In this document: one piece after another, positions 1 through 64,000 of the stretch
Layout: every line of letters starts with the position of its first letter
Numbering within the stretch: the stretch's first letter is position 1
From: Spirochaetales bacterium
GTDB lineage: Bacteria; Spirochaetota; Spirochaetia; SZUA-6; RPPD01
Direction of reading: 5' to 3'
NCBI GenBank assembly: GCA_016929065.1
Contig: JAFGJO010000043.1
Coordinates: 1 to 64,000, forward strand
DNA length: 64,000 bases
Notes under the pieces: generated by a model
Databases searched by the model: none
The model's input: only the letters and a program-made list of their open reading frames with translations
What the model was told of the DNA's origin: nothing
Translations under genes and position numbers: made by a program

Positions 1-137
1 ATATAGTACTCACCTTCTTGTAACATTGAAGGCATAGGAAATACAAGCTTTTTTATTTTATTTGCGTTCTAAACCGGACAGCAGTGATTTCTATTATATA
101 ATATAAAAGACCTAAAAACAGCATGGAGAAACAATAT

Positions 138-710
138 TTACACACATCTATCCTGCATGAGCGGATTACTCTTTCGTTCAATCCCCATCAGGGACGGAGG
201 CCCATGGCCCGGGAACACAATGACGTCATCATGGAGCGAAAACAGTTTCTTTTGAATGCTTGAAACAAGTATTTTTTTCGCGTGTTCATGGGGAGTGGTC
301 CCGATAAGCCCCGCGGTAATCGTATCCCCGGTAAACAGATAACGGTCGATAAGATACACCACCGAATCGCGCGAATGGCCCGGGGTCTCGATAACGCTGA
401 ATTTCATGCTTTCAACTTCAATCGTATCACCCTCTTTTACATACGTTACCGGAATTTCAAATATCTTGTCCCGGAAGGCATATATTTCGGCATCATAAAT
501 CCGCATCAGGGTTTTGATGCCATTAATGTGCGAAGAATGTGCATGGGTAACCAGCACGGCCTTGATATAATATTTATTATCTTCGATAAGTTTTAACAGT
601 GCGGTATCAAAAATGCCGGGGTCAATCACCACAGCAGTTTTTGTTTTATCATCGGCAAGAACATAGGAATTGGAAAATCCGACAACAACAAAATGCGGAT
701 AGATGATCAT
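138..710 (-). CDS. MBL-fold metallo-hydrolase (glyoxalase II-like)
   Basis: A 190-residue single-domain metallo-beta-lactamase-fold hydrolase; relatives act on thioesters or similar small substrates in the cytoplasm. Visible metal-site motifs are THAHSSH (H56, H58, H61), the TPGH histidine H112, the TGD aspartate D129 and the PGHG histidine H169. The usual HxHxDH aspartate, which binds the second zinc, is serine here (HAHSSH), so the metal site may be mononuclear or altered. The ATG overlaps the stop of the upstream pentapeptide gene as ATGA, so the two are translationally coupled. The substrate cannot be inferred. Confidence 0.85.
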   Translation of the reverse strand: MIIYPHFVVVGFSNSYVLADDKTKTAVVIDPGIFDTALLKLIEDNKYYIKAVLVTHAHSSHINGIKTLMRIYDAEIYAFRDKIFEIPVTYVKEGDTIEVESMKFSVIETPGHSRDSVVYLIDRYLFTGDTITAGLIGTTPHEHAKKILVSSIQKKLFSLHDDVIVFPGHGPPSLMGIERKSNPLMQDRCV

Positions 711-1306
711 TCTTCAATCCTTTCCTTGTCAAAAAAAGCCTCTTCCGCATTGGAATTCCTGAAACTGACATCATCAAGCTCTCCAAACTCATAATGGACC
801 CGCAGCAAATTGCAATTCTCAAATCCGACATTATCCAGACGTGAGTCAATAAAGCGGGTTGAATACAGATCCGACCCGTTAAAAATGGTATTTTTCATCT
901 CGATACCGTTAAAATTTGATCGAAGGACACTCGAATCGCCAAACCTGCAATCGTGAATAAGTGACCCTGCAAATACTGTCCAGCGGAAACTGGAATCGGC
1001 AAAATTGCATTGCTTGATCCTGCAGGAATCAAAAAAAGAAAGATACATCGAACAATTATTGAAGTTGCAGTTCGAAAAAGAGGAATGACTGAAACTGCAA
1101 TAAGAATATTTCTTTCCCGACAAATCCAGATCCGACAGGGTGATATTGCTGATATGTATTCCGGAGAAGGACGTATTTTGGGCAAGGAATTCCTTTACGT
1201 TCTCGGTATACTGTTCAATATCCCGTACATGGGCCAGACAGGTATCCGCGCCCCAGACTGCACGTTCGTTACAGCCATTACTGCTGCAGATGTGTTGTGA
1301 AAACAT
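707..1306 (-). CDS. Pentapeptide-repeat protein with N-terminal Cys/His cluster
   Basis: 199 residues. From about residue 50 to 185 the chain is a run of pentapeptide repeats of the A(D/N)LXX type (for example CSFSHSSFSNCNFNNCSM), which fold as a right-handed quadrilateral beta-helix. Residues 7-26 hold C-x4-C-x10-C-x2-H, a possible small zinc site. There is no signal peptide, so it is likely cytoplasmic. It is the first gene of a two-gene operon with the MBL-fold hydrolase. A promoter lies immediately before the ATG with no room for a Shine-Dalgarno, so the mRNA is probably leaderless. Function is unknown; pentapeptide proteins act as scaffolds or DNA-mimic inhibitors. Confidence 0.8.
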   Translation of the reverse strand: MFSQHICSSNGCNERAVWGADTCLAHVRDIEQYTENVKEFLAQNTSFSGIHISNITLSDLDLSGKKYSYCSFSHSSFSNCNFNNCSMYLSFFDSCRIKQCNFADSSFRWTVFAGSLIHDCRFGDSSVLRSNFNGIEMKNTIFNGSDLYSTRFIDSRLDNVGFENCNLLRVHYEFGELDDVSFRNSNAEEAFFDKERIEE

Positions 1307-1312
1307 ATCTGA

Positions 1313-1341
1313 ATTCTACTAAAAAAAACGGTCTATAACAA
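1313..1341 (-). promoter_or_regulatory. Sigma-70-type promoter of the pentapeptide-MBL operon
   Basis: On the minus strand, -35 TTGTTA (1336-1341), a 17-nt spacer and -10 TAGAAT (1313-1318). The ATG starts 6 nt beyond the -10 box, so transcription would begin at or next to the start codon. Confidence 0.6.
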
Positions 1342-1361
1342 GTGCCTGTTCCATTTCCCGG

Positions 1362-1390
1362 TTGAAACTCTCAATAAATAACGGTACTAT
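1362..1390 (+). promoter_or_regulatory. Sigma-70-type promoter of the murI operon
   Basis: -35 TTGAAA (1362-1367), a 17-nt spacer and -10 TACTAT (1385-1390). The ATG of the first gene is at 1397, again coincident with the expected transcription start. It is divergent from the promoter at 1313-1341. Confidence 0.55.
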
Positions 1391-1396
1391 ACACGC

Positions 1397-1696
1397 ATGA
1401 ATATCTGTGCGCACTGCAAAAAAGAATTGCCTCCGGAACTGCAAATTGTGAAAAGTTCATCCTGCCCCTTCTGCAGGGCCGATTTAAAGACATGCACCAA
1501 CTGTGTGTTTTACAAGCCGGGGAGCCATTGGGACTGCGCAGAGACAATCAGTGAACCTGTTCGCGAAAAAGACAAGTCGAATTTCTGTGATTTTTTCCGG
1601 TATAACAAAAACCGCAAACCGGAAACCTCTGCTGATGCACATACGACAGTCGATGCACGCGATAATTTTTCAAAATTATTTGGCAATGAAGAATGA
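1397..1696 (+). CDS. Small Cys-rich zinc-ribbon-like protein
   Basis: 99 residues. Paired cysteines are visible as CAHC near the N-terminus, CPFC at about 25 and CTNC at about 34, with further single Cys at about 48 and 65. This is compatible with one or two zinc ribbons or knuckles, followed by a charged tail from about residue 70. No signal peptide. It is the first gene of the murI-rsgA-mutS2 operon: its stop overlaps the murI ATG (ATGA). No Shine-Dalgarno precedes its ATG. Function not recognised. Confidence 0.75.
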   Translation: MNICAHCKKELPPELQIVKSSSCPFCRADLKTCTNCVFYKPGSHWDCAETISEPVREKDKSNFCDFFRYNKNRKPETSADAHTTVDARDNFSKLFGNEE

Positions 1697-2505
1697 ATAC
1701 ACAGCACATCCTTTTTTTTGATTCAGGGGTCGGCGGGCTTCCGTATCTGGCCTCGGCACAGGCAGCTCTCCCCGGTGAACACTTTATTTATGCCGCTGAC
1801 CGGCTTCACTATCCATACGGACAAAAATCGGTTGACGAAATCCGGAAAAATGTACTGGACAGCATGGCAATGATCCTGAACCGGTTTCCGGTGAAAGCAG
1901 CGGTGATTGCATGCAATACAGCATCGGTTGTGGCGCTTGACGCATTACGTGCACAGTTTTCAATTCCCTTTGTCGGCGTCGTGCCGGCAGTAAAGCCCGC
2001 TGCGCAGCTCACCCGCAACAACCGTATCGGGGTTCTGGCAACGCCGCAGACAATTAAAAACGATTACCTGACAGCGCTCATCAATGATTTTGCAAACTCA
2101 TGCGAGGTATTCCGCATTCCTGCTCCCGATTTGCGGGATCTGGTGGAACTCCATTTTTTTACGGCAACACAAACCGAAAAAACACGTATTGTCCGCCTCG
2201 CGGTAAAAGAGATCAAACATGCAGATGTGGATGTTGTTGTCCTGGCCTGTACCCATTTTTTGTTTACCTTTAATGAATTACAGCAGGAACTCGGGGAGGG
2301 AATACACATCATTGATTCCCGTGAAGGGGTGACGAATCAGTTAAAAAGGATTCTTTCGCAGCACAGGCTCCTGCGGCCGGCCGCTGAAAGACGGCTCCAG
2401 GATCCTGCAGCACCGCTCTACCTCACCGGAGATGGAGTTGTGGAAATTCGGTACCGGCATTTCGCGGAAATGTTTCATCTCTCCCCTGTGAAGGTACTCG
2501 CATGA
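1693..2505 (+). CDS. murI: Glutamate racemase
   Basis: Cofactor-independent interconversion of L- and D-glutamate, supplying D-Glu for peptidoglycan in the cytoplasm. The 270-residue length is normal. The two catalytic thiols of the Asp/Glu racemase family are seen in VIACNTAS (C74) and VVLACTHF (C186, with H188), and the N-terminal FFDSGVGGLPYL loop is typical. The gene is coupled at both ends: ATGA overlap with the Cys-rich gene upstream and with rsgA downstream. Confidence 0.96.
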   Translation: MNTQHILFFDSGVGGLPYLASAQAALPGEHFIYAADRLHYPYGQKSVDEIRKNVLDSMAMILNRFPVKAAVIACNTASVVALDALRAQFSIPFVGVVPAVKPAAQLTRNNRIGVLATPQTIKNDYLTALINDFANSCEVFRIPAPDLRDLVELHFFTATQTEKTRIVRLAVKEIKHADVDVVVLACTHFLFTFNELQQELGEGIHIIDSREGVTNQLKRILSQHRLLRPAAERRLQDPAAPLYLTGDGVVEIRYRHFAEMFHLSPVKVLA

Positions 2506-3425
2506 AAGGCCGGGTTCTTTTCGGCATCAATAATATCTACTCGGTAAAAACTGAATCCGGAATATTCGAATGCAGAATAAAAGGGAAAGTCTTTCAGGAA
2601 GAGAACCGGACATACAATCCCATTGCAGTCGGCGACTGGGTAACCATCGATGCCGACCCCAATAATCATTTAAAAGCGATGATCATTGGGCGCGATGAAC
2701 GCAGGACAGTGCTGTCACGCTGGAACCGCAAAAAACAATGCCCGCAAATTCTGGCGAGCAATGTTGAAATTCTTGTCATTGTCACATCAGCTGCGTTCCC
2801 GCCGTTTCGGCCGCGTTTTATTGACCGGATGATCATTTCCGCAGAAGCTGGCCATGTGCACCCTATTATCTGTATGAATAAAATTGACCTTGGGGTGGAA
2901 GCAGAAGTGATGCAGCGCCTTCGTGAATACGAAACAGTCGGATATGAAGTATTTCATGTTTCCGCAAAATCCGGCGAGGGGCTCGAAGCACTTCGGCAGA
3001 TGCTGAAAAGCAAGACCACCGTTTTTGCAGGACAGTCCGGAGTTGGAAAATCCTCGATCCTGAATGCCTTGGTACCGGATTTGGGGCTGCGGGTCGGTGA
3101 TATTTCGCTTAAAAATGACCGCGGTGCTCACACGACCAATTTTGCCACCATGATTGAAATACCCGATCAATTTACCCTTGTTGATACTCCCGGGATACGG
3201 GAACTTGATCTTGACGGGATCGCCTCTGCGGATATCCGGTTTTATTTTCCTGAATTCAAAAACTTGCAGCAAAAATGCAACTTCCCTTCCTGTGTTCATA
3301 TTGATGAACCCAAATGCGCGGTAAAGGCTGCGGTCGAAGACGGTGATATCTACACGAACAGATATGACAGTTACTGCAGGGTCTACGCAGATGTCCGGGA
3401 ACGGGAGAAAAAAACATATGAATAA
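2502..3425 (+). CDS. rsgA: Ribosome small-subunit GTPase RsgA
   Basis: Circularly permuted GTPase acting late in 30S maturation. The order of motifs shows the permutation: G4 NKID (126-129) comes before G1 GQSGVGKSS (177-185) and G3 DTPG (228-231). An OB-fold occupies about 1-70, and the C-terminal zinc site is C259-x4-C264-x-H266-x5-C272. Length 307, usual for the family. The start overlaps the murI stop (ATGA), and the mutS2 ATG lies inside its last codons. Confidence 0.96.
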   Translation: MKGRVLFGINNIYSVKTESGIFECRIKGKVFQEENRTYNPIAVGDWVTIDADPNNHLKAMIIGRDERRTVLSRWNRKKQCPQILASNVEILVIVTSAAFPPFRPRFIDRMIISAEAGHVHPIICMNKIDLGVEAEVMQRLREYETVGYEVFHVSAKSGEGLEALRQMLKSKTTVFAGQSGVGKSSILNALVPDLGLRVGDISLKNDRGAHTTNFATMIEIPDQFTLVDTPGIRELDLDGIASADIRFYFPEFKNLQQKCNFPSCVHIDEPKCAVKAAVEDGDIYTNRYDSYCRVYADVREREKKTYE

Positions 3426-5769
3426 GCATACTCTCTCTTTATTGTCATTTCAGGCTGTCATCGACGAACTCAAGGGATATACCGCCGGCGAGGAGGCAAA
3501 AAAGCTTCTTGATGAACTGGTGTTTCATACTGAAAAAGATCAGGCTGATGCAGACCTGTCTTGCACCACAGCAGTTCGAAAAATGATGGACGCATCGATG
3601 GTGCTGCCCGCTTTTGATTTGCCTGAAATCGCACCTGCCCTCAAACTCCTCCCCAAGCAAGGGACAGTACTCGATGCACACGATTTTGGCGGCCTGCTGC
3701 GCACTCTTTTGTGCTGCACATCCGTAAAGCGTTTTTTGTCCCAGGATGACACACCAGACGTACTGAGAGCAATGGCAGACAAATTACCACTCCCGAAAAC
3801 TCTCTCAAAAGACATTGGGGCGCTCGTTGACAGGGACGGGGAAATCCAGTATTCAAAGATTCCCTCTCTTGCAAAGCTCCAGCAGCTGGTAAAAAAGGCC
3901 CGTTCGTCAATCGAAAAACGGGCATCGGCATATATCAACAACCCGGATTTCAGTGAATATTTCCAGACGGATGTTGCCACACTCAAAGATGGGAGAACCG
4001 TACTTCCATTGAAGGCGCAATACAAGGGACGCATCAAGGGAATTATTCATGAGGTGTCTTCGACAGGCCAGACCCTGTTTCTTGAACCCGCTGATATTGT
4101 GGACATGAATAATGACCTGGTGGTACAGGAAAACGCACTGCGGGGCGAAATCCACCGGCTGCTGCGGGAACTCACCGAGTCCACCCGGCAATACTGCCAT
4201 GAACTGGCCCTGATAAACACACAGATGGCCGAGATTGATGTTGTCTTCAGTAAGGCGAAATATTCAAGGGTGCACAAATGTCAGCCTGCCCTCTCCAGTA
4301 AAACTGATGTCGTATTAAAAAATGCCCGGCATCCCCTTTTGGGAAGGGATGCAGTCCCGCTGAATTATTCGCTTGACAGCGCAACATCGATTCTGCTGGT
4401 CACCGGGCCCAACACCGGTGGAAAAACTGTAACCGTAAAGACCCTGGGCATTCTGGCAGCGATGAACCAGTTCGGAATGGAGATTCCGGCAGACGAGGGC
4501 ACCACGCTTCCTCTTTTCGATGATATTTTCGCTGATATCGGCGATGAACAATCGATCGAACAGTCGCTGTCAACCTTTCAGGCCCATATGAAAAATATCG
4601 CGTTTATCTGTACGCATGCAGGGCCGCTTTCCCTGGTACTGCTCGATGAGCTGGGGGCAGGGACCGACCCCGAGGAAGGGACCGCAATCGCTATGGCACT
4701 CCTGGACCATTTTCTTTCAAAAAAAACAAAGGTACTTGCGACCACGCACCACGGCATTCTGAAAAATTACGGGTACATGAAAACCGGTGTCATGAACGCC
4801 TCCATGGAATTTGATGCCGAAAAACTTGCTCCCACATACAAAGTCATCATGGGAATTCCCGGTGAAAGCCATGCGCTTACCATTGCAGGCCGGACCGGTG
4901 TTCCCGACGGTATTATTTCAGCTGCACGGGATTATTTGACAGAAGAACGTACCGATATCAGCCGCCTGATCGACGAGCTCTCGCGCGAAAAACGCAAACT
5001 CCTGGAGCAGGAACAGCAGCAACGGGAAAAGGAACTGGCCACACGGGAAATCTTTCGCGATATTTCCTTGAAAGAGATACTGCTTCGGCAACGGGAACGG
5101 GAACTGCGTGAACATGGCCTTGCCGATATTTCGACGTTTCTTAAAGACAGCCGGAAAACCCTGGAACGGATAATAAAAGAAATCCGAGAAGGGGCAAAAC
5201 AGGAGGCAATTGATGAAGGCAGAAAGCTCCTTGGGATGATCGAGGCAAAAGCTGAAAAAGAGACGCAGCGTATTGCAGAGCTTGAAGACATTTCACAGGA
5301 TAAAGAGGATACACAAATCCGCGAGGGATGTCATGTACGTGTACACAGCACAGGCCAGGAAGGAACAGTGATCCGAAAAACCCGGAACAATCAATTTATC
5401 ATCGGGACCGGCAGTATGAAAGTCACCCTCTCTGAAAAAGATTTTTCAATACTACCCCATAAAACAAAAGACAAGAATATAACTGTTGAGATTGTCACTC
5501 CGCATTCCGGAAGCATGGCACCTGCGGCATTTGAACTGAATGTCATGGGGTTTCGCCTGGCTGATGCAATGCGTGCGCTGGAAAAACAGATGGACGCAGT
5601 ACTTGTTCAGGGAATTGCCGAGTTTACCATCCTGCACGGCAAGGGAACCGGCACCCTGCAGCATGCAATTCATGAATATCTTGCCCAATTACCGTTCGTT
5701 GAAACATTTCATTTTGCCCGACCCGAATTCGGCGGCTCGGGCAAAACTGTTGTTATTTTAAGAAAATAA
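3418..5769 (+). CDS. mutS2: Endonuclease MutS2 with C-terminal Smr domain
   Basis: 783 residues from the ATG at 3418, chosen because GGGAGAAAA lies just upstream and because the family begins near MNKHTLSLL; an in-frame upstream ATG at 3343 would overlap rsgA by 83 nt. Walker A TGPNTGGKT is near residue 329, the MutS ABC signature and Walker B (LVLLDELGAGTDPEEG) follow, then a Lys/Glu/Arg-rich coiled coil around 510-620. A Smr nuclease domain with LHGKGTG lies near 738. MutS2 suppresses recombination or rescues collided ribosomes in other bacteria. There is no mismatch-recognition domain. Overlaps rsgA by 8 nt. Confidence 0.95.
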   Translation: MNKHTLSLLSFQAVIDELKGYTAGEEAKKLLDELVFHTEKDQADADLSCTTAVRKMMDASMVLPAFDLPEIAPALKLLPKQGTVLDAHDFGGLLRTLLCCTSVKRFLSQDDTPDVLRAMADKLPLPKTLSKDIGALVDRDGEIQYSKIPSLAKLQQLVKKARSSIEKRASAYINNPDFSEYFQTDVATLKDGRTVLPLKAQYKGRIKGIIHEVSSTGQTLFLEPADIVDMNNDLVVQENALRGEIHRLLRELTESTRQYCHELALINTQMAEIDVVFSKAKYSRVHKCQPALSSKTDVVLKNARHPLLGRDAVPLNYSLDSATSILLVTGPNTGGKTVTVKTLGILAAMNQFGMEIPADEGTTLPLFDDIFADIGDEQSIEQSLSTFQAHMKNIAFICTHAGPLSLVLLDELGAGTDPEEGTAIAMALLDHFLSKKTKVLATTHHGILKNYGYMKTGVMNASMEFDAEKLAPTYKVIMGIPGESHALTIAGRTGVPDGIISAARDYLTEERTDISRLIDELSREKRKLLEQEQQQREKELATREIFRDISLKEILLRQRERELREHGLADISTFLKDSRKTLERIIKEIREGAKQEAIDEGRKLLGMIEAKAEKETQRIAELEDISQDKEDTQIREGCHVRVHSTGQEGTVIRKTRNNQFIIGTGSMKVTLSEKDFSILPHKTKDKNITVEIVTPHSGSMAPAAFELNVMGFRLADAMRALEKQMDAVLVQGIAEFTILHGKGTGTLQHAIHEYLAQLPFVETFHFARPEFGGSGKTVVILRK

Positions 5770-5866
5770 TTTTTCACAGTTTTTATTGTCATCTCACATT
5801 AAATATTAGTAATTTAATATATTATAATTTATATATATTTATAACTAAATAGTTGAAGGAGATAAA

Positions 5867-6721
5867 ATGAAAACACATCTTTTTATTTCAGCATTTCTTT
5901 TTTTGAGTATTTTTTTCATTCGCCCATTATTTTCAATGGGAACAAGCCCCTCCGGCCCTACCCCGCTCCCCCCCGATGAGGCAAATGCCCTGAAGCAGCT
6001 CGAAACGTCCCCCCGTCATGGTGAATGGGTCACCGTGAAAGCAGGCAACGGAGATATGGTTGATACATGGGTTGTATATCCTGAAAGAAAAGACAAGGCA
6101 CCTGTGGTAATAGTAATTCATGAGATCTACGGCCTTACCGATTGGGCGCGCAGTGTTGCAGACCGGTTTGCCGCAGCAGGATTTATAGCACTTGCTCCGG
6201 ATTTTTTATCCGGGAAAGGACCTGGCGGGAAAGGCTCCAGCAGCATATCATCCGACCAGGTAAGGGACCTTATACGGAGTCTGGATCCGTATGAGATCAA
6301 CAACCGCCTCGATGCTGTTGCGCAATACGGCACCTCACTTGCGGCAGCAACCGGCAAATTTGGTGTGGTTGGATTTTGCTGGGGAGGCGGAATAAGTTTT
6401 TCCTACGCGACACATAACTCTTCCACTCTTGGTGCTGCTGTTGTCTATTACGGAACGTCACCGGAAACGAGTTTGCTTTCAAACATTTCCGCTCCGGTAC
6501 TCGGGTTGTACGGCGGGGATGATGCCCGCGTGAACGCGACCATTCCTGAAGCGGAAAAAGAATTGATGCGTCTGAACAAACGCTTTGAAAAGGAACTGTA
6601 TGACGGGGCCGGCCATGCATTTCTTCGGCAGCTTGACGGCCGTGAAGGAGCAAATTTAAAGGCAGCCGAACAGGCCTGGCCAAGAACAATATTTTTTTTA
6701 ATGCATACAATCGGAAAATAA
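5867..6721 (+). CDS. Exported dienelactone hydrolase-family protein
   Basis: 284 residues. An N-terminal hydrophobic stretch (about 4-24) after MKT looks like a signal peptide, so the enzyme is probably periplasmic or envelope-bound. The alpha/beta hydrolase has the DLH nucleophile elbow GFCWGGG with a cysteine nucleophile, the acid in YGGDDARV and the histidine in YDGAGHAF, a complete Cys-Asp-His triad. A strong Shine-Dalgarno (GAAGGAG) precedes the ATG. The upstream 100 nt are very AT-rich with a TATAAT at 5823-5828 but no clear -35. It converges on another alpha/beta hydrolase. Substrate unknown. Confidence 0.88.
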   Translation: MKTHLFISAFLFLSIFFIRPLFSMGTSPSGPTPLPPDEANALKQLETSPRHGEWVTVKAGNGDMVDTWVVYPERKDKAPVVIVIHEIYGLTDWARSVADRFAAAGFIALAPDFLSGKGPGGKGSSSISSDQVRDLIRSLDPYEINNRLDAVAQYGTSLAAATGKFGVVGFCWGGGISFSYATHNSSTLGAAVVYYGTSPETSLLSNISAPVLGLYGGDDARVNATIPEAEKELMRLNKRFEKELYDGAGHAFLRQLDGREGANLKAAEQAWPRTIFFLMHTIGK

Positions 6722-6750
6722 TTTTTTTCCGTTGTACATATTCCTCCAAA

Positions 6751-6789
6751 AAAGCTCCCCGAAGGCATTTGCCGGACGGGAGTTTTTTT
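6751..6789. terminator. Bidirectional intrinsic terminator between two hydrolase genes
   Basis: An interrupted stem pairs CTCCCCG/GGC on the left with GCC/CGGGAG on the right. It is flanked by an A-run on the left and a T-run (6783-6789) on the right, so it can end transcription from both convergent genes. The T-run reaches the stop of the minus-strand hydrolase. Confidence 0.75.
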
Positions 6790-7609
6790 AAAATTCCTGC
6801 TTTTTCAGCCATTGTTCACACAAGACAGGCCATTGCCTCACTTCCTCCGGCGCTTCCGGTTTTAATCCCAAACCATGGCCGCCTTTTTCAAACAAATGCA
6901 TCTCATAAGATACTGAGTGTTTTTTCAGGGCATCGGCAAATAAAATACTGTGCTGCACGCTTACCGAAGCGTCTTCTCGTGTGTGCCATAGAAATACAGG
7001 CGGCATATGCTCATTGACCCTGTGTTCACCGGAAAGTTTTTTCAACAACGATGTTTTTGGATTTTCACCGCACAAATTGTCAATAACCCCTTGATGAGGT
7101 TCATGAAGAAATGAAATAACCGGGTAACAGAGAACTGTACAGGACGGCCGGGCAGAAACTTTCCTGACCGGATCATTTTCATGCAAGGCAGGATATTCAT
7201 CGAGTGTTGAAACAAGCATTGCAAGATGACCGCCGGCGGAAAATCCCAGGATACCGATTCTGTCTGGATCGATACGGAATTCAGAAGCATGATACCGTAT
7301 ATACTGCATGGCGCGGAGTGCATCAACAAGCGGAGCAGGATATTTGTACGGAGCATGCCGGTAATGCAGGACGAAGGCGCTGATCCCGATTGAATTCAGC
7401 CATTCAGCAACCGGCGCGCCTTCATGCTCCGCGAGATGATCATATCCGCCTCCGGGGAGGACCAAAAAAGCCGGGGAGATCCTGTCTGTGCCAAGAAGAA
7501 ACTCTTCTACATACGGGAGTGGACCTTCTGTTTTTGAGGGACCCTCATCGTGCATATATTCCTGCAGAGTAATTTTTTTACTATCCCTGTCCCAGAATTT
7601 TATTTTCAT
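6788..7609 (-). CDS. Alpha/beta hydrolase, BD-FAE/acetyl-esterase type
   Basis: 273 residues from the ATG at 7609; longer in-frame starts would run into the upstream beta-barrel gene. The oxyanion-loop motif LPGGGY (in place of HGGG), the nucleophile elbow GFSAGGH and late acid and histidine (REDAS; KGGHGLG) define a Ser-Asp-His esterase. No signal peptide, so cytoplasmic. It starts 10 nt after the stop of the predicted outer-membrane protein, hence the same transcript. Likely substrates are acyl or acetyl sugar esters, by family only. Confidence 0.88.
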   Translation of the reverse strand: MKIKFWDRDSKKITLQEYMHDEGPSKTEGPLPYVEEFLLGTDRISPAFLVLPGGGYDHLAEHEGAPVAEWLNSIGISAFVLHYRHAPYKYPAPLVDALRAMQYIRYHASEFRIDPDRIGILGFSAGGHLAMLVSTLDEYPALHENDPVRKVSARPSCTVLCYPVISFLHEPHQGVIDNLCGENPKTSLLKKLSGEHRVNEHMPPVFLWHTREDASVSVQHSILFADALKKHSVSYEMHLFEKGGHGLGLKPEAPEEVRQWPVLCEQWLKKQEF

Positions 7610-7619
7610 TTTTCCGCTT

Positions 7620-8630
7620 TTAAAATAATCGGATTGTCCCGGAAAACGAGAATCCAAAGGTGAGCTCACTCGCCCCGCCGTTAATCCCATATGAGGGGAT
7701 AAATGAATCTGATCCAATCGGCCCGTCAAAGCTGATGCCCTGCAAGCTCGGAGCATAATTGATTATACCGTTTACACTCAATAAAACACTGTCCAACAAA
7801 TCCACTTGCAGAGCAGCTGAGCCGGATGTCCGGAATCCGAACTGAGGATAATCATGAAATTCTTCATTATTGGTAATATGCCGGTCTCTTCCAAACACAA
7901 AAGACATAAACGGGCTTGCAGTGACACAAAGACGGATACTCAGAATATCTGTCAGCGCAGCCATGAACTCTCCGCCAAGATATGCAATAAACCAGTTTTG
8001 TTCATAGGTGATCACTGTCATTTCAGGATAGGTCCCGCTGGGAGGGGAGACCCCGTCATAATCAAGAAAAGACCCGTTCTTTCCGGAAAATGAAAACCTT
8101 CGATAGGTAAATCCAAGACTCAGGCTGAGAATCATCCCCACTTCTTCGATGACACCATACCCGGCATTGATGTCCGCGAACACAGTATGTTCAATAAAGT
8201 TGTCGTGAGTGGATATCCTTCCCAATTCACCGTTAAACGGCGGATTTTCATTGGGCAAATCCCAGTCTCTGTCCTCCATGTATCCTGACCTCATCGGGAA
8301 CCCGAACCACGCTCCGAATCCCATGTACCAGCGCGGCGCAATGCGCATTGAAGCGGTCAATCCCGCGTAAACAGACGGCATAATATCCCAGTCAAGCCGG
8401 CTCAGCATATAGTTTATATTCCCGTCGTTGTAATTATCATAATAAACATATTCCTGCATTTCCCCGAATAACATTCCGGTATCAACAGTCAAATCAAACA
8501 GAAAACTGTTGTCGTTTTCCGGATTACGGTGATCCAGTGCTTTCAGCGGAATCCCGGGAGCATGCTGCGCAAAACACAGGGAAATCGAAATAAATAAAGT
8601 TGTAATTAATAAAAGCAGCTGTTTGTTCAC
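7620..8630 (-). CDS. Predicted outer-membrane beta-barrel protein
   Basis: 336 residues with a clear signal peptide (about 1-21, cleavage after CFA-Q). The rest alternates short amphipathic strands rich in Tyr, Gly and Phe, and the chain ends in a strand finishing with Phe (GTIRLF), the usual barrel-insertion signature. The start is GTG; an in-frame stop lies 15 nt upstream, so this is the only plausible start. No good Shine-Dalgarno is seen. First gene of a two-gene unit with the esterase. No family name recognised. Confidence 0.75.
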   Translation of the reverse strand: MNKQLLLLITTLFISISLCFAQHAPGIPLKALDHRNPENDNSFLFDLTVDTGMLFGEMQEYVYYDNYNDGNINYMLSRLDWDIMPSVYAGLTASMRIAPRWYMGFGAWFGFPMRSGYMEDRDWDLPNENPPFNGELGRISTHDNFIEHTVFADINAGYGVIEEVGMILSLSLGFTYRRFSFSGKNGSFLDYDGVSPPSGTYPEMTVITYEQNWFIAYLGGEFMAALTDILSIRLCVTASPFMSFVFGRDRHITNNEEFHDYPQFGFRTSGSAALQVDLLDSVLLSVNGIINYAPSLQGISFDGPIGSDSFIPSYGINGGASELTFGFSFSGTIRLF

Positions 8631-8716
8631 TGAAACAAATCTACATCAGATTTTTTATTTTTTAAAGCGAATTCCTGTTTTTTTTTGGCATGAAAGCAGG
8701 AGGAGAAGAATTTATA

Positions 8717-8878
8717 ATGAAGCATGAAATAAGGAAGTCGGAAAAAGAATTATCGGAAAGCGATATCTCCTTCGTCTTCAATTTCATTTCTTCATGTTCC
8801 ACAACTCATTTTTTTTTTGTGTTTTTGTGGTTTTTTTTTATTTCTCAATTTCAATTAATATGGTACAACAAAACATGA
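8717..8878 (+). CDS. 53-residue leader ORF coupled to the oxidoreductase
   Basis: A short ORF with a strong Shine-Dalgarno (GCAGGAGGA, 8696-8704) and an ATG at 8717. It has a charged N-terminal half (KSEKELSESD) and an aromatic hydrophobic segment from about residue 28 to 48, which could be a single membrane helix. Its TGA overlaps the ATG of the downstream oxidoreductase (ATGA at 8875-8878), the same coupling used by genuine gene pairs in this window. It could be a tiny membrane protein or a leader ORF that controls translation of the next gene. No homologue recognised. Confidence 0.5.
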   Translation: MKHEIRKSEKELSESDISFVFNFISSCSTTHFFFVFLWFFFISQFQLIWYNKT

Positions 8879-9888
8879 AGAAATACAGGGCAGCGGTGAT
8901 CGGCACCGGCAGAATCGGTTTTTCACTTCAGTTCGACCGGCTCCGCGAACAGCCTGCATCGCATGCTGCAGCGCTTGCATCACACCCGGCTATTCAGCTC
9001 ATTGCCGGATGCGACATCGATACTGCTATCAAAAAAACCTGGAAAAAAAAATATCCCGGCACCCGTTTCTACGCATCGGTCACCGATCTTCTTGAAAAGG
9101 AAAATTGTGATATTGTCAGCATTGCGGTGTGCGAAGATGCCCATCTGGAAGTCACCAAAGCAGTACTTGCCGCCGGGCCGGGGCTGGTGATTCTTGAAAA
9201 ACCCGTGGCACCGAATGTCCAAGAGGCAATAAAAATACAAGCGGCAGCGAAAAAATATGCGGTTCCCGTCATGGTTAATCATGAGCGCCGGTATTCACTT
9301 GATTATGTCAAAGCAAAACAGCTGATCAACCAAAAAGCCATCGGGGAAATCCAATCGGTACATGCACAGCTGTGGTCCGGGAGCCCTGTCTGGAAAAAAT
9401 CCGCATTTCGCGACGGATCGTGCTCTCTTGTTCATGACGGGACACACATGATCGACATTCTTCGCTTCCTCTTCGACGCAAACCTCAACAATCCGTCGAT
9501 TGATTTTGTCACAAAAGACAAAAAACGGAATATTTCCTCCCTTTATTGTCATTATGTTCTCAACAAAAAGATTTTCTGTTCAATTGATTTTTCCGGCAAT
9601 AAAAGAGTCTTTCATTTTCAGATCGACATCTGCGGAAATGAAGGAAAAATCCAGATTGGCAATGGCTTCTTCAAACTGTACCGCAGAAAACAATCTCCGT
9701 ATTATTCCGGTTTTTTCTCAATGGTCAAAGACAAAACCATAAAGCGCCCGAATAAAACAGGGTACTTTTCCCGTATGGTCGAAAATGGTGTTGATTTTCT
9801 GAATGCGAAAGCAGAGATTGTTTCCCCGCTCTCTGCCGGCATCGGCGCGCTTGACAATTGTTACCGGATTATCAGTCTTCTCGAATAA
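8875..9888 (+). CDS. Gfo/Idh/MocA-family NAD(P)-dependent oxidoreductase
   Basis: 337 residues from the ATG at 8875, which overlaps the leader ORF stop and gives the usual Rossmann start MKKYRAAVIGTGRIG; ATG 8860 is an alternative. Motifs: GTGRIG dinucleotide loop, then EKPVAPNV (the EKP signature of the family, lysine near the active site), then a C-terminal alpha/beta domain with HDGTHMIDILRF. Relatives oxidise sugars, inositols or nucleotide sugars. The 3' end overlaps the convergent rmuC by 17 nt. Confidence 0.88.
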   Translation: MKKYRAAVIGTGRIGFSLQFDRLREQPASHAAALASHPAIQLIAGCDIDTAIKKTWKKKYPGTRFYASVTDLLEKENCDIVSIAVCEDAHLEVTKAVLAAGPGLVILEKPVAPNVQEAIKIQAAAKKYAVPVMVNHERRYSLDYVKAKQLINQKAIGEIQSVHAQLWSGSPVWKKSAFRDGSCSLVHDGTHMIDILRFLFDANLNNPSIDFVTKDKKRNISSLYCHYVLNKKIFCSIDFSGNKRVFHFQIDICGNEGKIQIGNGFFKLYRRKQSPYYSGFFSMVKDKTIKRPNKTGYFSRMVENGVDFLNAKAEIVSPLSAGIGALDNCYRIISLLE

Positions 9889-10735
9889 TACCGAAGTTTT
9901 TTTCGGTCATTCCCTCCAGCCGGCGCAACGACATATCCATCCGGTGAAACCGCGAAAGAGCTTCTTCAAAACTGTTATGTGTATTTTTCAGGTGCGTCCC
10001 GAATGTTGCAAAAGAATGGGAAAACGAGGCAAAATCCTGATTAAACTGTTCAAACAGCTGCAGGTAATTATCCATATTTTTATCAATGGAAACACCGCGC
10101 AGCCCGTACAAAATTGTCTGCAGAAACAAAAGAAAGCTTGACGGCCCGGCAGGGATCACCCTGTACCGCTGGGCTTCCCGGAACATGTCTGTTTTTCCCT
10201 GCGGACGGATAAATCCGTCATAATATACCGATTCTGACGGGATATACATGATCGCGAAGGGAACAGTCCCCTCACCCGGCTTTATATATTTGCCGGAAAT
10301 ATCTTTCATATATTGCACAAAAGTCCGCGCCAGGGAGGCTTTTTTTTCGGCGTCCTGAGCGGTAATAATTTCCATCGGGAATTTGGCATCAACCGGCAGT
10401 TTTCGTTCTCCAAGAAAAAGCATCGCATCAACCCTGCTCCCGTCCTGGTACCGGTGCTGAAAATCATAGGTTCCCCTGGGGAGCGTGTTTTTTATCAATT
10501 CTTCAAGCAGCGTCTCCCCGATTTGCCCGCGGTGTTTTGACGAAAAAAACATTTTTTCCAATTCAGCAAACTTGACCGACAGGGTGGAAAGGTCATCGAG
10601 CCTTCTGGAAATAGACAAGAAAACAGATGAATTGTCGGTGCCGCCTTTTCGACGGATCAGCATAAAAATGATAATCAAAACCAGAACAGCGCATAATACC
10701 GAAAGTGCGGGGAGCAGGATTGTTTCCGGTGTCAT
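9872..10735 (-). CDS. rmuC: DNA recombination protein RmuC-like
   Basis: 287 residues. One N-terminal membrane helix (about 7-27) is followed by a coiled-coil stretch and the RmuC nuclease-like core. Recognisable core motifs are RGQIGETLLEEL, a DGSRVDAM segment and the LPVDAKFP motif typical of this PD-(D/E)XK-related family. RmuC limits inversions at short inverted repeats. The ATG at 10735 is preceded by AGGAAAG, and it overlaps the stop of the small upstream ORF as ATGA. The family is usually 350-500 residues, so this is a short member with little coiled coil. Confidence 0.85.
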   Translation of the reverse strand: MTPETILLPALSVLCAVLVLIIIFMLIRRKGGTDNSSVFLSISRRLDDLSTLSVKFAELEKMFFSSKHRGQIGETLLEELIKNTLPRGTYDFQHRYQDGSRVDAMLFLGERKLPVDAKFPMEIITAQDAEKKASLARTFVQYMKDISGKYIKPGEGTVPFAIMYIPSESVYYDGFIRPQGKTDMFREAQRYRVIPAGPSSFLLFLQTILYGLRGVSIDKNMDNYLQLFEQFNQDFASFSHSFATFGTHLKNTHNSFEEALSRFHRMDMSLRRLEGMTEKNFGIIRED

Positions 10736-10911
10736 CGTTCTTTCCTGTTTTCGAAAGAGAGGAATGGAAAACCGGTTGCCGGGTCTTTCAGACGCCATCC
10801 CGAGCTTCCTGTCAGTTCAATAATAATGCCTTCAATAATCCCGGGAAGCACATCCCCGGCCTTACAACACAGCACAAATACCCGCCCGATGGTTGACTCT
10901 GTATATTTCAT
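10732..10911 (-). pseudogene. Internally deleted PPC/DUF296 gene (59 codons)
   Basis: A 59-codon ORF opening MKYTESTIGRVFVL and ending IIIELTGSSGWRLKDPATGF plus about 9 residues. The first part matches the conserved start of PPC (DUF296) DNA-binding-type domains, and the last part resembles their C-terminal strand (EltG...R..DP.TGf..L.fe). The middle roughly 80 residues, which carry the metal-binding histidines in complete PPC proteins of about 140 residues, are absent with the frame kept. The stop overlaps the rmuC ATG (ATGA), so translation may still matter for coupling. It could be decayed or a minimal functional remnant. The family assignment is from memory of the consensus. Confidence 0.5.
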
Positions 10912-10962
10912 TGGAACTAACAGTAGTATTTTCTGTTTGGTTGTTCAAGTGGCAGGAGACGC

Positions 10963-11736
10963 TCAGCTCCGGTATGACCATCCATGATCGAGCGCGCTTT
11001 TTGTTTTGTTTGAAAATGAAAAACCTTCCAGCGGCGGGAATACCACATCATCAATGCTTTCGATGGTGAGCCCGTCAACTGTTTTTGTTACCAGAACAAG
11101 TGTCTGAATGCTCGATGATTTTCCAAGCGGAATAACCATTTTTCCCCCAAACCGCAGGAGACTGACGAGCTCCTGCGGAACAGTATCAACTGCACCGTTG
11201 ATCACGATACAGTCAAAAAGCCGGGGAATTTCCCAGATACGCGTTCCGTCAGTAAGGCGCATCTGAATATTCGTAAATCCGATTCCATCAAGAATTTTCT
11301 GTGTTGCATATATCCGGGATTGACTCACATCGGCAACCGCGACCTCAAACGATATTCTTGAAAAAACCGCTGCAAGGTATCCTGTATTCAGGCCGACAAC
11401 AAGGACTGACTGCGTTCCGTCTGGCTGGAGTGCCTCCGCCATCCGGGCGACGGTCGAGGGAGCTGGCGAATACTGGCCGCTTCCCATCGGCAATGGGATA
11501 TCTTCATAGGCAAGACGTTTCAGATAATCGGGGACAAACTCATGACGGGGAATATTTCTTATTGCGTCCAATACGAGCAGATTTTTAATTCCTGCCTGTT
11601 TCAGCCGCAAATCGACCAGCTTCGTTCTTGCCTCTTCCAATGAGGGTTCAGAAGTCTGCGGCCACAACATGGCGGCTGCAGTGAAAAACATCAGCAGGAA
11701 AAATATAAACGCTGAAAATCGTGATAATTGTTTCAT
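10963..11736 (-). CDS. Exported protein-L-isoaspartate O-methyltransferase-like protein
   Basis: 257 residues from the ATG at 11736 (a TTG two codons earlier is also possible). Residues about 5-26 form a signal peptide or anchor, unexpected for a SAM-dependent enzyme. The core resembles PCMT: PRHEFVPDYLKRLAYEDIPLP, then a motif I-like VLVVGLNTGYLAAV in which the usual VLEIGTGSG is altered, and NGAVDTVPQEL with LRFGGKMVIPLG. The family GxxxSxP loop reads GSGQYSPAPSTVARM. Without SAM outside the cytoplasm it may be non-catalytic, or the hydrophobic stretch may be an anchor with the domain inside. Confidence 0.78.
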   Translation of the reverse strand: MKQLSRFSAFIFFLLMFFTAAAMLWPQTSEPSLEEARTKLVDLRLKQAGIKNLLVLDAIRNIPRHEFVPDYLKRLAYEDIPLPMGSGQYSPAPSTVARMAEALQPDGTQSVLVVGLNTGYLAAVFSRISFEVAVADVSQSRIYATQKILDGIGFTNIQMRLTDGTRIWEIPRLFDCIVINGAVDTVPQELVSLLRFGGKMVIPLGKSSSIQTLVLVTKTVDGLTIESIDDVVFPPLEGFSFSNKTKSALDHGWSYRS

Positions 11737-11840
11737 AATCAACCATAAAATACTGTAAAAACCGTTTCAACGCAAGCCGATGGCCAGGTATCCATTCAAA
11801 CTCTGCAGGGAACCAAATAAACAGAAACAGAATGCGGAAT

Positions 11841-12731
11841 TCAGGTTATGGGGAACAACAGTTCGAGAATGACCGAGGAAATATTCAGGGAAACATGGAA
11901 GGCAATTGCCGACTCCAGTGACCAGCGCCGGGCCGCTTCAGAAAGCAGCAGTCCAATGAGAAATACCTGCCCCAGTTTGATAAGCGGGGCATTCGTGTTA
12001 TAAAAATGAAAAAATGCCCAGATAGCGGAAACCACTATAGCAAATACAATATAATATGCAAACCTGTTTTTGGTAATGCGAAGAAAAAAACCAAGGAGGG
12101 CTCCGCGGAACATAATCTCCTCTGTGATTGCAGCTGAAACAAAAAAAAAGGATAAAACTATTGCCTGGATCCATCCCGGTTCCATAAACAAATCCGGGAA
12201 TTGTCTGAAAAGGTCATCCATCTCGCGGCTTGCACCGACATTAAGGAAAAGAAATGCGAAATAACTGGCTGCGGCAAGCACAACCCCTGTTCCTGAAGCA
12301 ATTCCTATTTCAGCAAATCTTTTTTTCAGTTTCAAACTCATGCCGAAACGCATGGTCAAAACAGGAAATGGCCGGGGAACAATCTTTCCCCATTCACCGT
12401 ATGCGATGATATAGCAGAACATGCAATATACGGCGGAAAAAAGAATTGCGGCCATACCGGCAATCACGACAAAAACATGCACGACAGGGCCAAGGACATG
12501 CCAGTCCATGGTTTCCGGCATATGCGGCTGAACCAGGGATTGTACATCAATATTTTTATAGACAAGAATCTGGAGAGGGAGTCCCAAAAACATCGTGACA
12601 ATTCCGACAAGAATGGCGACCGGTGCCGTTTCCCTGATTTTTTTCCGGTGAATGACTGCCAGTGTTATAAATAAAACAAACATTCCAAATTGAATCACCG
12701 TCGTGACGAGTGAAATGATGATTTTTTCCAT
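11841..12731 (-). CDS. CPBP-family intramembrane metalloprotease
   Basis: 296 residues with about eight hydrophobic segments. The CAAX-protease/bacteriocin-processing motifs are present: EEIMFRG (EExxxR), a histidine in WAFFHF and the final HVSLNISS. Members are glutamic/metal-dependent membrane proteases of mostly unknown substrate; some process lipidated or prenylated peptides. It is transcribed alone, divergent from the lipoprotein gene at 12821. Confidence 0.85.
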   Translation of the reverse strand: MEKIIISLVTTVIQFGMFVLFITLAVIHRKKIRETAPVAILVGIVTMFLGLPLQILVYKNIDVQSLVQPHMPETMDWHVLGPVVHVFVVIAGMAAILFSAVYCMFCYIIAYGEWGKIVPRPFPVLTMRFGMSLKLKKRFAEIGIASGTGVVLAAASYFAFLFLNVGASREMDDLFRQFPDLFMEPGWIQAIVLSFFFVSAAITEEIMFRGALLGFFLRITKNRFAYYIVFAIVVSAIWAFFHFYNTNAPLIKLGQVFLIGLLLSEAARRWSLESAIAFHVSLNISSVILELLFPIT

Positions 12732-12777
12732 AAGTTTCTTTTCCAGTTTCCTGTTTTTACCGACCTGCCAGCCTGCG

Positions 12778-12806
12778 TTGACAAATACAATAGCCCGGGA
12801 TAGAAT
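12778..12806 (+). promoter_or_regulatory. Strong sigma-70-type promoter of the 12821 lipoprotein gene
   Basis: Consensus -35 TTGACA (12778-12783), a 17-nt spacer and -10 TAGAAT (12801-12806). The ATG at 12821 leaves a leader of only about 8 nt with no Shine-Dalgarno. Confidence 0.75.
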
Positions 12807-12820
12807 CTTTTACTATCACC

Positions 12821-14020
12821 ATGAAAGACATACTTTTATTCATATCAATTGTTTGTATCCTATATTCCTGTGCACCACAAGACACTTTTGTTCATTTGAA
12901 ACGTGAAGACCTGTTTGATCTTGCCATCGGGAAAATGGAAGACCAGCTTCATTTTTTTATCCAAGGTGATACACCGATATCCAGAAAAAATACGCTTCTT
13001 TATGATGACGGATTGTTTTACCTGGCAAACGGCCCCGCATCAAAATTAATGGAGTTCACCCGTTTCGGAGAGCTCACCCTGCTTTTGTATCAGCCTGCCA
13101 ACAACCCGGAACCCGTGATGCTTCCCAAAATTACAGAATCTGCATCGAAAGAAATCCTCACCCGCCGGGCGGTTGCTGTCCCGTTTCAGAATATCGGCAG
13201 TATCGGCATTGATACTTTCAAGAACATCTATATTGAAGATCAAATCGCAACAAAAGACTACCGTGATGAAAACGGGACAATTTTGCGAAAAATAATCCGT
13301 CGGTATGACCGCTACGGGAATGCACTTGATATCATCGGCCGGGAGGGAATCAACGGAACCCCGTTTTCTTATATCCGCAATTTTACGATCACTGAAAACA
13401 ACAACCTGGTGGTTGTCACCCAGACAAAATCAAATTTCGTCATCTACTGGTTTTCACCGGAAATGAAACTTCTGTATGAACTTGTGCTTGACCCGGAACT
13501 GCTTCCCCGCAAGGATACTGATCCATCACTTCCTACACTCGATACAATTTTCCCCGATTTCAGGGAAAACAAACTGTATCTGATGCTCACGTATTTTCAG
13601 TACGGCCAGGATACTTCGACCAAAATAGTCAACAGAATCATCCATTCAGAATCAAGGATTTATACATTTGATCTGAAAACCCAGTCCTATGCATCACAGT
13701 TTGTCAGTATCCCGGCAGAAACAGCGTCCTATGATCTGTTCTCCAAAGACTCACCGGCGAGCCCTACCCCCTATACACTCCTGGGAATCTCCGAAAATGG
13801 ATATTTTTATCTTCTGAAAATGCGCAACAACACCTCATACCAGCTTCTGGTGCTGAACGATCAGGGCAATATTTTCAAAAAGGCCCGCCTGTTCATTGAC
13901 AACACCGATGTCATTTTTCTTGATTTCTATCTTTCGCGTGATGGACTGATTTATGCCCTGATCGGCGAACGGACCCAGGCACGGATAACCTGGTGGCGCA
14001 GTGACCAGCTGGGCCTGTAG
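12821..14020 (+). CDS. Lipoprotein of unknown function, possible beta-propeller
   Basis: 399 residues. The signal peptide ends in LYSC, a spirochaetal lipobox, with Cys at 17, so the protein is lipid-anchored in the envelope. The mature part is a series of strand pairs with repeated turns such as GIDTFKNIYIED, KLLYELVLDP and SENGYFYLLKM, suggesting a propeller fold, with no catalytic motif. It is first in an operon with the NAD(P)HX repair gene 8 nt downstream, with no obvious functional link. Confidence 0.75.
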   Translation: MKDILLFISIVCILYSCAPQDTFVHLKREDLFDLAIGKMEDQLHFFIQGDTPISRKNTLLYDDGLFYLANGPASKLMEFTRFGELTLLLYQPANNPEPVMLPKITESASKEILTRRAVAVPFQNIGSIGIDTFKNIYIEDQIATKDYRDENGTILRKIIRRYDRYGNALDIIGREGINGTPFSYIRNFTITENNNLVVVTQTKSNFVIYWFSPEMKLLYELVLDPELLPRKDTDPSLPTLDTIFPDFRENKLYLMLTYFQYGQDTSTKIVNRIIHSESRIYTFDLKTQSYASQFVSIPAETASYDLFSKDSPASPTPYTLLGISENGYFYLLKMRNNTSYQLLVLNDQGNIFKKARLFIDNTDVIFLDFYLSRDGLIYALIGERTQARITWWRSDQLGL

Positions 14021-14028
14021 GAGCTTTT

Positions 14029-15561
14029 GTGAAAATTGTCAGCAGCAAAGAAATGGCCATCATCGATTCCCGTGCACAAAGTGAATATGTTATCCCCGGT
14101 TCAATTCTTATGGAGAATGCCGGCGTCGCAGCCGTTGAAAAACTTGTCGCAAAAGTATGGCGCAATGCACTGCCTGACGGATCATTTGTATTTCTTGCAG
14201 GAAAAGGCAATAATGCCGGCGATGCATTTGTCATGGCAAGGCGGTTTTCCATTCTTGGCAAACAGGATATATGCATTATCCTTGCTCTGGGAGAAATAAA
14301 ACAAGACTCTGATGCGGAAAGAAACCTTTCCGCATGCATAAAAATGGGTATTCCTGTCCTGGATATTGCTGCATCAAAAAAGGCCGCTTTCAGCACCATT
14401 GAATCCTGTACTGTCCTGTTCGACGGATTGTTCGGAACCGGCCTTAAAAACCGTCTTTCGAAAGACATTGTGAAATTGCTCCAATTTGTCAACAAATGCT
14501 CCTGTATCCGCATGGCGATTGATATTCCCAGCGGATTATATGACGGGTATACACCGGATCAGACCATGTTCCTTGCTGACATGACCCTTACCATGGAACT
14601 TCCAAAAGAATGCCTGTATCTTCCCTGTGCCCGCCCTCTGTGCGGCGAGATACTTACTGTTCCGGTCGGTTTTCCAGAGGAACTCACCGCCGCTGATGAA
14701 ATAAAAGGGCACCTTTTACTTGATCACGACATTTTTGAGCTTGTTCCTGAACTGCCCCTGCATGCGTATAAAAAAACGCGGGGCCATGCGCTGGTCTTTG
14801 CAGGTTCTCCCGGCACGACCGGAGCTGCTGTTCTGGCCGCGACAGCTGCAGGCCGATCCGGGGCAGGACTGGTGACCATCTGTACCGATGAAGCATCGTA
14901 TCCGATTATCGCTTCACAATGTATTTCCATTATGACAGCCCGGAACAATGACCGGGAGATTGACTTTTTTTTAAAGAATAAAAAATATACTGCTTTATGC
15001 GCCGGGCCTGGAATGGGTATTCAGGAGAATACCAGAAACATTATAAAGCGTCTTGTCAGACTACCGGTCCCGAAAGTGATTGACGCAGACGGCATTTCCA
15101 TTCTGGCTGAAATTCGGAAAACCGGATCAATCACCATGAACAATACAGCCATACTCACCCCTCATCCCGGAGAATGCGCACATCTTCTCGGCTGCAGTGT
15201 TGAGGAACTGCTTGTAAATCCCCTGCCGCAGCTTGCATCTCTTGCACGGGAGCTGGCTGCAGTCATTGTCCTGAAAGCCCATATTTCCATCATCATGTCT
15301 CCTGACTCACGGTATTGGGTTTATGACCATATGAACCCCGGACTGGGGACCGGCGGAACCGGTGATGTTCTGGCCGGAATAATTACCGGGCTTTTGGCGC
15401 AAAAAATACCTCCCCTTGAAGCGGCATGTGCCGGAGTGCTTATTCATGGCAAGATTGGCATGCGCGCCTATGAAGAAATGGGCTGGTTTCTGGCAGAAGA
15501 TCTGCTTCCCTATATTTCCGCTGCCGCCTGCATCAATGAGAGGAATGAATTATGGCAGTAG
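14029..15561 (+). CDS. nnr: Bifunctional NAD(P)HX epimerase/dehydratase
   Basis: Repairs hydrated NAD(P)H: the N-terminal YjeF_N epimerase (about 1-210) interconverts the R and S forms and the C-terminal ribokinase-like YjeF_C domain (about 225-505) dehydrates S-NAD(P)HX using ADP. Seen: ENAGVAAVE and GKGNNAGDAFVMAR (epimerase), GHALVFAGSPGTTGAAVLA, LTPHPGECAHLLG and the catalytic loop GTGGTGDVLAG (dehydratase). Start is GTG at 14029 with TAGGAG upstream. 510 residues, normal for the fused form. It overlaps the next gene by 10 nt. Confidence 0.95.
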   Translation: MKIVSSKEMAIIDSRAQSEYVIPGSILMENAGVAAVEKLVAKVWRNALPDGSFVFLAGKGNNAGDAFVMARRFSILGKQDICIILALGEIKQDSDAERNLSACIKMGIPVLDIAASKKAAFSTIESCTVLFDGLFGTGLKNRLSKDIVKLLQFVNKCSCIRMAIDIPSGLYDGYTPDQTMFLADMTLTMELPKECLYLPCARPLCGEILTVPVGFPEELTAADEIKGHLLLDHDIFELVPELPLHAYKKTRGHALVFAGSPGTTGAAVLAATAAGRSGAGLVTICTDEASYPIIASQCISIMTARNNDREIDFFLKNKKYTALCAGPGMGIQENTRNIIKRLVRLPVPKVIDADGISILAEIRKTGSITMNNTAILTPHPGECAHLLGCSVEELLVNPLPQLASLARELAAVIVLKAHISIIMSPDSRYWVYDHMNPGLGTGGTGDVLAGIITGLLAQKIPPLEAACAGVLIHGKIGMRAYEEMGWFLAEDLLPYISAAACINERNELWQ

Positions 15562-16085
15562 GCCATGGCTATCCGAAACCGGACATCCTGCATATCAAAA
15601 AAAATGCAGCGAAAGATCAACCTGTTTATTCCAGAAACGAGGAAAAAATACATCATTACAATGATCAGACAATCCTACACCGAAAAAAAAAGCGGAACCG
15701 TGTCAGCATCCTGTTAATCATCAATGTATTGCTTTTAATAATCGGGGGAATTATCGTCAGAGTGCTCACTGAAACCGATACTGCCTACAAGGAACAGAAC
15801 GGCTACTCCTACTCACTTTTGGTTACCGTAATCAATGACACAAGATCGATTCAGCTCAAGATAATCAATAAATCAGCGAATTCCGCCGGTTCCGGCAAAG
15901 AAGTTTTTATCAGGTTTTTCGTGCCTGAACGCGAATCCGTGGATATTCATAAAATTGACCTGCCTGAAAAAACAAAAGAACAAGTGCTCATCACGTCAAA
16001 ACTGCCTGCTTTTGCCGGCGACAGTGTTGTCAGTGCAGAAGTATTCACTGCTGATTTTTCTTTCACCCTGACTAAAAAAAAATAG
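15552..16085 (+). CDS. Single-pass membrane protein of unknown function
   Basis: 177 residues. A basic cytoplasmic N-terminal part ending in HRKKKRNR precedes one membrane helix (about 51-70), followed by an extracytoplasmic domain of about 100 residues rich in beta strands. Its start lies within the last codons of nnr (10-nt overlap), so it is co-translated. No family recognised; the topology is that of a small envelope accessory protein. Confidence 0.65.
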   Translation: MAVGHGYPKPDILHIKKNAAKDQPVYSRNEEKIHHYNDQTILHRKKKRNRVSILLIINVLLLIIGGIIVRVLTETDTAYKEQNGYSYSLLVTVINDTRSIQLKIINKSANSAGSGKEVFIRFFVPERESVDIHKIDLPEKTKEQVLITSKLPAFAGDSVVSAEVFTADFSFTLTKKK

Positions 16086-16093
16086 AAGGATAT

Positions 16094-16123
16094 TTGACTT
16101 CACCCTGATTTTTAGGCTATATT
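16094..16123 (+). promoter_or_regulatory. Sigma-70-type promoter before the 16142 gene
   Basis: -35 TTGACT (16094-16099), an 18-nt spacer and -10 TATATT (16118-16123), followed by a normal Shine-Dalgarno (AGAGGTGATT) and ATG at 16142. Confidence 0.6.
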
Positions 16124-16141
16124 TTACTGCAGAGGTGATTA

Positions 16142-16549
16142 ATGGAACAATTGTATTTTTTATCGATCGTTTTCAATTCATTCGGCGGACTAATTTTAAT
16201 TGCTGACAATTTCAGTGAGAAGTACCCGTTTTTCTCAAAACTTTCGTCCATGTCCAAAAACATCGGATTCCGTCTAATCTTAAGCATTCTGACCATTATC
16301 ATTGCTCTTATCATTCTGGTATGGTCGTTTGATTCTATACCGGTAATTGGCGATTTCTTCCCGGCTGTAGCCGGTATACTGGTTGCATCAACCCTTATTC
16401 TTGATTATATGTCGTCGAAATCTGAACCTGTTTCAGATACCGTCAAGCTTCTGAATGGTGCACTAGTCAATAACAAGTTGTTTATCGGAATTGGAGCAAT
16501 TGTTGTCTCGATACTTCATTTTTTTCTGCCGGCAGTGCCAATGTTTTAA
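16142..16549 (+). CDS. Small polytopic membrane protein
   Basis: 135 residues with about four hydrophobic segments (about 5-22, 42-62, 67-86, 110-130) and short loops. Its own promoter and Shine-Dalgarno are present. No charged or catalytic motif and no family recognised. It converges on the exported beta-helix membrane protein gene, with 47 nt between the stops. Confidence 0.65.
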   Translation: MEQLYFLSIVFNSFGGLILIADNFSEKYPFFSKLSSMSKNIGFRLILSILTIIIALIILVWSFDSIPVIGDFFPAVAGILVASTLILDYMSSKSEPVSDTVKLLNGALVNNKLFIGIGAIVVSILHFFLPAVPMF

Positions 16550-16596
16550 ACAAAAAAAAGTTATCTGAAAGCTGCTGCTTCCGGATGGCTTTTTTT

Positions 16597-17652
16597 TTAC
16601 TGCATCGAATTCTTTATCTGCAGCATCGACAGCCCCAGGCCATACATCAATGCGACATAAGACACAATTGCTCCTGCAGTGAGGAATATATCCCGCATGA
16701 GGATGAAAAATCCTCCGGACACCAGCGATAAAACAAGCCCGATGATGGTGAGTCCGTTTAAAACAACAAACCCGAGCCCTCCGTTTATCAGCAATCCGGC
16801 ATTTCCGGATGCTTCCCGTTTTAAAATCGTGGATCCGATTTTCACGGCAATCCCGATATATCCACTGTAGGAAATAGCGAATAAAAACAGGCACAATAAC
16901 GGAATGATCAAAATACCAATCCTCGACGAGATAATAAGGATCATAATCAATGGAATAGTCAGAAGGGCGAGCAAAGCAAATACAAGAGCTCCGCGCCACT
17001 CGGTCGTCACCATCTGTGAAATTGACTGAATCCCCGATTTCCAGAACTGACCAAGAAGAAACAGAACTACAATAAAGAGCAGAATTGAATAAATATGAAA
17101 ACTATTCAATAAAAATATCGATCCCGGATTGGGTGAAACAAGAATTCCCATCAGGGGAAACTGGAGGTCGGAAACCACATACTTGCTTCCCTGAATCGCC
17201 ACAGAGCCGCTTGAAAAAACACTCCCGCCGATAGTCACCACATTGCCGCTCACCGTTGCGTTTTTTCCAAGGACAACATCAGCATTAAATGCCCAGATAT
17301 CGCCATTCACTTTGCCGGTAACGTATACTTTCCCGCCGACACTGACGATATCTCCGTTATAGGTTCCACTGGCATTAATTTGTTTACTGTAGTTTGTCGA
17401 TCCGTTAAAAATAATGGTGAGCACATTAAAGGCAAGAAAAACGCTTCTTTCACCGCTTTTAATATACACATGCAGAGGAAATACATTCCATGATTGCCGT
17501 TTTTGATCTACATTTTCCAGAACCCCTATCCCGATCCCGAAATTATTCTTGTCTTGAGCAAATTCCTGGATATTCACTGTCGGGGCTGTATACGCATTAA
17601 TAACCGTAAACAGAATAAAAATAAAGATAAGGGCCAATACTAATTTTTTCAT
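16597..17652 (-). CDS. Exported bactofilin-like beta-helix protein with C-terminal membrane domain
   Basis: 351 residues. Residues 1-20 form a signal peptide. Residues about 85-145 are a short beta-helix of repeats such as GTYNGDIVSVGGKVYVTGKV and GNVVTIGGSVFSSGSV, the pattern of polymer-forming bactofilins. Residues about 185-345 contain at least four membrane helices. The signal peptide puts the beta-helix outside the cytoplasmic membrane, unlike classic cytoplasmic bactofilins. A GAAGGAAG Shine-Dalgarno is present. The gene lies just downstream of a LysM/M23 peptidase on the same strand (138-nt gap), which suggests a wall-shaping role. Confidence 0.75.
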   Translation of the reverse strand: MKKLVLALIFIFILFTVINAYTAPTVNIQEFAQDKNNFGIGIGVLENVDQKRQSWNVFPLHVYIKSGERSVFLAFNVLTIIFNGSTNYSKQINASGTYNGDIVSVGGKVYVTGKVNGDIWAFNADVVLGKNATVSGNVVTIGGSVFSSGSVAIQGSKYVVSDLQFPLMGILVSPNPGSIFLLNSFHIYSILLFIVVLFLLGQFWKSGIQSISQMVTTEWRGALVFALLALLTIPLIMILIISSRIGILIIPLLCLFLFAISYSGYIGIAVKIGSTILKREASGNAGLLINGGLGFVVLNGLTIIGLVLSLVSGGFFILMRDIFLTAGAIVSYVALMYGLGLSMLQIKNSMQ

Positions 17653-17790
17653 GGCAGCTTCCTTCTCAAAATTATATGCACGTTATCCCTTGACGGATAA
17701 TTCAGTTTATATCTCCAATACTCTCATCTTAAACACCATCGTGTTTTTTTACAACAACATTTTCCTGCAAAGACCGAAACAATATCCCGA

Positions 17791-18909
17791 CTATTTAGGA
17801 AGATTTTTTTTCGGATCAACTGCCCCGCTTTTTGTATAAATGGAAAAATGAAGATGCGGCCCTGTACTCGCACCAGTCGTTCCCATTAGTCCAATTTTCT
17901 GATTCTGCTGAACATATTCATTGCGTTTGACAAGAACCTTATACAAATGCCCATACAGTGTCTGGAAGCCTTCATCGTGCTCAATAATAATAAAATTTCC
18001 GTAGGTATTGTTGTAATCGACTTTTACCACGCGGCCTGATCGTGCAGCAACAATAGTGGTTCCCTGTTTATTCTGGATATCGATGCCGTTATGATTGTGC
18101 CATGTCCCGCTGATCGGGCTGATACGCGGACCAAACGGTGATGATATTCTACCGACCGCCGGCCAGACAAATGATTTGCCGATCACCTTGTTGACGGCGG
18201 CACTTGAAAGCCGGCCGTTGGGAATAAAAAGTTCCTGTCCCTTTAAAATCGTGGTAGACTTGAGATTGTTCCAGTCCAGTAAATCGTCCATGGAGACATT
18301 GTAAATATTACTGAGCTGTAAAAGCGATTCACCTGAACGAACGATATGTTTCACTCCCTTTTTATTCGGAATGGAAAGCACACTTCCGGAATGAACACTT
18401 TTCGCATCGCTGATTTTATTAAAACTGATCAAGGTGCTCAGATCAACATTCATTTTTTTGGCAATCTTTTCCAGGGTATCGTTGTTTTTCACCGTATAGG
18501 TGGCAAGTGTCATTTCAAAATAAGCTTTCGTTTTTTGCCGAGACACCATATCCCGGCGGGCGTTCACAAACACATTTTCATCCAACACAACAGAAAAAAG
18601 CGGATCATGCGGCAAAAGAACCGGCTCATCAGCCGGGGAAAAGAAAAACATGGACATGCCGAGTATCAGAGCAGCCGCCACTGTCGCAATTCCGGCAGCC
18701 AAAAAAAATGGTATTTTGTTATTTTTCGTCCAGTTGATAATTAATTCAACGTATTTTCCGAACTGTGGAGATGTTCTAACCTTAACCGGTGTATGTGCTT
18801 TGGTCTCCCAGATACTTTTCCTGGCACCCTCTACGATGAGGGCAAACTGCGGCCGTTTCCCGTCAATGTGTCGCCGGTTGATTTTTTGCTTTTGAAGTCC
18901 TGCTAACAT
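17791..18909 (-). CDS. Membrane-anchored LysM/M23 peptidoglycan endopeptidase
   Basis: 372 residues. A cytoplasmic N-terminal part of about 65 residues and one membrane helix (about 66-92) are followed by two LysM repeats (about 133-180 and 185-230; YTVKNNDTLEKIAKKMNV and HIVRSGESLLQLSNIYNV) and a C-terminal M23 domain. Zinc ligands are visible in HNHNGIDI and in the final GPHLHFS. It should cleave peptide cross-links in the periplasm. It is followed on the same strand by the exported bactofilin-like protein; M23/bactofilin partnerships control shape in Helicobacter and Leptospira relatives. Confidence 0.93.
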   Translation of the reverse strand: MLAGLQKQKINRRHIDGKRPQFALIVEGARKSIWETKAHTPVKVRTSPQFGKYVELIINWTKNNKIPFFLAAGIATVAAALILGMSMFFFSPADEPVLLPHDPLFSVVLDENVFVNARRDMVSRQKTKAYFEMTLATYTVKNNDTLEKIAKKMNVDLSTLISFNKISDAKSVHSGSVLSIPNKKGVKHIVRSGESLLQLSNIYNVSMDDLLDWNNLKSTTILKGQELFIPNGRLSSAAVNKVIGKSFVWPAVGRISSPFGPRISPISGTWHNHNGIDIQNKQGTTIVAARSGRVVKVDYNNTYGNFIIIEHDEGFQTLYGHLYKVLVKRNEYVQQNQKIGLMGTTGASTGPHLHFSIYTKSGAVDPKKNLPK

Positions 18910-19038
18910 TATATCCTCATAAAAGATATCGACACAAATGAAAGCTCATATTACACTTATATTGAAGGAAAAACAGGGAATTTTTCCTGAAATGTAATAT
19001 TTCTGTAACCTCCGGGAGAGATCATAATTTATAAAGAA

Positions 19039-19635
19039 ATGACACGAAACATTCTTTTTTTTATCGGACTGTCAGTTATCTGTGTATCGATTCTCCGGAT
19101 TTTTATTGTCGATATCGCCGCAGTAAACGGAACCTCCATGGAGCCGCTTTTGCACAGCGGAGATTTGATTTTCATCAACAAGGCTGCCTATGGCCTTTCA
19201 CTCCCTTTTTCAAGCAGTTATCTGTTTCGGTGGGGTGCGCCCGTTGCTGGAGAAATTATATTGTACAGAGATCCCCTCAACAAGGTAAAAACAGTCAAGC
19301 GATGCATCGCTGTTGCCGGGGACCCGGTTTTGGTAAAAAATGATGTATTATATATAAACAATTACCGTATCCCGTTGAAGTTTTATCAAGTGGGTATACT
19401 TGAACATGAATCAATTGTTCCCGAAAACAGTATATTTGTTCTGGGCGATAATTTCGACAACTCATCTGATTCCCGCAGCACCGGTTTTATTCCCATTGAT
19501 ACTGTTGAGGGAAATGCACTGTTTTTGGCTGAACCAGTACTGCAGGATGAGCCTTCCACAAAAAACAGAGCCCCCTCCTTCTCCCCCACCCCGGGCATTG
19601 TTTGGGGAAACCATTTCAATTCACCTGCTGGATAA
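19039..19635 (+). CDS. lepB: Signal peptidase I
   Basis: 198 residues, one N-terminal membrane helix (about 5-25). The S26 catalytic serine is in NGTSMEPLL and the general-base lysine in KTVKRCIAVAGD; box E is GDNFDNSSDSR. It removes signal peptides from exported proteins, of which this window encodes many. Short for the family, with a compact insert. It lies 90 nt upstream of the FtsI-type gene, probably the same transcript. Confidence 0.93.
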   Translation: MTRNILFFIGLSVICVSILRIFIVDIAAVNGTSMEPLLHSGDLIFINKAAYGLSLPFSSSYLFRWGAPVAGEIILYRDPLNKVKTVKRCIAVAGDPVLVKNDVLYINNYRIPLKFYQVGILEHESIVPENSIFVLGDNFDNSSDSRSTGFIPIDTVEGNALFLAEPVLQDEPSTKNRAPSFSPTPGIVWGNHFNSPAG

Positions 19636-19724
19636 TTGTTTTGTGCATCGAATAAATACTCTTAACATGATACTGTTTTTAGATTATGATGGTTTTTTGA
19701 AAATACATCAGAAAGAAGAAAATA

Positions 19725-21590
19725 ATGCCAGAACTTTTGGAAAAAAAGCGGCTTTTGATATTCGGAGCTTTTTTGGGAATCTGTACCCTCGTCCTCACCG
19801 GATTTCTTTTTTCACTCATGGTCGTCAATTCAACCGGTTCACAGGATCGAATGGAAGACCTTCGGGGTGCAGAACGTGGCCCGATTCTGGATAGAAACGG
19901 TGTTGAGCTGGCATTACAGCCTGAGCTCTATTATCTTGAAGCATGGATTCCTCATGTCGAAAACATCAATGAAAGTGCAACGATTCTTTCGAATGTTCTG
20001 ATGGTAAGCCGGGAAAGTATCCTGAATAAATTTGTCGACCGTACCGGATCAGTGGTGATCGCCCATCAGGTCACTCCCGGAGATTCACAAAAAATTGAAA
20101 ATTACAAAGCAGAAGACAAACTGAAGGGAATCTATCTGAAACCGAAAATGGGAAGGATTTACCCCCAGCAGGAACTTGCCAGCCATGTTATCGGATATGT
20201 CAATGTCGACAACAAGGGCTCCGCCGGAGTGGAATATACCCTGGATAAAGAACTACAGCCGTCCTCCCAAAACATCGGGGTGCTCTACGGCAATCAGGTC
20301 ATCCTCACTGTGGATATCACTCTTCAATACAAAATGGATACCATAGCACGCAAGGCCTTTGAAAACTCAAAAGCAGAATCTGTCATGATTCTTGCGATGG
20401 AAGCAAAGACAGGGGAAATACTCTCATACTCCTCTATCCCCAATTATGACCCGAACGAATATTCAAAATTTTCTGATTTGGACAGGATGAACCGACCTGT
20501 CGCCATGGCCTACGAACCGGGATCGGTGTTCAAGATTTTTTCGATGGCGTCTCTTCTGGAACTTGGTGCCATAACCACAGAAGACCATTTTTACTGTAAC
20601 GGTAGTTTCGAAAAGCAGGTCGGCAATGAACTTGTGAAAATAAAATGTCTGGATACTCACGGGGATGTCGGGCTCCAGGAAATTCTAAAATATTCATGCA
20701 ATGCAGGCGCTGCCTATGCTTCGGAAAAAGCCGCATCGGTTCCCTTCTATGACAAGCTGTATCAATTCGGTTTTGGCCAGAAAACAGGGATTCAGCTTGC
20801 CGGGGAATCATACGGAATCTTCAACCCGGTGGAAAAATGGTCGAGCAGATCCAAACCCACAATCGGGTTTGGCCAGGAAATCTCGGTTTCCGCCATCCAG
20901 ATGATTACCGCGGCAACTGTTTTTGCCAACAAGGGAAAACTGCTGAAGCCCCACATTGTTCGCAGAATTGTATCACCGGATGGGAAACGCATTATCCGGG
21001 ATTTTCCAAGAGAAGAAGTGCGCCAGGTCACCACTGCCTCGACCGCTTTAAAAATTCTTTCATTAATGGAAGCTGCAACAGAGACTGGCGGAACGGCAAC
21101 TGCTGCAGCAATCGCAGGGATAAGGATTGCATCAAAAACCGGCACAGCCCAGGTTCCTGATCTGCAGCACGGCGGATATTCAGCCGAAAACTATATCGCC
21201 TCTATCCTGGGTTTGTTCCCTGCTGAAGATCCGCAGATTATTCTTTATATTGTAATTCAGAACCCAAAGGAAGGTTCCATTTTCGGCAGCCGGATTGCAG
21301 CACCCTTGTTCAAACAGGCAACCGAGGAAATTCTGTTTCATTATGATATCCCAAAACAGAATGATCCCTCATATGTGTACTCAGGAGAAATTAAAATACC
21401 GGTTCCCATGCCGGTAAAAATCGGCAATACAATGCCAAATCTCAAGGGAGTTCCAAAACGTCTGCTTTTACCGCTTATCGAAGAAGGATTTGACATCGAT
21501 ATTAATGGCGAGGGATACGTTGTGAAGCAGGATCCACCCCCGGGAGCAGCCGTGACAAAAGGAATGAAAATTACCGTATATTTAAAATGA
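19725..21590 (+). CDS. FtsI-type penicillin-binding transpeptidase with PASTA domain
   Basis: 621 residues: one N-terminal membrane helix (about 12-33), a class B dimerisation domain with RGPILDRNG (about 47), a transpeptidase domain with SxxK (PGSVFKIF, about 266), SxN (YSCNAGAA) and KTG (SKTGTAQVPD, about 470), and one PASTA repeat at about 565-621. It cross-links peptidoglycan, probably at the septum. No FtsL-like gene sits in front, and lepB takes that position. The stop overlaps the ATG of the DUF115 gene (ATGA), so the two are coupled. Confidence 0.93.
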   Translation: MPELLEKKRLLIFGAFLGICTLVLTGFLFSLMVVNSTGSQDRMEDLRGAERGPILDRNGVELALQPELYYLEAWIPHVENINESATILSNVLMVSRESILNKFVDRTGSVVIAHQVTPGDSQKIENYKAEDKLKGIYLKPKMGRIYPQQELASHVIGYVNVDNKGSAGVEYTLDKELQPSSQNIGVLYGNQVILTVDITLQYKMDTIARKAFENSKAESVMILAMEAKTGEILSYSSIPNYDPNEYSKFSDLDRMNRPVAMAYEPGSVFKIFSMASLLELGAITTEDHFYCNGSFEKQVGNELVKIKCLDTHGDVGLQEILKYSCNAGAAYASEKAASVPFYDKLYQFGFGQKTGIQLAGESYGIFNPVEKWSSRSKPTIGFGQEISVSAIQMITAATVFANKGKLLKPHIVRRIVSPDGKRIIRDFPREEVRQVTTASTALKILSLMEAATETGGTATAAAIAGIRIASKTGTAQVPDLQHGGYSAENYIASILGLFPAEDPQIILYIVIQNPKEGSIFGSRIAAPLFKQATEEILFHYDIPKQNDPSYVYSGEIKIPVPMPVKIGNTMPNLKGVPKRLLLPLIEEGFDIDINGEGYVVKQDPPPGAAVTKGMKITVYLK

Positions 21591-23401
21591 ATTATTTCAA
21601 ATCAAACACCGCAATCCTGTATTCCCGTTTTCCTGAAACCAGAGTTCTTCTTGAAAAAAGTAAAAACTCCGGCAACCTTGAGGTGTTTGTAACACCTTCA
21701 GGTTTTATTTCCGCCCGGTACAGGGGAAAAACCCTGCACAGCAGTCACAACCCCGTCCGCGAAGCAGAAAATCTGATTAAAAACCAGCTGAAAAACGAAA
21801 TGCCCCTTTGTCTTTTTTACGGATTCGGGCTTGGCTATACGATTGAAGCTTTTCTTGTACAGTTCCCGGATACTCCCTGCGCAGTCATTGAGCCGGATAC
21901 TGCCCTCTTCCTTTCTGTGCTTGAAACACGTGACTTCACTGTGCTTTTTTCACATCCGATGTTTCAACTCTTTGTGGATACAGAACCAGAAAAAATCATT
22001 CCCTATATCGAGACAACTACCAACGGCAATTTACAAATCGTCAAACTCAGAAGCGTATGGGAAAACAATATTGATTATTACGAGCATGCCGACGCGATTT
22101 TTCGAACTTTTTTAAAACGGCGCGATATCAATCAGAACACACTTGCACGTTTCGGTAAAATCTGGGTAAAAAATCTGTTTTCCAATATTGAAGTTTTCAT
22201 CTCTTCACCCGGGGTCAGACATTTCCTCGGCGGTCTGCAGGATATCCCCGTTCTTGTTGCGGCAGGAGGCCCCTCTTTGGAAGAGATATTGCCGATACTG
22301 CCCCGCCTTGCCAAACGCATGGTCATTATTGCAGTTGATACCACATTCAGGATTCTGCAGGAAAACGGGGTTCAACCAGATTTTGTGGTGGTGAGCGACC
22401 CCCAGTACTGGAACACACGCCATCTCGACGGGGCAGGCAATTCTTCTTCAATTGTCATTTCAGAAGCATCAACCCATCCCCGTGTATTCCGGATGCTGAA
22501 ACATCGAACAGTGTTTTTCAGTTCCTTTTTCCCATTTGGAAAATATCTTGAATCAATAACCGGAGTAAAAGGAAAACTCGGCGCCGGCGGGTCGGTCGCG
22601 ACCACCGCATGGGATTTTGCACGTCAGCTGGGTGCCTCTGCAGTATACATGGCGGGACTGGATCTGGGCTTCCCGCAAAAACGGACCCATTTCAGAGGCA
22701 GTTACTTTGAAAATGCCTTTCATTTCACGGAAAACCGTCTGCTCCCGAATGAAACACTTTCATTCAGTTATCTTCACAGCGGTGGCGCGATTAAAATTCC
22801 CTCAAATGACGGGGGAAGCGTATTATCAGACCAGCGGATGATCGTTTACAAATTCTGGTTTGAAACGCAGGCAAAACTTCATCCCTCCTGCATTACATAC
22901 ACACTCTCTATCCATGGGATAAAAATTGAGGGAATGTCTTTTCTGAATGCTGACTCTCTTTTATCGAAAGAGGATTGCCGCGCGCATATTGATTCACGCA
23001 TCGAAAAGCTGTACACAAAAAGCCGTGCACATCATACAAACACGGACAATTCACTCACACGGCATATGGAAATACTGTTGGCAAATTTAAATGGTTTACG
23101 TGAACTCGCGCGGAAAGGTATTTCTGCAGTACAGGATATTGAAAAACGTCTCCGCAGCAATGCCACCACAGAACCGGCTCTGCGGCGGTTGGATGAAATA
23201 GACGATTCCATCAGAAATTTTCCTGCGAAAGACATTGCCAGTTTTTTAATTCAACCATTGATTTATAAAATCTGCAATGTCCCTGAAACTGACCAGAATA
23301 AAAATCCATTGAAAAATTCTCTTGCCCTGTACACGGAATTGGAACAATCGGCGAAATTCCATGCCTCACTGATCAAAAAATCCAAAATCGCAGGTTGTTA
23401 A
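21587..23401 (+). CDS. DUF115/MptE-like protein (Maf-type motility accessory factor)
   Basis: 604 residues. The central part has the DUF115 motifs VLVAAGGPSLEEILP and FVVVSDPQYWN plus GAGGSVATTAWDFA, shared with 6-hydroxymethylpterin pyrophosphokinase MptE-like proteins and with Maf proteins that add nonulosonic sugars to flagellin. The N-terminal domain (FYGFGLGYTIEAFL) resembles the Maf N-terminal region. No signal peptide. In spirochaetes such proteins are candidates for flagellin glycosylation, which is inference here. It is translationally coupled to the PBP gene, not to a flagellin gene. Confidence 0.82.
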   Translation: MNYFKSNTAILYSRFPETRVLLEKSKNSGNLEVFVTPSGFISARYRGKTLHSSHNPVREAENLIKNQLKNEMPLCLFYGFGLGYTIEAFLVQFPDTPCAVIEPDTALFLSVLETRDFTVLFSHPMFQLFVDTEPEKIIPYIETTTNGNLQIVKLRSVWENNIDYYEHADAIFRTFLKRRDINQNTLARFGKIWVKNLFSNIEVFISSPGVRHFLGGLQDIPVLVAAGGPSLEEILPILPRLAKRMVIIAVDTTFRILQENGVQPDFVVVSDPQYWNTRHLDGAGNSSSIVISEASTHPRVFRMLKHRTVFFSSFFPFGKYLESITGVKGKLGAGGSVATTAWDFARQLGASAVYMAGLDLGFPQKRTHFRGSYFENAFHFTENRLLPNETLSFSYLHSGGAIKIPSNDGGSVLSDQRMIVYKFWFETQAKLHPSCITYTLSIHGIKIEGMSFLNADSLLSKEDCRAHIDSRIEKLYTKSRAHHTNTDNSLTRHMEILLANLNGLRELARKGISAVQDIEKRLRSNATTEPALRRLDEIDDSIRNFPAKDIASFLIQPLIYKICNVPETDQNKNPLKNSLALYTELEQSAKFHASLIKKSKIAGC

Positions 23402-23533
23402 TCACGGCAATTTCTTTTTTCCCTTTCGCCTGGAACCTGCAATATTTTTTTATATTCCATTTTTTCTAAAGTATTTTTCAATTACGCCGAATTTAAAAAA
23501 GAGGAACAGATTATGATCCTCCCTAATTAAAAG

Positions 23534-23571
23534 CGGTATGCTATCTGACGTCCAGGCATACCGTTTTTTTT
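23534..23571 (+). terminator. Intrinsic terminator of the lepB-PBP-DUF115 unit
   Basis: A perfect 8-bp stem, CGGTATGC (23534-23541) and GCATACCG (23556-23563), is followed by eight T (23564-23571). Confidence 0.8.
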
Positions 23572-23610
23572 CAGCAAATTTCACAACCACATATATTTTC
23601 CTGCTTAACC

Positions 23611-23647
23611 AAAAAAAAAGGATCTGAAAACCAAAGTTTTCAGATCC
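23611..23647 (-). terminator. Strong intrinsic terminator of the 23680 gene
   Basis: A perfect 12-bp stem, GGATCTGAAAAC/GTTTTCAGATCC with a 4-nt loop, lies at 23620-23647. On the minus strand it is followed by nine T (23619-23611). Confidence 0.9.
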
Positions 23648-23679
23648 TTGAAAAATCAACAAAAACGGATTAAATAATC

Positions 23680-25521
23680 TTACATATTTTTTGTGTATAA
23701 ATCATCATATTCGGTCCAGATAATACGCAGATTGTTCAAGGTAAACGGCAGAAGACTGTTTTGTTTTACCATCAATTCCAGATTATTGTCCTTCATGCGT
23801 TTGATATTGTCATTGATAATTTGTGCATCCGCTTCTTTGGAAGTGTATCGGTCCCAAATGTTTTGATGTACCTTTTTAAAGGCTTCCTTTTTTTCAAACG
23901 AATTCACATCACCGGATGCTACAGCATTTTCAAGATCATCTTTCGCTGCTGCAATATCCTTTGTCAGTCCTTCAAAAAAACGAAGCAGCTCCTTTTCAAT
24001 TCCCTGCATATGTGTATACGAAGCCTCAAGCTGTTTCTCATATTTTTCGATATCTGCCGTGGATTCCTGCCGCACACTGAACATGTATGCCTCAACAAGA
24101 GCTTTTTGCTTTGATATATCGTTGACATCAATCAACAGGGCAAAATTTGCATTGATCTTTTCTACCAGAACGCTTTTTGTTTCCGGTGAAATAAACTCAA
24201 AAGCACTCATCATGAGAAAGTTTTCACTGTTTAAAAGCGGGGCCACGTTTGTATCGGTCTTGGCCGCCTCGGATACATCCAGATATTTGGTGACAATTTC
24301 CGAGATATTTTTATCGCTGGATTTGACCGTATTCATGTCGAAAATACTCACCAGTTTCAGTTTTTCGGCTTCATTTGAATAATCTTGAAGTTGAAAATAA
24401 ATGTCAACATACTCATTGAAATATTCACTAATTGTTGCAAAATCTCCGAGTTTATTGCTGAGCTCGATAATTCTGAATATATAATCTTTCTTTATCGAAG
24501 GATTTGTTTCCACTGCATCCAATTCCTGATACAGACTCACTGCCCCGATATAACAGTTCCCGATCTTTTCATACGGAACATACCGAACGAATAGCCGCAC
24601 CTTTTCCGGGTCATGTCTTTCTTCAAAATAAACATACTGGTCAAGCAAATCTATTTTTCGCTCAATGCTGATTCCCTTCACCGCTCTTTCCGCTTCAAGG
24701 TGAGACAGATAATCATCCCTCACAGCAGAAGCTTGAACATACTCTGCCGGAAAAAAATCAATCTCAGCACTGAACATGGCTTTATAATTGCGTTCAATCA
24801 GTTCTGTATCGGTGGTGAACTGATTCACCAGTTTCAAAGAGGCCAGATACACAACAAACATTTTCTCTGCTTCGATTTGCGGAACAGTTACTTCGCGATA
24901 ATCAGCTTTTTCTGTAGTCAGTTTGAAGTTTTCCTTGATGGAATCAAGCATTGTGATAAAAAAATCAATTGTTTCCTGTTTGTTGTACAGGGTCAATTTA
25001 AGCGCCTGCATCTGTTTTTTCATAAAATCGCTGATTTGTTCTTTTGGATCTTTCACTTTGCTTTCCGGATCGGGAAGAACCGGTTTGAACTGTGCAGTAT
25101 CGATAAATGCTGACGCGACATCTGCATCAGACAGCCTGAGTGTATCCTGAATATACAACTGCAAATCAGGAATATTCTTTTGTGCAACGGTATCATAATT
25201 TTTCAAAAAGTATTCGGATATGACATATTTGTTTGCAGCAATAGAGGACTGCTCAATAGCCACCTGCTGCGATGCAATAATCCAGTTTCCAAAATAAAAC
25301 AAAAGGGTGCCCTGGGCACCGATAAGAATAAAGCTGATAATCTTCAGTTTTTCTTTCCCGATGGTGATGAACAATATATGCAGCAACGCTGCAGGAACAG
25401 CAAGAAAGCCGTATCCCCACCACAGGAAAAAATTGCGTTTGATTTTCAGGGCAATAAGTCCAGGAACAAGTCCCAGGATTAATGAAATGCCAAAATAAAT
25501 TAATATATACATAAGTAACAT
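23680..25521 (-). CDS. Large envelope protein of unknown function, N-terminal membrane helices
   Basis: 613 residues. Three hydrophobic helices (about 3-23, 32-52, 60-80) are followed by about 520 residues that are charged, helical and often coiled-coil, with no catalytic motif seen. The Lys/Glu-rich helices and repeated spacing around 290-450 could be TPR-like. It has its own promoter at 25551-25579, a GAGAG Shine-Dalgarno and a strong terminator, so it is a single-gene unit. Family not recognised. Confidence 0.7.
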   Translation of the reverse strand: MLLMYILIYFGISLILGLVPGLIALKIKRNFFLWWGYGFLAVPAALLHILFITIGKEKLKIISFILIGAQGTLLFYFGNWIIASQQVAIEQSSIAANKYVISEYFLKNYDTVAQKNIPDLQLYIQDTLRLSDADVASAFIDTAQFKPVLPDPESKVKDPKEQISDFMKKQMQALKLTLYNKQETIDFFITMLDSIKENFKLTTEKADYREVTVPQIEAEKMFVVYLASLKLVNQFTTDTELIERNYKAMFSAEIDFFPAEYVQASAVRDDYLSHLEAERAVKGISIERKIDLLDQYVYFEERHDPEKVRLFVRYVPYEKIGNCYIGAVSLYQELDAVETNPSIKKDYIFRIIELSNKLGDFATISEYFNEYVDIYFQLQDYSNEAEKLKLVSIFDMNTVKSSDKNISEIVTKYLDVSEAAKTDTNVAPLLNSENFLMMSAFEFISPETKSVLVEKINANFALLIDVNDISKQKALVEAYMFSVRQESTADIEKYEKQLEASYTHMQGIEKELLRFFEGLTKDIAAAKDDLENAVASGDVNSFEKKEAFKKVHQNIWDRYTSKEADAQIINDNIKRMKDNNLELMVKQNSLLPFTLNNLRIIWTEYDDLYTKNM

Positions 25522-25550
25522 AGTCTCTCTCCATGTAAAATGCTTATTGC

Positions 25551-25579
25551 ATCATAGATAATTTGATCTTCAAGGTCAA
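25551..25579 (-). promoter_or_regulatory. Sigma-70-type promoter of the 23680 gene
   Basis: On the minus strand: -35 TTGACC (25574-25579), 17-nt spacer, -10 TATGAT (25551-25556). The ATG is 30 nt downstream. Confidence 0.7.
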
Positions 25580-25676
25580 GAGTGATAATCACATCAAGAG
25601 CATTTTCCACAGCCAAAAACCTTAATAATACCGGATTTTGAGCTGACAATCATGAATTAAGCCGCTTTCGCCGGCA

Positions 25677-27035
25677 TTATCTCACTTTTATATAATGCCG
25701 GTTAATATAGTCAATCCGTTCCCGGGACAACATCGCATACCTGCTCCCCGGATATTCCTGTACAACGACATTGTAATACTCGCGGGAGCGCTGAAAATCC
25801 CTGTACTGAATGTTGTTTTCGAAAAATTTCGCAAGCCGGTAATATATCTCGGCAGCTTCCGGGCTGAAACGGTAGCGGTCAAGCCAAACCCCGAACAAAT
25901 CGATTAAAACCGGGTCCTCATTAAAATTCGAAAAATAACGGATCAGCTCCAGGAGTTCATTTTCAATGGGGCCATTTCTATTCAAAAGCACAACCTTGAC
26001 ATGCGGAAGCAGCTGTGCGGTATTCTTTGACAGGCGGAGGGCTTTTGAAATCCCGATAACAGCATTTGTATTATACGGCTCATCAGCACCCTGGTTTTTC
26101 CGCCAATATAATAAAGCCTGCGGAAAATTGTTTTTTTGAAAATAGATCGATGCGATTGCATTATTGAGCCGGGGATCACCTTCCCGGTAAGCATTCAAAA
26201 AACCGTCAAGTGCAGCATCCGTCTGTCCCTGCTCCCGCAGACGGAATGCTTCTTCGATGGCATCATTTGAAGAAACTGCATCACCGCTTTTTTTTCGGCC
26301 CATAATCGATGTAAACTCATCATCGGAAACAATCGAAATCATAATAGATTCGTTTTTGAATAACCCCCTCATGGAATCCTGAAGCTGGAAGGGTAACAGA
26401 AAATCACCCTCACTATGCCCCCGAAAATAAAACACGGTCTGCTTCTCATTGTTGCTGTGGGAAAGGTATTCCAGCCCGTCCGCCTTTTGGGGAACCGACA
26501 GCAGCAGCCAGCCGTTTTCGGGGAAAGAAACCTCGATATCATCCTTCTTTTTCGCATAAATCGTGCGGATGCTTTCCGACGGGTCTGTCGGCTCGATTGA
26601 AACGGGCAAAAGCTCTTCTGAAACCGATTTTTTTACAGGTGTCTCCGGAACGGGCATCGAAGGCTCTGTGTGTGTTTTCGTCGCAACCGGTGCAGGTTCT
26701 GTTTTTCGCGGAATGATTTTTTCTGCTGGTTTTGGCTGCACACGGGCAATACTCTCTTTTTTGTCCTTTATACGTGCTGTGAGTATTTTTTCTGCAACCC
26801 GAAGGGCAAATAACCCGTAATTGCCCGTTTGCCGCATTTCAGCGGTTCGTTTCAGTTTCCCGGCAATTTCCGGTTCATGTAGCCTGTTTTCATCAACAGA
26901 TTTTTCGGGGATGTTTGTATCCAGTGCTGTCGAAACCTCGGGGCGTTTATCGGCACCCCAATCCGTTGTCCCGGATCCGGCAGAAGCACATGAGACGAAT
27001 GTAATAAATAAAAAAAGAACAGCGATGTTTTTCAT
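25677..27035 (-). CDS. TPR lipoprotein
   Basis: 452 residues from the ATG at 27035, which has a very strong Shine-Dalgarno (AAGGGAGGGG). The signal peptide ends in the lipobox FVSC (Cys at 16). The mature protein has a Pro/Lys/Thr-rich linker (about 85-160), a beta-rich domain (about 165-235, NGWLLLSVPQ and TVFYFRG) and C-terminal TPR helices (about 260-445, including AFRLREQGQTDAALDGFLNA). A role as an envelope assembly scaffold is possible by analogy with other TPR lipoproteins. It lies downstream of the smc operon on the same strand. Confidence 0.75.
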   Translation of the reverse strand: MKNIAVLFLFITFVSCASAGSGTTDWGADKRPEVSTALDTNIPEKSVDENRLHEPEIAGKLKRTAEMRQTGNYGLFALRVAEKILTARIKDKKESIARVQPKPAEKIIPRKTEPAPVATKTHTEPSMPVPETPVKKSVSEELLPVSIEPTDPSESIRTIYAKKKDDIEVSFPENGWLLLSVPQKADGLEYLSHSNNEKQTVFYFRGHSEGDFLLPFQLQDSMRGLFKNESIMISIVSDDEFTSIMGRKKSGDAVSSNDAIEEAFRLREQGQTDAALDGFLNAYREGDPRLNNAIASIYFQKNNFPQALLYWRKNQGADEPYNTNAVIGISKALRLSKNTAQLLPHVKVVLLNRNGPIENELLELIRYFSNFNEDPVLIDLFGVWLDRYRFSPEAAEIYYRLAKFFENNIQYRDFQRSREYYNVVVQEYPGSRYAMLSRERIDYINRHYIKVR

Positions 27036-27174
27036 ATCCCCTCCCTTTTGAAAAATGAAAAACCAATATAAAACAGTTTTTTCAAGAACTGCGGACAATA
27101 CTGTCAATGATCAAAGCGGGTATTTCAACTGGTTTTTCCAAGCAACCCGTAATAATGGTAAAAGTATACCTTTT

Positions 27175-27630
27175 TTATTGAATTCCGTCAAAGAGTTCCC
27201 TGATATTTTTATCATTCTCTTTTGAAAGAGTATCAATTCCGATTTCATTCGGATCGATCCAGAATCTGCTTACCAGCAGGTCATCCCACCGGGGAAGCGG
27301 TGTCCGAAATAAATAGAATGACGGTTCCAGACTCTGCTGTTCTGCTTCCGGAATCACAAAAGAAAATAATTCCAGGCGTTTTATCACGCTGCGTCGGGAA
27401 TTGGTGAGTTCCGGTTCTGTATTTTTTCCGGACAATTGATCCTGAAGCCGTCGTTCCTCCTCGCCGGACGGAATGACTTCAGCGGGCGCACTGGAAGGCC
27501 GGGGGACAAGAATAATGACAAGAATTGAAACAAGCACGATTCCAAGGACAACCGCTGCCCCTATTTTAATAACAAGGAAAAAAAGATTCTTTTCATTGTC
27601 ATTAAAAAAGAAATCTTCTTTTTCAAGCAT
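27175..27630 (-). CDS. Single-pass membrane protein coupled to smc
   Basis: 151 residues. A short acidic cytoplasmic start (MLEKEDFFFNDNEKN), a membrane helix (about 18-43), then a Pro/Ser/Glu-rich linker and an extracytoplasmic tail. Its ATG lies 8 nt inside the 3' end of smc, so it is translated from the same message. No family recognised. The coupling suggests, but does not show, a chromosome or division role. Confidence 0.65.
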   Translation of the reverse strand: MLEKEDFFFNDNEKNLFFLVIKIGAAVVLGIVLVSILVIILVPRPSSAPAEVIPSGEEERRLQDQLSGKNTEPELTNSRRSVIKRLELFSFVIPEAEQQSLEPSFYLFRTPLPRWDDLLVSRFWIDPNEIGIDTLSKENDKNIRELFDGIQ

Positions 27631-30415
27631 GTATTTCTTCTTCCTCCCTGTTTTTCAGCTTCATGGTCACCAGTTTTGAGATACCGCTTTCTTCCATGGT
27701 TATTCCCAGGAGGCTTGTGGCACTGGTCACGGTCTTTTTATTGTGCGTAATAATCATGAACTGGGACTTGTCAGCGAACTCATCGAGCATATTGACGAAC
27801 TGCCCTATGTTTTTATCATCAAGCGCCGCGTCAATTTCATCAAGGACACAGAATGGCGACGGCTTCACCATATACACGGCAAAAAGCAGGGAAATGGCGG
27901 TCAAAGACCGCTCGCCGCCGGAAAGCAATGCAATATACTCAAGTTTTTTTCCGGGGGGTTGGGCCAGGATTTCAATACCGGAATCCAGAATTTTATCGGG
28001 CTCGGTCAGTTTAAGTTCCGCCCGCCCTCCGCCAAACAGCCGTCGGAATGTATTATTGAAATTTTTTCTGATCTGATTATAGGCATCCTCAAATCGACGG
28101 GTAGATTCCTCGCGTATTTTTTTTGTAATTTCGAGCAGATCTTCCCGCGCCTTTTTCAGGTCAACAAGCTGTGTGTCAAGAAAATCAAATCTCTCTTTCA
28201 CTTCCTCGAATTCTTCCGGAGCCATGAGGTTAATCTGTCCCAGTTTTTCTATTTTCTCCTTCACTGCTCCTGCATCATTTTTCAGATCCTGGTAGGATTT
28301 TTTCACCTCATACATTCTGGACTGGTAATCAGCCAGATCACGGGAATACTTTTCCCTGAAGTTTTCATGTGTATTCCTGATTTCCGCATTGATCTCGGCA
28401 AGAAGCATCTGCATTTTTTCTACTTTTGCCTGCACCTTTTCCAGCGAACCCATTTTTTCTTTTAATAACCGCTCCTTGGCAAGCAGCAGCTGGTTTTTCT
28501 TTTGAATTTCATTTTCCAGTTCGGTAATTTTTTCCTTTAAAGACTTTTCTTCCTGTTCTGCATCAAGGCGCAGTTTTTCCAGATCCTTAATATTCTTCGA
28601 GATATCATTAATAACGTTTTTTGTCTGTTCAATCTCCTTCAGATTTTCCTTTTCTGCCTGCTCCTGCTCGGCAATTTCCTTTTCGAGGCGGCCGCGGTCA
28701 TTCTTCATGACAATTTTTTTCGTATCGATCGTAGCTTTGTTGATCTGCAGCTCGTTGAGGGTTTTCCGGTATTCTTCTATTTTTATTCCAAGTTCCGAAT
28801 TTTCAACTTTCAGTTCTTCGACACTTTTTCTGTTGTCAGAAATTTGCCTGAGTGTTGCACTGATTGTATCATCAATTGTTCGTTTCCGGGTGATAATCCC
28901 CTCCGGCGCGAGAAATTCATCCAGAAATGACGGGGTTGTTTTCTTGTATTCATGAAACAACTTGATCACATCCTGTATTTTTCCAAGCAGCTGCTTTAAT
29001 GACTCGGCAAGTGCGGAAATTGTTGCCGGAGTGACTTCCCCTATTTTTTTTGCATCCTCAAGAATTGAATGCTTGCCGTCCAGCTGGATCCGCAGAAAAT
29101 TCAGGAGTTCATCCAGATCATGCTCCACCTTCTGCCGTTCCTGTACAGAATATCCCGTATCCTTGAGGCGCTGATCCAGTTCGGTGACAATGTCATCAGT
29201 GATGCTCTGCAGTTCGTTCCGGGCAAGTTCGAGATCGTCTTCAAGAGCCAGATTTGCATTCCCGTAGTCAGTCTGCTTTTTTTCATTTCCCTTTATACGG
29301 GTTTGCGCAAGCTGGATATTGTGCTCAAACGAGCTGATGTTTTCAAGAATATGCTTGATTTCTTTCTCTAGATCAGTTGCAGATGTTTCGTTTGTCTTCC
29401 TGTCCTCATGGAGACGTTTCAATTTTTCGCTGATGACATTTTTCCTGGTTTCATCATACTGTATTTTGCGTTCCAGCTCGGCACTGCGTTCCTCAAAAAT
29501 TTTTATTTGGGTATTCTTGCTGTTTTTTTCGATATCAATTCCGTACAATTTTTTCTGAATATCGATAAGATGCGACTCCATCGTATTCACCAGATCAATA
29601 TTTTCCTCGAGCAAGCCGTTAATTTCATCGATGTCCTGACGGATGCCATCGCGTGATGAAGCGCTTCCCGAAAGGTCTTCTTCCCGCCTGTTCTGATCAT
29701 CAAGAAAGTTTTTCAGCTTCAACAGCTGGAGGTCAAGTTCACAGCTGAACAGATCATCCTGCAATTCACGGTATTTTATCGTCCTCTCGGACTGAACCCT
29801 GAGAGTATCGTAGCTGCGCTTTACTTCTCCCATGATTCCTTCAATCTGCTGAATGTTTATCTCTGTTTTTTCAAGTTTTCGTTCCGCTTCCTGATTTTTC
29901 ATTTTATAACCGGTAATACCGGCGGCTTCTTCAAAAATATACCTTCTTTCTTCCGGTTTTGTGGAAAGGATCTGGTCGATTTTTCCCTGTTCCATGATTG
30001 AATAGGCAGTTTTTCCAATGCCGGTATCAAAAAACAATTCCCGAACCTCTTTCAGTCTGGACGGTGTATTGTTGATAAAATATTCATTTTCACCGGAACG
30101 GTAGATTCTTCTTTTTACCGCTACCTCCGACATTTCGACGGGAAACAGATTGTTTTCGTTCGTAAAAACAATGGTCACTTCAGCGACATTAACCGCTTTC
30201 CGCTGTTCAGTGCCGTTAAAAATAACATCTTCCATTTTATTGGCGCGAAGATTTTTTGTGGACTGTTCACCCAATACCCACTTCATGGCATCAAGGACAT
30301 TACTTTTACCACAGCCGTTTGGCCCCACGATGGCCGAAATGCCGGCACTTACTTCAATGACCGTTCTATCTGCGAAAGATTTAAAACCAAAGAGTTCAAT
30401 ACTTTTGAGGAACAC
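27623..30415 (-). CDS. smc: Chromosome segregation ATPase Smc, short form
   Basis: 930 residues from the GTG at 30415, chosen because GGGAG is 5 nt upstream and the protein then begins MFLKSIELFGFKSF as in other Smc; a TTG at 30427 is the alternative. Walker A GPNGCGKSN is near residue 30, the ABC signature LLSGGERSLTA and Walker B CVLDEIDAALDD are near the C-terminus, with long coiled coils between. Bacterial Smc is usually about 1,150-1,200 residues. The middle (about 440-520) has no recognisable 120-residue SMC hinge. It has its own promoter. Confidence 0.93.
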   Translation of the reverse strand: MFLKSIELFGFKSFADRTVIEVSAGISAIVGPNGCGKSNVLDAMKWVLGEQSTKNLRANKMEDVIFNGTEQRKAVNVAEVTIVFTNENNLFPVEMSEVAVKRRIYRSGENEYFINNTPSRLKEVRELFFDTGIGKTAYSIMEQGKIDQILSTKPEERRYIFEEAAGITGYKMKNQEAERKLEKTEINIQQIEGIMGEVKRSYDTLRVQSERTIKYRELQDDLFSCELDLQLLKLKNFLDDQNRREEDLSGSASSRDGIRQDIDEINGLLEENIDLVNTMESHLIDIQKKLYGIDIEKNSKNTQIKIFEERSAELERKIQYDETRKNVISEKLKRLHEDRKTNETSATDLEKEIKHILENISSFEHNIQLAQTRIKGNEKKQTDYGNANLALEDDLELARNELQSITDDIVTELDQRLKDTGYSVQERQKVEHDLDELLNFLRIQLDGKHSILEDAKKIGEVTPATISALAESLKQLLGKIQDVIKLFHEYKKTTPSFLDEFLAPEGIITRKRTIDDTISATLRQISDNRKSVEELKVENSELGIKIEEYRKTLNELQINKATIDTKKIVMKNDRGRLEKEIAEQEQAEKENLKEIEQTKNVINDISKNIKDLEKLRLDAEQEEKSLKEKITELENEIQKKNQLLLAKERLLKEKMGSLEKVQAKVEKMQMLLAEINAEIRNTHENFREKYSRDLADYQSRMYEVKKSYQDLKNDAGAVKEKIEKLGQINLMAPEEFEEVKERFDFLDTQLVDLKKAREDLLEITKKIREESTRRFEDAYNQIRKNFNNTFRRLFGGGRAELKLTEPDKILDSGIEILAQPPGKKLEYIALLSGGERSLTAISLLFAVYMVKPSPFCVLDEIDAALDDKNIGQFVNMLDEFADKSQFMIITHNKKTVTSATSLLGITMEESGISKLVTMKLKNREEEEIHA

Positions 30416-30492
30416 AAATACTCCCAATGCGGAAATTTAAATCAGATCGTGAAAACCGGGTAAAGGTTCAACGAGCCTGACGAAGAAAAAAG

Positions 30493-30521
30493 ATTCTAAC
30501 ACCTTCAGGTAAAATTGACAA
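30493..30521 (-). promoter_or_regulatory. Sigma-70-type promoter of smc
   Basis: On the minus strand: -35 TTGTCA (30516-30521), 17-nt spacer, -10 TAGAAT (30493-30498), 78 nt before the GTG start. Confidence 0.7.
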
Positions 30522-30553
30522 GTGGGATATTGACCGCTGAAAAAAGGCGAAAA

Positions 30554-31435
30554 TTATTCTCCGGCTGCTTTTGCCGATTCGATCGTGTTGAACAGCAGCA
30601 TGGTAATCGTCAACGGCCCCACCCCCCCGGGGACAGGAGTAAGATGTGAAACATGCCCCACCAGACTGTCAAAATCAACATCACCGCAAAGCCGAAACCC
30701 CCGTTTCCTGGAAGGATCAGTGACTCTGTTGACACCGACATCGATGACCACCGCCCCTTCTTTTACCATATCCTTCGTGATGAGGGCCGGACTGCCGACT
30801 GCTGCGATAACGATATCTGCCTGACGGGTCATGGCCCCGATATCGCGGGTGCGGGAATGACAAACGGTCACCGTGGCATTGCCTGACGAAGACTTCTGAA
30901 TGAGCATGTTTGCCAGGGGTTTTCCGACAATATTGCTTCTGCCGACAATGACAACATGTTTGCCTTCGGTTAAAATATTCGAATATTCAAGTAGTTTCAG
31001 TACACCGTGCGGAGTGCAGGGAAGAAATGTTTTTTGGCCAAGGACCATTCTGCCTACATTGATGGGACTGAATCCGTCGACGTCCTTTTCGGGCACGATT
31101 GTTTCGAGCACTTTTTTTTCATCGATATGGGCCGGCAACGGAAGCTGAACGAGTATTCCATGGATTGCAGGGTCAATGTTCAGGCTGTTTACCAGTTCGA
31201 TGAGTTCTTCCTCGGTGGTATCTGATGACAAGCGGTGATCACGCGAATAGATCCCCATTTCCCCGCATGCCTTTTCCTTTGCAGTGACATAGCTCCGGGA
31301 AGCCGGGTCATCACCCACCAAAATAACTCCCAAACCGGGGATGATATGCTGTGTTGAAAGCTCTGCGACTTCTTTTTTCAGCTGCTGGCGGATAGCTTCG
31401 GCAATCTGTTTTCCGTCGATTATTTTTGTAACCAT
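30554..31435 (-). CDS. folD: Methylenetetrahydrofolate dehydrogenase/cyclohydrolase
   Basis: 293 residues from the ATG at 31435 with GGGAGAC upstream; a longer in-frame extension to 31549 is not FolD-like. It oxidises 5,10-methylene-THF to 5,10-methenyl-THF and hydrolyses it to 10-formyl-THF. Motifs: SRSYVTAKEKACGEMGI with the catalytic lysine, VDGFSPINVGRM, PCTPHGVLKLLEY, the NADP loop GRSNIVGKPLA and the C-terminal TPVPGGVGPLTITML. Monocistronic, upstream of smc. Confidence 0.96.
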   Translation of the reverse strand: MVTKIIDGKQIAEAIRQQLKKEVAELSTQHIIPGLGVILVGDDPASRSYVTAKEKACGEMGIYSRDHRLSSDTTEEELIELVNSLNIDPAIHGILVQLPLPAHIDEKKVLETIVPEKDVDGFSPINVGRMVLGQKTFLPCTPHGVLKLLEYSNILTEGKHVVIVGRSNIVGKPLANMLIQKSSSGNATVTVCHSRTRDIGAMTRQADIVIAAVGSPALITKDMVKEGAVVIDVGVNRVTDPSRKRGFRLCGDVDFDSLVGHVSHLTPVPGGVGPLTITMLLFNTIESAKAAGE

Positions 31436-31769
31436 GGACTGTCTCCCATTGTTGTGTACATATACATAAAACAAGGTGTACAAAGCAGTACGCTTCGGTG
31501 ACATATATACAGCATTTTTTTGTTTTAAACAAGTACGACGGAACGCCATACGGCGATACCAGGATGGTTCATGGATTTTTCCTTTATCGGGAGGCAGAAT
31601 TATAGAGAGTCAGTATTCCGCACTTGCACAAGCAATATCTTTTTGCTATGATTGCTCACGTTTTAAAAGCTGGTTTGCTGATTAATATAATCATTGGAGA
31701 ACAGAAACAAATATTTCCATCTGAACAATCAGTTATTTTCGCAATATAATTACACTAAAGGAGAACACT
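31436..31769. other. 334-nt divergent intergenic region, folD / 31770 gene
   Basis: No convincing gene on either strand. It holds the promoters for the two divergent flanking genes; only the rightward one (31722-31750) is clear. The remainder shows no repeat or strong hairpin by eye. Confidence 0.6.
31722..31750 (+). promoter_or_regulatory. Sigma-70-type promoter of the 31770 gene
   Basis: -35 TGAACA (31722-31727), 17-nt spacer, consensus -10 TATAAT (31745-31750). Confidence 0.6.
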
Positions 31770-32405
31770 TTGGTCTTTTTACACTGGAAAAAAATATTTT
31801 TTATAATGATTATTTTATGTATCGGATCTTCCATCGCATTCGGTCAGGATGAAACGCCCGCAGAATCGCTTCCAAAGTCAAAATCGGTTACCCATGCCCT
31901 TGGAGACCAGGCGATTGCATTCGGAATTGGAACACTTGTCCCGCTTTTTCATATCCTGATAGATCAGGGAGAAATGGAAGCTATTAATCTTTTCCCGGGT
32001 ATCAAAAGTACGATTCAGTTTCACACTTATTTAACCAATAATATTATCCTGGGGGTTTCATTGGATGGAGGATTGGCCTTTACTCCCAATTTCAATTTTT
32101 ACTGGTACCTGCCGATTACCGGAAAAATCATCTACAATTTCGAACTTGGAGATATTGAAATTCCTGTTGCATTCGGACTTGGTGTCGATTTACAGAAATT
32201 TCTTGAAGGCTCCCGTGCCGATCTGATAATAAAACCTGAAGTCGGCTTTAAATACAAAATCGATCCAAAATTCTCATTTTGTGTCTGGACCTCATACTGG
32301 TTTATACTCCAGATCGCAAATGAGGATCAGGCCGATTATCTGCCGGGACAGTCACGGCTGGCCAACTTTCTGGACATTACCATTGGACTGACATATAATT
32401 TCTAA
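31770..32405 (+). CDS. Exported, probably outer-membrane beta-barrel protein
   Basis: 211 residues. It starts at a TTG (31770) placed after AAAGGAGAACAC. Residues 1-26 form a signal peptide (cleavage near AFGQ). The mature part alternates Gly/aromatic strands and ends YNF, a usual barrel terminus. It is followed 10 nt later by a lipoprotein gene, so the pair is co-transcribed. No named family recognised. Confidence 0.7.
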   Translation: MVFLHWKKIFFIMIILCIGSSIAFGQDETPAESLPKSKSVTHALGDQAIAFGIGTLVPLFHILIDQGEMEAINLFPGIKSTIQFHTYLTNNIILGVSLDGGLAFTPNFNFYWYLPITGKIIYNFELGDIEIPVAFGLGVDLQKFLEGSRADLIIKPEVGFKYKIDPKFSFCVWTSYWFILQIANEDQADYLPGQSRLANFLDITIGLTYNF

Positions 32406-32415
32406 GAGGTATTCA

Positions 32416-33438
32416 ATGAAGCATTTGATCACAAGTTTTGTTATATTGGTCGCCATTTTACTTATATTCTCCTGTACAGACGGGTTGACAACCATTTTTG
32501 AAAATATCAACAACGATGTCCTTATCCAGGACAATGCTCTTGATAATGAACTGAATATCATGGGAATAGCCCAGGACGCAACAAGCTACTACATCGCATG
32601 CGGAAAACTGCGCACCCGCCTTTTCGGGGAAGCATCCTGGTCGAATGTGGACACAGGCAGCAGCGGGATACACAATACGCTTGTTTCCAACGGCACAGAT
32701 GTCTATGCGGGCGTTGTTGATGATACCGGTATCGGAACACTTCGGGTTCTCTCCGGCGGCACCTGGAGCCCTGCAGCAACACCTGCCAACTTCCAACAGG
32801 CGGGCAGAATGAAATACATCAGCGGAGTGTACCTGATGTCGTATTTTAAGGATGACGGAACGTATTCCCTGGCAGTCAATTTTACGGAAAACGCAACAGT
32901 AAACGGCCTGGACCTGGCTACTCCGGTAACCGACATGCTCCCTGGCCCAATTTTTACCGTGGGGAATACCGTCTACAACAACGGAACGGACGTCACTCCA
33001 AATACTGCCTACACCTATACATCCCTGGGATACAATCCTGGCGGCACCGGGCCGGCATATTTTCTGGGGACCACAAACGGTGTGGTGTATTATTCCACCG
33101 CAGCACCCTCAGCTCCCGGCGACTGGACTGCGCTTCCCACCCAGACATTCAGTCTCCGGGGGGTGACCACCAACGTCCGTTTTGGCACCTTCCTTCAGGT
33201 GGAACCAGATTATATGCTGGTGGGGACAACAAATTACGGATTTTTCCAGATTGATGCTGCCGCACTTGCCATCGACCACTTTAATGATGCCTCCAAATAC
33301 GACCTGTACTACGGCGGAATCGAGGCAATCCACAAAGACACCACTAATGACACGGTGTTCTTCGGTACAATGGGCTCGGGGTTGTGGTATAACACATTTG
33401 TCGGCGGGCTTTGGACCGGACTGTGGACACGCGGCTGA
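32416..33438 (+). CDS. Lipoprotein of unknown function, beta-rich
   Basis: 340 residues. Signal peptide with lipobox IFSC (Cys at 20). The mature protein is rich in Gly, Thr, Asn and Tyr with propeller-like strand repeats (GIGTLRVLSGGTWSPA, NGVVYYSTAAPSAPGDW and FFGTMGSGLWYNTF). No catalytic motif. Preceded by the barrel protein. The 3' end faces the phosphoribosyltransferase stop with 10 nt between. Confidence 0.75.
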   Translation: MKHLITSFVILVAILLIFSCTDGLTTIFENINNDVLIQDNALDNELNIMGIAQDATSYYIACGKLRTRLFGEASWSNVDTGSSGIHNTLVSNGTDVYAGVVDDTGIGTLRVLSGGTWSPAATPANFQQAGRMKYISGVYLMSYFKDDGTYSLAVNFTENATVNGLDLATPVTDMLPGPIFTVGNTVYNNGTDVTPNTAYTYTSLGYNPGGTGPAYFLGTTNGVVYYSTAAPSAPGDWTALPTQTFSLRGVTTNVRFGTFLQVEPDYMLVGTTNYGFFQIDAAALAIDHFNDASKYDLYYGGIEAIHKDTTNDTVFFGTMGSGLWYNTFVGGLWTGLWTRG

Positions 33439-33448
33439 TTACAGAATT

Positions 33449-34060
33449 TTATTTATTTGTTTCAAGATAAAGCAGGGCGGCCTTCATTTCGGGGTCGCCT
33501 TTTTCATAATGGAGTGCTCTTTGTTCCCCTGTCAGACTTTCAATTTCATGGCTCAGGTAATGAATCCAGAAATCATCTTCCGGTTTTTCAAGAACAAACT
33601 CCCTGCAATAGTAATCGGGCAGTACCGGATGCGGTTTTGAGAGGTATTGCCGTATCTTATAATCGTGAACCGCGATCTTGATGTGCTCTCTTTTGATCCC
33701 CGTATCCAGAATTGAGGCAACCAGAGAGTTCAGCGTCTGACCGGTATCAAAAATATCATCAATAAACAGCACATTCTGGCCGTCACGCAGTTTTTCGGGA
33801 CTGTATGTCCAGCCGTCTACTATTACTTGACCTGCTGTACCCATTCCTGTATACGAACGCGCGACAACTGCGGCATACAGTACCCGTTTTTTCCTGCCGG
33901 CAAGTATCTTGAAATACTCACTGATTACATTCCCCATTGCCGCACCGCCGCGAAGGGATACATAAATGATGTCGGGTATTCCCCATTCTCTGGCAATCGT
34001 ATGGGCGAGTTTAATGGCATTGTCGCGGACACTGTCAAACGATACAAATTCAGACCGCAT
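33449..34060 (-). CDS. Phosphoribosyltransferase-family protein
   Basis: 203 residues. The PRPP-binding loop VLFIDDIFDTGQTL is the type I PRTase signature, and IIYVSLRGGAAMGNVISEYF is the usual PPi loop region. It resembles xanthine/hypoxanthine-guanine PRTases (purine base + PRPP to nucleotide), but the base specificity cannot be read from sequence. It begins 14 nt after the htrA-like stop. Confidence 0.85.
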   Translation of the reverse strand: MRSEFVSFDSVRDNAIKLAHTIAREWGIPDIIYVSLRGGAAMGNVISEYFKILAGRKKRVLYAAVVARSYTGMGTAGQVIVDGWTYSPEKLRDGQNVLFIDDIFDTGQTLNSLVASILDTGIKREHIKIAVHDYKIRQYLSKPHPVLPDYYCREFVLEKPEDDFWIHYLSHEIESLTGEQRALHYEKGDPEMKAALLYLETNK

Positions 34061-34074
34061 GATGATTCAAGCCC

Positions 34075-35523
34075 CTACCGGGTGAGTGTTATGGTCTCGG
34101 TACTTCCGCCTCGAAGTACTTCAAAAATCAGCTCTTTTTTTGACAAATCATTCAGTGCGGCGTAATACTCAACCATATTTGTGATCACTGCCGCATTGAT
34201 CTTTTTAATGACATCGCCGGAATGCATACCGGAGTGAAAAGCAGGCGTGTCGCGTTCCACAGAGATGACCACAACGCCGGTTTCTTTTGGAGCAAGTTCG
34301 AATCGTTTTTTTGTCGCATCTGAAAGACTGATGGCAATAAATCCCGGCCATGAATTGTTCGACATTTTTTCGACAGTGGCCTCCGCGGGCCTTAGTTCGA
34401 TGGCAAAGGTCAACGTGACTTCCTTTCCGGCACGCAGGAGAGTAAAAACAACCGGCGCATCCGGGGGAATGTTTCCGATCATTTGAATAAAATGCCCTTC
34501 ATCAAGCACCTGTTTCCCGTTCACTTTCATGATAAAATCGCCCGGGAGAATACCTCCCTTTTCTGCCGGAGAACCCTTGATAACAAAATTGACAAATGCA
34601 CCTTTTTTCCGGTCGATTTCCAGCTCTTTTTCAACATCACGGGTAATTGACCGGTTAATTGAAACACCAAGCCAGCCGTATTGTACTTTTCCGATGGTAA
34701 TAAAATCATCAACAAGTTTTTTGGCATTATTGATTGGAATGGCAAACCCGATTCCGATACTGCCGCCGGTAGGGCTGGTAATCCATGTATTTATCCCGAC
34801 AATCTCACCGTCAAGATTCACCAGGGCGCCGCCTGAATTGCCTGGATTAATTCCCGCATCAGTCTGTATAAAGTCATTGATATTTGAAATTGAAGCATTT
34901 CTGCTCAATCTCCTGCCCAGAGCGCTCACAATACCCGATGTTACGGTGGATTCCCATCCGTACGGACTGCCGACCGCGATCACCCAGTCTCCGACACGAA
35001 GCGTGTCTGAATCGCCCAGTTGTGCAACAGGGAGCTCGTCCCCGGTTTCAATGGATACCAATGCCATGTCGCGGCGTTCATCGGTGCCGACAACCCTGGC
35101 TTCGTATTCACGATAATCGGAAAGCACAACGTTAATTTCATTTCCGCCCTTCACCACATGAAAATTGGTCAGAATATAGTAGACATTCTCTTTTTTCTTC
35201 ACAATCACACCTGACCCCATGCCGGACCGTTCAAAATCGCGGTCACCAGGGCCTCCCTGATCTTCTTCGGGGTCCTGAAAAAAATATTCCCAGGGGTTTT
35301 CACCACCGGTGATGTCAGTGACATTAATGCTCACCACAACCGGTATAATCGTATCTGCAATTCCCCGAAATGTCGTCTGGAGTTCCCGGACAGAAGGAGG
35401 TGCAGTTCCCTTCCCTGTGTCTGTTCCCGAACCGAATCCGGGGAAGGAGAGACAGGAAACCGCAAGGAAAGCAACAGATGCAATCACTGTGCGGAAAAAA
35501 ATCATGAAATATTTTTGGGTCAT
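34075..35523 (-). CDS. DegP/HtrA-family serine protease, probable lipoprotein
   Basis: 482 residues from the ATG at 35523 with AGGAG upstream. The trypsin-like domain shows the His in TNFHVV, the Asp in DMALVS and the catalytic Ser in GNSGGALVNLDG. Two PDZ domains follow (about 280-370 and 385-480). The signal region ends AVSCLSFP, a plausible lipobox, which would make this periplasmic quality-control protease lipid-anchored. A loop rich in Asp/Gly/Glu follows the N-terminal strands. Upstream of the phosphoribosyltransferase gene. Confidence 0.93.
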   Translation of the reverse strand: MTQKYFMIFFRTVIASVAFLAVSCLSFPGFGSGTDTGKGTAPPSVRELQTTFRGIADTIIPVVVSINVTDITGGENPWEYFFQDPEEDQGGPGDRDFERSGMGSGVIVKKKENVYYILTNFHVVKGGNEINVVLSDYREYEARVVGTDERRDMALVSIETGDELPVAQLGDSDTLRVGDWVIAVGSPYGWESTVTSGIVSALGRRLSRNASISNINDFIQTDAGINPGNSGGALVNLDGEIVGINTWITSPTGGSIGIGFAIPINNAKKLVDDFITIGKVQYGWLGVSINRSITRDVEKELEIDRKKGAFVNFVIKGSPAEKGGILPGDFIMKVNGKQVLDEGHFIQMIGNIPPDAPVVFTLLRAGKEVTLTFAIELRPAEATVEKMSNNSWPGFIAISLSDATKKRFELAPKETGVVVISVERDTPAFHSGMHSGDVIKKINAAVITNMVEYYAALNDLSKKELIFEVLRGGSTETITLTR

Positions 35524-35666
35524 AACGATAAACTCCTTGCAGCGCTGCATGGTGTTACCGGGCGTTTTGGCAATATCATTCCCGGAACAGCTACTGTATG
35601 TATCGGCAGATTTGTATAAAGTATACCATCTTCAGAGGAATTATTCATTGAATTCAGCGTGAAACA

Positions 35667-36413
35667 TTACCACTTTGTCAGGATTTCAGTCCGGTCTTCA
35701 AACAGGGCGACCGTATGTTCGCAATGTGCAGAGTTTTTCTTGTCCTGCGTCACCACGGTCCATCCGTCTTTCAACAGCTCCACTTTCCATGTCCCTTCAT
35801 TGATCATGGGTTCAATGGCCACAACCATCCCCGCTTTCAACTTTGGATTGGCACCGGCATGGGGATAGTTGTAAATCTGCGGATCCTCATGAAGATTGAA
35901 TCCCACTCCATGACCGCAGTATTCACGGACCACATCAAATCCGTTTTCACGGGCATGGGTATATACTGCTTTTGAAATATCACCGACACGGTTGCCCGCT
36001 TTTGCGGCCTCGATGGCCCGGGCAAGGCATTCTTTTGTCACCGTAATCAGTTTTTCCGCTTCTCTGCTGACCTTTCCAACCGGAAGTGTTACCGCACAGT
36101 CAGAGAAATACCCATGATAAATAACACCGCAATCAAGGCCGACAATATCGCCTTCCTGAATGATCCGGCTGCCGGGAATGCCGTGAATGACCTCCTCGTT
36201 AATGGAGATGCACAGGGATGCAGGGTAATCATAGTAGCCGAGAAATGCGGGTGTTGCACCGCGTGATTCGATGACGCGACGTGCAATTGCATCCATCTCG
36301 CGGGTTGTAATGCCTGGAGCAAGTGCTTTTTCCATTGCATCCATCGCCTCATGCAAAATACCGCTTGCCTGCCGTATCCCGTCAATGTCTTCGCTGGTTT
36401 TTAGTTCGATCAT
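35667..36413 (-). CDS. map: Methionine aminopeptidase, type I
   Basis: 248 residues. Removes the initiator Met from nascent proteins. Metal ligands lie in VGLDCGVIYHGYFSDCAVT (two Asp), GHGVGFNLHEDP (His), the Glu of AIEPMIN and the final Glu of CEHTVAL. No N-terminal extension or SH3-binding segment, so it is the short bacterial type. It starts 10 nt after the bactofilin stop. Confidence 0.96.
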   Translation of the reverse strand: MIELKTSEDIDGIRQASGILHEAMDAMEKALAPGITTREMDAIARRVIESRGATPAFLGYYDYPASLCISINEEVIHGIPGSRIIQEGDIVGLDCGVIYHGYFSDCAVTLPVGKVSREAEKLITVTKECLARAIEAAKAGNRVGDISKAVYTHARENGFDVVREYCGHGVGFNLHEDPQIYNYPHAGANPKLKAGMVVAIEPMINEGTWKVELLKDGWTVVTQDKKNSAHCEHTVALFEDRTEILTKW

Positions 36414-36423
36414 ATCGTGTTGA

Positions 36424-36870
36424 TTATTCTTCTGCCTTTTGAGCAGAAGCCTTTTTTTGTCTGGTTATTGTTTTGAATTCTTCTTCGGTTTCTTTGCCGT
36501 ATGAATCTTCAATGTATTTTTTTATATCGTCGGTATTTTTGGCCGTTATTTTCACTTCACCATGAGTGACCACACCGTCTTCAACATGGAGCTGCGGTGT
36601 TGAAATATTTCCCAGTACTTTCCCGGACTGGAGCAGCTCCACTTCTTCGGTTGCATGAATGTTCCCGATAAGTGTTCCGGCAATGGTGACTTTTTTTGCG
36701 ATGATATCGGTTTTTACCCTGCCGGTTGAACCGACCAGTAAATGTTCATCGGTATTTATTTCTCCCTGGAATTTGCCGTCAATCTGGATACTTCCGCGCA
36801 CCTGGAATTTCCCTTCAAAAACTGATCCCTCTCCGATAATACAATTGGGTTGTTCACTTGCCTTTGCCAT
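36424..36870 (-). CDS. Bactofilin (polymer-forming cytoskeletal protein)
   Basis: 148 residues. The central domain (about 10-110) is built from beta-helix repeats (GSVFEGKFQVRGSIQIDGKF, GRVKTDIIAKKVTIAGTLIG), as in bactofilins that self-assemble into filaments at the inner face of the membrane. A charged C-terminal tail is rich in Lys and Glu. A Shine-Dalgarno (AAAGGAAA) precedes the ATG. Together with the bactofilin at 43320 and the exported variant at 16597 it makes three such proteins in the window. Confidence 0.92.
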   Translation of the reverse strand: MAKASEQPNCIIGEGSVFEGKFQVRGSIQIDGKFQGEINTDEHLLVGSTGRVKTDIIAKKVTIAGTLIGNIHATEEVELLQSGKVLGNISTPQLHVEDGVVTHGEVKITAKNTDDIKKYIEDSYGKETEEEFKTITRQKKASAQKAEE

Positions 36871-36926
36871 GGTATTTCCTTTGATTTTTCAAATATACAG
36901 ACTGCTCAGTAAAAAGCATAACACTT

Positions 36927-38588
36927 TTATTTTCTTGCTTCAAGCATTTTTACCAGTTCCCAGGCAAATGGATTCGTCGCATCGTGTTCAAGTGCTTTCT
37001 GCAAGAGGGCTCGCGCATCATCGGAGCGGCCCTGGCGTATTTTAATTTCAGCCTGGAGGGAGAGTACCCGGGCAATCATCGGCCCGCCGGGTGATAGGCC
37101 GGAGGAAATAATGAATCCTGCGGCAGTGGCTTCGGCCAGTGCATCCTCAAGCCGTCCCTGTTCGACAAGAATGACTGCATAATTGTAGTGGAAATCCCAT
37201 CGGTCCAGCCCGCGCACTGCTTTTTCAAGCATCGTGCCGGCAGCGTCAACATTCCCGTCCAGTGCACTGATAATGCCCTCCGCTTCCATCGCCCATGGCA
37301 TTTCAGACTCCCCGGATGCCTCCGAGTAGGCTGTAATAATCCTGCGCGCCCGGTCAAGATGACGGTACCGTAAAAATGCGTACATCAGGATTTCTGCAGC
37401 TCGTTCATCTTCTGGATTCTCCTGAAAATAATTATGCAGATTCTCTATCCAGATATCCTGCGTTGTGGAGGCCATGACAAATGAAAGACGAAGAAACCCC
37501 AGTTCAGTATTTTCCGGATACTGTTTCTGCATTTCTGCAACCAAATCCTGCGCTTTTTCCTGTTCGCCATGGTGGAAAAGCAGTTTTGCGTATTCAACCC
37601 CTGCAGGGACCGATTCGGGAAACACGCTATATGCTTTTTCAAGCAAATATCTGGCCTTTTGTGAAAATCCCTGCCGCTGAAGTATTGTCGCGTAATTCAG
37701 ATACGAATTTGGCGAAAACAGAGGATCGTATTCAATCGCATTGTCGAACCGTTCCTTTGCCTGATCATATTTCTGCACCGATATGTCAATATCACCCAGA
37801 ATAAGCTCAAGATCGGTTCGTTTTTCTGCTTGCCGGTTTATTCGGGATAAACGGACTTTAGCTTCATCCCATTTTCCATAATCATAGGCGGCCAGTCCGG
37901 CCGGCTCATCATAATCATAATCGCTGAGCATTTTCAGTGAAAGCCGGTAAGCAGGTTCAATTTCACCGTTTTTCAAATACAGCAGCATGGCATCGAGGGC
38001 ATATCTGTTGTCTTTGAAAGTTTCAGCCAATCGTGTCAGAATCCCGGGGGTATATTCTCCGGCAGCGGTAAAATACTCCTGAAATTGCGGTATTCGTGAT
38101 AATTCGGTATCGCTCAAATCTTTCCCCATACGCAGATATGCTTCGGCGAGCACCCCCTGGAGTTCACGTGTTTCCGGTGAATCAGCATAACGGCGGATAC
38201 ACTCTTCAAGTGCACCCGTACGCAGCATCGCGTACAATGCTGTGTACTGAATTTGTTTATTGCCGGGATACCGTTCTGCTGCTTTTTTTGCCTGCCCGAG
38301 AAACATGGCGGTATTTTCAGTTTTTTCCGAGAGAAGAAAACTGCGCTTCAGCACGCGAAGCATGACCTCATCTGATTGTACTGCGGCGAACGCGCGGGCA
38401 ATCAGCCGTTCTGCCTCCTGGAAATAGCCGGAAGAAATAAAATTATCCGCCTTCTGCAGGTATTCCTGAACTGATTGCGATTCCTGCTGAAAAAAGAAAA
38501 AACGAAAAAAGACAAATGCAGAGATTCCAAAAAGTGCAAGAAATGAAAAAAGAACAAACAGTGTCCGCCGTGATTTTAATGACAACAT
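36927..38588 (-). CDS. Membrane-anchored TPR protein
   Basis: 553 residues. One membrane helix (about 8-32) followed by about ten TPR-like helical pairs from residue 40 to 550 (for example ILGDIDISVQKYDQAKERFD and ALAEATAAGFIISSG). No enzymatic motif. Probably a periplasmic scaffold. It lies 17 nt downstream of nusB and 56 nt upstream of the bactofilin gene on the same strand, in a continuous transcription unit with the SurA-like gene. Confidence 0.8.
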   Translation of the reverse strand: MLSLKSRRTLFVLFSFLALFGISAFVFFRFFFFQQESQSVQEYLQKADNFISSGYFQEAERLIARAFAAVQSDEVMLRVLKRSFLLSEKTENTAMFLGQAKKAAERYPGNKQIQYTALYAMLRTGALEECIRRYADSPETRELQGVLAEAYLRMGKDLSDTELSRIPQFQEYFTAAGEYTPGILTRLAETFKDNRYALDAMLLYLKNGEIEPAYRLSLKMLSDYDYDEPAGLAAYDYGKWDEAKVRLSRINRQAEKRTDLELILGDIDISVQKYDQAKERFDNAIEYDPLFSPNSYLNYATILQRQGFSQKARYLLEKAYSVFPESVPAGVEYAKLLFHHGEQEKAQDLVAEMQKQYPENTELGFLRLSFVMASTTQDIWIENLHNYFQENPEDERAAEILMYAFLRYRHLDRARRIITAYSEASGESEMPWAMEAEGIISALDGNVDAAGTMLEKAVRGLDRWDFHYNYAVILVEQGRLEDALAEATAAGFIISSGLSPGGPMIARVLSLQAEIKIRQGRSDDARALLQKALEHDATNPFAWELVKMLEARK

Positions 38589-38605
38589 GCTTCCATTCCA
38601 AATGC

Positions 38606-39019
38606 TTATATTTTTTTTATCATCCCGTCCAGAATACCGTTTATAAATTTATATGCTTCATCGGAACTGAACTCTTTTGCAATATGTATGGCTTCATCGA
38701 TGGTCACAGACGGCGGGATATCTTTCTGGAATAACAGGCAATACCCGCTCATCCTTAAAATAGCCAGATCTACGCGTGAAAGCCGTGAAAAATCCCAATG
38801 CTGCAGATGCTCTTTTATGGCATCATCAATTGTCCCGATATGTTCAATTGCACCGGCAATAATCAGCTGCGCAAAGGCAATGATATCCTCACCGAGTCGG
38901 GCGAGACGTTCCTCGCCGTACCAGGAAAAATCCAGCAGGTCAGCGAGAGCGGTTTCTGATATATCATATCTGTACAAAGTCTGAAACGCCAGGATTCTTG
39001 CCTTCCGCCGGGTTCCCAT
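38606..39019 (-). CDS. nusB: Transcription antitermination factor NusB
   Basis: 137 residues, all helical. Recognisable NusB features: MGTRRKARILAFQTLYRYDIS at the start, the IDxxI-like segment before LLHWDFSRLSRVDLAILRM and the final ITIDEAIHIAKEFSSDEAYKFINGILD. It binds boxA RNA with NusE and supports rRNA transcription. It begins 3 nt after the SurA-like stop. Confidence 0.93.
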   Translation of the reverse strand: MGTRRKARILAFQTLYRYDISETALADLLDFSWYGEERLARLGEDIIAFAQLIIAGAIEHIGTIDDAIKEHLQHWDFSRLSRVDLAILRMSGYCLLFQKDIPPSVTIDEAIHIAKEFSSDEAYKFINGILDGMIKKI

Positions 39020-39022
39020 ATA

Positions 39023-40072
39023 TTACCATACCAGATATTCTTCGAATATCCGTATTTCTGCCTGTTTTTTCAGATCATTGATTATTTCGGTCAACACATT
39101 CTGGGTAATTTCCTGTTCCTTGGCTGATGCAAGAGTCTTTTGAATGAATGTTTTTACGGTCATCGCATTCTGCGGAGGAACGACATCATTCAGACCGAGC
39201 ACCTTAAACGGTATTTTTTCGATGACCACGATAATATGATATCCAAGTTTTGATGAGACCACATTGCTCACCTGATTCGGCTGCAATTTGAACAATTCAT
39301 TAAAAAAATCCTCGCCGAATACCTGTTTTGTTTTGGTATCGTCTCTCCGTGTTATCCCCGGCATGTAGGTTCCTATTTTTACCTGTCCTGTTGAATCATA
39401 TACTTCCCAGTAATTGTCAAAACTTGCCCCGGCCTTGATTTCCTGCACGATGGCCTGCGCTTTCTTCTTCGCGTCATCCTTCTGAGCCTGGGTGGTAAGA
39501 AGACTCGGGTTTATATATATCTGTTTGAAGCGGACCATTTCCGGCGACACGAATTTGGACTGATTTGAAAAATAATAATCTTCGATTTCCTGATTCGTCG
39601 GTTCGGGAATATTATTAAGAACATTTCCCTTTTTTTTCATGACATATTTTTTTGCGATCAGCTGTTTTTTAATTTCAGAATTCAGGGCATCCCAGGTAAG
39701 TCCGCTCTGCTCGATTACCTTCCGGAATTCATCCTCGGTAATTGAACGATTCAGCTGCATCTCGTAATATTTTTTATATTCAGCACGCATGGTTGCAATG
39801 TCGTTATCGGTAACGGTAATTCTTTCATTTTTGGCGGCCTGAACAAGAAGCATTTCGCTGATCAGCTTGTCTAAAAGCTGCTTCTTTTCCTCAAGCGTCA
39901 AATCACGTTTCAGCTGTTTTTCAAATGTTTCGGCAGTCTTTTTAAACTGATTCAGACTGACCACTTCACTTTCGGTCAATTTCACCATTGCTACCGGACG
40001 GTCTATCGGCTCGGCTGCTGCTGTTGTCATCACCATCCCGCCCAGTATCAGTAAAAATAATATGTTTTTCAT
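39023..40072 (-). CDS. SurA-like periplasmic parvulin-type peptidyl-prolyl isomerase
   Basis: 349 residues. Signal peptide (about 1-20, cleavage near AAAEP). A SurA_N-like chaperone region (about 35-165) is followed by one parvulin domain (about 178-285: VRFKQIYINPS, KIGTYMPG, VVSSKLGYHIIVVIEK) and a C-terminal helix. It should assist outer-membrane protein folding. Shine-Dalgarno AGGGG is present. First gene of the run PPIase-nusB-TPR. Confidence 0.88.
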   Translation of the reverse strand: MKNILFLLILGGMVMTTAAAEPIDRPVAMVKLTESEVVSLNQFKKTAETFEKQLKRDLTLEEKKQLLDKLISEMLLVQAAKNERITVTDNDIATMRAEYKKYYEMQLNRSITEDEFRKVIEQSGLTWDALNSEIKKQLIAKKYVMKKKGNVLNNIPEPTNQEIEDYYFSNQSKFVSPEMVRFKQIYINPSLLTTQAQKDDAKKKAQAIVQEIKAGASFDNYWEVYDSTGQVKIGTYMPGITRRDDTKTKQVFGEDFFNELFKLQPNQVSNVVSSKLGYHIIVVIEKIPFKVLGLNDVVPPQNAMTVKTFIQKTLASAKEQEITQNVLTEIINDLKKQAEIRIFEEYLVW

Positions 40073-40266
40073 TTCAATTTCCCCTTCGCCGTTTTACATA
40101 ACACAAACCGCCGCTTATCTTCAGCAGCCATTCATATATATGTCTCAAAAACACCTATGTATTGTAAACGTAACACACTTCCCCAAAAAAAACAGTGTAT
40201 CGCAAGGTAAATATTTTCCCTTAATTTACCCGGTTTTCATGTAATAAACTATTTTCCGTGTGTTTG

Positions 40267-41070
40267 TCAATTTGCCAGCTCTGCAAATCCGATTTTTTCA
40301 GAAAGTTTTTTGGTACCGGGCAGCCGTTTGTCATATTCAAGGCCCTGCTTCAAAAACACCATGGCGCGTTCACGCTCATCCTGCAGGAGATACAGTTCGG
40401 CAATTTTTTTACAAAAAACCGCCTTGTCACGCTCCGGAAACGACATTCCAAGCAAATCCTTTATATGAACAATAAACCGTTCGAGTGCAACAGCCTTCTG
40501 GAGTTTTGTGGTGACAAGATGGCGCAGCCGGTCAATAAGTTCGTCTGTAAAATGCCGAAAATAGGGCCGTTTCAGCTCATAGGAATAAATTTTCCTGTAA
40601 AGCAGGAATGCCTTGAGATACTCCCGGTGATTTTCGTATTCCTCGGCGATTAAAAACGAACAGTCCATAAAATCACCATAATCAAGATATTTCTCCAGCA
40701 TAAAATTATCCTGATCAGAAAGGTGCTCGTACAATTTCACCGCTTCATCTGTATTACCGCGCAGGAAATCATAGAGTACCAGCTTCGACTGCAGAAACAA
40801 ATCATCGGTTCTGCTTTTCAGAAATTCGCGGTAATTAAATGATACTTTTTTCTCGGCTCCCCGTAGCTCCCGATCATACGCACTGCGTTTTGCCGGATTG
40901 CTCAGCACCCGGTAGGCGAGCAGCAATTGACGCATTGCTTCCTCTGCCACCATTTTTGATTTTCGTGTTACATCAGGATGAAACAGTTTTGCTTTGTTCC
41001 TGAATGTATTCTTTATTGTTTGTAGTGATGAATTCCGTCGTATCCCCAGAATTTCATAATAATTTTTCAA
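40267..41070 (-). CDS. J-domain protein
   Basis: 267 residues, TTG start after GAGGT. The N-terminal J domain (about 1-65: YYEILGIRRNSSLQTIKN, HPD motif in KLFHPDVTRKSK, RVLSNPAKRSAYD) would stimulate a DnaK. There is no Gly/Phe region and no zinc domain, so it is not canonical DnaJ. The remaining 200 residues are helical and TPR-like (about 90-255). Transcribed alone. Client unknown. Confidence 0.88.
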   Translation of the reverse strand: MKNYYEILGIRRNSSLQTIKNTFRNKAKLFHPDVTRKSKMVAEEAMRQLLLAYRVLSNPAKRSAYDRELRGAEKKVSFNYREFLKSRTDDLFLQSKLVLYDFLRGNTDEAVKLYEHLSDQDNFMLEKYLDYGDFMDCSFLIAEEYENHREYLKAFLLYRKIYSYELKRPYFRHFTDELIDRLRHLVTTKLQKAVALERFIVHIKDLLGMSFPERDKAVFCKKIAELYLLQDERERAMVFLKQGLEYDKRLPGTKKLSEKIGFAELAN

Positions 41071-41340
41071 TTATCTACCTCAGTTTAATCAAACGCAGGA
41101 TATAAACAGCCTGAGTGCTTGCCCGTTCAGTATTTTATCATCCTGTAATCAGTATTTCCATGTACTACACCAATATCTATACAATACGCACGGTACTGTC
41201 CTGAATTTTTTATAATATAAATTACTATAATATTATTAAAAACTCAATTATAAAACACACGAATAACCCGTGAAGTTTCATTTTTTTGGGATATTTTTAT
41301 GGTATTTCTGGATAAAACCGGTAAAATTGTCTTTCGCGGG

Positions 41341-41751
41341 CTACTCAATGTGAAGCCGTCTGCCAACTTCCTGCGCAATAAGCTCTTTTTTAAACATATA
41401 TGAAGATTTGACAAACATTCCCTCATTTTCCATGGAACGCATTAAATTCAGGAGAGCTTTTTGTGCTCCAAAAAAAGTCTGGTTTATAAAGGCAAAAGAT
41501 CTTTTCCCGCCGATCGCGCCGGATGCGGCAAGATAGGGAGCAAGCCTTTCGGATATTTTTCCAAAAATGGAGACCGGCTCGCAGCCGATTGCGATGTATT
41601 TGTAAATAATGAGCTTTTTTTCGGGTTCTCTGGTTGCATCGATAACATCAACCTGATGGCCCTGTCCCTCAATACCGGCAGCCAGGGCTTTTGCCAGTTT
41701 GACAAGAACACTGTCTGGCTTGACAGGAAAAATGACTACTGCAACTTTCAT
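41341..41751 (-). CDS. Flavodoxin-like-fold protein of unknown function
   Basis: 136 residues. The alternation of strands (VAVVIFPVKPDSV, HQVDVIDAT, YIAIGCEP, KRSFAFINQT) resembles a flavodoxin-like fold, but the phosphate-binding T/S-x-T-G-x-T loop is absent. It may be a spirochaetal protein without FMN. Strong Shine-Dalgarno GGGAGG. It lies upstream of a 269-nt AT-rich gap before the J-domain gene. Confidence 0.6.
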   Translation of the reverse strand: MKVAVVIFPVKPDSVLVKLAKALAAGIEGQGHQVDVIDATREPEKKLIIYKYIAIGCEPVSIFGKISERLAPYLAASGAIGGKRSFAFINQTFFGAQKALLNLMRSMENEGMFVKSSYMFKKELIAQEVGRRLHIE

Positions 41752-41847
41752 GATTGCCTCCCGTAACCGTGAATAAAGCGAATGCAGAAGAGCTGTATTT
41801 CACAGTCATGAACAGTAAAGATTTCCACAAGAAGATGATGTACATAC

Positions 41848-41932
41848 TACCGGAGACCGGACTTGAACCGGTACAGCTTTGAGGGCCGGGGGATTTTAAG
41901 TCCCCTGTGTCTACCAATTCCACCACTCCGGC
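41848..41932 (-). tRNA. tRNA-Leu (UAA)
   Basis: 85 nt on the minus strand. The acceptor stem is GCCGGAG/CTCCGGT with discriminator A. The anticodon loop CTTAAAA holds the UAA anticodon, a long variable arm follows, and the T-arm is ACCGGTTCAAGTCCGGT. CCA is not encoded. The long variable arm and A73 support Leu identity. Confidence 0.95.
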
Positions 41933-42157
41933 ACATACCACGACATTTTTATTTGTCTCTTTTTTCCCGTATTACAGGGGTTCCAAGAGTTTCTCATAAT
42001 AAATGAGAATAATACGAAAAGTCAATAGCTGGTAAAAAAGACTGGTTTTTGTATTTCGCGGCCGGATTGGTTTGCGAATTTCTATAAAAAAACCTGATTG
42101 ACGATCAAATTATTTTTGCTGATACAGAGAAAATTTCCCGGCAGGGGGATGGTTGTA

Positions 42158-43327
42158 TCAGGACATGATGGGGAACTTCATGACAAACAGTGTTCCTTTT
42201 CCTTCCTCGCTTGTAACCGTGAGTGACCCGTTGTGTGCTTCAACAACGCTCTTGACAATACAGGTTCCAAGGCCGGTACCGCCGCTTTTTGAAAAGGAAC
42301 AAAACGGTTCGAAAATGTGTTCTAGGACATCTTTTGACATGCCAATTCCGGTATCACTGACTTCAATAAAAAAAGAATTTTCATCTGAGTGAATATAAAT
42401 GGAAAATATCCCCCCGTCCTGCATTGCCTTTCTTGCATTATCTGCAAGATTGCACAAAGCACGGAAAATACGCTCATGATCGAAAAGAACCGGTCCTGCA
42501 AAATCCACCTTTGATGCAATTTTTATTGCATGAGAAGCAAAACGTTCCTGGATGTCCTCAATAAGTTTTTTAACCAGATCCCTCAGATTGACAATTGCGA
42601 TATTGAGCCGGATTTCTCCGCGCGAGTAGTCAAGCAGTTCATTCGCAAGCCGGTTGATCCGGTCGGTTTCGGAAACGATCCTGTTTGCATACTTTTTCAG
42701 TTTGTCTTCTTTCGCCTGGTTCAGGGTAATCATCTCCGCATATCCGCGGATCACCGACAGCGGGTTGCGGATATCATGCAGAATGAGAGAAGAAAACTTG
42801 CCGAGTGCAGAAAGCCGTTCTGCCCTCAGCAGTTCAGCCTGGGCTTCCTTCAATTCCTGGTTCGCCTTCTCCAGATTCCTGTTTTTTTCCCGCAGTCCCT
42901 CCACAAAGCTTTCGTTGCTGTTTCGAACCATTGAAGAAACCGATCGCATCAGCGAAAGTGCTATAGAGGCATCTTCCTGGACGATCTCGAAGAAATCAGA
43001 ACGGCTGATTGACAACAACTCGGTTTTTCCGCATGACAAGACCGTCGCACTGCGTGGCAGTTCATCGACGATAGCCATTTCGCCGAACAGATGGCCATTT
43101 TTATGAAGCGCCAGCATATCCGGTTCTGCAGAACCGTAGTCTTTCCAGACTTCAACAGAGCCTGAAAGAACCAGATAAAAATCATTCGCCTCATCACCCT
43201 CCCGGAAAATAATCTCTTTATCTGCAACCGTCATCCGCCTGCAGACTTTTGCTATTTTTTCCATGGTGGAATCATCCAGATTCTGGAAAAAATAAATTTC
43301 CCGCAGGAGTTCAAGCATCTTATTCAT
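42158..43327 (-). CDS. Cyclic-nucleotide-binding-domain histidine kinase
   Basis: 389 residues from the ATG at 43327, chosen because GAGAGAAAG lies just upstream. Residues about 5-125 form a CAP-type cNMP-binding domain whose phosphate-binding cassette FGEMAIVDELPRSATV keeps the Glu and Arg needed for ligand contact. A coiled coil (about 135-175) leads to a histidine kinase with H-box LILHDIRNPLSVI, N-box LCNLADNARKAM, G1 VSDTGIGMS and G2 SKSGGTGLGTCIV. No membrane segment, so soluble. The start overlaps the bactofilin 3' end by 8 nt. No response regulator is nearby. Confidence 0.92.
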   Translation of the reverse strand: MNKMLELLREIYFFQNLDDSTMEKIAKVCRRMTVADKEIIFREGDEANDFYLVLSGSVEVWKDYGSAEPDMLALHKNGHLFGEMAIVDELPRSATVLSCGKTELLSISRSDFFEIVQEDASIALSLMRSVSSMVRNSNESFVEGLREKNRNLEKANQELKEAQAELLRAERLSALGKFSSLILHDIRNPLSVIRGYAEMITLNQAKEDKLKKYANRIVSETDRINRLANELLDYSRGEIRLNIAIVNLRDLVKKLIEDIQERFASHAIKIASKVDFAGPVLFDHERIFRALCNLADNARKAMQDGGIFSIYIHSDENSFFIEVSDTGIGMSKDVLEHIFEPFCSFSKSGGTGLGTCIVKSVVEAHNGSLTVTSEEGKGTLFVMKFPIMS

Positions 43328-43718
43328 CGGCTTTCTCTCTCGAGCCTGCATACAGCATATCAATATATTCTTTCGGATCTTTTATCTTCGACGGACTGAT
43401 CTTGCATTTGCCTTCAAATATAACACCGTCCTGAATAATAAGTTCGGGTGTTTTCAGATCACCCAAAACCCGGCCGGTAGAGAAAAGAAGTATTCGCCGC
43501 GATGCTTCGATATTGCCGATGACAATTCCCTTGACAATCACACTTGATGCAATAATTTTTGTTTTCACCCTGGCTTTCGGGCCGATCTCCAGCTGGTCGA
43601 CATACAGACACGCACCCTCGAATTTCCCATCGATCCGGAGATTGCCGTTCACGGCAAATGTCCCTTCAAAAAAAGAATGTTCACCAATAGTCGAATTTAC
43701 TTCACTTCCCAGTTCCAC
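43320..43718 (-). CDS. Bactofilin
   Basis: 132 residues. Beta-helix repeats occupy about 12-105 (HSFFEGTFAVNGNLRIDGKF, GIVIGNIEASRRILLFSTGR), with short charged tails, like the bactofilin at 36424. It is followed by the cNMP-binding kinase, whose ATG lies 8 nt inside this gene, so the pair is translationally coupled. Preceded by the 254-residue spirochaetal protein with a 3-nt gap. Confidence 0.9.
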   Translation of the reverse strand: MELGSEVNSTIGEHSFFEGTFAVNGNLRIDGKFEGACLYVDQLEIGPKARVKTKIIASSVIVKGIVIGNIEASRRILLFSTGRVLGDLKTPELIIQDGVIFEGKCKISPSKIKDPKEYIDMLYAGSREKADE

Positions 43719-43721
43719 ATT

Positions 43722-44486
43722 TTACTCCTGCACGATTATTTCCGGCAGATTCAGGAAAGAGATGGCTTCGGTGCAATAGTCCAGAAGGATTTCAACACCT
43801 TCGCGAACCACATGTCCTTCAAGAAATCGCATGCCTTCTATCATGTCAAAATGAATACGTGCATTACTATTTAAGCACGCAACACCATCTTTTTCAATAT
43901 CTTCAAGTATTTCATGGGTAAATTTTTTCAGTTTTCTGAAAAAGCGGTCGGTTTCCACGATGAGGATGCGGCGTTTGCGGAGCCGTCTGTTCTTTATTTC
44001 TGTCAAGGCAGATTCTTTATAGTTCCCCTTGTTGATTGTATTCATTTCATCCTCAAAATCCGCCATTTTTTTCTGTATATCCTGGAATAAATGGTAAAAC
44101 CCGTCGCGTTCGAGTGAATATTTGAAATCAAGCTTCATCTTCCGCTCGGTGAGGATGGAAAGGAATTCCTTGCCAAAAAAATCCATAATGGCGATGATGG
44201 CATTGATTTCACGGTCATGGGTGGCCCGGTCCTCATCGATACTGACATGCTCCCGCAGAAACGGGAAATTTTCAAATTCGCCGGCATCATTCTGTTCTGC
44301 CTCATCCTCGATGACCGAATACACATGATGAAATTTTTCACGGTAATCGCGCAGGCGTTTCAACTCCTTGCCGACACGGTTTTTCTGGGTTTGATCCTTT
44401 GTGGTTTTCAAAACAACTTCATATTGTTTTATAGCCCGGTTCAGCTGTTTCAATTCTTCAACCGGATTGTTCGTATTTTCCTTCAT
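43722..44486 (-). CDS. Conserved-looking helical protein of unknown function
   Basis: 254 residues, almost entirely alpha-helical and charged, with predicted coiled coils at about 5-55 and 150-190. No signal peptide, no metal or nucleotide motif. First gene of a three-gene operon with a bactofilin and a cNMP-binding histidine kinase. A role in organising the bactofilin is inferred only from position. Not recognised. Confidence 0.7.
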   Translation of the reverse strand: MKENTNNPVEELKQLNRAIKQYEVVLKTTKDQTQKNRVGKELKRLRDYREKFHHVYSVIEDEAEQNDAGEFENFPFLREHVSIDEDRATHDREINAIIAIMDFFGKEFLSILTERKMKLDFKYSLERDGFYHLFQDIQKKMADFEDEMNTINKGNYKESALTEIKNRRLRKRRILIVETDRFFRKLKKFTHEILEDIEKDGVACLNSNARIHFDMIEGMRFLEGHVVREGVEILLDYCTEAISFLNLPEIIVQE

Positions 44487-44556
44487 ACCGTTGTATTATA
44501 CTCCTGATTCAGAGAAAAAAAAAGATATCCTGTGAAACAAAAAAAATGTAAAAAAA

Positions 44557-44642
44557 AACCTTTTTTGCTTCCCTGGCGGGTATTAATGTATTGTTTGCAT
44601 TCACCAAAAAAAAATACATTAATACTCCAGGCAAAAAAGGTT
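44557..44642. repeat. Long imperfect inverted repeat
   Basis: The left arm 44557-44592 and right arm 44613-44642 are inverted copies: AACCTTTTTTGC, then CTGG, then GTATTAATGTATT in both, with a 4-nt and a short insertion in the left arm. The loop is 20 nt. The hairpin lies between the 254-residue protein gene and the flaA terminator and matches no gene. It may be a transcript-end structure or a miniature-element remnant. Confidence 0.7.
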
Positions 44643-44667
44643 CTCAAAACTTTTTATCATTCAAAAT

Positions 44668-44691
44668 CCGGCAGTGTTTTCACACTGCCGG
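44668..44691 (-). terminator. Terminator hairpin of the flaA pair
   Basis: A perfect 10-bp stem CCGGCAGTGT/ACACTGCCGG with loop TTTC lies 27 nt past the stop of the second flaA gene. The T-tract on the minus strand is short (ATTTTGAATG), so it may rely on the stem or act mainly as a 3' stabiliser. Confidence 0.65.
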
Positions 44692-44718
44692 AAACAGTAT
44701 CGCCTTTCGGAATTACTT

Positions 44719-45456
44719 TTACCATCCATCAGACATATCGTCTTCATCACGCGCTTTCAAAGAATACAGATCGGTTTCTGTACTGATATCATCGATATAA
44801 ATGTAATACGTCCCGTATGATTCATCCATATCTGTTTCAATTTTCAGGCCCAGAAACTGAAGCCCTTCTTTTGTCGAGATATGCAGGTCATTCTGTATAA
44901 TGCTCGGCGGGACGGCAACAGACATCTGCCGCCATCCGGAGAAGTTCAGTTTTCCCACAGTGAGCTCAATCCGGTTTCCATGAAAATCAGCAAGAACCAC
45001 TTTCAGCACATGGTTGTAATTTCTCCCCACAACCCACATGCGGACAATCTTGGTCGTTCCCGCCATGGGAATGGGCTTGTTTGTCTTCAGATAAATTTCG
45101 TTTGCACCGCGGCGGAAAAAAGTTATTTTCGCGCCAAGCACATAATCGCCGAGCCACTGATCATCATTTCGGATCTTGCGCTCTTCTGCAATGCGGCGGG
45201 CATCCTTTTCTTCTTTTTCCTTGGGGTTCCCCGGCAAGTTTCTGACGACGACCATGCCCTGGTCCATCGCCATCTGGGCGTTCCAGAATCCGGCATCCTC
45301 CAGATCAGAAATGGTAATAGGTGCGAGTTCCAGGGGTTCCTCGCCCATGTCCTTCGCGCTCGCTTCACCGACCGTGTCGGTAAATTCGGACTGAGCAAAA
45401 CAAAGGACGGTTGTCATCACTGCCAATACTGTCATTAAAATAATCTTTTTCATCAT
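44719..45456 (-). CDS. flaA: Flagellar filament outer layer (sheath) protein FlaA, second copy
   Basis: 245 residues. Signal peptide about 1-22 (cleavage at CFAQ). The mature beta-rich domain shows the FlaA pattern KIVRMWVVGRNYNHVLKVVL, LNFSGWRQMSVAVP and YYIYIDDIS. FlaA coats the FlaB core of spirochaetal periplasmic filaments. A lysine/glutamate-rich segment (about 78-92, PKEKEEKDARRIAEER) is an unusual insert. It starts 11 nt after the other flaA and has AGGAG upstream. Paralogous to, but clearly diverged from, the first copy. Confidence 0.88.
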   Translation of the reverse strand: MMKKIILMTVLAVMTTVLCFAQSEFTDTVGEASAKDMGEEPLELAPITISDLEDAGFWNAQMAMDQGMVVVRNLPGNPKEKEEKDARRIAEERKIRNDDQWLGDYVLGAKITFFRRGANEIYLKTNKPIPMAGTTKIVRMWVVGRNYNHVLKVVLADFHGNRIELTVGKLNFSGWRQMSVAVPPSIIQNDLHISTKEGLQFLGLKIETDMDESYGTYYIYIDDISTETDLYSLKARDEDDMSDGW

Positions 45457-45467
45457 TGTCTGCTCTC

Positions 45468-46253
45468 CTAATTTCCTTGAAAATCTTCACCTTCAGTCCA
45501 GAGTTTTTCGATGACATCCGGATCTGCCAGTTCATCGCCGTCAAATTTGGAGATGAACGTATCGGTGATAATTTTCAACTGGTCGATGAATACACGGAAC
45601 TCGTCAACCTTTTCGGTCGGCTGAGTCCATACAACTAGCTTTGTCAGCGACAGGGCCGCTTTTTGATTGACATAACGGCGGTGCTGCGGAATTGCGGTCG
45701 GAATGGCAACACTCAGGTTCTTCCATCCCTTAAAGGCCAGATCGCCGAGTACCAGATGGTAATTCAATCCGTTTCCGTCAAGAAGGTGCACTTCCAGATA
45801 ATAGTTATAGCCTGCGCCCCACGCCCACAAATCAATGGACTTGACCCGCCCTTTCAGCTCAATCGGATGAGATTTCAGGTTTCCTTCCTCGTCTTTTGCA
45901 ACTGGTATGATTTCGAGGTAATTGTACCCTCTGCGGTCAAATCCGCCTTCGATGCCAAGAACCCGGACCTCTTTTCCTTCAACATCCTGCCGGGAATACA
46001 GGGCATCAGGATAGCCGTCCACCAGCTTGTGTTTCAGCAATGGATTTCCTTCTTCATCCTTGGTGATAAATTTGCTGCCGCGGACAACCCATGTCCATTC
46101 CCGGTCAGCACCATGTAACTGGGTGCCACTGTCGAAATCATCAACAATCCATGTTTCGATATTTTCGACGTTTTCATCGGCAAACACATTTCCCACAAAC
46201 AGGAACATACACATACCGATGAGGAAGAAGCATAAAACAGATAATTTTTTCAT
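45468..46253 (-). CDS. flaA: Flagellar filament outer layer (sheath) protein FlaA, first copy
   Basis: 261 residues from the ATG at 46253 (GAGGAG upstream); a longer in-frame reading to 46379 would cross the promoter. Signal peptide about 1-24 (cleavage at VFAD). Shared FlaA motifs: VKSIDLWAWGAGYNYYLEV, LAFKGWKNLSVAIPTAIPQ, FRVFIDQLK. First gene of the flaA operon, with a perfect consensus sigma-70-type promoter, so it is likely highly and constitutively expressed. Confidence 0.9.
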   Translation of the reverse strand: MKKLSVLCFFLIGMCMFLFVGNVFADENVENIETWIVDDFDSGTQLHGADREWTWVVRGSKFITKDEEGNPLLKHKLVDGYPDALYSRQDVEGKEVRVLGIEGGFDRRGYNYLEIIPVAKDEEGNLKSHPIELKGRVKSIDLWAWGAGYNYYLEVHLLDGNGLNYHLVLGDLAFKGWKNLSVAIPTAIPQHRRYVNQKAALSLTKLVVWTQPTEKVDEFRVFIDQLKIITDTFISKFDGDELADPDVIEKLWTEGEDFQGN

Positions 46254-46304
46254 GTGCAACTCCTCGCAACTATATATAACCAGAATATAGAGACTTTTAG
46301 TAGA

Positions 46305-46333
46305 ATTATATTTGTCAAATATATATTTGTCAA
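46305..46333 (-). promoter_or_regulatory. Consensus sigma-70-type promoter of the flaA operon
   Basis: On the minus strand: perfect -35 TTGACA (46328-46333), 17-nt spacer, perfect -10 TATAAT (46305-46310). The spacer contains a second TTGACA (46313-46318), making a tandem TTTGACAAATATA repeat. Confidence 0.85.
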
Positions 46334-46422
46334 ACATTTTTCTCTTTTTGGACTTTTTTTCCTTCTGTAAATAGTTCACAAAACTACGCTCCCGGAATGA
46401 ACAGGAACATGAACAACGTTCT

Positions 46423-47346
46423 CTATCGGCCTGTTTCCTGTGCTTTCACATATACGGGGCCGGGAATAAATCGGTAGTGAACAGACTGAATTTCGATCTC
46501 TTCCGCCATGTTCTGCGGTTGTTGCAATTCCAGCAGGGCTCCCGCGATGGTTTCGACCGGATCATCCTGGATCGAACCGATCAGCCGGTCGCTGTTCAGG
46601 TTAAAGGAAGGAAAATCTTCAATTATAAAATATCCGTCAACCGCTATTATTTTTTCAACACAGGCAATAGTGAGTGTTGAAGCCTTTACAAAAAAAACAC
46701 GCACTTCCCGGGATGCGAGGTCCTCAACCGCCTGGACGGCACGCACCTTGTCATTTGCCTGTGCGATCACTTCCTTTGCGAGCATCGACGGCTGGGCATA
46801 CTCTGAAAATCCCTGTTCAAATTCCGTGATCACATCCTGTTCTGCCATGCTTTTCTCTTCGACAATCATGCCCACCCGGCGTCCGAATGAATCGCCTTCT
46901 GTTTCGGCAAGCAGATACCCTGCTGCTTTTCCGGCTTCCCGATACCCGTCCGAATCCTTTCTGCGCACGGGAATGACATTTTCCGAAAAAGGAATATCCA
47001 TGTATGGAGCGCCCAGGACAAGGAACTGTGTTTGGGGATATTTTGACGCCATGCGGACAACATCGACCGCCATGAGCGGGCTGACAATAATTTTTTCATA
47101 CGGCCGCCGGGACGCCTCGTTCCGCAAAATATCGGCATAATTCTTGTGTAACTCCCCGACAAGAATCGTGCATTCATAACCGTATTGGGCAGCGGCTTCC
47201 CTGAGTCGGGCTTCAAAATTCTCCCGGGCAACAAGAATATCCCACCAGTACTCTTCTGCAAAAAAGAGGATTGCCGGTTTCCCGGCACAGGAGTAAAAAA
47301 CAGTAATAAAAGAAATAACTGCAATGAACAATATTATTTTTCTCAT
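46423..47346 (-). CDS. BMP-type periplasmic-binding lipoprotein
   Basis: 308 residues from the ATG at 47346. The lipobox is FYSC (Cys at 19). The rest is a type I periplasmic-binding fold resembling basic membrane protein (BMP/PnrA) lipoproteins: a strand-helix core with ILFFAEEYWWDILVARENFE, FLVLGAPYMD and a C-terminal EEIEIQSVHYRFIP segment. BMP family members bind nucleosides in spirochaetes; the ligand here is unknown, and no permease genes follow. It precedes the flaA operon in the same direction. Confidence 0.72.
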   Translation of the reverse strand: MRKIILFIAVISFITVFYSCAGKPAILFFAEEYWWDILVARENFEARLREAAAQYGYECTILVGELHKNYADILRNEASRRPYEKIIVSPLMAVDVVRMASKYPQTQFLVLGAPYMDIPFSENVIPVRRKDSDGYREAGKAAGYLLAETEGDSFGRRVGMIVEEKSMAEQDVITEFEQGFSEYAQPSMLAKEVIAQANDKVRAVQAVEDLASREVRVFFVKASTLTIACVEKIIAVDGYFIIEDFPSFNLNSDRLIGSIQDDPVETIAGALLELQQPQNMAEEIEIQSVHYRFIPGPVYVKAQETGR

Positions 47347-47460
47347 ATTTTGTTCATATGTTATCCGCTTCTGTATTTGTTCGCAAGAGGATAGATAACA
47401 ATTCACCGAAACAGTCGTCTGCCCGAAAAAATACATTTCAGTGATTTCTTTACTGACTTC

Positions 47461-47489
47461 TTGACAATCCCGTTGAAAGTGAACATATT
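47461..47489 (+). promoter_or_regulatory. Sigma-70-type promoter of the aldolase gene
   Basis: -35 TTGACA (47461-47466), 17-nt spacer, -10 CATATT (47484-47489). It gives a leader of about 110 nt containing a stem at 47514-47569. Confidence 0.65.
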
Positions 47490-47513
47490 AAAATTTCACA
47501 AAAGAATACAATA

Positions 47514-47569
47514 TTTCTCTATCTATAACAGAACGGGCACCATCGAAAACAAAGACTGTTACAGAGAAA
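47514..47569 (+). promoter_or_regulatory. Structured 5' leader of the aldolase mRNA
   Basis: Two stem segments, TTTCTCT (47514-47520)/AGAGAAA (47563-47569) and AACAG (47527-47531)/CTGTT (47556-47560), bracket a 24-nt loop. No riboswitch family recognised. Confidence 0.4.
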
Positions 47570-47608
47570 AATGAAAATAAACTGATACAGAATGAAAGGA
47601 GTCAACAG

Positions 47609-48604
47609 ATGGTTAGTTATAAAGATCTGGGACTGGTAAACACAAAAGAAATGTTTAAAAAAGCGATGGATGGAAAGTATGCAATTCCCGCGTACAATTT
47701 CAACAACATGGAACAGCTGCAGGCGATTATCCAGGCGTGTGTTGAAACAAAATCCCCGGTCATTCTGCAGGTATCGGCAGGCGCAAGAAAATATGCGAAT
47801 TCCACCCTTCTGCGCTATATGGCACAGGGTGCCGTTGCGTATGCAAAAGAACTTGGTTTTGATATTCCCATTACACTCCATCTTGATCACGGCGACACCT
47901 TTGAACTGTGCAAGGACTGTATCGATTCGGGCTTTTCATCGGTCATGATTGACGGGTCACATCATCCGTATGAAGAGAATATCGCTCTGACAAAAAAAGT
48001 AGTTGAGTACGCTCATCAGCACGGCGTGACTGTTGAAGGCGAACTGGGTGTGCTTGCCGGCGTCGAAGATGATGTTGTTGCGGAAAAATCCCACTATACA
48101 AAACCGGAAGAAGTCATCGATTTTGTCAACAGGACCGGCTGTGATTCTTTAGCCATTTCCATCGGGACATCCCATGGGGCAAACAAATTCACCCCTGAAC
48201 AGTGCACCAAAAATGCAGACGGCGTACTCGTTCCGCCTCCCCTGCGCTTTGATATTCTTGAAGAAATCGAGAAAAAACTGCCCGGCTTTCCGATTGTCCT
48301 TCACGGGTCATCTTCTGTCCCCAAAGACCAGGTTGATATCATTAACCAGAACGGCGGAGCCCTCAAGGATGCCGTGGGGATTCCCGAGGAACAGCTGCGA
48401 AGGGCGGCAAAATCTGCAGTCTGCAAAATCAATATTGATTCTGACGGCCGTCTGGCGATGACCGCCGCGGTCCGCAAGGTATTAAAGGAAAAACCTGGTG
48501 AATTTGATCCGCGCAAATATCTGGGGCCTGCACGGGACTCTTTGAAAGAACTCTACAAACACAAAAATGTCAATGTGCTCGGCAGTGCGGGCGGCGCAGC
48601 GTAA
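47609..48604 (+). CDS. fba: Class II fructose-1,6-bisphosphate aldolase
   Basis: 331 residues. Cleaves fructose 1,6-bisphosphate to DHAP and glyceraldehyde 3-phosphate in glycolysis. Zinc and active-site motifs: LHLDHGDTFELCKDCIDSG, the DGSHHPYEEN loop, VEGELGVLAGVEDD, GTSHGANKF and the phosphate loop LHGSSSVPKD. Strong Shine-Dalgarno (GAAAGGAG). Monocistronic with its own promoter and terminator. Confidence 0.95.
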   Translation: MVSYKDLGLVNTKEMFKKAMDGKYAIPAYNFNNMEQLQAIIQACVETKSPVILQVSAGARKYANSTLLRYMAQGAVAYAKELGFDIPITLHLDHGDTFELCKDCIDSGFSSVMIDGSHHPYEENIALTKKVVEYAHQHGVTVEGELGVLAGVEDDVVAEKSHYTKPEEVIDFVNRTGCDSLAISIGTSHGANKFTPEQCTKNADGVLVPPPLRFDILEEIEKKLPGFPIVLHGSSSVPKDQVDIINQNGGALKDAVGIPEEQLRRAAKSAVCKINIDSDGRLAMTAAVRKVLKEKPGEFDPRKYLGPARDSLKELYKHKNVNVLGSAGGAA

Positions 48605-48627
48605 ATAATATTTCAATCGATTTTCAG

Positions 48628-48652
48628 GGCCGCCTGTAACAGGGCGGCCTTT
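48628..48652 (+). terminator. Intrinsic terminator after fba
   Basis: Stem GGCCGCC (48628-48634)/GGCGGCC (48643-48649) with an 8-nt loop, then TTTCTGC. The convergent ABC gene ends 4 nt later. Confidence 0.7.
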
Positions 48653-48655
48653 CTG

Positions 48656-50503
48656 CTACCGTATTTCAGTCTCGAAATGACTTTCATGCAGACGGGCATA
48701 AAAAAGCTTTTGTCTGAGGAGCTCATCATGAGTGCCCCGCTCTATTATTTCCCCGTTGTTCATAACGAGAATGGCATCGGCATTTCTGATGGTCGATAAA
48801 CGGTGGGCAATAACAAAAGCGGTTCGTCCTCTCATGAGCTGGAGCATTCCCTCCTGTATCAGCAGTTCTGTCCGGGTATCAACATTACTGGTTGCCTCAT
48901 CAAGGATCAAAATCGCGGGGTCTGCAAGAATTGCCCGGGCAATTGCAATGAGCTGGCGCTGGCCGTGACTCAGGTTTTGTCCGTCTTCCGAAAGAACCGT
49001 CAAATAGCCGTCCGAAAGATGCCGGATAAAATGATCGGCCCGCGAGGCTTTTGCCGCATTATAGACCGCTTCATCGGCCGCCTGAAGATTTCCATAACGG
49101 ATATTGTCCATCACCGTACCGCTGAAAAGAAAGGTATCCTGCAGCACCAGCCCCAGGCTGCGGCGGAGACTTTCAAGGCTGTAATCACGAATATCCCAAT
49201 CGTCAATCATGATCGTCCCCTCCTGGATGTCATAGAACCGGGTTAAAAGATTGATGATTGTGGTTTTTCCCGCGCCGGTGGGACCAACCAGTGCGACTGT
49301 TTTTCCGGATTGTACACTCAGACTGATATTTTTAAGGACCGGAGTGCCCTCAATATAGCTGAAGCATACATTTTTAAAAATGACATCTCCCCGGACCCTC
49401 CCGAGGATGCGTGCATCCTTCTTGGATGTAATACATGGCTGCTCGTCAAGCACTTCAAATACACGCTCTGCACCGGCAAGCGCGGACAGGATTGAATTAT
49501 ACAACTGGGCCATCATGCTGATGGGCCGGCCGAACTGCCGGGTATAGTTTAAAAACCCTGCAATAATACCGACACTTGCCATTCCATATGAATAAAATAT
49601 ACCTCCCGCTGCCGCGACAATTGCATAGCGGATGTTGTTGCCCATATTCATCAACGGGCCTGCCACTCCTGCAGTAACCTGCGCTTTGATTGAAGTCTTT
49701 TTCAATTCCCTGTTCGTCGCGGATAACTCCGCCTCCGCCGCTTTTTCCCGCCTGAACAGTTTTACAATCCTGATACCGGAAATCGTCTCCTCAATCTGGC
49801 CGTTTATTTTGCCCAGAAGTTTTTGCTGCATGCTGAAATATCGGCTGATTTTTTTCCCAATCAGCCGGTTGAGCAGCACAATAAGAGGGACGGTGACAAG
49901 GGTCACCAGTGCAAGAAGCGGATTCAAAATGAACATCATGACCGAAACACCAATGATCGACAAAATACTGCTTAAAAACTGGATTACTACCTGCGACATG
50001 ACATTATTGATATTTTCCATATCATTGGTAAACCGGCTCATCAACTCACCATGTGTATGGCTGTCATAATACCTGAGATCAAGCTTCTGCATATGTGAAA
50101 AAAGATCCTGTCGGAGATTCAGAAGTGTTTTCTGCGTTACCCCCACCATAATATACTGCTGAAGCCATGTGGCCCCGGCCACGCCGACAAAAAGCGCCGC
50201 AGCCAGCAGCACCAAATTCAGAAGTCCGGCTGCATTCCCTGGAATGATAAAGTCATCGATCGCAATACTGATAATCAGGGGTGTGAGCATTTCTCTTAGT
50301 GAAGAAACTCCAATGAGCAAAAAGACCCCAGCCAGGGACAGAGTATGTTTTCGCAGGTACTTCCATAATCGGGAAAGAACCTTTTTCTTGTTTTTTACGT
50401 GCGGTTTCGGCCCACTCAAATGTGCTCCCGGACCAAAGCGCATGGCTCCCCTTCCGGGAAAAAGCGATGCATCATGGCCCTGTCGAGAAGTCTTTTCACT
50501 CAT
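48656..50503 (-). CDS. ABC exporter half-transporter (permease-ATPase), second subunit
   Basis: 616 residues from the ATG at 50503 (AAAGG upstream; overlaps the stop of the first subunit by 8 nt as ATGAGTGA). Six membrane helices (about 50-350), then the ATPase with Walker A GPTGAGKTTI, signature NLSHGQRQ, Walker B LILDEATS with catalytic Glu and H-loop AHRLST. The signature reads LSHGQ rather than LSGGQ, as in one partner of heterodimeric exporters. An extra N-terminal cytoplasmic segment of about 50 residues is present. Multidrug/lipid export by family. Confidence 0.9.
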   Translation of the reverse strand: MSEKTSRQGHDASLFPGRGAMRFGPGAHLSGPKPHVKNKKKVLSRLWKYLRKHTLSLAGVFLLIGVSSLREMLTPLIISIAIDDFIIPGNAAGLLNLVLLAAALFVGVAGATWLQQYIMVGVTQKTLLNLRQDLFSHMQKLDLRYYDSHTHGELMSRFTNDMENINNVMSQVVIQFLSSILSIIGVSVMMFILNPLLALVTLVTVPLIVLLNRLIGKKISRYFSMQQKLLGKINGQIEETISGIRIVKLFRREKAAEAELSATNRELKKTSIKAQVTAGVAGPLMNMGNNIRYAIVAAAGGIFYSYGMASVGIIAGFLNYTRQFGRPISMMAQLYNSILSALAGAERVFEVLDEQPCITSKKDARILGRVRGDVIFKNVCFSYIEGTPVLKNISLSVQSGKTVALVGPTGAGKTTIINLLTRFYDIQEGTIMIDDWDIRDYSLESLRRSLGLVLQDTFLFSGTVMDNIRYGNLQAADEAVYNAAKASRADHFIRHLSDGYLTVLSEDGQNLSHGQRQLIAIARAILADPAILILDEATSNVDTRTELLIQEGMLQLMRGRTAFVIAHRLSTIRNADAILVMNNGEIIERGTHDELLRQKLFYARLHESHFETEIR

Positions 50504-52241
50504 GCAGAAACCTTTCATCCTGGGATGCGATGATTTCACGATACAGTGTGCACCGTTTTATCAGTACATTGTGCGGGGCATTGTCAATTATTTTCCCGTC
50601 GTCCAGCACGATGATGGTATCTGCATCCATGACTGCCGATATCCTCTGGCCGATAATGATTGTCGTACTGTTTTTTCTTTTTATACGGAGAGCCTTCTGA
50701 AGCCGTGCCGATGTGTCAGCATCCAGCGCACTGGTGCTCTCGTCAAGAATAAGTATTTCCGGCTCATACAACACAGCGCGTGCAATGCAAAGTCGCTGTT
50801 TCTGGCCTCCAGAGAGATTCACCCCCCCCTGAAACAGCAGCGTGTCCAGGCCGTTTTCTGTCTGACCTATAAAATCCATTATTTGGGCTATTTCAGCAGC
50901 TTCCAGAATAGATTGCCTTCCGGCATCCGGCCTGCCGTAGGCAATATTTTCTCCGATGGTTCCCGTAAACAGGAGCGCTTTTTGCGGTACGATACCGAGC
51001 CGCGACCGCAGGTCCTCCCGGGAAAAGCTCTGGATGTCCATGCCGTCAAGCAGAATTCTCCCGGCTGACACATCGTACATCCGCGGAATCAGATTGACGA
51101 GGGTTGATTTTCCAGAACCGGTTGTACCGATTATTCCTGCAACACTTCCCGGCTCAAGTGAAAAGGAAATATCGTCCAATACATACCGTTCTTTATTCCC
51201 TTTTGCATAACAGAAAGAGACATTCTCGAACACCAGTTTGCCATGAGCTTTTTGGGGACGCACCGGGAGCGCGGGATCAATCAGTCCGGGGACTGTATCA
51301 AGCACTTCCATAATCCGTTCTGCGGAAACCTCAGCACGGGAAAACCGTACGAGCACCATGCTGACCATCATAAGAGACATCAGAAGCTGTACGAGATAAT
51401 TGATAAACGCGATCAGCTGACCTGTTGAAAAGGCATCCCCTGTGCTGACAAGATACCCGCCATAATATAGTGCAAGGGCGATCCCGCCATTAAGCAGAAG
51501 GATCATTAACGGCGTAATCAGCACGATAACCCGCGATGCTTTCTGCATCATTTCCATGAGACGGCTGTTCGCGTACGAAAACTTTTTATTTTCATTCTCC
51601 TCACGGACAAAGGCTTTGATGACCCGAACACCGTTCAGATTTTCTCTGGTGACAACATTCAATTCATCGAGCCTGGTCTGGACCTTGTTGAACAGGGGGA
51701 AACTCTTTCTGATCAACAGAATAACTGCAAGCACCAGAAAAGGAATCAGTACGAGGAGGATGAGTGACAATTGCGGGTTGATGATGATTACCATAACAAT
51801 ACTGCCGAGAATCAACAGCGGCGCCCTGACAAGAATCCGGAGCATCATGACAGCGACATCCTGCACCTGAACAATGTCATTGGTCAGACGGTTTATCAGA
51901 CTGCCGGCCGAAAAGGCATCGATTTCCCCCAAAGAAAGTTCCTGTATTTTACTATAAAGTTTATGCCGTATATCTGTCCCCATAGAGATGCCTGCAATCG
52001 TCGAAAACAACGAACACCCCGCACCGCCCAAAAGTCCGACAAGGGCGACACCAACCATAATCAACCCGGTCCTGATAATGAAGTCATTGTCCATTGTTTT
52101 CAGGCCGATATCCACGATATCCTGGATAAGACGCGGCTGTGCAAGATCCATCGCAACTTCGACAAGCATTAAAAGAGGTCCAATAACAGCAAAGAGAAGA
52201 TATGGCTTCATATACCGCAGTATGCGAATGAACGATTTCAT
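50496..52241 (-). CDS. ABC exporter half-transporter, first subunit
   Basis: 581 residues from the ATG at 52241. Six membrane helices (about 15-320) and an ATPase with Walker A GTTGSGKSTL, signature NLSGGQKQR, Walker B LILDESTSALDAD and an H-loop-position GQRIS (Gln in place of His), an atypical switch residue. The partner at 48656 follows in an 8-nt overlap, and the two together form a heterodimeric exporter. Substrate unknown. Confidence 0.9.
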   Translation of the reverse strand: MKSFIRILRYMKPYLLFAVIGPLLMLVEVAMDLAQPRLIQDIVDIGLKTMDNDFIIRTGLIMVGVALVGLLGGAGCSLFSTIAGISMGTDIRHKLYSKIQELSLGEIDAFSAGSLINRLTNDIVQVQDVAVMMLRILVRAPLLILGSIVMVIIINPQLSLILLVLIPFLVLAVILLIRKSFPLFNKVQTRLDELNVVTRENLNGVRVIKAFVREENENKKFSYANSRLMEMMQKASRVIVLITPLMILLLNGGIALALYYGGYLVSTGDAFSTGQLIAFINYLVQLLMSLMMVSMVLVRFSRAEVSAERIMEVLDTVPGLIDPALPVRPQKAHGKLVFENVSFCYAKGNKERYVLDDISFSLEPGSVAGIIGTTGSGKSTLVNLIPRMYDVSAGRILLDGMDIQSFSREDLRSRLGIVPQKALLFTGTIGENIAYGRPDAGRQSILEAAEIAQIMDFIGQTENGLDTLLFQGGVNLSGGQKQRLCIARAVLYEPEILILDESTSALDADTSARLQKALRIKRKNSTTIIIGQRISAVMDADTIIVLDDGKIIDNAPHNVLIKRCTLYREIIASQDERFLHE

Positions 52242-52400
52242 CTTGGCGATGTCCCCGGGTGTTTGAATTGAAAAAAACAAGTATAGCACCGGCCTGTACA
52301 GGTTACAAGAAGGGATCATTGCCGTAAAATACAATAACGGGAAAAATTATTGGGATTTTCATTAAAAAACACCAATAATGTCTATAAAGGAATATTTATA

Positions 52401-52805
52401 ATGAAAAATAAACCGGCTTTTTTTATTTCTCTGCTTTTTTTCAGCAGCTGTATCATCACACCGGATACCGCACCGGAATACGGCATTCCCGGGTATCCGG
52501 GAATGACTCATTTTGCCTGGCAGTCAGTTATGACACAGGACAGACAGGAACTTGTCTGGGACGGGTATTATTCTGTTGATTCACCTGAAAAAGTTATTTC
52601 CTATTATAAGATAAAACTGTCCGGGACGGCATTTACATTCAATGCGTCCGGCGAATCCTTTAAGGATGATCCTGTAAATCCAACCGTGGTGCTCACTTTA
52701 TTGACACCGACAGATCCCGGCCCGCATACAGCATTCAAAGACAAAATTCCTGCATCTGCGAAAAGTGTTCTTATATTTTCGAGAATGATGAACAGGAGGA
52801 AATAA
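52401..52805 (+). CDS. Small lipoprotein of unknown function
   Basis: 134 residues from the ATG at 52401 (AAGGAATATTTATA upstream). Signal peptide with lipobox FSSC (Cys at 17). The mature part is beta-rich with WDGYYSVDSPEKVISYYKIK and a Pro-rich middle. No family recognised. Confidence 0.65.
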   Translation: MKNKPAFFISLLFFSSCIITPDTAPEYGIPGYPGMTHFAWQSVMTQDRQELVWDGYYSVDSPEKVISYYKIKLSGTAFTFNASGESFKDDPVNPTVVLTLLTPTDPGPHTAFKDKIPASAKSVLIFSRMMNRRK

Positions 52806-52874
52806 ATAATTATCCAAAAATATGCTGAAATGCAGGAAAATGAATAGTATTCACATCTTGCGAATTCATTTTCA

Positions 52875-52920
52875 TTTCTTTGTGATCTCTCTGTGTCCTC
52901 TGCGTGAAATTCTTTTTTTT
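52875..52920. repeat. Degenerate interspersed repeat, copy 1
   Basis: The sequence around 52890-52915 (CTGTGTCCTCTGCGTGAAA) is the same kind of CTCyGyG.CyTyTGyGTGAAAT motif seen at 55961-56000. Such elements are common in the intergenic DNA of several bacterial phyla. Confidence 0.45.
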
Positions 52921-52926
52921 CGGAAT

Positions 52927-53580
52927 TTAATAATCCTTCAGCTTCACAAACGCAAACCCTGATGCACCTGCAACGATCACAGCGAGAATTATCGCAATGA
53001 CAAGGTTATTGTGCATGGGCAAACTGCTGACAAACCCCATAACCGCAGCAGGAACAAGCAGCAATGCCAGAGGGAGGACACGTTCAAGACCATCCCGGTT
53101 ATGAAACTGTGAAAACGCAATTGATGCGAGCAGCACCATGGAACAATGGAGCAGCGGCAAAACAAAAAGCACATGCGGATTCAGATGTGAAAAGTTCTCG
53201 AGAAAATAAAAACAGCTCACCAGTGAATAATACCCGCCGTAATAGGCAACCGCCCGGAAGACATAGTTATCGTGAGTGGTTTTTTGTAAAAACATCCGCA
53301 AGAGAACAAGGCCAATTGTTGAAAAGACAATATGCAGCAGATGATCCTGATAAAAATAATGAAGGTACATCGCAGTTCCGGAAAATGCGAGCGGGAATAT
53401 TCCCCTGAACAGATAGAAAAGAAAAATACCGGGAAAAAAGAACACGGCGCCAATAATAAATGTGGAAAGAGGAAAAATAATATTACCGCGCTCCCGTGAG
53501 TACAATGCGACGGCAAGAATCGTCACAACAGGGGTTAAAAATAATTCAAACAGCATCATAGCGGAAAACAGTACCAGCAA
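52927..53580 (-). CDS. Polytopic membrane protein of unknown function
   Basis: 217 residues with seven or so hydrophobic helices and short loops. The start is a TTG at 53580 without a convincing Shine-Dalgarno; ATG at 53559 is an alternative. No transport or enzyme motif seen. It is transcribed toward the small lipoprotein gene, with a degenerate repeat between the two stops. Confidence 0.6.
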   Translation of the reverse strand: MLVLFSAMMLFELFLTPVVTILAVALYSRERGNIIFPLSTFIIGAVFFFPGIFLFYLFRGIFPLAFSGTAMYLHYFYQDHLLHIVFSTIGLVLLRMFLQKTTHDNYVFRAVAYYGGYYSLVSCFYFLENFSHLNPHVLFVLPLLHCSMVLLASIAFSQFHNRDGLERVLPLALLLVPAAVMGFVSSLPMHNNLVIAIILAVIVAGASGFAFVKLKDY

Positions 53581-53619
53581 ATTCTGTTTTTTACAATAGA
53601 AAAAAAATGAAAAAAAAAT

Positions 53620-53757
53620 TCACAATTCCAGAAGGTCGTAACATTCCTTCAGCAATGGATACTGTCTGGCTTCACCTTCAGCCGCATACGCTGGAGCAGT
53701 GAAGAAGGATGCATCCAGCGGCACCTGTAAAATCTTCTTGTTTGCTTCAATTGACAT
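53620..53757 (-). CDS. Possible 45-residue small ORF
   Basis: From the ATG at 53757 with GGAAG 10 nt upstream, 45 residues beginning MSIEANKKILQVPLDASF. No domain recognised. It lies in the gap before the infC promoter and may be spurious. Confidence 0.25.
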   Translation of the reverse strand: MSIEANKKILQVPLDASFFTAPAYAAEGEARQYPLLKECYDLLEL

Positions 53758-53919
53758 GAAGGATGACTTCCTGCACGTTAATAATATCAATGAACCCTTT
53801 TCATGGTGCCGGAATGAAAAAAACAAAGATTTTTCGCTGTATTAATAAAAACTGTTAAAAATTGGCTTGCATAAGATTTAAAATGTCGCTATATTTGCTC
53901 AACCGAAACATTTTTCCCT

Positions 53920-53948
53920 TTGACTCTTTTTTTGAAGGATGCTATACT
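53920..53948 (+). promoter_or_regulatory. Strong sigma-70-type promoter of the infC operon
   Basis: -35 TTGACT (53920-53925), 17-nt spacer, -10 TATACT (53943-53948). Transcription starts about 30 nt before the infC TTG. Confidence 0.8.
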
Positions 53949-53984
53949 GCTGCACTGAAATGAACATGACAGCAAGGAGGACAT

Positions 53985-54521
53985 TTGGCGAAACAAAACA
54001 AAGACAACCGTATCAATGAGAATATCCGTGCAAAATCTGTGCGTCTCATTGACGAGAATGGCGAGCAAGCGGGGGTCGTAAGTCTGGAGGATGCTCTACA
54101 AAGAGCAAAAACAGCAGATCTCGATCTTGTTGAAGTTTCACCAGGAGCCAATCCTCCTGTCTGCAAACTTCTCGACTACGGGAAATACCGTTTCGAGTTG
54201 GAAAAAAAGCAGCGTGAATCAAAAAAGAAACAAAAACAGGTAAAACAGAAAGAAATACGGATGCAGCCAAAGATCGAAGAACATGATCTTGCATTCAAGG
54301 TAAAACATATACGGGAATTCCTGGAAGACGGGAGCAAGGTAAAAGTCACCGTGCGTTTCCGCGGCCGCGAACTGGCTCACACAGAATTGGGAAAAGGGGT
54401 CCTTGACGAAGTTCTGGAAAAACTCGAGGATTCCTACATCCTTGATTCTCCTCCAAAAATGGAAGGCCGGTTCATGAACATGCAGCTGAGTCCGTCAGGG
54501 AAGAAAGCGAAGAAAGGATAA
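53985..54521 (+). CDS. infC: Translation initiation factor IF-3
   Basis: 178 residues. Start codon TTG at 53985 preceded by AAGGAGGACA; rare infC start codons are the family's autoregulatory device, which uses ATT in E. coli. N-domain (about 8-80) with [19 protein letters not shown], a Lys-rich linker, and C-domain (about 90-175) with [19 protein letters not shown]. Keeps 30S free and proofreads the initiator tRNA. First gene of infC-rpmI-rplT. Confidence 0.96.
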
Positions 54522-54525
54522 CGAG

Positions 54526-54726
54526 ATGCCCAAGATGAAAACAAGAAGAAGCGCAGCAAAACGGTATTCTGTGACTGGTTCAGGAAAAGTCCGCTACAAA
54601 AAACAGGGACTTCGGCATATTCTTACTAAAAAATCCAGTAAGCGGAAAAGAAATCTCCGCCACGCCGGCATACTGAGCAAGTCAGAGACAAAACGAATTC
54701 ACAAGCTGATGCCCTATAACTTTTAA
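54526..54726 (+). CDS. rpmI: Ribosomal protein L35
   Basis: 66 residues, very basic: [20 protein letters not shown] and [17 protein letters not shown] are typical L35. Second in the infC operon, 4 nt after infC. Confidence 0.97.
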
Positions 54727-54738
54727 AGGAGACTGAAA

Positions 54739-55104
54739 ATGCCAAGATCAGTAGACGGTACTAGGCGAAAAAACCGTAGAATAAAAATACTCAAGATAGC
54801 AAAAGGATATTTCGGCCGCAGAAGCACAAATTTCCGTGCGGCAAAAGATGCAGTTGCAAAGGCGCTTTCATATGCATACCGCGACAGACGCCAGAAGAAA
54901 CGTGAATTCCGAAGCCTCTGGATTACCCGCATCTCTGCTCTGTGCCGTGATAATGGAATAACCTATTCACGCCTGATTGAAGGAATGAACAAGGCAAATA
55001 TTGCGATCAACAGAAAAGCCCTGTCAAACATGGCAATTGAAGATCCGCAGGCATTTGCTGCAGTTATCGAAAAAGCCAAAAAGGCGGCAGCAGTCAAAGC
55101 CTGA
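54739..55104 (+). CDS. rplT: Ribosomal protein L20
   Basis: 121 residues. Opens MPRSVDGTRRKNRRIKILK, with the L20 core RQKKREFRSLWITRISALCR. In other bacteria L20 represses this operon at the RNA level. Third gene; its stop (TGATG) is shared with the next gene's start. Confidence 0.97.
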   Translation: MPRSVDGTRRKNRRIKILKIAKGYFGRRSTNFRAAKDAVAKALSYAYRDRRQKKREFRSLWITRISALCRDNGITYSRLIEGMNKANIAINRKALSNMAIEDPQAFAAVIEKAKKAAAVKA

Positions 55105-55529
55105 TGATTAATCTTGAGCAAATTCGCATTTTAGAACAAAAAGTAAACAATGCTGTTTCGGTGATAGCACGGTTAAAAGAAGAAAATACCGCGTTACGCG
55201 AAACACTTGAAAAGTCACAGGCGAAAATGCTCGAACTGGAAACACTCATTAATTCGTTTAAAAGCGATCAGGATGAAATTGAAATAAGCATCCTTGATGT
55301 GCTTGACAAACTGGACAAGCTTGAAGATGAGTCCCTGGAACCACGGGATGCTGCTGTATCGAATAAACAAAAATCAACCTCCTCCCTGAAAAAGGAACCT
55401 GCTTCGCCTCCTGTCAAAAAGGAAACAACCATCATTCTTGAAGATGACGAAGAGGAGTCTGAATTTTCATCAGAAGCCGGCAATGCACCGGCCGCAGCGA
55501 AAACACATGACGAGCTTGATATTTTTTAA
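55104..55529 (+). CDS. Coiled-coil protein with ZapB-like N-terminus
   Basis: 141 residues. The first ~75 form a leucine-zipper coiled coil (EQIRILEQKVNNAVSVIARL, LKEENTALRETL), with a Ser/Pro/Glu-rich disordered tail. It starts within the rplT stop and is followed by zapA, so a division-ring accessory role is likely. ZapB is all coiled coil and about 80 residues, so this is at best a distant analogue. Confidence 0.75.
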   Translation: MINLEQIRILEQKVNNAVSVIARLKEENTALRETLEKSQAKMLELETLINSFKSDQDEIEISILDVLDKLDKLEDESLEPRDAAVSNKQKSTSSLKKEPASPPVKKETTIILEDDEEESEFSSEAGNAPAAAKTHDELDIF

Positions 55530-55537
55530 GTTTGACA

Positions 55538-55843
55538 ATGAAATACCAGAAAAAAATAACAATTTTGGGTACTGCCCTTTCCATCCAATCCGATGACGGA
55601 GAAGAACACCTCGAGGCCGTACTCCGTTACTTTACCGAGAAAGTAAAACATCTTCAGGATTCCCCGGCATCCGCAGAGCCGGTAAAAATTGCAATACTGG
55701 CAGGCTTGAATGCAGTCGATGAACTGCTGAAGCTGAAAAGAAAAGTACTCTCCAATACTCCCGAAGACATGATTATCAAACAGGAAATAGAAGAACGTAC
55801 CGGAAACATGATCCGGGAAATTGACAAGGCGATTTCAGAATAG
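55538..55843 (+). CDS. zapA: Cell division protein ZapA
   Basis: 101 residues from the ATG at 55538 (a TTG at 55532 is possible). Opens KYQKKITILGTALSIQSDDG and continues into EEHLEAVLRYFTEKV, the globular head and first helix of ZapA, with a C-terminal coiled coil. It bundles FtsZ filaments. Last gene of the infC operon. Confidence 0.88.
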   Translation: MKYQKKITILGTALSIQSDDGEEHLEAVLRYFTEKVKHLQDSPASAEPVKIAILAGLNAVDELLKLKRKVLSNTPEDMIIKQEIEERTGNMIREIDKAISE

Positions 55844-55850
55844 AAATACC

Positions 55851-56000
55851 TCAAAAAGATTCTCGCAAAGCTCGCGAAGATCGCAGAGAAGAGTTTGACC
55901 CCACCTTTATCATATTCCTGCTTTTTTGTAATTCAGATATTGATTCAAATTTCTTTATTCTTTTATCTTACGCTCCGCGCCTTTGTGTGAAATCTTCTTT
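55851..56000. repeat. Degenerate interspersed repeat, inverted pair (copy 2)
   Basis: The left part 55851-55892 (TTCTCGCAAAGCTCGCGAAG, then ATCGCAGAGAA) and right part 55961-56000 (CGCTCCGCGCCTTTGTGTGA then AATC) are imperfect inverted copies flanking about 68 nt of AT-rich DNA. The right part resembles the element at 52875-52920. Confidence 0.45.
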
Positions 56001-56987
56001 TTACAACTCTATTGGTTTCAATTTTCCGTAATCGCACCCGTCGACTTCCACAATAGCACCTGCGAGTCTGTTTCCAATCCCCGCACATTCCAGCGGTGAA
56101 CGGCCATGAAGCAGGCCATACAAAAATCCCGCGGCAAAAGAATCTCCTGCACCAGTAGTATCCACTACATCAGCAGGCATGCCGGGCGACAACATAATTT
56201 CACCGTCACAGGCCACATACGCGCCCTTTGCACCAACTTTCATGACAACAATATCCGCAGACGATGATGCTTGCGCGATAATGTGTTCATCAGAAGAATG
56301 CATCCCGAAAAGAAGCTCGAACTCGTCCCGGTTCCCAAAAAGGATGTTCACGTGTTCGGGAATCCATGCCAAAAAGTCTTTTCCATAGCGCTGCGCGGCA
56401 AACGGATCGGCAATATCAAAAGACACGAGGGTGCCTGACGAATGCGAGGTGACTGCTGCCCTCTGGATGAGCTCGCATTGATTTTTTGTATCCCACATAT
56501 ATCCGGTTGAATGAAAAATTGAGGTGTCCGCGATCAGGGAAAAATCGAAATCTTTCTGACTCATCAATTGGCAGGCGCCCAAAAAAGTAAACATGGTCCG
56601 CTGCGAATCCGGGGTCACCGCTACAAGCGACACACCGGTTTCGGAATCTTTAAAGCTCACTTTGCTGACAACACCTGCCTCGATGAGCCGCTCTTCATAA
56701 TGCTTTCCCACCCCATCATTACCGACTGCGCCGAAATACACTGCCGGGGAGACTTCACGGCTCCCGGACAGCCATGCAATCCCTCTGGCGGTATTCGCGC
56801 CGCTGCCGCCGGGAAGTACATAATAGTTCCCAAGCTGATTTTGAATTTCATCGAAGCGAGAATGGTCGACCAGATTCATTGTTCCCGCTGTTGCCTGGAT
56901 TGTATCAAGAAACTGATCGCCGACATGGCAGATATGGTCAAGAAGCGGATTGCATAATACAATAGCCGAGTAAAGCCTTTTTTCCAT
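56001..56987 (-). CDS. PfkB-family kinase, adenosine/ribokinase type
   Basis: 328 residues. The PfkB signatures are PGGSGANTARGIAWLSG near residue 58 and the anion-hole/catalytic DTTGAGDSFAAGFLYGLL near 273. The family phosphorylates sugars or nucleosides with ATP; the layout is closest to adenosine kinases, but the substrate is not proven. Shine-Dalgarno GGGAGAAATCTA. Monocistronic, divergent from the PilZ gene. Confidence 0.9.
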   Translation of the reverse strand: MEKRLYSAIVLCNPLLDHICHVGDQFLDTIQATAGTMNLVDHSRFDEIQNQLGNYYVLPGGSGANTARGIAWLSGSREVSPAVYFGAVGNDGVGKHYEERLIEAGVVSKVSFKDSETGVSLVAVTPDSQRTMFTFLGACQLMSQKDFDFSLIADTSIFHSTGYMWDTKNQCELIQRAAVTSHSSGTLVSFDIADPFAAQRYGKDFLAWIPEHVNILFGNRDEFELLFGMHSSDEHIIAQASSSADIVVMKVGAKGAYVACDGEIMLSPGMPADVVDTTGAGDSFAAGFLYGLLHGRSPLECAGIGNRLAGAIVEVDGCDYGKLKPIEL

Positions 56988-57056
56988 TAGATTTCTCCCC
57001 CTTAATTCACGTTTTTCACATCTGGAGTGATTTTATTGTTTTACCCAGGTTTTTAT

Positions 57057-57085
57057 TTGACAATACAAATCTATCTTCTTATACT
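57057..57085 (+). promoter_or_regulatory. Consensus-like promoter of the PilZ-TPR pair
   Basis: -35 TTGACA (57057-57062), 17-nt spacer, -10 TATACT (57080-57085). The ATG at 57103 leaves a leader of about 11 nt and no Shine-Dalgarno. Confidence 0.75.
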
Positions 57086-57102
57086 TAAGCGTAACTTATA
57101 TT

Positions 57103-57993
57103 ATGTCAATAACCACGAGTCAGCAGATACAAAGATTTTACTCGCAATACAAGGACACCGAGGTCACCTTTACAAAGGAAATTATCAGGGCAATCAGGCT
57201 CATTCCCTCTCAGGTGTATTTTAAAAGCCTCGGACACCATTGGCCGTGCATCATTTATTCCACCTCGATGACGCAGACACGCATCATTGCCACATTAAAC
57301 GAGTCATTTTACGAACAGGCAAAAAAGTCGGGCAATATCATTCAGATTCGGTACGCATTTCAGCATGAATCCAAATCAAACCCGTTCACCTACTTCATCG
57401 CTGCCAAGGTCACCGGTTTTTCTCCCTACGGCAAAACCGACAAGGATATCAATTTCATTTCTGCATCCTATACGCAGCGGCCGCCTGACAGCTTCATTGA
57501 TGTTATAGGAACCATACTTGACGCGAATGTTTCCTCTGCGCAGCGAAAAGAAGAGCGGGTGGTTGTTACACCTGATGTTGCCGAGATGATCGGTCTCAAG
57601 GCAAAGGAAACCATGGTATTTATAGACCAGGTTCCCAGAAAATGCCTGATCCGGGATATTTCTTTCGGCGGCGCGAAAATTATTCTTATGGGGATCGGCA
57701 AATTTCTGGTCAACAAACCAGCGGCTATCCGTTTGTTTTTTGATGAAGCAGTCAGTTTTACAGAAATAAACGGAAGCATTACCCGCTGCGAAGAAGTATC
57801 GGGCCGAAAAGACATCACCGCGCTCGCCATCAAATTTGATGACAAAGTGCCCATGCAGTATAAACTCAAGTTAAACGAATTCTTCAAACGCCAGAAAGTC
57901 AGAAAACTCGTCATCAGGGAAGCACCCGCTGATGACCATAAAAATAATCCCGGGCCAGCCCCAAAAAATACCCCGGATCCGACAGGAATGTAA
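57103..57993 (+). CDS. PilZ-domain protein (probable c-di-GMP receptor)
   Basis: 296 residues. The N-terminal half (about 1-140) is a beta-rich PilZN-like region. The PilZ domain begins at about 143 with RKEER (RxxxR), followed by CLIRDISFGGAKI (D/NxSxxG) at about 185, both c-di-GMP contact motifs. Spirochaetal PilZ proteins of this layout affect motility. A Pro/Asn-rich tail ends the protein. Followed 4 nt later by a TPR gene. Very short leader, see the promoter. Confidence 0.85.
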   Translation: MSITTSQQIQRFYSQYKDTEVTFTKEIIRAIRLIPSQVYFKSLGHHWPCIIYSTSMTQTRIIATLNESFYEQAKKSGNIIQIRYAFQHESKSNPFTYFIAAKVTGFSPYGKTDKDINFISASYTQRPPDSFIDVIGTILDANVSSAQRKEERVVVTPDVAEMIGLKAKETMVFIDQVPRKCLIRDISFGGAKIILMGIGKFLVNKPAAIRLFFDEAVSFTEINGSITRCEEVSGRKDITALAIKFDDKVPMQYKLKLNEFFKRQKVRKLVIREAPADDHKNNPGPAPKNTPDPTGM

Positions 57994-57997
57994 GACC

Positions 57998-59092
57998 ATG
58001 AACCAGCAATTGAATCCTCTTGATTCTATCGTGTATATTACCATACCCGCAAAGATAATTCCTTCTCTTTCACCGGAGATCGACCCGGACATCCAGCTCC
58101 CCGTCGAGCGGACGCGGCGCGACCGGGAGATATTGCCACATGAAATAACCGTGGAGGCGTTGATCGCGGGAATGCTCCGGGTGCTTATTTATGATACCGC
58201 GAATGAGGATGCAGATTATTACCGTAAACTCGTCATCAACCTCCGCCCCGATATCAAAGAGGAGTTTACCGAGGCCGGCATCGCCAAAGCCCGGCTTGAG
58301 GATTTTCCGGTTGCCATAGAAGTTTTTCAGGGACTCTGCGCCCTGTTTCCTGACTGTGGGGTTACGCATCTAAACAGTGCACTGGTACATGAGGCTGCCG
58401 CGAGGTATTACCAGCATGATGAAAAACTCCATGATCATTACCTTGAAAAGACATTTCACTATTACCATTCTGCACTCGAGCTGGATGACTGTGTTCCGGA
58501 TACCTACCTGAACTTCGGGTATTTTCTCCTGGAACAGCAGAATTACGAAAAGGGAATTGAACTTCTGAATATTTTTGTTTCCATGAGCAGCGATGAAGAA
58601 AAAAAAGCCAAAGTACAGGAACATCTGGATTCACTTTCATCGTATATCGCCATGGACACCCTGTTCAAGGAAGCATATGACAATATCTCCATGGGAAAAG
58701 AAGCTGAAGGGATAGAGAAGATAGAAAAGGTTCTTGAAAAAAACAGGGATTTCTGGAACGGCTGGTTTCTGCTTGGATGGGGATTCCGCCGGACAGGGAA
58801 ATACCGGGAAGCCAAGGAAGCGTTTTTAAAGGCCGCCTCGCTGCAGGATCCCCTGCCCGACCTGTTAAACGAACTGGCGATATCCCACATGGAATTGAAT
58901 GAATATTCTGACAGCCTCCGCTGTCTCGAACAGGCACTTACCCAGGAGCCGGAAAACACAAAAGTCATGTCCAATATGGGAATTGTCTATCTGCGTATGG
59001 GCCAGCGGGAAAAGGCAGAGGCTGTATTTAAAAGTATCCTCGAGTATGATCCTGATGATCCAATTGCAAAAAAGTATCTTGAGGATATGTAA
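57998..59092 (+). CDS. TPR protein, partner gene of the PilZ protein
   Basis: 364 residues from the ATG at 57998, after AGGAATGTAAG. Five or more TPR units fill about 110-360 (YEKGIELLNIFVSMSSDEEK, WFLLGWGFRRTGKYREAKEA, ALTQEPENTKVMSNMGIVYL). No signal peptide, so a cytoplasmic adaptor. Co-transcribed with the PilZ gene, possibly a c-di-GMP-dependent assembly partner (inference). Confidence 0.8.
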   Translation: MNQQLNPLDSIVYITIPAKIIPSLSPEIDPDIQLPVERTRRDREILPHEITVEALIAGMLRVLIYDTANEDADYYRKLVINLRPDIKEEFTEAGIAKARLEDFPVAIEVFQGLCALFPDCGVTHLNSALVHEAAARYYQHDEKLHDHYLEKTFHYYHSALELDDCVPDTYLNFGYFLLEQQNYEKGIELLNIFVSMSSDEEKKAKVQEHLDSLSSYIAMDTLFKEAYDNISMGKEAEGIEKIEKVLEKNRDFWNGWFLLGWGFRRTGKYREAKEAFLKAASLQDPLPDLLNELAISHMELNEYSDSLRCLEQALTQEPENTKVMSNMGIVYLRMGQREKAEAVFKSILEYDPDDPIAKKYLEDM

Positions 59093-59454
59093 AACCACAG
59101 ATTAGACTGATTCACACAGAAGAGGAGACGAGTTAACCGCCGGCCTGTCCCGCATGCAACACGCACTGTGGGGTGCGGGAAGATGTCGAAATCGTGGGAG
59201 CATGTGGCTACGCCATTTTTTAGCACAGACAGAGCAGATTTCTTCCCGGGGATAATACTGTTAATATGAGAATACACAACGTTGATTTCCAACACTTTCA
59301 CGGTATAATCAACCGCGGCCAATACCATATTTAAAAAATGTCGCAAGCTATGTTACCACCGGCAGGCGGTTTTGTTCAACGTCCTGCGTGTTTATGACGG
59401 AACCGCAACCGCATGCTGCGAATGGAAATTAACACGTTGGACGATCGTGCCACC
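59093..59454. other. Intergenic region with palindromes and an attC-like site
   Basis: No supported gene. 59093-59130 holds an AACCACAGATTAGACTGATT-type degenerate intergenic motif; TTAACCGCCG (59133-59142) recurs inverted at 60281-60290; a CCCGCA/TGCGGG hairpin follows. 59374-59443 has paired arms CGTCC-CGTGTT (59380-59392) and AACACG-GGACG (59431-59443) bounded by GTTCAAC and GTTGGAC. Confidence 0.5.
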
Positions 59455-59742
59455 TTATGCTGATTTACTTAATGGATCTTTAACATCCTGGCTTTCTAAA
59501 TAAATAGTTTCTGGTGCTATATCAATGCATTGATAAGGATCATACGTGCCGCTGATGTCCCAAGCAAGCGTGGAATTCATAACGGTGCATTTTTTTATGA
59601 AATCTGAGATATTGGAAATTTGTTCAAATACGCCCTTTCCAATAAGCGGTTTAAAATCATAAAGTTTAATGGTTCCATCATCAAAATAACAATATACAGT
59701 GAAATCATTTTGAGGAAAAACCTGAACAATGGAGTGAAGCAT
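59455..59742 (-). CDS. DUF2442-family protein (putative antitoxin-side partner)
   Basis: 95 residues: MLHSIVQVFPQNDFTVYCYF then DDGTIKLYDFKPLIGKGVFE and STLAWDISGTYDPYQCIDI, the DUF2442 pattern. The family is usually paired with DUF4160 and is listed among predicted toxin-antitoxin modules, but which partner is toxic is unproven. AGGAGGT precedes the ATG and overlaps the DUF4160 stop. Confidence 0.8.
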   Translation of the reverse strand: MLHSIVQVFPQNDFTVYCYFDDGTIKLYDFKPLIGKGVFEQISNISDFIKKCTVMNSTLAWDISGTYDPYQCIDIAPETIYLESQDVKDPLSKSA

Positions 59743-59751
59743 TTTTACCTC

Positions 59752-60012
59752 CTATTTTAATGGATCAATTTTAATCAGTTCTTTATGTTGTTGAGAAGCT
59801 TTCCAGTTTTTGGAAAGTTCACCTTCATGTAATTCACACCAAGCAAGAACAAGTTTTAATTGCCGAGATGGAAGTTGGCCCTTGATGACCACGGCATCTT
59901 CAATCGAGATGATAGCCCTGAAATCACCATACTCAGCGTGGAAATGAGGTGGAAAGTGCTCATCCCAGTACATATAGATTTTTATACCGAAAAATTCTGC
60001 AATCAATGGCAT
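59752..60012 (-). CDS. DUF4160-family protein
   Basis: 86 residues: MPLIAEFFGIKIYMYWDEHF followed by PPHFHAEYGDFRAIISIED, the DUF4160 signature with the PPHFHAEY histidines, and a final ELSKNWKASQQ helix. First gene of the pair. Its promoter is at 60020-60048 and no Shine-Dalgarno is seen, so it may be leaderless. Confidence 0.85.
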   Translation of the reverse strand: MPLIAEFFGIKIYMYWDEHFPPHFHAEYGDFRAIISIEDAVVIKGQLPSRQLKLVLAWCELHEGELSKNWKASQQHKELIKIDPLK

Positions 60013-60019
60013 ATATAAA

Positions 60020-60048
60020 AGAATACCACTAGTGAAAAATTATTTCAA
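60020..60048 (-). promoter_or_regulatory. Promoter of the DUF4160-DUF2442 pair, abutting the right inverted repeat
   Basis: On the minus strand: -35 TTGAAA (60043-60048), 17-nt spacer, -10 TATTCT (60020-60025). The first two bases of the -35 are the end of the inverted repeat. Confidence 0.45.
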
Positions 60049-60093
60049 GGTGGCATGTCGTCCAGCGGGCGTTGCATGCAAGAGATTAAACAG

Positions 60094-60133
60094 GTTTCCA
60101 TCCACGCGCCCGCATGGGGCGCGGATGGAAACC
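60094..60133. repeat. Solitary type I-C-like CRISPR repeat in a 41-nt palindrome
   Basis: The 32 nt from 60094 begin GTTTCCATCCACGCGCCCGC and continue ATGGGGCGCG, as in type I-C CRISPR repeats. Only one copy is present. The sequence runs on into GATGGAAACC, so the whole 60093-60133 is a palindrome (GGTTTCCATC/GATGGAAACC and CGCGCCC/GGGCGCG). Translating it gives the well-known artefact peptide VSIHAPAWGAD. No cas gene is in the window. Confidence 0.7.
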
Positions 60134-60240
60134 GGCTTCGTTCAATAGAACAAAGGACACTTCAAAAGCCGCCCTTAATACCGAGATCTATCCTGAACTT
60201 GACAAGTATGGAATACACTTTCTATAAAAAACAACAATTC

Positions 60241-60275
60241 GCCCGACCATTAAATCGTAAATTTAGTGGTCGGGC
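60241..60275. repeat. 35-nt palindrome near the right edge of the accessory patch
   Basis: The arms GCCCGACCATTAAAT (60241-60255) and ATTTAGTGGTCGGGC (60261-60275) pair at 14 of 15 positions around a 5-nt loop. Followed by GGGTTCGGCGGTTAA, whose last 10 nt mirror 59133-59142. No T-run, so not a standard terminator. Confidence 0.6.
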
Positions 60276-60372
60276 GGGTTCGGCGGTTAATCCCTCTTTT
60301 TTCCTTCATTAAAAGTTTTTTCAGGTATGTATTTTTTTAAAAAAAAGCTTGAAATAAATTTAAAAAAAAGAT

Positions 60373-60400
60373 TAAACTTTAAAGAAGCAGATACCGAAGA
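60373..60400 (+). promoter_or_regulatory. Weak flagellar sigma-28-like promoter candidate for flaB
   Basis: TAAA (60373-60376), 16-nt spacer, ACCGAAGA (60393-60400). This resembles TAAA-N15-GCCGATAA with one extra spacer base and 3 mismatches in the -10. It would give a leader of about 200 nt. Confidence 0.3.
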
Positions 60401-60541
60401 TTTGATTAAGGGCAGGTTTTTTTTACCGGTGTGTAAAGGGCTTTCCCCGGCCTTATCTTTAAAATCGGTATATGATTTTAGAAGTTAAGGGTTTTTTAAA
60501 AAAAGTTTTCGTGGATGATCCATAAATGGATTTACCACACA

Positions 60542-60610
60542 CTGCGTTGGTGAACGCAGAATATTCAAACGGGCACGGATGCCCGTGTAAACAGTTTCAA
60601 GGAGGAAACT
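60542..60610 (+). promoter_or_regulatory. Three-hairpin flaB leader with Shine-Dalgarno in a loop (CsrA-type)
   Basis: Hairpin 1: CTGCGTT/AACGCAG, loop GGTG (60542-60559). Hairpin 2: ACGGGCA/TGCCCGT, loop CGGA (60569-60586). Hairpin 3: AGTTTC/GAAACT, loop AAGGAG (60593-60610), so the Shine-Dalgarno is in the loop and the ATG at 60611 follows directly. GGA in a hairpin loop is the CsrA/RsmE recognition form. Confidence 0.6.
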
Positions 60611-61471
60611 ATGATAATCAATCACAACATGAGTGCAATCTTTGCACAAAACAGAATGAAGCAGAACGTTCAGATGACTGACAAGGCACAGGAAAAACTG
60701 TCGTCAGGAATGAGAATTGTTCGCGCCGGCGATGATGCGTCAGGGCTTGCCGTTTCTGAAAAACTCCGATCACAAATCAGGGGTCTTAATCAGGCTGAAA
60801 TGAATGCTGAAAACGGCGTTTCTTTCATCCAGGTTGCTGAAGGATATCTTCAGGAAACACAAGACGTGCTGCAGAGAATCCGCGAACTTTCAGTTCAGGC
60901 TTCCAACGGTATTTATTCTGACGAAGACCGCATGCAGATCCAGGTTGAAATTTCCCAGCTGATCGACGAAGTTGACCGTGTTGCTTCTCATGCCCAGTTT
61001 AACGGAATGAACATGCTTACCGGCCGTTTTGCAAAACTCACCGGCGAAAATGTTATTACTGCTTCCATGTGGTTCCACATTGGCGCAAATATGGATCAGC
61101 GCGAGCAGGTCTTTATCGGCACAATGACCGCATATGCACTCAATGTGAAAGAAATCGGCAGTGACGAAATTCTGTCACTCAGAACTCCTGATGGTGCAAA
61201 CCGTTCAATCGGTATCGTTGACACAGCGCTTACAAAAGTCAGCAAACAGCGCGCAGATCTCGGTGCATATCAGAACAGACTTGAACATGCAGCACGCGGA
61301 CTTTCAGTTGGTGCAGAAAACATGCAGGCTTCTGAATCCAGGATTCGTGATGCAAACATGGCAAAGGAAATGGTTGAATTCACCAAAGATTCTATTCTTG
61401 TTCAATCAGCTACTGCCATGCTGGCACAGGCAAACTCACGTACACAGGTGGTATTACAGCTTCTCGGTTAA
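60611..61471 (+). CDS. flaB: Core flagellin FlaB, first copy
   Basis: 286 residues. N- and C-terminal flagellin domains are joined by a short middle, as in spirochaetal core filaments. Landmarks: [56 protein letters not shown] and the C-terminal [15 protein letters not shown] with [16 protein letters not shown]. No signal peptide; exported by the flagellar type III system. The leader is described at 60542-60610. About 75% similar by eye to the next gene. Confidence 0.95.
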
Positions 61472-61550
61472 TTCCGCGGCATAGTACTCACGGGTACCTG
61501 AGCGAAACCGTTCAGATCTTTGAAAAACAAACCCTTCTTGGTTGGTGCTT

Positions 61551-61598
61551 AAGGCAATAGAGGTCCCCTGCCCCTCGGCGGGGGTACCTTTTTGCCTT
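61551..61598 (+). terminator. Terminator-like hairpin between the two flaB genes
   Basis: The stem AGGT-CCC/GGG-ACCT (61561-61589) has an extended outer stem AAGGCA/TGCCTT (61551-61556/61593-61598) and a T-run 61589-61593. Downstream flaB then lacks a strong own promoter, so partial readthrough is likely. Confidence 0.65.
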
Positions 61599-61693
61599 CT
61601 CACAAAGTAACGGGAACGGATGCAGAAAGGAAGCGCGAAATTACTTTCTGTTACACTTTGTATAGGCACAACAATTCAGGCAATGGATGCCGG

Positions 61694-61711
61694 AGACTGA
61701 GTACTCAGTCT
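61694..61711 (+). repeat. Perfect 18-nt palindrome before the second flaB Shine-Dalgarno
   Basis: AGACTGAGTACTCAGTCT is self-complementary and ends 9 nt before AAGGAGG. It could be an operator for a dimeric regulator or an RNA hairpin shielding the ribosome site. Confidence 0.6.
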
Positions 61712-61716
61712 TATTT

Positions 61717-61724
61717 TACAAGGA
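61717..61724 (+). promoter_or_regulatory. CsrA-consensus Shine-Dalgarno of the second flaB
   Basis: TACAAGGA matches the core of the CsrA consensus RUACARGGAUGU and includes the Shine-Dalgarno; ATG at 61732. Confidence 0.45.
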
Positions 61725-61731
61725 GGGTTTT

Positions 61732-62595
61732 ATGATTATAAACCACAATATCAGTGCAATGTATGCGAATCGGCTTTTGAAATTCAAAGGCAAGGATTTA
61801 ACTGGTGATATTGAAAAGCTGTCTTCGGGTATGCGGATCAATAAAGCCGGCGATGATGCTTCAGGTCTTGCCGTTTCTGAAAAACTTCGTTCACAAATTC
61901 GCGGTCTTGTCCAAGCGGGCAAAAACATCGAAAATGCTGTATCGTTTATCCAGACTTCCGAAGGCTACCTTCAGGAAACACAGGATATTCTTCACAGAAT
62001 GCGTGAATTGGCAGTTCAATCAGCAAATGGTATTTACTCAGCTGAAGACCGTATGCAGATCCAGGTTGAAGTTTCCCAGCTGGTTGATGAAGTAAACAGA
62101 ATTGCTTCACATGCTGAATTTAACGGCATGAAACTGCTTATGGGACAATTCGCCCGTGAAACTGGTGAAAACACCGTGAACAATTCAATGTGGTTCCAGG
62201 TTGGCGCAAATGTTGACCAGCGTGAACGTGCTTATATCGGCACAATGACCGCTGAAGCACTTGGCCTGGCCGGCGCACAGGGTTCAGATGAAATGGTTTC
62301 CATTGAAACACCCAATGCTGCGAACCAGACTATTTCTGCTGTAGATACTGCTTTAACAGTTGTATCAAAACAGCGTGCTGATCTTGGCGCATACCAGAAC
62401 CGTTTTGAAATGGCGGCAAAAGGTGTTGCTGTAGCTGCAGAAAATATGCAGGCTTCAGAGTCACTGATTCGTGACACAGACATGGCCGATCAAATGGTAA
62501 GTTTTGTAAAGAACCAGATTCTTATTCAATCAGGTTCAGCAATGCTTGCTCAGGCCAATATGAAAAACCAGGCTGTTTTACAGCTTCTTGGTTAA
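61732..62595 (+). CDS. flaB: Core flagellin FlaB, second copy
   Basis: 287 residues from the ATG at 61732 (AAGGAGGG upstream); a longer in-frame start is not flagellin-like. Same architecture as the first copy: [60 protein letters not shown] and final [15 protein letters not shown]. Core filament protein. The tandem flaB-flaB-flaG-fliD order resembles treponeme flagellin loci. Confidence 0.95.
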
Positions 62596-62630
62596 TTTTA
62601 GCGTTTTTAATCGTTCCCAAAGAATTGTCA

Positions 62631-62659
62631 TTAAGAGGTCTCTGGACGTCACCTCTTAA
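62631..62659 (+). repeat. Hairpin after the second flaB
   Basis: The perfect 9-bp stem TTAAGAGGT/ACCTCTTAA with an 11-nt loop lies upstream of the terminator at 62669. May be a 3' stabiliser of the flaB mRNA. Confidence 0.55.
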
Positions 62660-62668
62660 AACAAGGTT

Positions 62669-62706
62669 GATGGGGAGGGGTTCGCGCCTCCTCCTTCATC
62701 TTTTTT
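62669..62706 (+). terminator. Intrinsic terminator before flaG
   Basis: The stem GATGGGGAGG with CCTCCTCC-CATC is followed by TTTTTT at 62701-62706. The flaG Shine-Dalgarno begins immediately after, so flaG expression depends on readthrough. Confidence 0.65.
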
Positions 62707-62722
62707 ACAAGGAGGTAGTCAT

Positions 62723-63082
62723 ATGGGCATTGAAGTCCCAAACGTGATTACACCAAATCACACAACATCTCCCGAAATTCAGCAGCAGGAAAAGAATATT
62801 CCAAAGCCTCAAATTGTGCATAAAACCCCTGCCCCCCCACCCCTGGAAGAAGAAATGTCTACAGAAGACATGAAAATCGCGCTGGATGCGCTTGCCAGGG
62901 CGGCAAGTGTTTTTAACAAACGGCTCAGTTTTTCGGTAAATGAAAGCATTGGACGGATCGTCGTAAAGATCATCGACAATGAAACCGATAAAGTAATCAA
63001 GGAGATCCCCGAACCTGCGATGCAGCGTCTTCTTGCACGGCTAAAGGAGGCTGTCGGGTTAATTGTTGATGAGACAATCTGA
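62723..63082 (+). CDS. flaG: FlaG-family flagellar protein
   Basis: 119 residues. A Pro/Gln-rich N-terminal part (about 1-45) precedes the FlaG domain (about 48-117: RLSFSVNESIGRIVVKIID, VIKEIPEPAMQRLLARLKEA). FlaG affects filament length and lies between flagellin and fliD in many bacteria. TACAAGGA (62706-62713), the same CsrA-like Shine-Dalgarno as the second flaB. Confidence 0.9.
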   Translation: MGIEVPNVITPNHTTSPEIQQQEKNIPKPQIVHKTPAPPPLEEEMSTEDMKIALDALARAASVFNKRLSFSVNESIGRIVVKIIDNETDKVIKEIPEPAMQRLLARLKEAVGLIVDETI

Positions 63083-63129
63083 TATGGAAAATCACCCGAA
63101 ATCCAAATCAGGATTACAGGTGATTTCGA

Positions 63130-63212
63130 GGAGTTTAAGTAATTTCATAGCATGCAATTACATAAACTCCACTGTATAGTGGAAGCCTTCTAAAAACTAC
63201 AGTTTTTAGAAG
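63130..63212 (+). promoter_or_regulatory. Two strong hairpins in the flaG-fliD gap
   Basis: Hairpin A: GGAGTTTAAGTAATT (63130-63144) with AATTACATAAACTCC (63156-63170), one mismatch. Hairpin B: CTTCTAAAAACT (63187-63198) with AGTTTTTAGAAG (63201-63212), perfect. Neither is followed by a T-run; they fill most of the leader before fliD. Confidence 0.55.
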
Positions 63213-63251
63213 ACGCCATGGGCCATTGCAGTGCGGAGGGGAACGAAAAAC

Positions 63252-64000
63252 ATGTCAGATATCACCATTCCAGGTGTAACAGGTAAAATAGACACAAAAG
63301 GGATGATCAAGGCGATCATGGACGCTGAACGTGTGCCTTTGGAGCGCATGCAGGGTGAAGTCGATACTTATAAAAAAAACAAGCGCGTCTGGCTTGATTT
63401 AAATCTGAATATATCCAAATTCAAGGAAAGTGCAGCAGACTTATGGGGACATAATAATCCCTTTAATGCGAAAAAAGCAAAAAGCAGCAACGAATCAATT
63501 CTTACGGCCATTGCGACCAGAAAAGCCATCATCGATGAAAAACAGCTCAAAGTTAAGCAAATCGCAACAGCAGACCGTTTTATGTCAATGAGCCTCCCCA
63601 GGGACTTTACGGTAAAGGCCGGCCAGTATACGTTTCAAATAGGCGACAAGGAATTCAGCTTTAAATTCAAAGGCGGTGATCTTGAAGATTTTGCAGAGGC
63701 AATCAATACAAAAGCAGACAAATACCTGAAAGCAACCGTAGTCAACAATACATCTGACACCAGGGTCATTCTCATTGAATCTTTGAAAACAGGCAGTAAA
63801 AACAAACTCACCTTTAAAGGGACCGCAGCTGAATTCGGCGAGGAAGCCGGCATGTTCAAACGCCAGCCAACGGTGAACCGGGAAATATCTTTGGAATCGT
63901 CATCAATTGAAAAGACAGGTTCTACAACAAATAACGGGATATTCAGGGTTCAGGATGGTGAACTCACCGTCGATCCCGGGACCTCTGTCACCATTCCGGT
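63252..64000 (+). CDS. fliD: Flagellar hook-associated protein 2 (filament cap), 5' part
   Basis: ATG at 63252 after GCGGAGGGGAACG; open to the window end, about 249 codons seen. MSDITIPGVTGKIDTKGMIK then MDAERVPLERMQGEVDTYKK is the FliD N-terminal region; then FTVKAGQYTFQIGDKEFSF and the following segment give the hook-associated D2-D3-like strands. Caps the filament and assists flagellin polymerisation. Confidence 0.92.
   Translation, partial: MSDITIPGVTGKIDTKGMIKAIMDAERVPLERMQGEVDTYKKNKRVWLDLNLNISKFKESAADLWGHNNPFNAKKAKSSNESILTAIATRKAIIDEKQLKVKQIATADRFMSMSLPRDFTVKAGQYTFQIGDKEFSFKFKGGDLEDFAEAINTKADKYLKATVVNNTSDTRVILIESLKTGSKNKLTFKGTAAEFGEEAGMFKRQPTVNREISLESSSIEKTGSTTNNGIFRVQDGELTVDPGTSVTIP

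Follow-up and report, generated by a model that had tools for sequence, protein, structure and literature searches.

A conserved two-hairpin element in spirochaete flagellin leaders, a putative CsrA-responsive translation switch

The window, i.e. the whole stretch of 64,000 nucleotides analysed here, closes with a flagellin locus in which flaB1 and flaB2 are followed by flaG and the 5' part of fliD. The start codon of flaB1 is preceded by three hairpins and, further upstream, by a candidate promoter. The features of the locus are:

60372..60397, plus strand: putative sigma-28-type flagellin promoter (TAAA, about 15 nt, NCCGA; here ACCGA)
60542-60559, plus strand: hairpin 1, CTGCGTT-GGTG-AACGCAG, loop GGTG; probably not a CsrA site
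60569-60586, plus strand: hairpin 2, ACGGGCA-CGGA-TGCCCGT, 7-bp stem and CGGA tetraloop; putative upstream CsrA-type site
60593-60610, plus strand: hairpin 3, AGTTTC-AAGGAG-GAAACT, 6-bp stem and AAGGAG hexaloop; putative second CsrA-type site
60611..61471, plus strand: flaB1, flagellin (Pfam Flagellin_N 2e-42, Flagellin_C 8e-25)
61565..61584, plus strand: terminator-like hairpin 3' of flaB1 (consensus scan)
61679..61691, plus strand: hairpin preceding flaB2, a weaker relative of hairpin 2 with a 4-bp stem and ATGGA pentaloop
61732..62595, plus strand: flaB2, flagellin (Pfam), with its Shine-Dalgarno (SD) sequence AAGGAGGG outside any comparable hairpin
62723..63082, plus strand: flaG (Pfam FlaG 4e-22)
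63231..63998, plus strand: fliD, 5' part, continuing past the end of the window (Pfam FliD_N 2e-19)

Of the 176 regions upstream of flaB, 49 contain the promoter pattern (TAAA-N13..17-NCCGA), whereas shuffled sequences give 6 on average; from the start site that the pattern implies, the flaB1 leader would be about 200 nt long. In Treponema denticola, flaB2 has a mapped sigma-28 start site and a 124-nt leader (PMC9481697). Another terminator-like hairpin, at 62672-62696 between flaB2 and flaG, suggests that flaG-fliD may be transcribed separately or be subject to attenuation. Upstream of the locus, adjacent genes for DUF2442 and DUF4160 proteins (59455-60012, minus strand) resemble a small two-gene module. 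They are followed by a single inverted repeat at 60094-60131 (GTTTCCATCCACGCGCCC-GCAT-GGGGCGCGGATGGAAAC), which we take to resemble a lone type I-C-like CRISPR repeat and of which the window holds no second copy.

The original prediction described three hairpins within 69 nt, with the loops GGTG, CGGA and AAGGAG, and read them as an array of CsrA sites. The hairpins themselves are exactly as described: the coordinates agree, and the 72-nt leader stretch folds at a minimum free energy (MFE) of -26.7 kcal/mol (z = -5.0), a value as low as which was reached by 0 of 200 shuffles. All three are found in both the MFE and the centroid structure, and they are retained in a longer fold of 295 nt, comprising the putative leader of about 200 nt and 90 nt of coding sequence. 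The placement of the SD in the last loop, with a stem running up to the ATG, is borne out as well: AAGGAG occupies 60599-60604, the stem finishes at 60610 and the flaB1 ATG stands at 60611. The GGA motifs lie at 60577-60579 in hairpin 2 and at 60601-60603 in hairpin 3. The leader accordingly shares two properties of CsrA-repressed flagellin leaders, namely at least two GGA motifs of which at least one lies in a hairpin loop, and a GGA site that overlaps the SD.

Hairpin 1 does not belong with the other two. A GGA is missing from its GGUG loop and relatives do not conserve its sequence; it is probably not a CsrA site and was rejected as one, and the array shrinks from three sites to two. The sister genome and some other flaB1 leaders have a different hairpin at roughly the same place, which is weak evidence at best in favour of hairpin 1; the upstream segments of flaB1-type leaders fold barely better than shuffles (mean z -0.66).

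Absence of the hairpins from relatives had been named beforehand as evidence against CsrA control; hairpins 2 and 3 are conserved there. A flagellin search of 61 genomes yielded matches in 49, and a scan of a named collection added 80 further flagellin loci, all labelled as spirochaete (Treponema, Spirochaetaceae and others); 176 flagellin leaders were collected from these two sources. Of the first 89 leaders, 82 have a hairpin with GGA and a stem of 5 bp or more upstream of the SD; in dinucleotide shuffles the average is 16. By a stricter positional test the GGA hairpin is found in 121 of 170 flaB leaders (71%) versus 4 of 126 GGAGG-SD leaders outside flaB (3.2%).

The two stems are maintained by compensatory change, the check originally proposed for them, with a very strong signal in hairpin 2 and a weaker, moderate one in hairpin 3. 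In alignment A1, whose 69 leaders were chosen for hairpin 2 pairing and which therefore inflates the hairpin 2 counts, helix 2 shows standard pairs in 90.9% of the cells versus 28-40% when it is slid, and a covariation score of 0.659 versus 0.250 in shuffles. Helix 3, for which no selection was applied in the same alignment, scores 0.342 versus 0.140. Since shuffling leaves shared ancestry uncorrected, better guards are provided by the slid helices and by the ranking on mutual information. To avoid circularity the leaders were also anchored on nothing but a sequence motif, A-N-GGA near -34, and this set is not inflated because its members were not chosen by hairpin 2 pairing. Here the top five APC-corrected mutual-information pairs are all paired positions of the hairpin 2 stem, and the pair that closes the SD hairpin ranks sixth.

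In the order to which the window belongs helix 3 is strong; in many of the leaders labelled Treponema, as in those of flaB2, it is weak. Judged from these alignments it is real in a subset of leaders and not universal; an SD hairpin common to all leaders is ruled out, its presence varying by lineage and paralogue. Given that many relatives, and flaB2 too, have a weak helix 3 or none, the SD site presumably need not be a hairpin everywhere. The loop context of hairpins 2 and 3 is CANGGANG-like, in agreement with the CsrA consensus RUACARGGAUGU, and the context in the flaB3 leader of the window's genome is ACAAGGATGT. From GGA to GGA the distance is 24 nt in the flaB1 leader and 20-33 nt, with a median of 24, across leaders.

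The check for fliW and csrA in the genome was equally positive: both are present as single copies and adjacent to each other (fliW at C23:7126-7479; csrA at G000:C23:7515-7673, E = 7e-25), with a gap of about 35 nt between the matched domains. FliW matches chain 5dmb_A at 1e-27, and residues 2-71 of the 88-aa CsrA align with chain 5dmb_D (7e-19); the two chains are the FliW and CsrA partners in one solved complex. The alignment includes part of the C-terminal extension, and CsrA thereby has the extended C-terminus for FliW binding that characterizes the FliW-CsrA-flagellin switch. Among the relatives, csrA, fliW and flaB-matching genes occur in the same 49 of 61 genomes and all three are lacking from the same 12; two of the 49 flaB matches, those in G002 and G011, are weak, and both of these genomes are incomplete. 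This co-occurrence partly reflects shared loss with motility, because csrA, fliW and flaB are all components of flagellar gene sets.

Taken together, we consider it very probable that the leader is a cis-acting, CsrA-responsive switch of flagellin translation, in which CsrA bridges hairpin 2 and the SD and FliW relieves the block. One CsrA dimer would be tethered to hairpin 2 through the GGA in the tetraloop, and the second RNA-binding face of the same dimer would contact the GGA of the SD hexaloop 24 nt downstream. This distance, like the whole span of 20-33 nt seen across leaders, lies within the 10-63 nt between sites that CsrA dimers are reported to bridge (PMC7652899). The bridged CsrA would block 30S binding and translation of flaB1. 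Upon export of flagellin, FliW would be freed from FlaB and bind CsrA, which would lift the block and let flagellin synthesis keep step with assembly. In this proposal CsrA binding, repression and the antagonism by FliW are carried over from characterised relatives. For hairpins 2 and 3 the CsrA-type control that was originally predicted is strongly favoured by their conservation, covariation, loop context and spacing and by the fliW-csrA pair; it does not extend to hairpin 1.

A covariance model of hairpins 2 and 3 (R1) has matches in 44 of the 61 relatives' genomes, most of those listed finishing at a flagellin start codon. In a wider sample of 296 Spirochaetota genomes, 186 have a match. 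Searches of this kind indicate that the two-hairpin element is conserved over most of the spirochaete phylum and that it is near-exclusive to flaB. No family in Rfam 15 explains the leader, the best scores lying far below the gathering thresholds. The leaders of genomes inferred to be Borrelia were not found with R1; in such a genome the flagellin leader still carries a hairpin with the loop TGGA, followed by a GGAGG SD. In one relative a well-formed copy of the element (L194, G003:C121:16603-16650, E = 1.8e-6) is followed by GTG and an unrelated 66-aa frame and sits upstream of an intact flaB2, which would reflect either an assembly join or a lost flaB1.

Within the window's own genome, R1 gives strong matches only before flaB1 (E = 8e-11) and flaB3 (E = 2.5e-9); flaB2 falls under its detection and single-site targets would escape it. 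The weaker matches, when inspected singly, showed no convincing tie to any regulated gene. A broad CsrA regulon acting through the same element was rejected, as these matches seem to reflect coincidence, an ordinary SD or a dispersed repeat. The repeat, of about 116 nt, occurs in seven copies (L275-L281, on contigs C48, C1, C44, C36, C57, C60 and C50 of G000) and in none of 30 relatives. It carries a TTGGGCATGGATGCCCAA hairpin, the GGA loop of which resembles that of hairpin 2, and is likely the end of a mobile element, because some of its copies lie near contig ends.

These searches also bear on a different role for the leader, that of a sponge which mainly draws CsrA off other mRNAs. Flagellin mRNA is usually abundant, all three flaB genes examined in the window's genome carry GGA hairpins, and titration has been demonstrated for Campylobacter jejuni flaA (PMC4894983). 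On the other hand, R1 gives no other strong two-hairpin target in this genome, with the reservation on single-site targets made above, and titration would add to repression rather than replace it; we therefore regard the sponge as an improbable main function. The SD hairpin could also act independently of CsrA, either by sensing temperature as an RNA thermometer or by slowing translation intrinsically. With the SD in the loop and the stem reaching the ATG, a 6-bp AU-rich stem would melt when warmed, but in known thermometers the SD is paired and not, as here, exposed in the loop. Furthermore, helix 2 is better conserved than helix 3 and has an invariant GGA that a thermometer would not need, and csrA and fliW co-occur with the flaB-matching genes, which makes this explanation very unlikely. 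Least credible of all is that hairpins 2 and 3 serve the stability or processing of the mRNA, with a nuclease or the ribosome as binding partner in place of CsrA: leader hairpins can indeed protect mRNAs from decay, but stability alone would leave the loop unfixed, whereas an invariant GGA in a CsrA-consensus loop on a freely varying stem is typical of CsrA/RsmA recognition.

The element that we propose to be a CsrA-responsive switch differs between the flaB paralogues. In the flaB1/flaB3 type the loop is a tetra- or hexaloop and an SD hairpin is frequent; in the flaB2 type a pentaloop is frequent and an SD hairpin rare. An SD stem of at least 4 bp is found in 6 of 53 flaB2 leaders versus 51 of 123 others. 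A pentaloop is present in 18 of 40 placed flaB2 hairpins versus 2 of 75 in the other paralogues, a difference that is provisional, as the paralogue type was taken from the best match and is ambiguous for 39 leaders. One speculative extension, which we would not expect to hold but find worth stating, is that the graded versions of the element differ in their affinity for CsrA, so that a single regulator would set the proportions of the core proteins in the filament. If the loops of the paralogues matter, they offer a testable route to the ratio of the several flagellins in a spirochaete filament.

A leader with two CsrA hairpins is an established layout, and the compact arrangement that had been thought striking has a precedent in the 45-nt flaA leader of C. 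jejuni with its hairpins SL1 and SL2, which is part of a CsrA and FliW system (Dugar et al. 2016, PMC4894983). There, two footprinted ANGGA-loop hairpins, the second on the ribosome-binding site, are spaced 21 nt apart and show compensatory changes in relatives (PMC4894983). The flaB1 leader shares the two GGA-loop hairpins, the position of the second over the ribosome-binding site, a similar spacing (24 nt), the compensatory changes and the presence of fliW and csrA. It differs in a probable length of about 200 nt, in having a tetraloop in hairpin 2 where flaA has two hexaloops, and in the occurrence of several flaB paralogues. Sites of the same kind, BS1 and BS2, have been predicted for Clostridioides difficile fliC (PMC8523840). 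Similarly, hag of Bacillus subtilis is described, in the papers through which it is cited here, as having two CsrA sites, with BS2 over the SD (Yakhnin 2007; Mukherjee 2011, cited in PMC7652899, PMC8523840), and as subject to FliW antagonism and flagellin homeostasis (cited in PMC7652899, PMC8523840); two putative sites, one of them over the SD, is also the arrangement found here.

Within the spirochaetes, CsrA of Borrelia burgdorferi was reported, as cited, to inhibit the initiation of flaB translation (Sze 2011, cited in PMC3757020). That gene belongs to the same family and phylum as flaB1, and in the inferred Borrelia genome the hairpin lies farther from the start codon than it does here. 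In Leptospira, a gel shift (EMSA) shows binding of CsrA to a GGA before flaB (PMC8668096). Because flaB of Leptospira interrogans is up-regulated upon CsrA overexpression (PMC8668096), the sign of the regulation could differ among lineages. For T. denticola, both flaB1 and flaB2 are said to have putative CsrA sites close to the SD, and a flgN-flgK-flgL-fliW-csrA cluster is described (PMC9481697); fliW and csrA are thus neighbours in that account as they are here. Its cited passages give no structure or covariation, both of which are available in the present case. What appears to be new, judged from the alignments and searches, is a phylum-wide, covariation-supported element that is absent from Rfam 15, together with the difference between paralogues. 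In this way the scattered reports on CsrA and flagellin in a few spirochaetes would be brought together in one phylum-wide RNA element, with a model that can be used for annotation.
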